A DNA stretch of 15,000 nt. It comes from Actinidia chinensis (taxonomy: Eukaryota > Streptophyta > Magnoliopsida > Ericales > Actinidiaceae). The notes below the pieces were generated by a model, which made no database searches, had not been told where the DNA came from, and was given only the letters and a program-made list of their open reading frames with translations. Position 1 is the first letter of the stretch, and every line of letters begins with the position of its first letter. Below, piece by piece: positions 1 to 15,000 of the stretch. The stretch covers positions 10,306,786 to 10,321,785 of the forward strand of contig CM018915.1 of NCBI GenBank assembly GCA_009663005.1, read 5' to 3'. The translations under genes and the position numbers were made by a program.

Positions 1-562
1 TACATTATGTTCACAAACTTCTCTGTCGGTTTGGCTATTGAATTGTGCCTGAGGTTGGTGTCGACACTACACTTGGAATGTTCCATATTCCGAGTTGTGC
101 TACTGATACTTTGGTGCTGATGAAGGTGTCTACCATGATATTCCAACTTCTGGGTTTGCTACTGACATTTGGGTGTTGAGGTTGGTGTCGACACTTCCTA
201 GCAGAATGTGTTCAATCAACATCATCTTTTTGATCATTTGGGCATTGATTCAACTTTCTTCCTTCCTCTGAATGCATATGGTCTTTAATAACTTAGATCC
301 ATTAAGTTTCCTTTGTTGTTTGAGGCTTCTCCTAATAGCAACTTATTTCTGTTCTCAAAGGTGTCGAACCACTATCAAGCAGGTGTCGACACATCAAACA
401 GGTGTCTACATCCATCAAACAGGGGTCGACACTTTCTTTCTTCAGAAAGTACGTTGTTTGCTTCTTTTAGTCCATAGATCCATGCTTTAGGCTGCACACT
501 TAGGAATTACATTACAACAAATCGGCTGTTTTGTTTCATCGCAATCCAGGCTTGATTCACCA
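1..562 (-). repeat. 3' LTR of the copia element (only its 5' part in element sense is in the window)
   Basis: This stretch aligns collinearly with about 9025-9583. Shared landmarks in the same order are the tandem units ending in GTGTCGACAC (58-67, 185-194), TTCCTAGCA, the TCTTTAATAACT block, the close cluster of GTGTCGACAC variants (361-432), TTTAGTCCATAGATC, and the terminus CTTGATTCACCA. Read on the minus strand the LTR begins TGGTGAATCAAGCC at 562, so it starts with the expected TG. The rest of the LTR lies left of position 1. The two LTRs differ by many small insertions and deletions as well as substitutions. Confidence 0.88.
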
Positions 563-577
563 TCTTCCCCTTTTTTG
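563..577 (-). other. Polypurine tract (plus-strand primer site) of the copia element
   Basis: On the minus strand this reads AAAAAAGGGGAAGA and is immediately followed by the LTR start TGGTGAATC. A purine run abutting the 3' LTR is the site where reverse transcriptase primes second-strand synthesis. Just upstream the minus strand reads GTTTTTGTCATCATC, the sequence commonly found before the tract in SIRE-like elements. This site fixes the inner boundary of the left LTR at 562/563. Confidence 0.85.
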
Positions 578-950
578 ATGATGACAAAAACTTCACAGAA
601 AAAAAATGTAAATACTTTGAAGAGATATATGTTTAGATTTTTAAAACTATTGAAACATGTATATCGATGTATTTCTCCCCCTATTCTTTTGTAATTTATA
701 CATCTTAGATTTGTGTGCAGAAGTCATTCCATTTTTATTAAAAATTGCATCTTGCGTGTAAAAACCACTCCACTGTAAAATCATTCCACATTTCATGCAT
801 CATTCCACATTTCCCTCACATTTCATTTCATTTTCATGCATATAATTCTCCCCCTTTTTGTCAATCGACAAAAAAGATGGTCAATCTACCCAATTTGCCT
901 GAATTGATTTGGCAGATTGAAACTTTCCACTCAGACTAATTCGCAATAAA
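578..950 (-). other. 3' untranslated region of the copia element with two additional polypurine-like tracts and a hairpin
   Basis: AT-rich, no supported coding frame. On the minus strand two further purine runs resemble the terminal tract: one at 672-690 (core AGGGGGAGAAA) and one at 847-859 (AAAAAGGGGGAGAA). Next to the second lies a perfect hairpin, TTTTTGTC (855-862), loop AATC, GACAAAAA (867-874). Several ATTCCACATTTC-like short repeats occur at about 781-835. The similarity of the second tract and its TTGTC flank to the terminal polypurine junction suggests an internal duplication of that junction. Confidence 0.6.
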
Positions 951-2563
951 TAGAAAGTCATAAGTAACCATTGATAATTATCGATGAGTCCAAAATAGAC
1001 ATGCATAGATACAACTGTGAACATAGGAAACTATGCCAAAGAACTACTACATCAGTAATATTATCAGAGCATCTTTTTCTAAGGTCCATTTCAAAGAGGG
1101 GGTGGAGAGATGTGTGAGGGGCATGGATGTGGTTGTGGATGGTTTGTTGAGATGGCGAAGGTGATAAACTCAAAGCCGTAGTCGCGGTGTTTAGAGAATT
1201 TTGAAAGACGACCGAGCGCCTCTGACTGGTTCCGGCGAATTGAGGGAATGGGATATCATCAATACAGTTCAGAACATCATCTCTATTGTCGGTATTCTAC
1301 CCTCTTTCTCTTTGTCCGCAGCTTCTTCCTCATTAACCTCCATCTTCATTTTCTTCGTCTTTTTCTTCTTTCACCTCTCATCGTCTTACCATAGGGCTTT
1401 TTCCTTTCTGCACTTCACTGGCTAATTTTTCTAAGTTGCTTTCAACAACGACCCAATCAGAAAGGCATATTAATCAATTTTGTATGGCAGTTTTTCCTGA
1501 GTCTGACAATTCACCATAAATGCACGTATCTCTGTTTTGACTTTCAGGGGTTCACTTCTATGGGCTCCTGTCCCTTTTTGAATCATACGCTCTCCTCTTC
1601 TCTTTTTGGAAGATTTTAGAGTCCATTGTGAACTTCCTTGTAATTCATATCCCATTCTTTTCATGTCTTCTCATGTATCTAATTACCTCCCTTCCTTACC
1701 CGCCTGAGTCCACTAGCCCACATCACTCCGTCACTCAAAGATTTGAATCTGGTTCCACATTCATAGGGGGAGCAGTGATTTTCTTGAATTGGGCCTTGTG
1801 CTTTGCAAATAACATGGCCCACATCAATTTTTGAGTCTTCACATAGCCCATAAAATACCGTCCCACTGACCTTCGTTTTCCAGTTTTAGGAATCAAATCG
1901 TGCTATGAGTGCATGACCAGCTCAATTTCTAAATGGGGTATGTATTGGGCTGCTAGGCACTAAGCGGACTTGTCTCCAAATCATAACTGCTATCAATATT
2001 TTTCCTTTTTTGCTTTGTCCTTTTACTGCGTCTCCGCTGATTCCACAAGGTTGAATAACAGTTTATCGAAATAGTGTTGTGATATAGTGCGCTGCGGGCC
2101 GTGCCATAAGCCTTGTAACTGAGTCAGCCTAAAGTGAGTGCAGTTCCGCGAGAGCAATTTCATTAAGCTATGCGCGCTGCTCATTAGATATCCCGTATAC
2201 TGGCTACGTCGTAGGAGGCAGTCCCTGCCGAGGCATGAACTCTCAGTTTTGAGCTAAAATCGAATTGTGTGGTACAAAGAAATCGTAGTAGTCTATCCAC
2301 ACCATTTATACTTTTCTGAGCCCTGAGCGAGAACTAGATATACCTCTCTAAGCTCCCGTCTTCAAGGAGTATAGAGGGTCCGCGTTTTCCCTGGTTTGAT
2401 GTTTGACGATGATTCCCTGTCTCTTCTTCCCTATCCGAATCCTCCTCCACACCACCTTCTCTTTTGCCCTTGGATTGTTCTGGTGTCGCACACTCGATCC
2501 CATAGTCTTCTTCTTTCGTTGTGGATCTTTTTGAGTTTGGGCGCATTTTTTGAGAGAAAGCAA
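951..2563 (-). pseudogene. Accessory-region remnant in the position of the SIRE 'env-like' ORF; product not recognised
   Basis: I cannot recognise this protein. It is placed here because in SIRE-type copia elements an extra ORF, often called envelope-like, lies between RNase H and the 3' LTR, and this stretch holds that position. On the minus strand an ATG at 2546 opens a 70-codon frame that is basic and then acidic (residues about 30-45 contain EEDSDREEE); an overlapping frame from 2563 is Lys/Arg-rich. A frameshift probably separates parts of one older frame. Further down, a stop-poor stretch runs about 2250-2040, a 64-codon Lys/Arg-rich frame runs 1664-1470, and a short Glu-rich frame (MEVNEEEAADKEKEG) lies near 1345-1270. 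No signal peptide or membrane segment can be seen with confidence. It could instead be unrelated inserted DNA. Confidence 0.35.
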
Positions 2564-2593
2564 AGGATTTGTGATTGAGAGATCGAGATTTGG

Positions 2594-2990
2594 AGGTTTA
2601 TAGGAGAGTGAATCTGACGGTTTGTGATCGGGGATGTTTCATGGTCTCAGGTGTTTTTGGATGGAGATTAGAAAAAGGAAAGAGATGAGAATACGATGTT
2701 TCGCCATAAACCGAAGGGCCCTCATGTCTTTTATACCATACCCCTGTCAGGTGTCGACACATGCTGTAAGGTGTCGACACCTTGTTTCTTTAAAGTTTTT
2801 CAAAACTTAGTTCTTTTAAATGTCGATTCTTTAACTGAGTGTCGACACTTTACCCTTTAGACTTAACCTATGTCCTAAAAACTTATGTTCGACACTTTGA
2901 AATGATGTGTCGACACTTCAAATTTAATGTAAAACAGAGCGCCGTAAGGGGTCTACACATGAATAAGGTTGTCGACACTCATTGAACTGC
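2594..2990 (-). promoter_or_regulatory. Internal promoter-like spacer: GTGTCGACAC cluster, TATA-like box and pyrimidine-rich leader
   Basis: Exact GTGTCGACAC palindromes occur at 2751-2760, 2771-2780, 2839-2848 and 2907-2916, with near copies at about 2889, 2951 and 2969-2978. This is the same motif that fills the LTR U3. On the minus strand the cluster ends 13 bases before GGTATAAAAG (2737-2728), a good TATA-like sequence. A leader of roughly 150 bases follows, with C/T-rich blocks at about 2695-2650, a second weaker TATA-like CTATAAACC (2603-2595), and then the ATG at 2546 of the accessory frame. The arrangement resembles a promoter with upstream elements. Transcription from it is inferred, not shown. 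Confidence 0.45.
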
Positions 2991-3109
2991 AGAGTTTCAT
3001 TTTGTGCCAGTGTGAGTTTGAAAATTCTTCTTTTAAAAAAAAAAAAACTTTTCCCTTTCTTTTTTTTTTGTTTTTAGGTGTGTTTGCTCAACCAATGTCT
3101 CATTCTATT

Positions 3110-3600
3110 GGGATGCTCATTCCTATGTCTCTCCTAATCTACAAATCGATCTTTCGCTTCAAGGTTTTGTGAAAATGTCCAGCAAGTTGTTTTTCAGTTT
3201 CACAAATTTCAAGTTCAATAATCTCCTTTTCTTCTACGTGGTCTCGTATAATGGTAATCTAATTTCAATATGCTTAGTACGAGAATATTGGATGGGATTT
3301 TTGTCAATTTTGTTCCTCGTATTATCACATTTTAATGGGAAGGTGATCTAATTAATTCCTAATCCTCTAATTGATGTTTCATCCATAACCTTGTGCACAA
3401 CAACTACCGGCTGCAACATACTCAGCCTCCGCCGGGGATAATGCTATGAATTTTGTTTTTTGCAAAACAAGAACATCATATTACCTAGAGTTTGACACGA
3501 GCACTTGTACTTTTCCTATCAATCTTACTTCCTTTCCCGCATAATATCGGCATCGGGTAAGCATAAATTATGATGTGTCCCTTAGTGTACTATGACCTAG
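3110..3600 (-). pseudogene. Copia RNase H domain, decayed
   Basis: RNase H removes the RNA strand from the RNA/DNA hybrid during reverse transcription. On the minus strand, ALSPAEAEYVAAGSCCAQ is readable at 3444-3391 and matches the copia signature usually written LSTAEAEY, including the catalytic Glu. Upstream at about 3520 a KEVRLIGK-like stretch replaces the usual DRKSTSG block. Downstream KCDNTRNKIDKNPIQYSRTK (about 3335-3275) matches the CDN..AI.I..NP..HSRTKHIDI block, and LDIFTKP (about 3181-3160) matches the usual C-terminal ADIFTKPL. These blocks are separated by stops and shifts of frame, so no full domain can be made. Pol coding ends near 3110, after which the spacer with A-tracts starts. 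Confidence 0.85.
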
Positions 3601-4640
3601 ATTTGGTGTGTTTTTAAGATATCGAAAAATTCGTTTTACAGCAATACATGTGATTCTTTAGATTTGATTGAAATCTTGCACCCACACACCTAACCATAAT
3701 GTGTCGGGTTCGACTAGCAGTCAAATATAGTAAAGACCAATCAACATGGCTTCTATCAGTTTGAAATCAACAGATTTACTCCGTTGTCCGTTATCCAATT
3801 TGGTGAGGTGCTCAGTGGCGTGCTTGGCTGCCTCTTTCCATCCGAACTTTCTGATCAGTTTCTTAGTATAATTTGGCTTGAATTGATAAAAATACCTTCC
3901 TTGATTGTCTTTATTTGTAATCCAAGAAAGTAGTTCATGCTCCCATCATACTCATTTCAATTCTCCCCTGCATACACTAGCAATTCTTTGCAAAGAGATT
4001 TCTTTAGTACACCAAAGGATATATCATCAACTAATTATTGTGCTAGGAGTATGTCCTTTGTTTTCAACTTTTATAAAGAGATAGTGTCTATTTTTCCTCT
4101 TGAAAATCCTTTGCTTTCAATTAGAAATTTGCTCAACCGTTTCATACCAAGCCTTGGAGCTTGTTCAATCCATAATGAGCCTTTAGATAACGTAAAAACA
4201 TGATCTGTAATTTTTGATCTTCAAAACCAGGAGGTTGCTCATAACATATACCTCTTCATGTTATATAACCATATTAGGAAGCCCTTTAACATCCATTTAG
4301 TAAGTTTAAATCCTCTAAAGCATGCAAGCAAGTAACATTCTAATTGCTTCTAATCTAGCTTCAGGTGGCGAAGGTTTCGTCAAAGTCAATTCCTTCTTCT
4401 TGACTCTATCCTTTAGCAACCAGTTCCCGAAGCTTTGTTCCTCACAACTATTTCGGATTCATCCATTTATTTCTAAATACCCATTTTGGTTCATACCGGG
4501 TGATCTTAGGTCTAAGGACAAGTTGCCCATACTTCATTCCTTTCAATTGTTAAGTTCTTCTTGCATTGCGTTTATTATCCAAATTCATCATTTTCACATC
4601 TTCAAACGTTTGGTTCTATTGAGAAAGAATGCAAGATCGA
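3600..4640 (-). pseudogene. Copia reverse transcriptase domain, decayed
   Basis: RNA-dependent DNA polymerase of the element. Motifs in order on the minus strand: KWVFRNK (about 4500-4480), VAKG followed by a degraded GIDF..TFAPV block (about 4400-4350), QAPRLGMKRLSKFLIES (about 4165-4110, from the family's LKQAPRAWYERL), VDDISFG (4031-4011, the catalytic YVDD box, with the preceding Tyr position disturbed by a stop), MNYFLGLQIKTIKEGIFIN (about 3938-3880), and a PSTPLSTS block near 3810, then degraded matches to the YLTASRPDI and RYLKNT blocks to 3610. The two catalytic aspartates of the VDD box are kept. Many stops and frameshifts make it non-functional. Confidence 0.9.
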
Positions 4641-4960
4641 TACAAAGATGTTGATAGAGGAACTAGTTCTTCCCTTTGTGTAGGGATCACCGCGGATTTT
4701 TAAACCAGTAGGGTGGTTTTGCACAAATTTCCTTTCTTTAGGTAGTCGTCCATTTTTCTTTTGTTTGTCTAGAGAAACTTCTTGTGTCTCATCCTCCTTT
4801 TGTTGATTATCCTTGTGCTTGGTTGTTCATTCTATTTCTCTATATTTTGCTCATCTTCTCCCATTTCTTCACGTATTACTTTTTTACTTGTCAGATATGC
4901 TCAATCAAAAGTGACATGACCGATTCTTCTACTCTAGGTTCTTTATTAACACTCTAGTAT
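4640..4960 (-). pseudogene. Linker between copia integrase and reverse transcriptase, decayed
   Basis: This stretch bridges the integrase C-terminal part and the start of the reverse transcriptase. Translated on the minus strand it gives hydrophilic, Lys/Glu-rich pieces (for example EEMGEDEQNIEK near 4870-4835) typical of the variable linker in SIRE-like polyproteins. No catalytic motif is expected here and none is visible. Confidence 0.55.
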
Positions 4961-5770
4961 GGATTTGCTATGGGCATTGAATACCAATAAAATTCCTTCA
5001 TCACTTTTTTGCGTCAAATTTTTCAAGATATCTTGTATTATTTAAAGCAAGCAATTTGCAAACCCAACATTTTTGAAATAATAAATGTTAGGTTTTTGTC
5101 TTTCCAAGCGCATAGGGAGTTTTTGTTTAAGAGTTTTCTAAATAGAATTCGATTTAAAACGTAGCAGGATGTATTGACTGCTCAGCCCAAAAATATTTTG
5201 GGTAACTATTTCACACAACCATGGTCTTCCCATTTCTCTTTAAAACTCTATTTTTTCTTTCGACAACTCTATTTTGTTGAGGTGTTCTAGGAACACAATG
5301 GATCAAAACCGTTTTTCATCACAAAGAATTTCAAAAGTTTTGCAACTCAAATTTTCCCTCCATGATCGGTTCTAATTAGAGGTATTGAATATACCCCCTT
5401 GTCATTTTGAACCTTTTCTACAAAATTTTGTAAAATAGATCATTATTTCATCTTATGCGCTAAGAAAGGGTCCATGTGAATCTTGAATAGTCCTCAACAA
5501 TAACAAGTGCAATATTGCTTTCACCAGAACTTAATGTTCTTGATGGTCCAAATAAGTCCATATACAATAGTTGAATTGGCCTATTTTCTGTTGATCTTAT
5601 TTATGATTTAAAAGATATTCTAGTTTGTTTTTCCCCATTTGACAAGCATCACAAATTTTGTTCTTTCTCAAATTTAAATTTTGGGAACCCCTTTGGCCAA
5701 ATCAGTTTTGAATCTTTTCAAGTATGCTCATCCTAATATGGCCAAGTCTTCTATGCCACAGCCCACTTTT
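4960..5770 (-). pseudogene. Copia integrase (GAG-pre-integrase plus catalytic core), decayed
   Basis: Integrase inserts the DNA copy into the genome. The pre-integrase zinc-binding motif LWHRRLGH is intact at about 5760-5734 on the minus strand; the paired CxxC is blurred by a frameshift. In the catalytic core, YMDLFGPSRTLSSGE (about 5566-5520) carries the first Asp, LIRTDHGGKFE (about 5380-5349) the second Asp, and RTPQQNRVVERKNRVL (about 5291-5244) the Glu, so all three DDE residues can still be read, though in different frames. QKSDEGI near 5018-4998 matches the family's C-terminal block (usually DAKSDEGIFLGYS). Stop codons interrupt the frame, for instance after KTMVV. Confidence 0.9.
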
Positions 5771-5977
5771 CCATCATTATTCATAGACAGGCGAGGCAAT
5801 TCATATCACAAGAGGATCATCATTTAAGTTGAACACGTAAATATTGCCTTGTCTATGACCAATGAAGACTTGTTTGTTATTCTTATGTCTATTACATCAC
5901 ATTTTAGGATTCAAAAATACCTTGCTCCTTTGTCACATATTTTGCACTACTACTTAGGAGAATTGTGTTTAAATCCT

Positions 5978-6199
5978 TTAACTAGCAGCACATTTCATAG
6001 AGGTTGAGGAGTTCTTACCAATACATCCTATTCCGATGATCTTTCCTTTGCCATTGTCCTCCCAAGTTGCATATCCTCCATCCTTTGGCCTTAATGATTG
6101 AAATTGAGTTTCATCTCCCGTCATATGCCTTGAGCACCCGCTAATCCAAGTACCATTGCATTTTTGGAATGAATTTTGCTTGGAAGACATACCTAACAA
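5978..6199 (-). pseudogene. Copia aspartic protease domain, catalytic Asp missing
   Basis: The retropepsin-type protease cuts the gag-pol polyprotein. A 73-codon open frame on the minus strand carries NGTWISGCSRHMTGDETQ near residues 15-32, followed by SLRPKDGGY and GKGKIIGIGCIG. Copia proteases usually have WYLDSGCSRHMTG here, where D-S-G is the catalytic triad of residues. In this copy the Asp position is Ile (ISG), so even this open piece would be inactive unless the base is a sequence error. The GKIIGIG block (residues about 51-57) is well kept. The ATG at 6199 is a chance start inside the polyprotein rather than a true start codon. Confidence 0.88.
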
Positions 6200-6689
6200 A
6201 AAAAAATTATTTTACTTTAGTACCCAATCACAGCTTGGGTCCTTGGGGGTTAGTTCTCAATGGTCACCTTCTCGAGACCCATGCATTTTTAGGAAATTTT
6301 GATCTTTGGTATATAGAGACATCTATTAGGCAATATTCCATATTAATGACAGTAGAAACACTAGTATAGATTTCTTTTCAGAATAAGGTTTAATTTTTTG
6401 AAGATAATTTTTCTTTTAAATGGATTGAAACCAATTCCTACTTGTCAAGACAAGCATGTCTGTTTTTTTCAAGATTGCTTGCAACTTATCTTTTCCCTCT
6501 ACAACAACACTTTGAATAGAGTTGATTCCAACGTATTTAAACCTTTCATTTCAGATTTGTTTTTTCTTTTAGTAATTCGTTTGGAGAAACATTTTCAGTA
6601 ATTGGGTGTTTTAAACAGTAACTGTATTTTTAGACTATCATTTTCTTTTGTAAGTCCTCATTCTCTTTTAGAAAGTGTAATCATCTTTT
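6200..6689 (-). pseudogene. Copia gag-protease linker, no readable motif
   Basis: This stretch lies between the conserved gag block ending near 6736 and the protease at 6199. It is AT-rich and heavily interrupted. By position it must be the C-terminal gag/linker part of the polyprotein, which is variable in the family and usually Lys/Asn-rich and coiled-coil forming. I see no motif that confirms it directly. Confidence 0.5.
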
Positions 6690-7873
6690 GAAGTATGCTG
6701 CTATTTTTAATTCCTATTTCTTCTTGAATTCACTCTCATTAATTCATCAAATGCATCTTGTAACTCATTAAATGTAATCGAAGATGTATTAGAATGTGAT
6801 ACCATCATCTTCACATCCCCTTACTCAGCCATGAACAAAGATTTGCCACTTCTTTTGGTTCGGCCTCATCTTCCGGATCCGGATTCTTCTTCACCATCAC
6901 TCCATATCATAGCTGCTATGACCCCTTTTTCCGCTTTCTCCTTATGTCTTTCTTTTGAGTAACGACTTTCAGCTTTTTCATATGTCCGGGCTTTACATTC
7001 AAAGCATATAACTTGATGACTATTGTTGCAATCGCCTCTCCCCTCATGCCCTTTTCTTTTCCTCCTCTCCATTTCTTTTCTTCCAATGAATCTTTCACAT
7101 TTTACGAGTGATGAGCGCATGTTCTTTCTTCATCATCTCCTTCACCTGACGATTCGTCTTCGTGATTTAATGGATTTGAATGCTACCGTTGTTCTTTTCT
7201 TTCCTCATCATCTGGATAGGTATTTTTGAGTGAGCTCATGAGTCATAAATAACCCCAAAGCTCATCAAGAGCTAGAGTTGTTGAGATCTTTTGCTTCTTG
7301 AATTGCCGTGGACTTTAAGCTTTCCCATGCCTTCGGTAGGCTCTCAAAATTTTGTCTTAACCTGCTCATTGTTTAGATAAACCTCCAAGAGATTTAAGCC
7401 ATTTGACATATCAGTAAATCTTGTGACATTTCGGTGATTGATTCTTTTATTTTCATTCTAATATTCAGAGTTCTGAACTAAGATATTGAGTTTAGATTCC
7501 TTAAACGTGGACTAGTTCCTTCGTGAGTTTCTTCTAGTCGATCCTTTCTTTTGCTGACTCACACATTGAGATTCTTTTTTACTCATTTGGATCTATGCAC
7601 AATATAAGATATTCATCAGCCTTAGAGTTGATTGCAAAACATTTTTAAGTCTTTTCATCCCAAGTGGAATTCGGGATCTATAGAGGTCCTCCGCTTCAAT
7701 TATTTATGTTGGAGTTTTATAGGCCCATTTAAATAATTCTCCATAAATCATAATCTACGATTTAACTTAGTTCTCATTCTATTTTTTCCAGTAATTAATT
7801 TGTTCCTTAAAACTAGTGTGGGCCTATTGTAGATTGACCTCCCGAGAGAGTTTCCAAAATTGGTTTGACCCAT
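6690..7873 (-). pseudogene. Copia gag (capsid/nucleocapsid) remnant
   Basis: Gag builds the virus-like particle and binds the RNA. The ATG at 7873 opens MGQTNFGNSLGRSIYNRPTL, then NRMRTKL, which fits the N-terminus of SIRE-like gag and lies about 40 bases after the primer site; a stop follows after 41 codons. Further on, RFTDMSNGLNLLEVYLNNEQ (about 7422-7359) matches the family's FTDI..GL..LGK..TNEE block. Near 7015-6970 the nucleocapsid zinc knuckle is split: CFEC is in one frame and PGHMKK in another, pointing to a small deletion. The SSITFNELQDAFDELM block (about 6785-6736) matches the coiled, conserved segment after the knuckle. The first 300 bases after the ATG are the least well preserved part. 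Confidence 0.85.
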
Positions 7874-7912
7874 GGATCTCTTTCCTATGATGTTACGCTT
7901 AAAATATTAATA

Positions 7913-7928
7913 ATATCTCTTTACCAAT
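7913..7928 (-). other. Degraded primer-binding site for initiator tRNA-Met
   Basis: Directly inside the right LTR the minus strand reads ATTGGTAAAGAGAT. The plant copia primer site complementary to tRNA-Met is TGGTATCAGAGC. TGGTA and AGAG match if one base is lost between them. The position next to the LTR edge supports the call; the match is imperfect. Confidence 0.65.
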
Positions 7929-8477
7929 TATTGGTCGAATAGGCAACCCAAGAGGGGGGGTGAATTGGGTTTTTTCAATATAACTTAGTAAATTAGAGTT
8001 AATTGACAATTAATATAATTTTATAAGATAACCACATACATGTGAATCAAAATGATAAATGACAAGAAGCCCCCAAGATTTACCGAGTTCGATCACATCC
8101 GTGATCTACGTCCCCCAAGACCTCCGCAAGATCTTCTTCACTAATTTTGTAAATATCCGCAACTACAAGTGGGTCTGATTCTAATTGCTCAGCCTCATTT
8201 TACACCAAATGTTTTTGTCGGCTCCACTCCACTTCCTGTGTTTTTACTTACAAGAGAAAACACTCAACTCTTAAGTGTTTTGGCTTTCCAAGGAAACACT
8301 CAAACGCTCACCAAGTGTTTTTGTTCCAAGCTACACTCAATTTACACGGGTATAGATGTATATGGATAATACAAAGTGAAAGACAAACTCTCTTTAAAGA
8401 GTAGCTAGGAGGAAATCACACAATGAATGTTAACTCACTGAAATGAAATTGTATCTAAGACGCACTTGACCTGTTTT

Positions 8478-8491
8478 GCTTTTTATATCTC
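8478..8491 (-). promoter_or_regulatory. Candidate TATA box of the copia LTR
   Basis: The minus strand reads AGATATAAAAAGC here, a good TATA-like sequence located on the 3' side (element sense) of the GTGTCGACAC array. That would place the array in U3 upstream of the core promoter and transcription start near 8450. This is a positional inference; no start site can be seen. Confidence 0.45.
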
Positions 8492-8708
8492 TTAATCAAA
8501 TTTAAAATCTCAAGAACACAAAACAACCCCTTGATGCAACTTGGAGGCTTGCATTAATAGCTTGAATTAAATAGATAGCCGTTGGGGTAGTTGTAGTGGA
8601 TTTTAATGCTGTACCAGATAACTCTGCGTTTTGAAATAATACCGTTAGTGTCCGACACATTCTTTTCAGGTGGTCGACACTTTGTGGGTGTCCGACACTT
8701 CTTTTATG

Positions 8709-9219
8709 GTGTCGACACTTCCCAAGCTATCATTGCTTCGTTAAACTGTCTCCTTGGTGCTGATATTGGTGTCGACACTTGAGGTCCCAAATTTTCTGGG
8801 CTCCTTTACTGACTTTTTGGAATTGTGCTGAGTATGTGTCGATACTTCGATTTCTATATTCCTGAGTTTTGCTACTGATACTTTGGTGCTGATGTAGGTG
8901 TCGACACCATGATTTTTCTAAACTTCTGGGTTTGGGCTACTGACATTTGGTGCTAAGTTGGTGTCCACACTGGTATTTCATATTTCTCCGAGTTTTGCTA
9001 CTTATAGTTTGTGCTGATAGGGTGTCGATACATGATGGTCCAAACTTCTGGGTTTGGCTACTGACCTTTGTGCTGAGGTTTGGTGTTCGACACTTGATGT
9101 TCCATATTTCCGAGTTTGCTACTGATACTACTCTGGTGCTGATGAGTGGTCACACATGATATTCCAAACTTCTGGTTTGGCTACTGACATTTTCGGTGCT
9201 GAGGTTTTGGTGTCGACAC
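8709..9219 (-). repeat. U3 minisatellite: about 62-bp tandem units, each capped by GTGTCGACAC or a variant
   Basis: Unit ends (last base of the palindrome or its variant) fall at about 8718, 8778, 8845, 8907, 8970, 9031, 9093, 9155 and 9219, giving steps of 60 to 69 and mostly 61-64 bases. Two unit types alternate: one with CCAAACTTCTGGGTTTGGC, the other with TTCCGAGTTTTGCTACTGAT; both share GCTACTGA and GGTGCTGA before the palindrome. So the repeat has a higher-order dimer of about 125 bp. Exact GTGTCGACAC copies are at 8709, 8769, 8898 and 9210; others have one or two changes. The array is truncated at the window edge in the left LTR (units ending 67, about 135, 194). Confidence 0.85.
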
Positions 9220-9373
9220 TTCCTAGCAAGAATGTGTTCAATCATCTTTTTGTCCATTTTGGCATTGAGATCCTACTTCCTCCTTCCTCTGAATCATATG
9301 TCTTTAATAACTAGATCTTTAATTCCTTTTTTGTTTGAGGCTTCTCACAGATCTATCAAAATTATTTTTGGTC

Positions 9374-9465
9374 TCAAAGGTGTCGAAAAAAAAAAAACCC
9401 CCACTATTACGCAAGGTGTCGACACTTCAAACATGTGTCGACACCATCAACACTGGTGTCGACAC
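9374..9465 (-). repeat. Second, closely spaced GTGTCGACAC cluster in the LTR (near its 5' end)
   Basis: Exact palindromes occur at 9416-9425, 9435-9444 and 9456-9465, about 20 bases apart, with a degraded copy at about 9380. The same cluster in the left LTR (361-432) has one exact copy (383-392) and three variants. The linkers (TTCAAACAT, CATCAACACT) are related, so this is a short-period tandem repeat distinct from the 62-bp array, about 160-200 bases from it. Confidence 0.8.
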
Positions 9466-9785
9466 TTTCTTTCAAACTACTTGTGTGCTTCTTTAGTCCA
9501 TAGATCTCCGTATCTTAAGGCGCACACTTACCATTAATTAACACATAGGCTTTTTTGTTCATCGATCAAGGCTTGATTCACCACCATAAGGCACATGCTG
9601 GCCGAAAATATAAGACATGAGCATGTCTAATGGCAGTAACCTAAAAATACCTACCCACAGGGCAGGTGACGTGTCATTTGAGGTAAGGGTAGGCGAGAGG
9701 TTGTGCCCTCAGAATGGCTTGAAGGGTAAGCAAGCTATGTCGTATTACGATAAGGCAAAAAAGTCAGGCGTAGGATTCTGTTAAG

Positions 9786-10880
9786 TTGATTCTGGCATGG
9801 ACCTTCGCTTGTCGCCATGCTCTAAAGTACAAGCAACGCAGAGAAGAAGGTGACCTGCGGGTGAAAGTAGTCGCAAAAGTAGTAACCACTGTGAGATCAA
9901 TCCTCCTAGTGAGGTTAAAGGCCAGGACTCGGAGGTTCGCTCAAATGGAACAACTCCCACCGAGGTACCAAACCCCATTCACGCACAAGATTGAGGCAAT
10001 GGAACCTCCAAAAAAATTTCGCCTCCTTTCCCCCCCAAATTCCAATGTTAAGTGGTAATTCGATTCGAAGTCAACCCTTAGTAGTCATTTTCAAAATAAT
10101 GGCAATTTGGAACCATTTTAAGGCATTGATGTGCCCCTATTTCCCCCAAGCTTAGGTGACCTCGGGTTGAACTGGTTCGAGAAACTCACTTCGGGACCAA
10201 ATGGGAGGTTTCTCTAGCTGTTCGAGTCTTTCGTGGCTTAGTTTTTCATTAACACCAAAGCACAAAAACGCTTTTGTTCCCTCCTGACACTTCAGAAGAA
10301 AAAGAACAAGACATTCCTCAATTACAGCAAGAGGTATTGAGAGTTGTACAAGAGAAATCTGAGGGTTGTTCAGGCTCTTGTAATGTTCGCTACAATCTTA
10401 GGGTAACTTCGCAATCAGAAAACTTTGAAGAAACTTTCGCTTTAACCCCCCAATCACCTTTCGCGAATCGAGACCTCATGTCCTAGATGGACATGTACAC
10501 TAGGTTGGAGGACGATGTAAAGCAGATTGATTGCGCAGCAAGGACGTCCTCTCGAGGAGAAAACTCATTCAAATGGTGCAAGAAGAGCGCGTAAGACGAG
10601 TAAGGCACATAGTTCATATTGTCTTCAAAGAATGGTTATATAAGATCATTGACAAGATCTGAGAAAGTCGTACTACAAGAAGCCTTTTCCAATAGAAGGG
10701 GATCCAAAAAAAAATCAATGGTGGAAGTGTGCCTACCACGAAGAGAATGGGCACAAGATAAAAAATTGTAGAGCCTTAAAATCTTTCTTGGATCAATTGA
10801 TACATGCAGGCACTTGAAGGAATTCAATGATCAAGAAAAAATAGAGGTGGAGGAAAGTGAGGTCAAACTTAACCCAAGGT
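9786..10880 (+). pseudogene. Gypsy gag remnant
   Basis: Capsid/nucleocapsid precursor of the gypsy element. An open 90-codon frame 9786-10058 ends with PFTHKIEAMEPPKKFRLL, which matches the conserved start of the plant gypsy gag domain (PFTP.I.....P..F..P). Next come MAIWNHFKALMCPYFPQA (about 10098-10151), then in another frame LGDLGLNWFEKLTSGPNG and FESFVA (about 10153-10240), the hallmark retrotransposon gag block. Further pieces are SKRY.ELY and RDLMS.MDMYTRLEDDVKQ (about 10470-10525). The zinc-knuckle-like segment [20 protein letters not shown] (about 10713-10772) keeps C, H and C spacing, followed by [10 protein letters not shown]. At least four frame changes and several stops are needed to join these blocks, so it is dead. 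Confidence 0.85.
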
Positions 10881-11035
10881 TTGACTGAGAAAGGGAAGAT
10901 GCCAATAATGCCTTGGAGGAAGGCCTCCCTATCAGAGTTATTCACATGATCGGAAGTCCACATGATCCCGACTGAGATAGTATCTGGGTTGAGATTCTAT
11001 TGTCAGTAAGATGACAAGTCCTCTCCGTTCTAACC

Positions 11036-11295
11036 ATGACCACGAAGCCACAACAGGGCTCATTTGAGCCAGAAAGCATCACCATTACAAAGGCAAATTT
11101 CGCACTATCCCTTGATCATCTAGCTACGAATCCACGATTACGACATCAAACGAATCCTGGTAGACTCTGACAATTCAGTTGAGGTAATATATTATAATTT
11201 ATTTAAATAGTTGAGGTTGATTAAGGTTTATCTAAAGCTGGTTTGAGCTCCGTTATTTAGGTTCAATGCTTAGGCTCACTGGCCCTTGGAAGTTT
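11036..11295 (+). pseudogene. Gypsy aspartic protease remnant with altered active site
   Basis: Retropepsin-like protease of the gypsy polyprotein. Upstream, MTTKPQQGSFEPESITITKA (11036 onward) fits the linker and the I.FT..D block. In a second frame from 11124, LRIHDYDIKRILVDSDNSVE then VIYYNLFK match the family's LVDSGSSADI.Y.. signature. The catalytic Asp (11163-11165) is kept but the next residues are S-D-N-S in place of S-G-S-S, so the essential Gly is lost. A stop follows NLFK. Flap-side blocks APLFRFNA and AHWPLE remain with stops between them, ending near 11295 where the sequence jumps to RNase H. Confidence 0.8.
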
Positions 11296-11520
11296 GGGGA
11301 GCCAAAATGGCAACATACTTGGAAGTGGCGAAACCTCTCCTCAAGGAATTCTGTGCTATAAAAATCGAGCAAGTGGAGAGAGATCTGAATTTGCACGCGG
11401 GCACATTAGCAGGGTGGCATAAGTTTTTGAAGGAGAAAATGGTAGAATCATCGTAGTAAATTTGGTCTCGGTCCCCAATTACGAAATTCATCAAGAGTCT
11501 GTTTTTTGTAACACTGAGCT
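11296..11520 (+). pseudogene. Gypsy RNase H C-terminal remnant
   Basis: The frame reads AKMATYLEVAKPLLKEFCAI, then KIEQVERDLNLHAGTLAG (about 11304-11420). This matches the end of plant gypsy RNase H, usually KM..YL..V..L...F....I.QI.R..N..AD.L, with the terminal Asp of the AD(A) box changed to Gly (HAGTL for HADAL). The part of the domain before KMATYL, including the first catalytic residues, is missing, as is the whole reverse transcriptase. A following piece in another frame, NLVSVPNYEIHQESV (about 11458-11503), is the usual linker to integrase. Confidence 0.8.
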
Positions 11521-12325
11521 GTGACTGAGTTGAATGGATCCAATTATAGAGTTTCTGCGCAATGATAAGCTATCAGAGGATAAAAGAAAGGCGCACAAGT
11601 TCTGAGTGAAGGCAACATGTTTTCAAATTTTTCCAACGAGAAACTTATACAAGAAGTCTTACAAGGGGCCCTATCTATTGTGTGTCCACCTGAGCTTAGT
11701 AGAAGATGTTTTGTTTGAAATCCATGAAGGAGTTTGCAGACTACACTTTAGGGGAAGATTGTTGGCGTACTGAGCTTTAATGAAAGGCTATTGGTGGTTT
11801 TATATGCAAAGTGATGCCTAATTGTATGTCCACAAGTGCATGAAGTGTTAACTTTTTTCTCCGCTCATTCACCATTCAGCTAGGGATATGATCCCATCCA
11901 CCAGTTTGTGGCCCTTCGCTTAGTAGGAAATAGACATCGTGTGAGTACTTTCCTGAGCTCCATAAAATAAGAACTCCTTACTGGCTTCCACGGATTACTT
12001 CACCAAATGGGTCGAAGTTGAACCGTTGGCCCAGATCAGGGAGGTTAATGTGATTAAGTTTATCCTCAATAATATTCTATCTCGGTTTAGGATCCGTAGA
12101 GCTTTCATGTTAGATGACGGAAACCAGTTCATTGGCTAAAAAGTCAAGGAGTTGTTAGACGAGCTTAAAATTGAGTTTACAATTCAACACCGAGTTACCA
12201 ATGCAATAAGCATGCTAAGGCAACTAACAAAACTATCATGAATGGGATAAGGCAACCAACAAAACTATCATGAATGGGATAAAGAAGAAGTTTGAAAAAG
12301 CCAAAGGCAAATATGTCGAGGACCT
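11521..12325 (+). pseudogene. Gypsy integrase remnant, truncated
   Basis: Integrase of the gypsy element. WMDPIIEFLRNDKLSEDKRK (about 11534-11593) opens the N-terminal part; NLYKKSYKGPYLLCVH and EDVLFEIHEGVCRLHFRGR follow, then the zinc-binding end HKCMKC (about 11832-11850). In the core, EIDIV (about 11926-11941) carries the first catalytic Asp, TDYFTKWVEVEPLAQIREVN (about 11991-12050) is well kept, and DDGNQF (about 12113-12131) carries the second Asp. The catalytic Glu block, normally NGQAE before ATNKT, reads NKHAKAT, so Glu is Lys. A 32-bp tandem duplication (12217-12280) then shifts the frame. The last match is KAKGKYVEDLY to 12325; the C-terminal third is absent. Confidence 0.88.
12217..12280 (+). 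repeat. 32-bp tandem duplication in the gypsy integrase
   Basis: Positions 12217-12248 and 12249-12280 are adjacent copies that differ only at one base (CAACTAAC against CAACCAAC). Both encode the ATNKTIMNG block. Because 32 is not a multiple of three, the duplication shifts the reading frame. The near identity means it arose recently compared with the surrounding decay, or is an assembly artefact. Confidence 0.95.
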
Positions 12326-12351
12326 ATATATGTATGAGAGAGAAAGAGAAT

Positions 12352-12414
12352 GGAGAGAAGGATTCAAAAAATAAAGGGAGTCAAGAAAGGAGAGAATGAT
12401 CCAAAGAATAAAGG
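12352..12414. repeat. Two imperfect 26-bp direct repeats, period 37, in GA-rich DNA
   Basis: GGAGAGAAGGATTCAAAA (12352 onward, to 12377) is repeated with a few changes at 12389-12414; both end AATAAAGG. They start about 27 bases after the gypsy homology stops, in a purine-rich stretch. Confidence 0.75.
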
Positions 12415-12870
12415 TTGTCGGATTAGTTTTTTTATGAGAGTATATTTATAATTAAATCAAACAAGGATGAGATTTGTCATTTTACTTTTATAATTGAGTA
12501 ATAGGTAAAAGAGACACTAAGAAGTATGAGTTGTGTACCTTCTAAAAAATAGCTATGTGACCCCTAAAATAAACTAAAAAAAGTTATTTTTTACTTAAAG
12601 AAAGCAATTTCAAATACTTTAAAAGTATTTTTTTTAAGTTAGAAGGTGGAAAGCTATTCAAAAAGTAATTGCCAATATCCACTTGACCGTTACCGCTGAA
12701 ACTATTTACCTGTTCCAAAATTGGAAATTACTCTTATCATTTAGAGGAGATTAGGTGAAAACGCATAGTCACAAATTATGGAAAACAAAATGCCAAAATT
12801 TGAAAAAGTTGTTTCCAAAACACATTGAGGGCATGGCATATGCCGCCTTATTCGCTCAGACTATTACCAC
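12415..12870. other. AT-rich intergenic DNA with a foldback segment at about 12537-12647
   Basis: No coding or RNA gene seen. ACCTTCTAA (12537-12545) and TTAGAAGGT (12639-12647) are inverted copies, and the interior holds a hairpin AAATACTT-TAA-AAGTATTT (12612-12630). The 111-bp block may be a small worn MITE. No target-site duplication is clear. Confidence 0.4.
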
Positions 12871-12879
12871 TAACAGCCC

Positions 12880-12980
12880 GTTTGGCTGCCGGATATAGCC
12901 CCTGATAATTTTTCTCCCCCCTCCCCTATTCCCTATCAGGTGTTTGGCTGAAGATATTCTTCCCTAATAATTTTTCCCCC
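12880..12980. repeat. Terminal segment of the TIR element duplicated in tandem, period about 62
   Basis: GTTTGGCTG followed by GATAT, then TAATTTTT and a C-run, occurs at 12880-12926 and again at 12942-12980 in the same orientation. The second copy is an internal duplicate of the end of the TIR element. Duplicated termini are common in foldback and MITE-type elements. Confidence 0.65.
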
Positions 12981-13299
12981 CTGCTTCCCTTTCCCTCCCC
13001 CAACTCCAGATACTTTTGGGGCATGCCCGCTCCCTCCCCTCCCCCAAAAGTATATCCGGATTCCGTCCGGTATTAGAAATTTTTTGGACCTTTCCATTCA
13101 CCCCTCCTTATCCCCTTCCCCAGCCAAAAAAACACTAACCCAAAAATAAGTTTAAAACAATCAAAAAATAAAAAATAAAAAATAAAAAAAAATCGGAGAG
13201 AGGCATACTGGGTATATCCATCGCCTGAAAATCGAACCTTTGGCCTCTGAATCAAAACCCTCCGTGGCTTTGAAAAAAAAAATCGAATCCATTCCGTGC

Positions 13300-13362
13300 T
13301 TAATTGAACCCACCGGCGCTTGAATCGAACCCACCGGTGGCCTGATCGAAGCCTCCTGCCTG
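13300..13362 (-). repeat. Three 21-bp direct repeats, in frame
   Basis: Units at 13300-13320, 13321-13341 and, degenerate, 13342-13362 share (T)GAA/TCGAACCCACCGG. On the minus strand they would encode the repeated heptad PPVGSIQ/APVGSIK inside a 110-codon open frame (13493-13161). The unit length, a multiple of three, keeps the frame open, but there is no evidence that this frame is translated. Confidence 0.7.
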
Positions 13363-13375
13363 CCGCAGCTCCTCC

Positions 13376-13475
13376 TAACCCCCTTCTTCTCTCCTCCTCT
13401 CTCTGTGTTTCTGAACGTCTCTGTCCTCTGTAACGTGAGAGAAATTAGGGTTTGAAGTTTTATATATATAGGGTA
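13376..13475 (-). promoter_or_regulatory. Plant promoter/5'UTR-like segment inside the TIR element
   Basis: On the minus strand TATATATATAAAAC (about 13471-13458) is followed within 5-17 bases by AAACCCTAATTTC (13453-13441), a telo-box-type sequence often found near starts of plant genes, and then a leader rich in GA and CTCT-type sequence (13440-13376). This combination looks like the start region of a plant transcription unit. It may be the old promoter of the transposase gene or a captured host gene fragment. I see no coding exon that would decide. Confidence 0.4.
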
Positions 13476-13757
13476 AATTTCATCACTTTGCACCCCTTTA
13501 CTTTTGAATAATATTTGATGTTTGAATCCTTTAGGTTTTAATTTTAATATTTTTAATCATTTTTCCAGGATAAGGGCAAAAAGGTCCTTTTTACGTGACA
13601 CATTTTTTCTTGGCTTATTCCCCCATCCTTATCCACCATTCTAAAAAAAATATACAAACAAAGTTAAAAGTTATCCCCCCTCTAAAATTTATCCTCCCTC
13701 TAAAAATTATCAATTCCCTATCCCCCTGCCATATCCTCGCAGCCAAACGAGCCCTAA

Positions 13758-14237
13758 GTGATAAATGTAATTATTTATTTTTTCAAAATTTGAAAATTAT
13801 ATCACGCAATTTGATTTGCATACTTAAATTTCAAAATTTTGTTACATATTTGTCAGAGTTCCAACCCAAAGGTGGACCCCTTTTAACTTATTATTATAAT
13901 AATAAAATCAACTACTAAACTAGGGGGCTTGTTCCACTTATTTTTTAGTCTTTTTCTAATAAGAAAAAAAGAAGCTCCTAATAAGGTAATGCTATGAAAT
14001 ACAAATATAGGAAATGATTTGAAATTAAGAGAAATATCGTTTGAATTTTTAAGTAACCAATAAACAGATTTGCAATATGTTTTCACATAGTGCTATGTGA
14101 CCTTACTCGACACAACCTTAACTTTTCTTATTAGGTGAAGCTAATAAAATGGCCCATCATTAATTTGTGTAGAAAGAAGAATCCTTTCTTCTTCTTCTTG
14201 TTTTTTTTTCTTTCAAATTGTGGGTCAACCCTAAATA
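13758..14237. other. AT-rich intergenic DNA with a possible 171-bp foldback at 13971-14141
   Basis: No gene seen. GAAGCTCCTAATAAGG (13971-13986) and CTTATTAGGTGAAGC (14127-14141) are imperfect inverted copies. Inside lies a tight hairpin CACATAG-TG-CTATGTG (14084-14099). This may be a decayed MITE; no target duplication is evident. A CTT microsatellite-like run lies at about 14175-14200. Confidence 0.35.
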
Positions 14238-14323
14238 GAGAAATTTTAGCTAGGGTTTACACCCACCACTTATAAGCATTAAACACCCATACAAAGCAAT
14301 TAATTCCATGACTAAAATTTCTC
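14238..14323. repeat. Short inverted repeat, 86 bp overall
   Basis: GAGAAATTTTAG (14238-14249) is the exact inverse of CTAAAATTTCTC (14312-14323). The next bases inward (AGGGTTTACACCC against GGGTGTTTAATGC read from the right) are also related. It could be a very short foldback element. The 258 bases that follow, to 14581, show nothing I can name. Confidence 0.5.
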
Positions 14324-14581
14324 CCGAATTCCCTCCACTGAGTAATTACAATTATGCCAGCACATTTACCATAACACCCTTCATCTTTGATTAGATAAGC
14401 ACCTTAATTCTTTGGCAGTTAATTCCATTGGATGCCCTTAATCATTCTCCTCTCACAAACACATTGTTTGAAAATAAAAGGGCAAGGTTGGAATTTCAAC
14501 TTTATAGAGCCAAATATGTGCCCAAGCAACAAACTTTCCATATATTTCACAAATTATAATAATTTCATTGAGCCAAACGTA

Positions 14582-14872
14582 TTTGGGGTAATCTTACCCA
14601 CGGTCCCTGTAGTTTGGGAAACTTTTCACTTTGGTTTCTGCAGTTGTAATTTGAACAGTTATAAGCTTATTGTTTTCAATCAATTGTCCATCTATCAGAA
14701 TCTATGAAAAATGCTAACAGAAATTGCATGTTTTTTTCATAGAATAGTATGAATGGACAACATTGAAATTGATTAAAAACTGCAGGGTTACAGTTGTTCA
14801 AATTAAAATTAGAGAGACCAAAGCGAGATTTTGCTTGAACTACAGGAAACCAATGATGAAATTTACCCAAAA
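14582..14872. mobile_element. Foldback MITE of about 290 bp with long imperfect terminal inverted repeats
   Basis: The left arm starting TTGGGGTAATCTTACCCA and the right arm read in reverse, TTGGGTAAATTTCATCA, can be paired almost to the centre. Paired landmarks are CCTGTAGTT (about 14606 and 14836), CTTTGGT (about 14629 and 14817), TTTGAACA (about 14650 and 14797), TTTTCAATCAAT/ATTGATT, TGTCCAT/ATGGACA and CTATGAAAAA/TTTTTCATAG. The loop is about a dozen bases near 14715-14727. Such elements are mobilised by transposases made elsewhere, and their transcripts fold into long hairpins. The target duplication is not clear because both flanks are A/T-rich, so the superfamily (Mutator-like is one possibility) stays open. 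Confidence 0.8.
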
Positions 14873-15000
14873 TAATTAATTACATATTATTTGTCCAGCT
14901 CTCATTTTAGAAGTAATTTTCTTTTCTCTCACAAGTAACTAGAGAAAGAGAGAGAAGAAAAACAAAACAAGAAACACCTTCCCTAAATCAAAGCAAAGCC
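14873..15000. other. AT-rich then GA-rich window edge, possible leader of a gene to the right
   Basis: CTTTTCTCTC is followed by AGAGAAAGAGAGAGAAG (about 14940-14957) and then C/A-rich sequence to the end. Such purine/pyrimidine blocks are frequent in plant 5' untranslated regions, so a plus-strand gene could begin just beyond 15000. There is no TATA box or start codon here to support it. Confidence 0.2.

What the first reader, a model, noticed from the sequence alone, without database searches (positions are those of the whole stretch)
2546..2990. Possible internal promoter: U3-type palindrome cluster, TATA-like box and leader ahead of the accessory frame
Four exact and about three near copies of GTGTCGACAC sit between RNase H and the accessory region, far from both LTRs. 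On the minus strand the cluster ends 13 bases before GGTATAAAAG, and a C/T-rich leader of about 150 bases leads to the ATG of the accessory frame. The order (palindromes, TATA, leader, ATG) parallels that of the LTR. SIRE1 of soybean is thought to express its env-like ORF by stop-codon readthrough from pol, so a separate internal promoter built from the LTR's own elements would be a different strategy.
Basis: inference. Interest (0 to 1): 0.75.

Follow-up and report, generated by a model that had tools for sequence, protein, structure and literature searches.

The report
Internal promoter of plant retrotransposon accessory gene
A decayed plant retrotransposon carries, in front of its accessory gene, a second promoter-like block that uses the same palindromic boxes as its terminal repeats; related copies in the same genome keep the block, often with the same spacing, which makes an internal promoter the likeliest reading, although no transcript was examined.

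Summary
On the minus strand the window holds a decayed Sirevirus-type copia element; between RNase H and its accessory (env-like) frame lie four exact and several near GTGTCGACAC palindromes, GGTATAAAAG, a 160-base C/T-rich leader and an ATG. In loci chosen by RNase H alone the cluster is present in 26 of 30 (2 of the other 4 are all N). The TATA usually starts 22 bases after the start of the last palindrome (25 in the window copy) and about 197 before the ATG. An exact genome-wide pattern gave 7 hits, all with an 11-base spacer although 5-30 were allowed, all upstream of an accessory ATG. The LTR shares the palindromes but not the TATA core or leader, so this is not an LTR fragment. Stops in every frame exclude readthrough; no splice-acceptor AG is common to the leaders. 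A start-like CA step is found in the sister clade but mostly not in the window's own. Such palindromes upstream of ENV and the internal-promoter idea are in print (Bousios 2010, citing Peterson-Burch and Voytas 2002), but that paper could not identify the promoter; this is a candidate. No transcript data were available.

The parts
2751..2978 (-). Palindrome (RM) cluster: four exact GTGTCGACAC (2907-2916, 2839-2848, 2771-2780, 2751-2760) and near copies at 2969-2978 and 2949-2958
   Evidence: cluster in 26 of 30 RNase H-anchored loci
2728..2737 (-). TATA box GGTATAAAAG of the putative internal promoter; 25 bases from last palindrome start to TATA start in this copy, 22 in most measured relatives
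2547..2706 (-). Predicted 5' leader (C+T 62%, G 7%), with a pyrimidine patch ending CTCCATCCAAAAAC at 2666-2653 that recurs in relatives
2334..2546 (-). Start of the accessory (env-like) frame, open for 70 codons in this decayed copy; an RM-like site with one inserted base lies inside it at 2493-2483
   Evidence: 38% identity over 55 aa to a 405-aa Actinidia rufa protein, E 1e-7
3140..7900 (-). Remains of gag-pol, many frame breaks; Pol_BBD fragment at 5978-6211
   Evidence: RNase H end about 3140 read by eye
7930..9583 (-). 5' LTR: begins TGGTGAATCAAGCC, U3 RM array of about 62-base units (8862-9219), poly-C integrase signal at 7948-7964; 3' end at about 7930 estimated by eye
1..562 (-). 3' LTR, first part only (runs off the window)
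563..857 (-). Polypurine tracts: 847-857 (exact AAAGGGGGAGA), 674-684 and 563-573 (one mismatch each); the single motif is not rare by chance (10 matches with up to 2 mismatches, 5.85 expected)

Best explanation
The block is an internal RNA polymerase II promoter that gives the accessory (env-like) gene of this Sirevirus its own capped mRNA. Inferred steps: a host factor binds arrays of the palindrome GTGTCGACAC; the last two palindromes sit two helical turns apart and two turns from the TATA box, so the bound factors face the pre-initiation complex; transcription starts about 30 bases downstream of the TATA (at a CA step in the sister clade; the step is less clear in the window's own clade), reads a C/T-rich, G-poor leader of about 160-170 bases, and the ribosome starts at an ATG in a plant-like context (AAAATGGC). 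Because the LTR U3 carries the same palindromes in front of a different TATA core, one factor could switch on the genomic RNA and the accessory mRNA together. Shown by sequence: cluster, spacing, TATA, leader, ATG and their recurrence. Inferred: factor binding, start site, transcript.
For: RNase H-anchored loci chosen without the block: RM (at most 1 mismatch) within 1000 bases downstream in 26 of 30; 210 sites in the first 800 bases against 0.35 in shuffles. RM-to-TATAWA distance of 22 in 14 pairs and 43 in 10 (26 loci); the best single offset in 200 shuffles averaged 2.6, maximum 5. Genome-wide exact pattern with spacer 5-30: 7 hits, all with spacer 11, reversed-pattern control 0; all 7 have ATGGC 182-219 bases after the TATA. 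Test not selected on TATA (anchored on the leader's pyrimidine patch): 24 of 28 readable loci anchored; exact TATA in 15 of 24 (mean mismatches 0.50 against 1.70 in shuffles); RM at -22 with at most 2 mismatches in 15 of 24, at -43 in 11 of 24 (mean 2.33 mismatches at -22 against 7.16 at shifted positions). CA step at 27-31 in 10 of 11 sister-clade-type loci. TATA-to-ATG median 197 in the 18 of 26 loci measured. Stops in all three frames of the linker in 16 of 16 loci examined (5-27 per frame). Of eight full or partial relatives read, four begin at the predicted ATG (MAPKS or MAPKT: P0003, P0004, P0021, P0022).
Against: No transcript, CAGE or reporter evidence. All copies are old (highest pairwise RNase H-region identity 0.83 among the 20 compared), so part of the likeness is shared ancestry and the 7 fixed spacers are not independent events. 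The CA step was measured only outside the window's clade; in the eight loci of the window's clade (tree) CATT is seen at that place only in L022 (read), mostly TCTT otherwise, and the window copy has neither. Upstream ATGs in the leader are not depleted (16 found, 20.6 expected, 18 loci). The window copy has 25 instead of 22 bases and a broken frame. L037 lacks the cluster, L040 (120 N) too; L030 has a cluster but no recognisable core; 2 of 5 readable env-anchored loci (L078, L079) lack the module. The 0.87 identities of RM and TATA are inflated because those loci were chosen for having them.
Confidence: 0.7

Rival explanations
1. The accessory gene is expressed from a spliced LTR transcript; the C/T-rich leader is the polypyrimidine region of a 3' splice site.
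For: Splicing is reported for the barley element Bagy2 (passage of PMC7264820), and splice acceptors have been predicted for BAGY2 and Athila (PMC2829016 section 20). The leader is pyrimidine-rich. An AG 101-102 bases before the ATG recurs in L012, L014 and L023.
Against: No AG is shared by the leaders: 41 AG against 69.5 expected in 18 loci (14 of them in L025 with its insertion), none at all in L016, L032 and L036. A splice acceptor does not explain a TATA box at a preferred 22 bases from the palindromes. An acceptor further upstream, within the palindrome array, was not tested.
Confidence: 0.13
2. The palindromes are not promoter parts but serve as enhancer or insulator, as RNA dimerisation or packaging sites, or are simply a drifting tandem array; the TATA is incidental.
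For: Internal arrays are tandem repeats (71-, 49- and 21-base units in L018; spacings of 20-22 in 62 and 48-50 in 26 of 174) and so are U3 arrays (62- and 21-base units); a 10-base self-complementary motif could pair between RNAs.
Against: The TATA distance is preferred relative to the last palindromes and is followed by leader and ATG in register; 15 of 24 exact TATAs in the test anchored elsewhere.
Confidence: 0.11
3. The block is a fragment of another LTR inserted between pol and the accessory gene.
For: It shares the palindrome and a 21-base repeat step with the LTR; a purine-rich tract precedes it at about 3076-3030 in the window and in some other copies.
Against: The TATA core and leader have no convincing LTR match (with LTR-LTR and core-core comparisons of the same sequences as positive controls); the main tandem unit differs (71 against 62); different RM-TATA distance (22 against 89-149); present at the same place in 26 of 30 loci.
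Confidence: 0.04
4. Readthrough of the pol stop codon, as proposed for SIRE1.
For: Reported for SIRE1 (PMC2829016 section 20).
Against: 506-954 bases lie between the RNase H end and the ATG, with 5-27 stops in each frame in 16 of 16 loci examined.
Confidence: 0.01

Closest known systems
Sirevirus RM boxes upstream of ENV (Bousios et al. 2010, PMC2829016)
   Same: Palindromic boxes in the LTR upstream of a TATA and again between pol and ENV; extra boxes at the start of ENV in Osr10 and HOPIE, as here; multiple PPTs; poly-C integrase signal.
   Different: Here the box is GTGTCGACAC, without the CGG-CCG signature of the published boxes other than Tnd-1. A TATA core at a preferred distance is identified; the authors wrote that they could not conclusively identify an internal promoter.
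SIRE1 of soybean
   Same: Copia element with an env-like gene after pol.
   Different: [quoted passage not shown] here a 506-954-base linker full of stops separates them.
Maize Grande gene23
   Same: Accessory gene in the 3' internal region of a plant LTR retrotransposon with its own promoter; by the title of Gomez-Orte et al. 2013 (seen in reference lists only) it encodes a nuclear protein.
   Different: Grande's gene is antisense to gag-pol (passage of the review PMC7264820); here it is sense. No sequence comparison was made.
Foamy virus internal promoter
   Same: A second promoter inside the provirus (figure legend of PMC7828637). That one viral activator acts on both promoters is recalled, not from a call.
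   Different: Animal retrovirus; no sequence comparison made; that the promoter lies within env is recalled.

Membership tests
Sirevirus (Ty1/copia) | Multiple polypurine tracts upstream of the 3' LTR | tested here: met
   Three PPT-like tracts on the minus strand at 847-857, 674-684 and 563-573, though single motif hits are not rare by chance (10 found, 5.85 expected). The published AT between terminal PPT and TG is not seen in this copy.
Sirevirus (Ty1/copia) | Poly-C-rich integrase signal at the 3' end of the LTR | tested here: met
   TTCACCCCCCCTCTTGG at 7948-7964, 0 expected; pattern typed from the window, likeness to the published signal judged from its name only.
Sirevirus (Ty1/copia) | Palindromic repeated motifs in the LTR upstream of the TATA | tested here: met
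Sirevirus (Ty1/copia) | Additional repeated motifs upstream of ENV in ENV-containing members | tested here: met
   26 of 30 RNase H-anchored loci.
Sirevirus (Ty1/copia) | CGG-CCG core of the repeated motif | tested here: not met
   Motif is GTGTCGACAC; the paper names Tnd-1 as another exception, so this is not an exclusive feature of the genus.
Sirevirus (Ty1/copia) | Copia-type pol placed in the SIRE lineage by RT phylogeny | tested here: inconclusive
   Pol_BBD fragment found (E 8.6e-7); RT too broken in this copy and no RT tree was built.
RNA polymerase II promoter | TATA box about 30 bases upstream of a pyrimidine-purine start step | tested here: inconclusive
   CA at 27-31 in 10 of 11 loci outside the window's clade; in the window's clade CATT at that place in 1 of 8 loci (L022; read).
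RNA polymerase II promoter | Capped transcripts starting there | not testable with these tools
   No transcript data available.
Retroviral-type envelope protein | Transmembrane segment | tested here: not met
   By hydropathy only: highest 19-residue Kyte-Doolittle mean 1.38-1.44 in P0001, P0003 and P0004; Pfam PF20167 Transposase_32 above its cut-off in P0003, P0021 and P0022.

The most novel reading that the evidence does not exclude
A foamy-virus-like two-promoter circuit in a plant retrotransposon: the accessory protein is not an envelope but a nuclear regulator that acts, directly or through a host factor, on the palindromes present both in the LTR and in its own promoter, so that an internal promoter starts a feedback loop that then drives the LTR. 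Consistent with this: the shared palindromes, no transmembrane segment by hydropathy, a basic N-terminus with KKRK-type runs in P0003, P0004 and P0021-like sequences, and a long helix at 295-343 in an otherwise poor model. Not tested: DNA binding, nuclear location; the fold prediction was uninformative (mean pLDDT 38.4).
Probability: 0.1. Interest if true: 0.88.

Novelty: new variant of a known kind. Interest (0 to 1): 0.6.

Why it matters
How Sireviruses express their env-like gene has been an open question, and an internal promoter was proposed but not located (PMC2829016 section 20). [quoted passage not shown] A phased palindrome-palindrome-TATA-leader-ATG module gives a precise, testable candidate, predicts roughly where the 5' end of the RNA should lie, and suggests that one host factor co-regulates both promoters.

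Tried and rejected
A fuzzy module test (up to 3 edits in the palindrome, spacer 8-15) was too permissive: 19 of 28 loci against 4-12 in ten shuffles; it is not used. The identities of 0.87 for RM and TATA come from loci selected for having them; one search replaces them. In one search the ATG of the window copy (L011) was taken at a later ATGG (232 instead of 189 bases), so its leader there includes 43 bases of the frame; the median is little affected. Pfam on ten stop-to-stop pieces of the window gave Pol_BBD and a weak rve only; the 273-aa piece of L045 hit PF20167 below its cut-off. Rfam and tRNA scans were empty; the bacterial promoter scan is irrelevant to a plant. Structure prediction of P0003 was too poor for a fold search, so none was run. 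No solved structure matched by sequence. A link between the palindrome core GTCGAC and AP2/ERF (CBF/DREB) binding sites is recalled only. Paper searches on which the prior-art statements rest; the library lacks most subscription papers.

Full report
What is there. The window (G000:C28:10306786-10321785 in a 638-Mb genome) holds a decayed LTR retrotransposon on the minus strand: 5' LTR about 9583 to 7930 starting TGGTGAATCAAGCC with a poly-C integrase signal at 7948-7964, broken gag-pol, RNase H ending about 3140, the block in question, the accessory frame from 2546, polypurine tracts at 847-857, 674-684 and 563-573 and the first part of the 3' LTR. The host is probably an Actinidia: large contigs are numbered up to C29 in the matches, and the named relatives of the accessory protein are nearly all from Actinidia rufa, with two from A. 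eriantha and one from A. chinensis. The species is inferred, not given.

The observation. Four exact palindromes, two more with at most two mismatches, GGTATAAAAG 13 bases after the last, a 160-base leader and an ATG are all present. Window-wide, 25 sites with at most two mismatches stand against 2.56 expected.

Independent sampling. I searched the genome with the RNase H end only (window 3130-3900; 41 matches, loci cut for 30). In 26 of these 30 a palindrome with at most one mismatch lies within 1000 bases downstream; L035 and L039 are all N there, L040 has 120 N of 1100 and none, L037 has none. In the first 800 bases of the 30 loci there were 210 sites against 0.35 in shuffles. The search with the block itself gave ten loci, which necessarily contain parts of it.

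The metric. Across the 26 loci the distance from palindrome start to TATAWA start peaks at 22 (14 pairs) and 43 (10 pairs); in 200 shuffles that kept the palindromes in place the best offset averaged 2.6 and never exceeded 5. An exact genome-wide pattern allowing 5-30 bases between palindrome and CTATAAATA found 7 places, every one with 11 bases, none for the reversed control; each has ATGGC 182-219 bases after the TATA. Five of the 7 are loci already in the RNase H set. Successive palindromes inside the block are 20-22 apart in 62 of 174 cases (10 of 50 in eight LTRs). Because choosing loci by TATA is circular, I anchored instead on the pyrimidine patch of the leader: 24 of 28 readable loci anchored, exact TATA in 15 of 24, palindrome with at most 2 mismatches at -22 in 15 of 24 and at -43 in 11 of 24. 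TATA to ATG has median 197 in 18 of the 26 loci, the other 8 lacking a TATA-like match at 20-25.

The start step. A CA step sits 27-31 bases after the TATA in 10 of 11 loci outside the window's clade; L025 has an insertion there. In the eight loci of the window's clade (tree) the same place mostly reads TCTT, with CATT only in L022, and the window copy has neither (read). So the start step is a sister-clade feature at best. A CACGTG just after it is seen in L016, L017, L018, L020 and L033.

A second sampling by the accessory protein (65 matches) was read at 12 places of 1 kb: 5 are wholly N, 2 mostly N; of the 5 others, L068 (186 N) and L073 show the palindrome and TATA at 22, L074 a decayed TATA at the same place, L078 and L079 no module (L079 has one palindrome with 2 mismatches).

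Not an LTR piece. The main internal unit is 71 bases (L018), the main LTR unit 62 (window), although 21-base units occur in both. Among the best alignments shown between the two arrays of one element (top four per locus, 8 loci) the longest is 51 bases at 78%, and these carry palindromes. The LTR TATA-like box CCATTAAATACAAG lies 89-149 bases after the last palindrome in 5 of 6 loci, none found in L050, and core-plus-leader has no convincing LTR match in seven LTR sequences.

Not readthrough, probably not splicing. Every frame of the linker carries 5-27 stops in 16 of 16 loci examined. The leaders are AG-poor (41 against 69.5 expected in 18 loci; none in three loci) and no AG is common to them; an acceptor inside the palindrome array was not tested. 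Upstream ATGs are not depleted (16 against 20.6), which counts mildly against a tuned leader.

The gene. The accessory frame is homologous to proteins of 402-494 aa and shorter ones. Of eight sequences read, four start at the predicted ATG with MAPKS or MAPKT (P0003, P0004, P0021, P0022) and four start further in (P0001, P0002, P0008, P0010). Pfam PF20167 is above its cut-off in P0003, P0021 and P0022. No transmembrane segment is evident by hydropathy in three of them. In 11 of 28 loci a further palindrome with at most 2 mismatches lies 47-64 bases inside the frame, where it encodes VVSTP or a variant in several copies. Of single-mismatch internal palindromes, 43 of 102 are CpG transitions, as would be expected of methylated, silenced copies.

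Known and new. Bousios et al. 2010 (PMC2829016; abstract, sections 9, 10, 19 and 20 and a passage of 11 seen) describe palindromic boxes in Sirevirus LTRs and upstream of ENV in nine elements, boxes at the start of ENV in two, and discuss the internal promoter of Peterson-Burch and Voytas 2002 (not seen) without being able to identify it. MASiVEdb (PMC3414828, passages) lists stop-codon suppression and internal promoter as the alternatives. My searches found no paper that locates it (listings only except where passages are cited). New here are the box variant, the preferred palindrome-TATA phase, and evidence that core and leader are not LTR-derived.

Limits. One genome, old copies, many N; likeness is partly ancestry; no RNA evidence.

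Noticed in passing
window 3030-3076: A purine-rich tract (A-run, GAAAGGGAAAAG) followed by a T-run lies just after RNase H and ahead of the internal palindrome block, also in several other copies; it resembles a polypurine tract in front of a U3.
   Followed up: partly
window 2483-2493; loci L013, L016-L018, L020, L021, L024, L025, L027, L032, L038: A palindrome lies inside the accessory frame, 47-64 bases after the ATG in 11 of 28 loci, and encodes VVSTP or a close variant in several copies.
   Followed up: partly
window 12216-12282: Two head-to-tail copies of a 32-base unit, 97% alike, outside the element.
   Followed up: no
L013 and L019: Long C or G homopolymer runs inside the leader or just after the TATA in single copies, possibly assembly artefacts.
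   Followed up: no
L025 and L048: Insertions inside the block: about 100 bases between TATA and leader in L025, and most of the cluster with its TATA displaced by about 600 bases in L048/L026.
   Followed up: no
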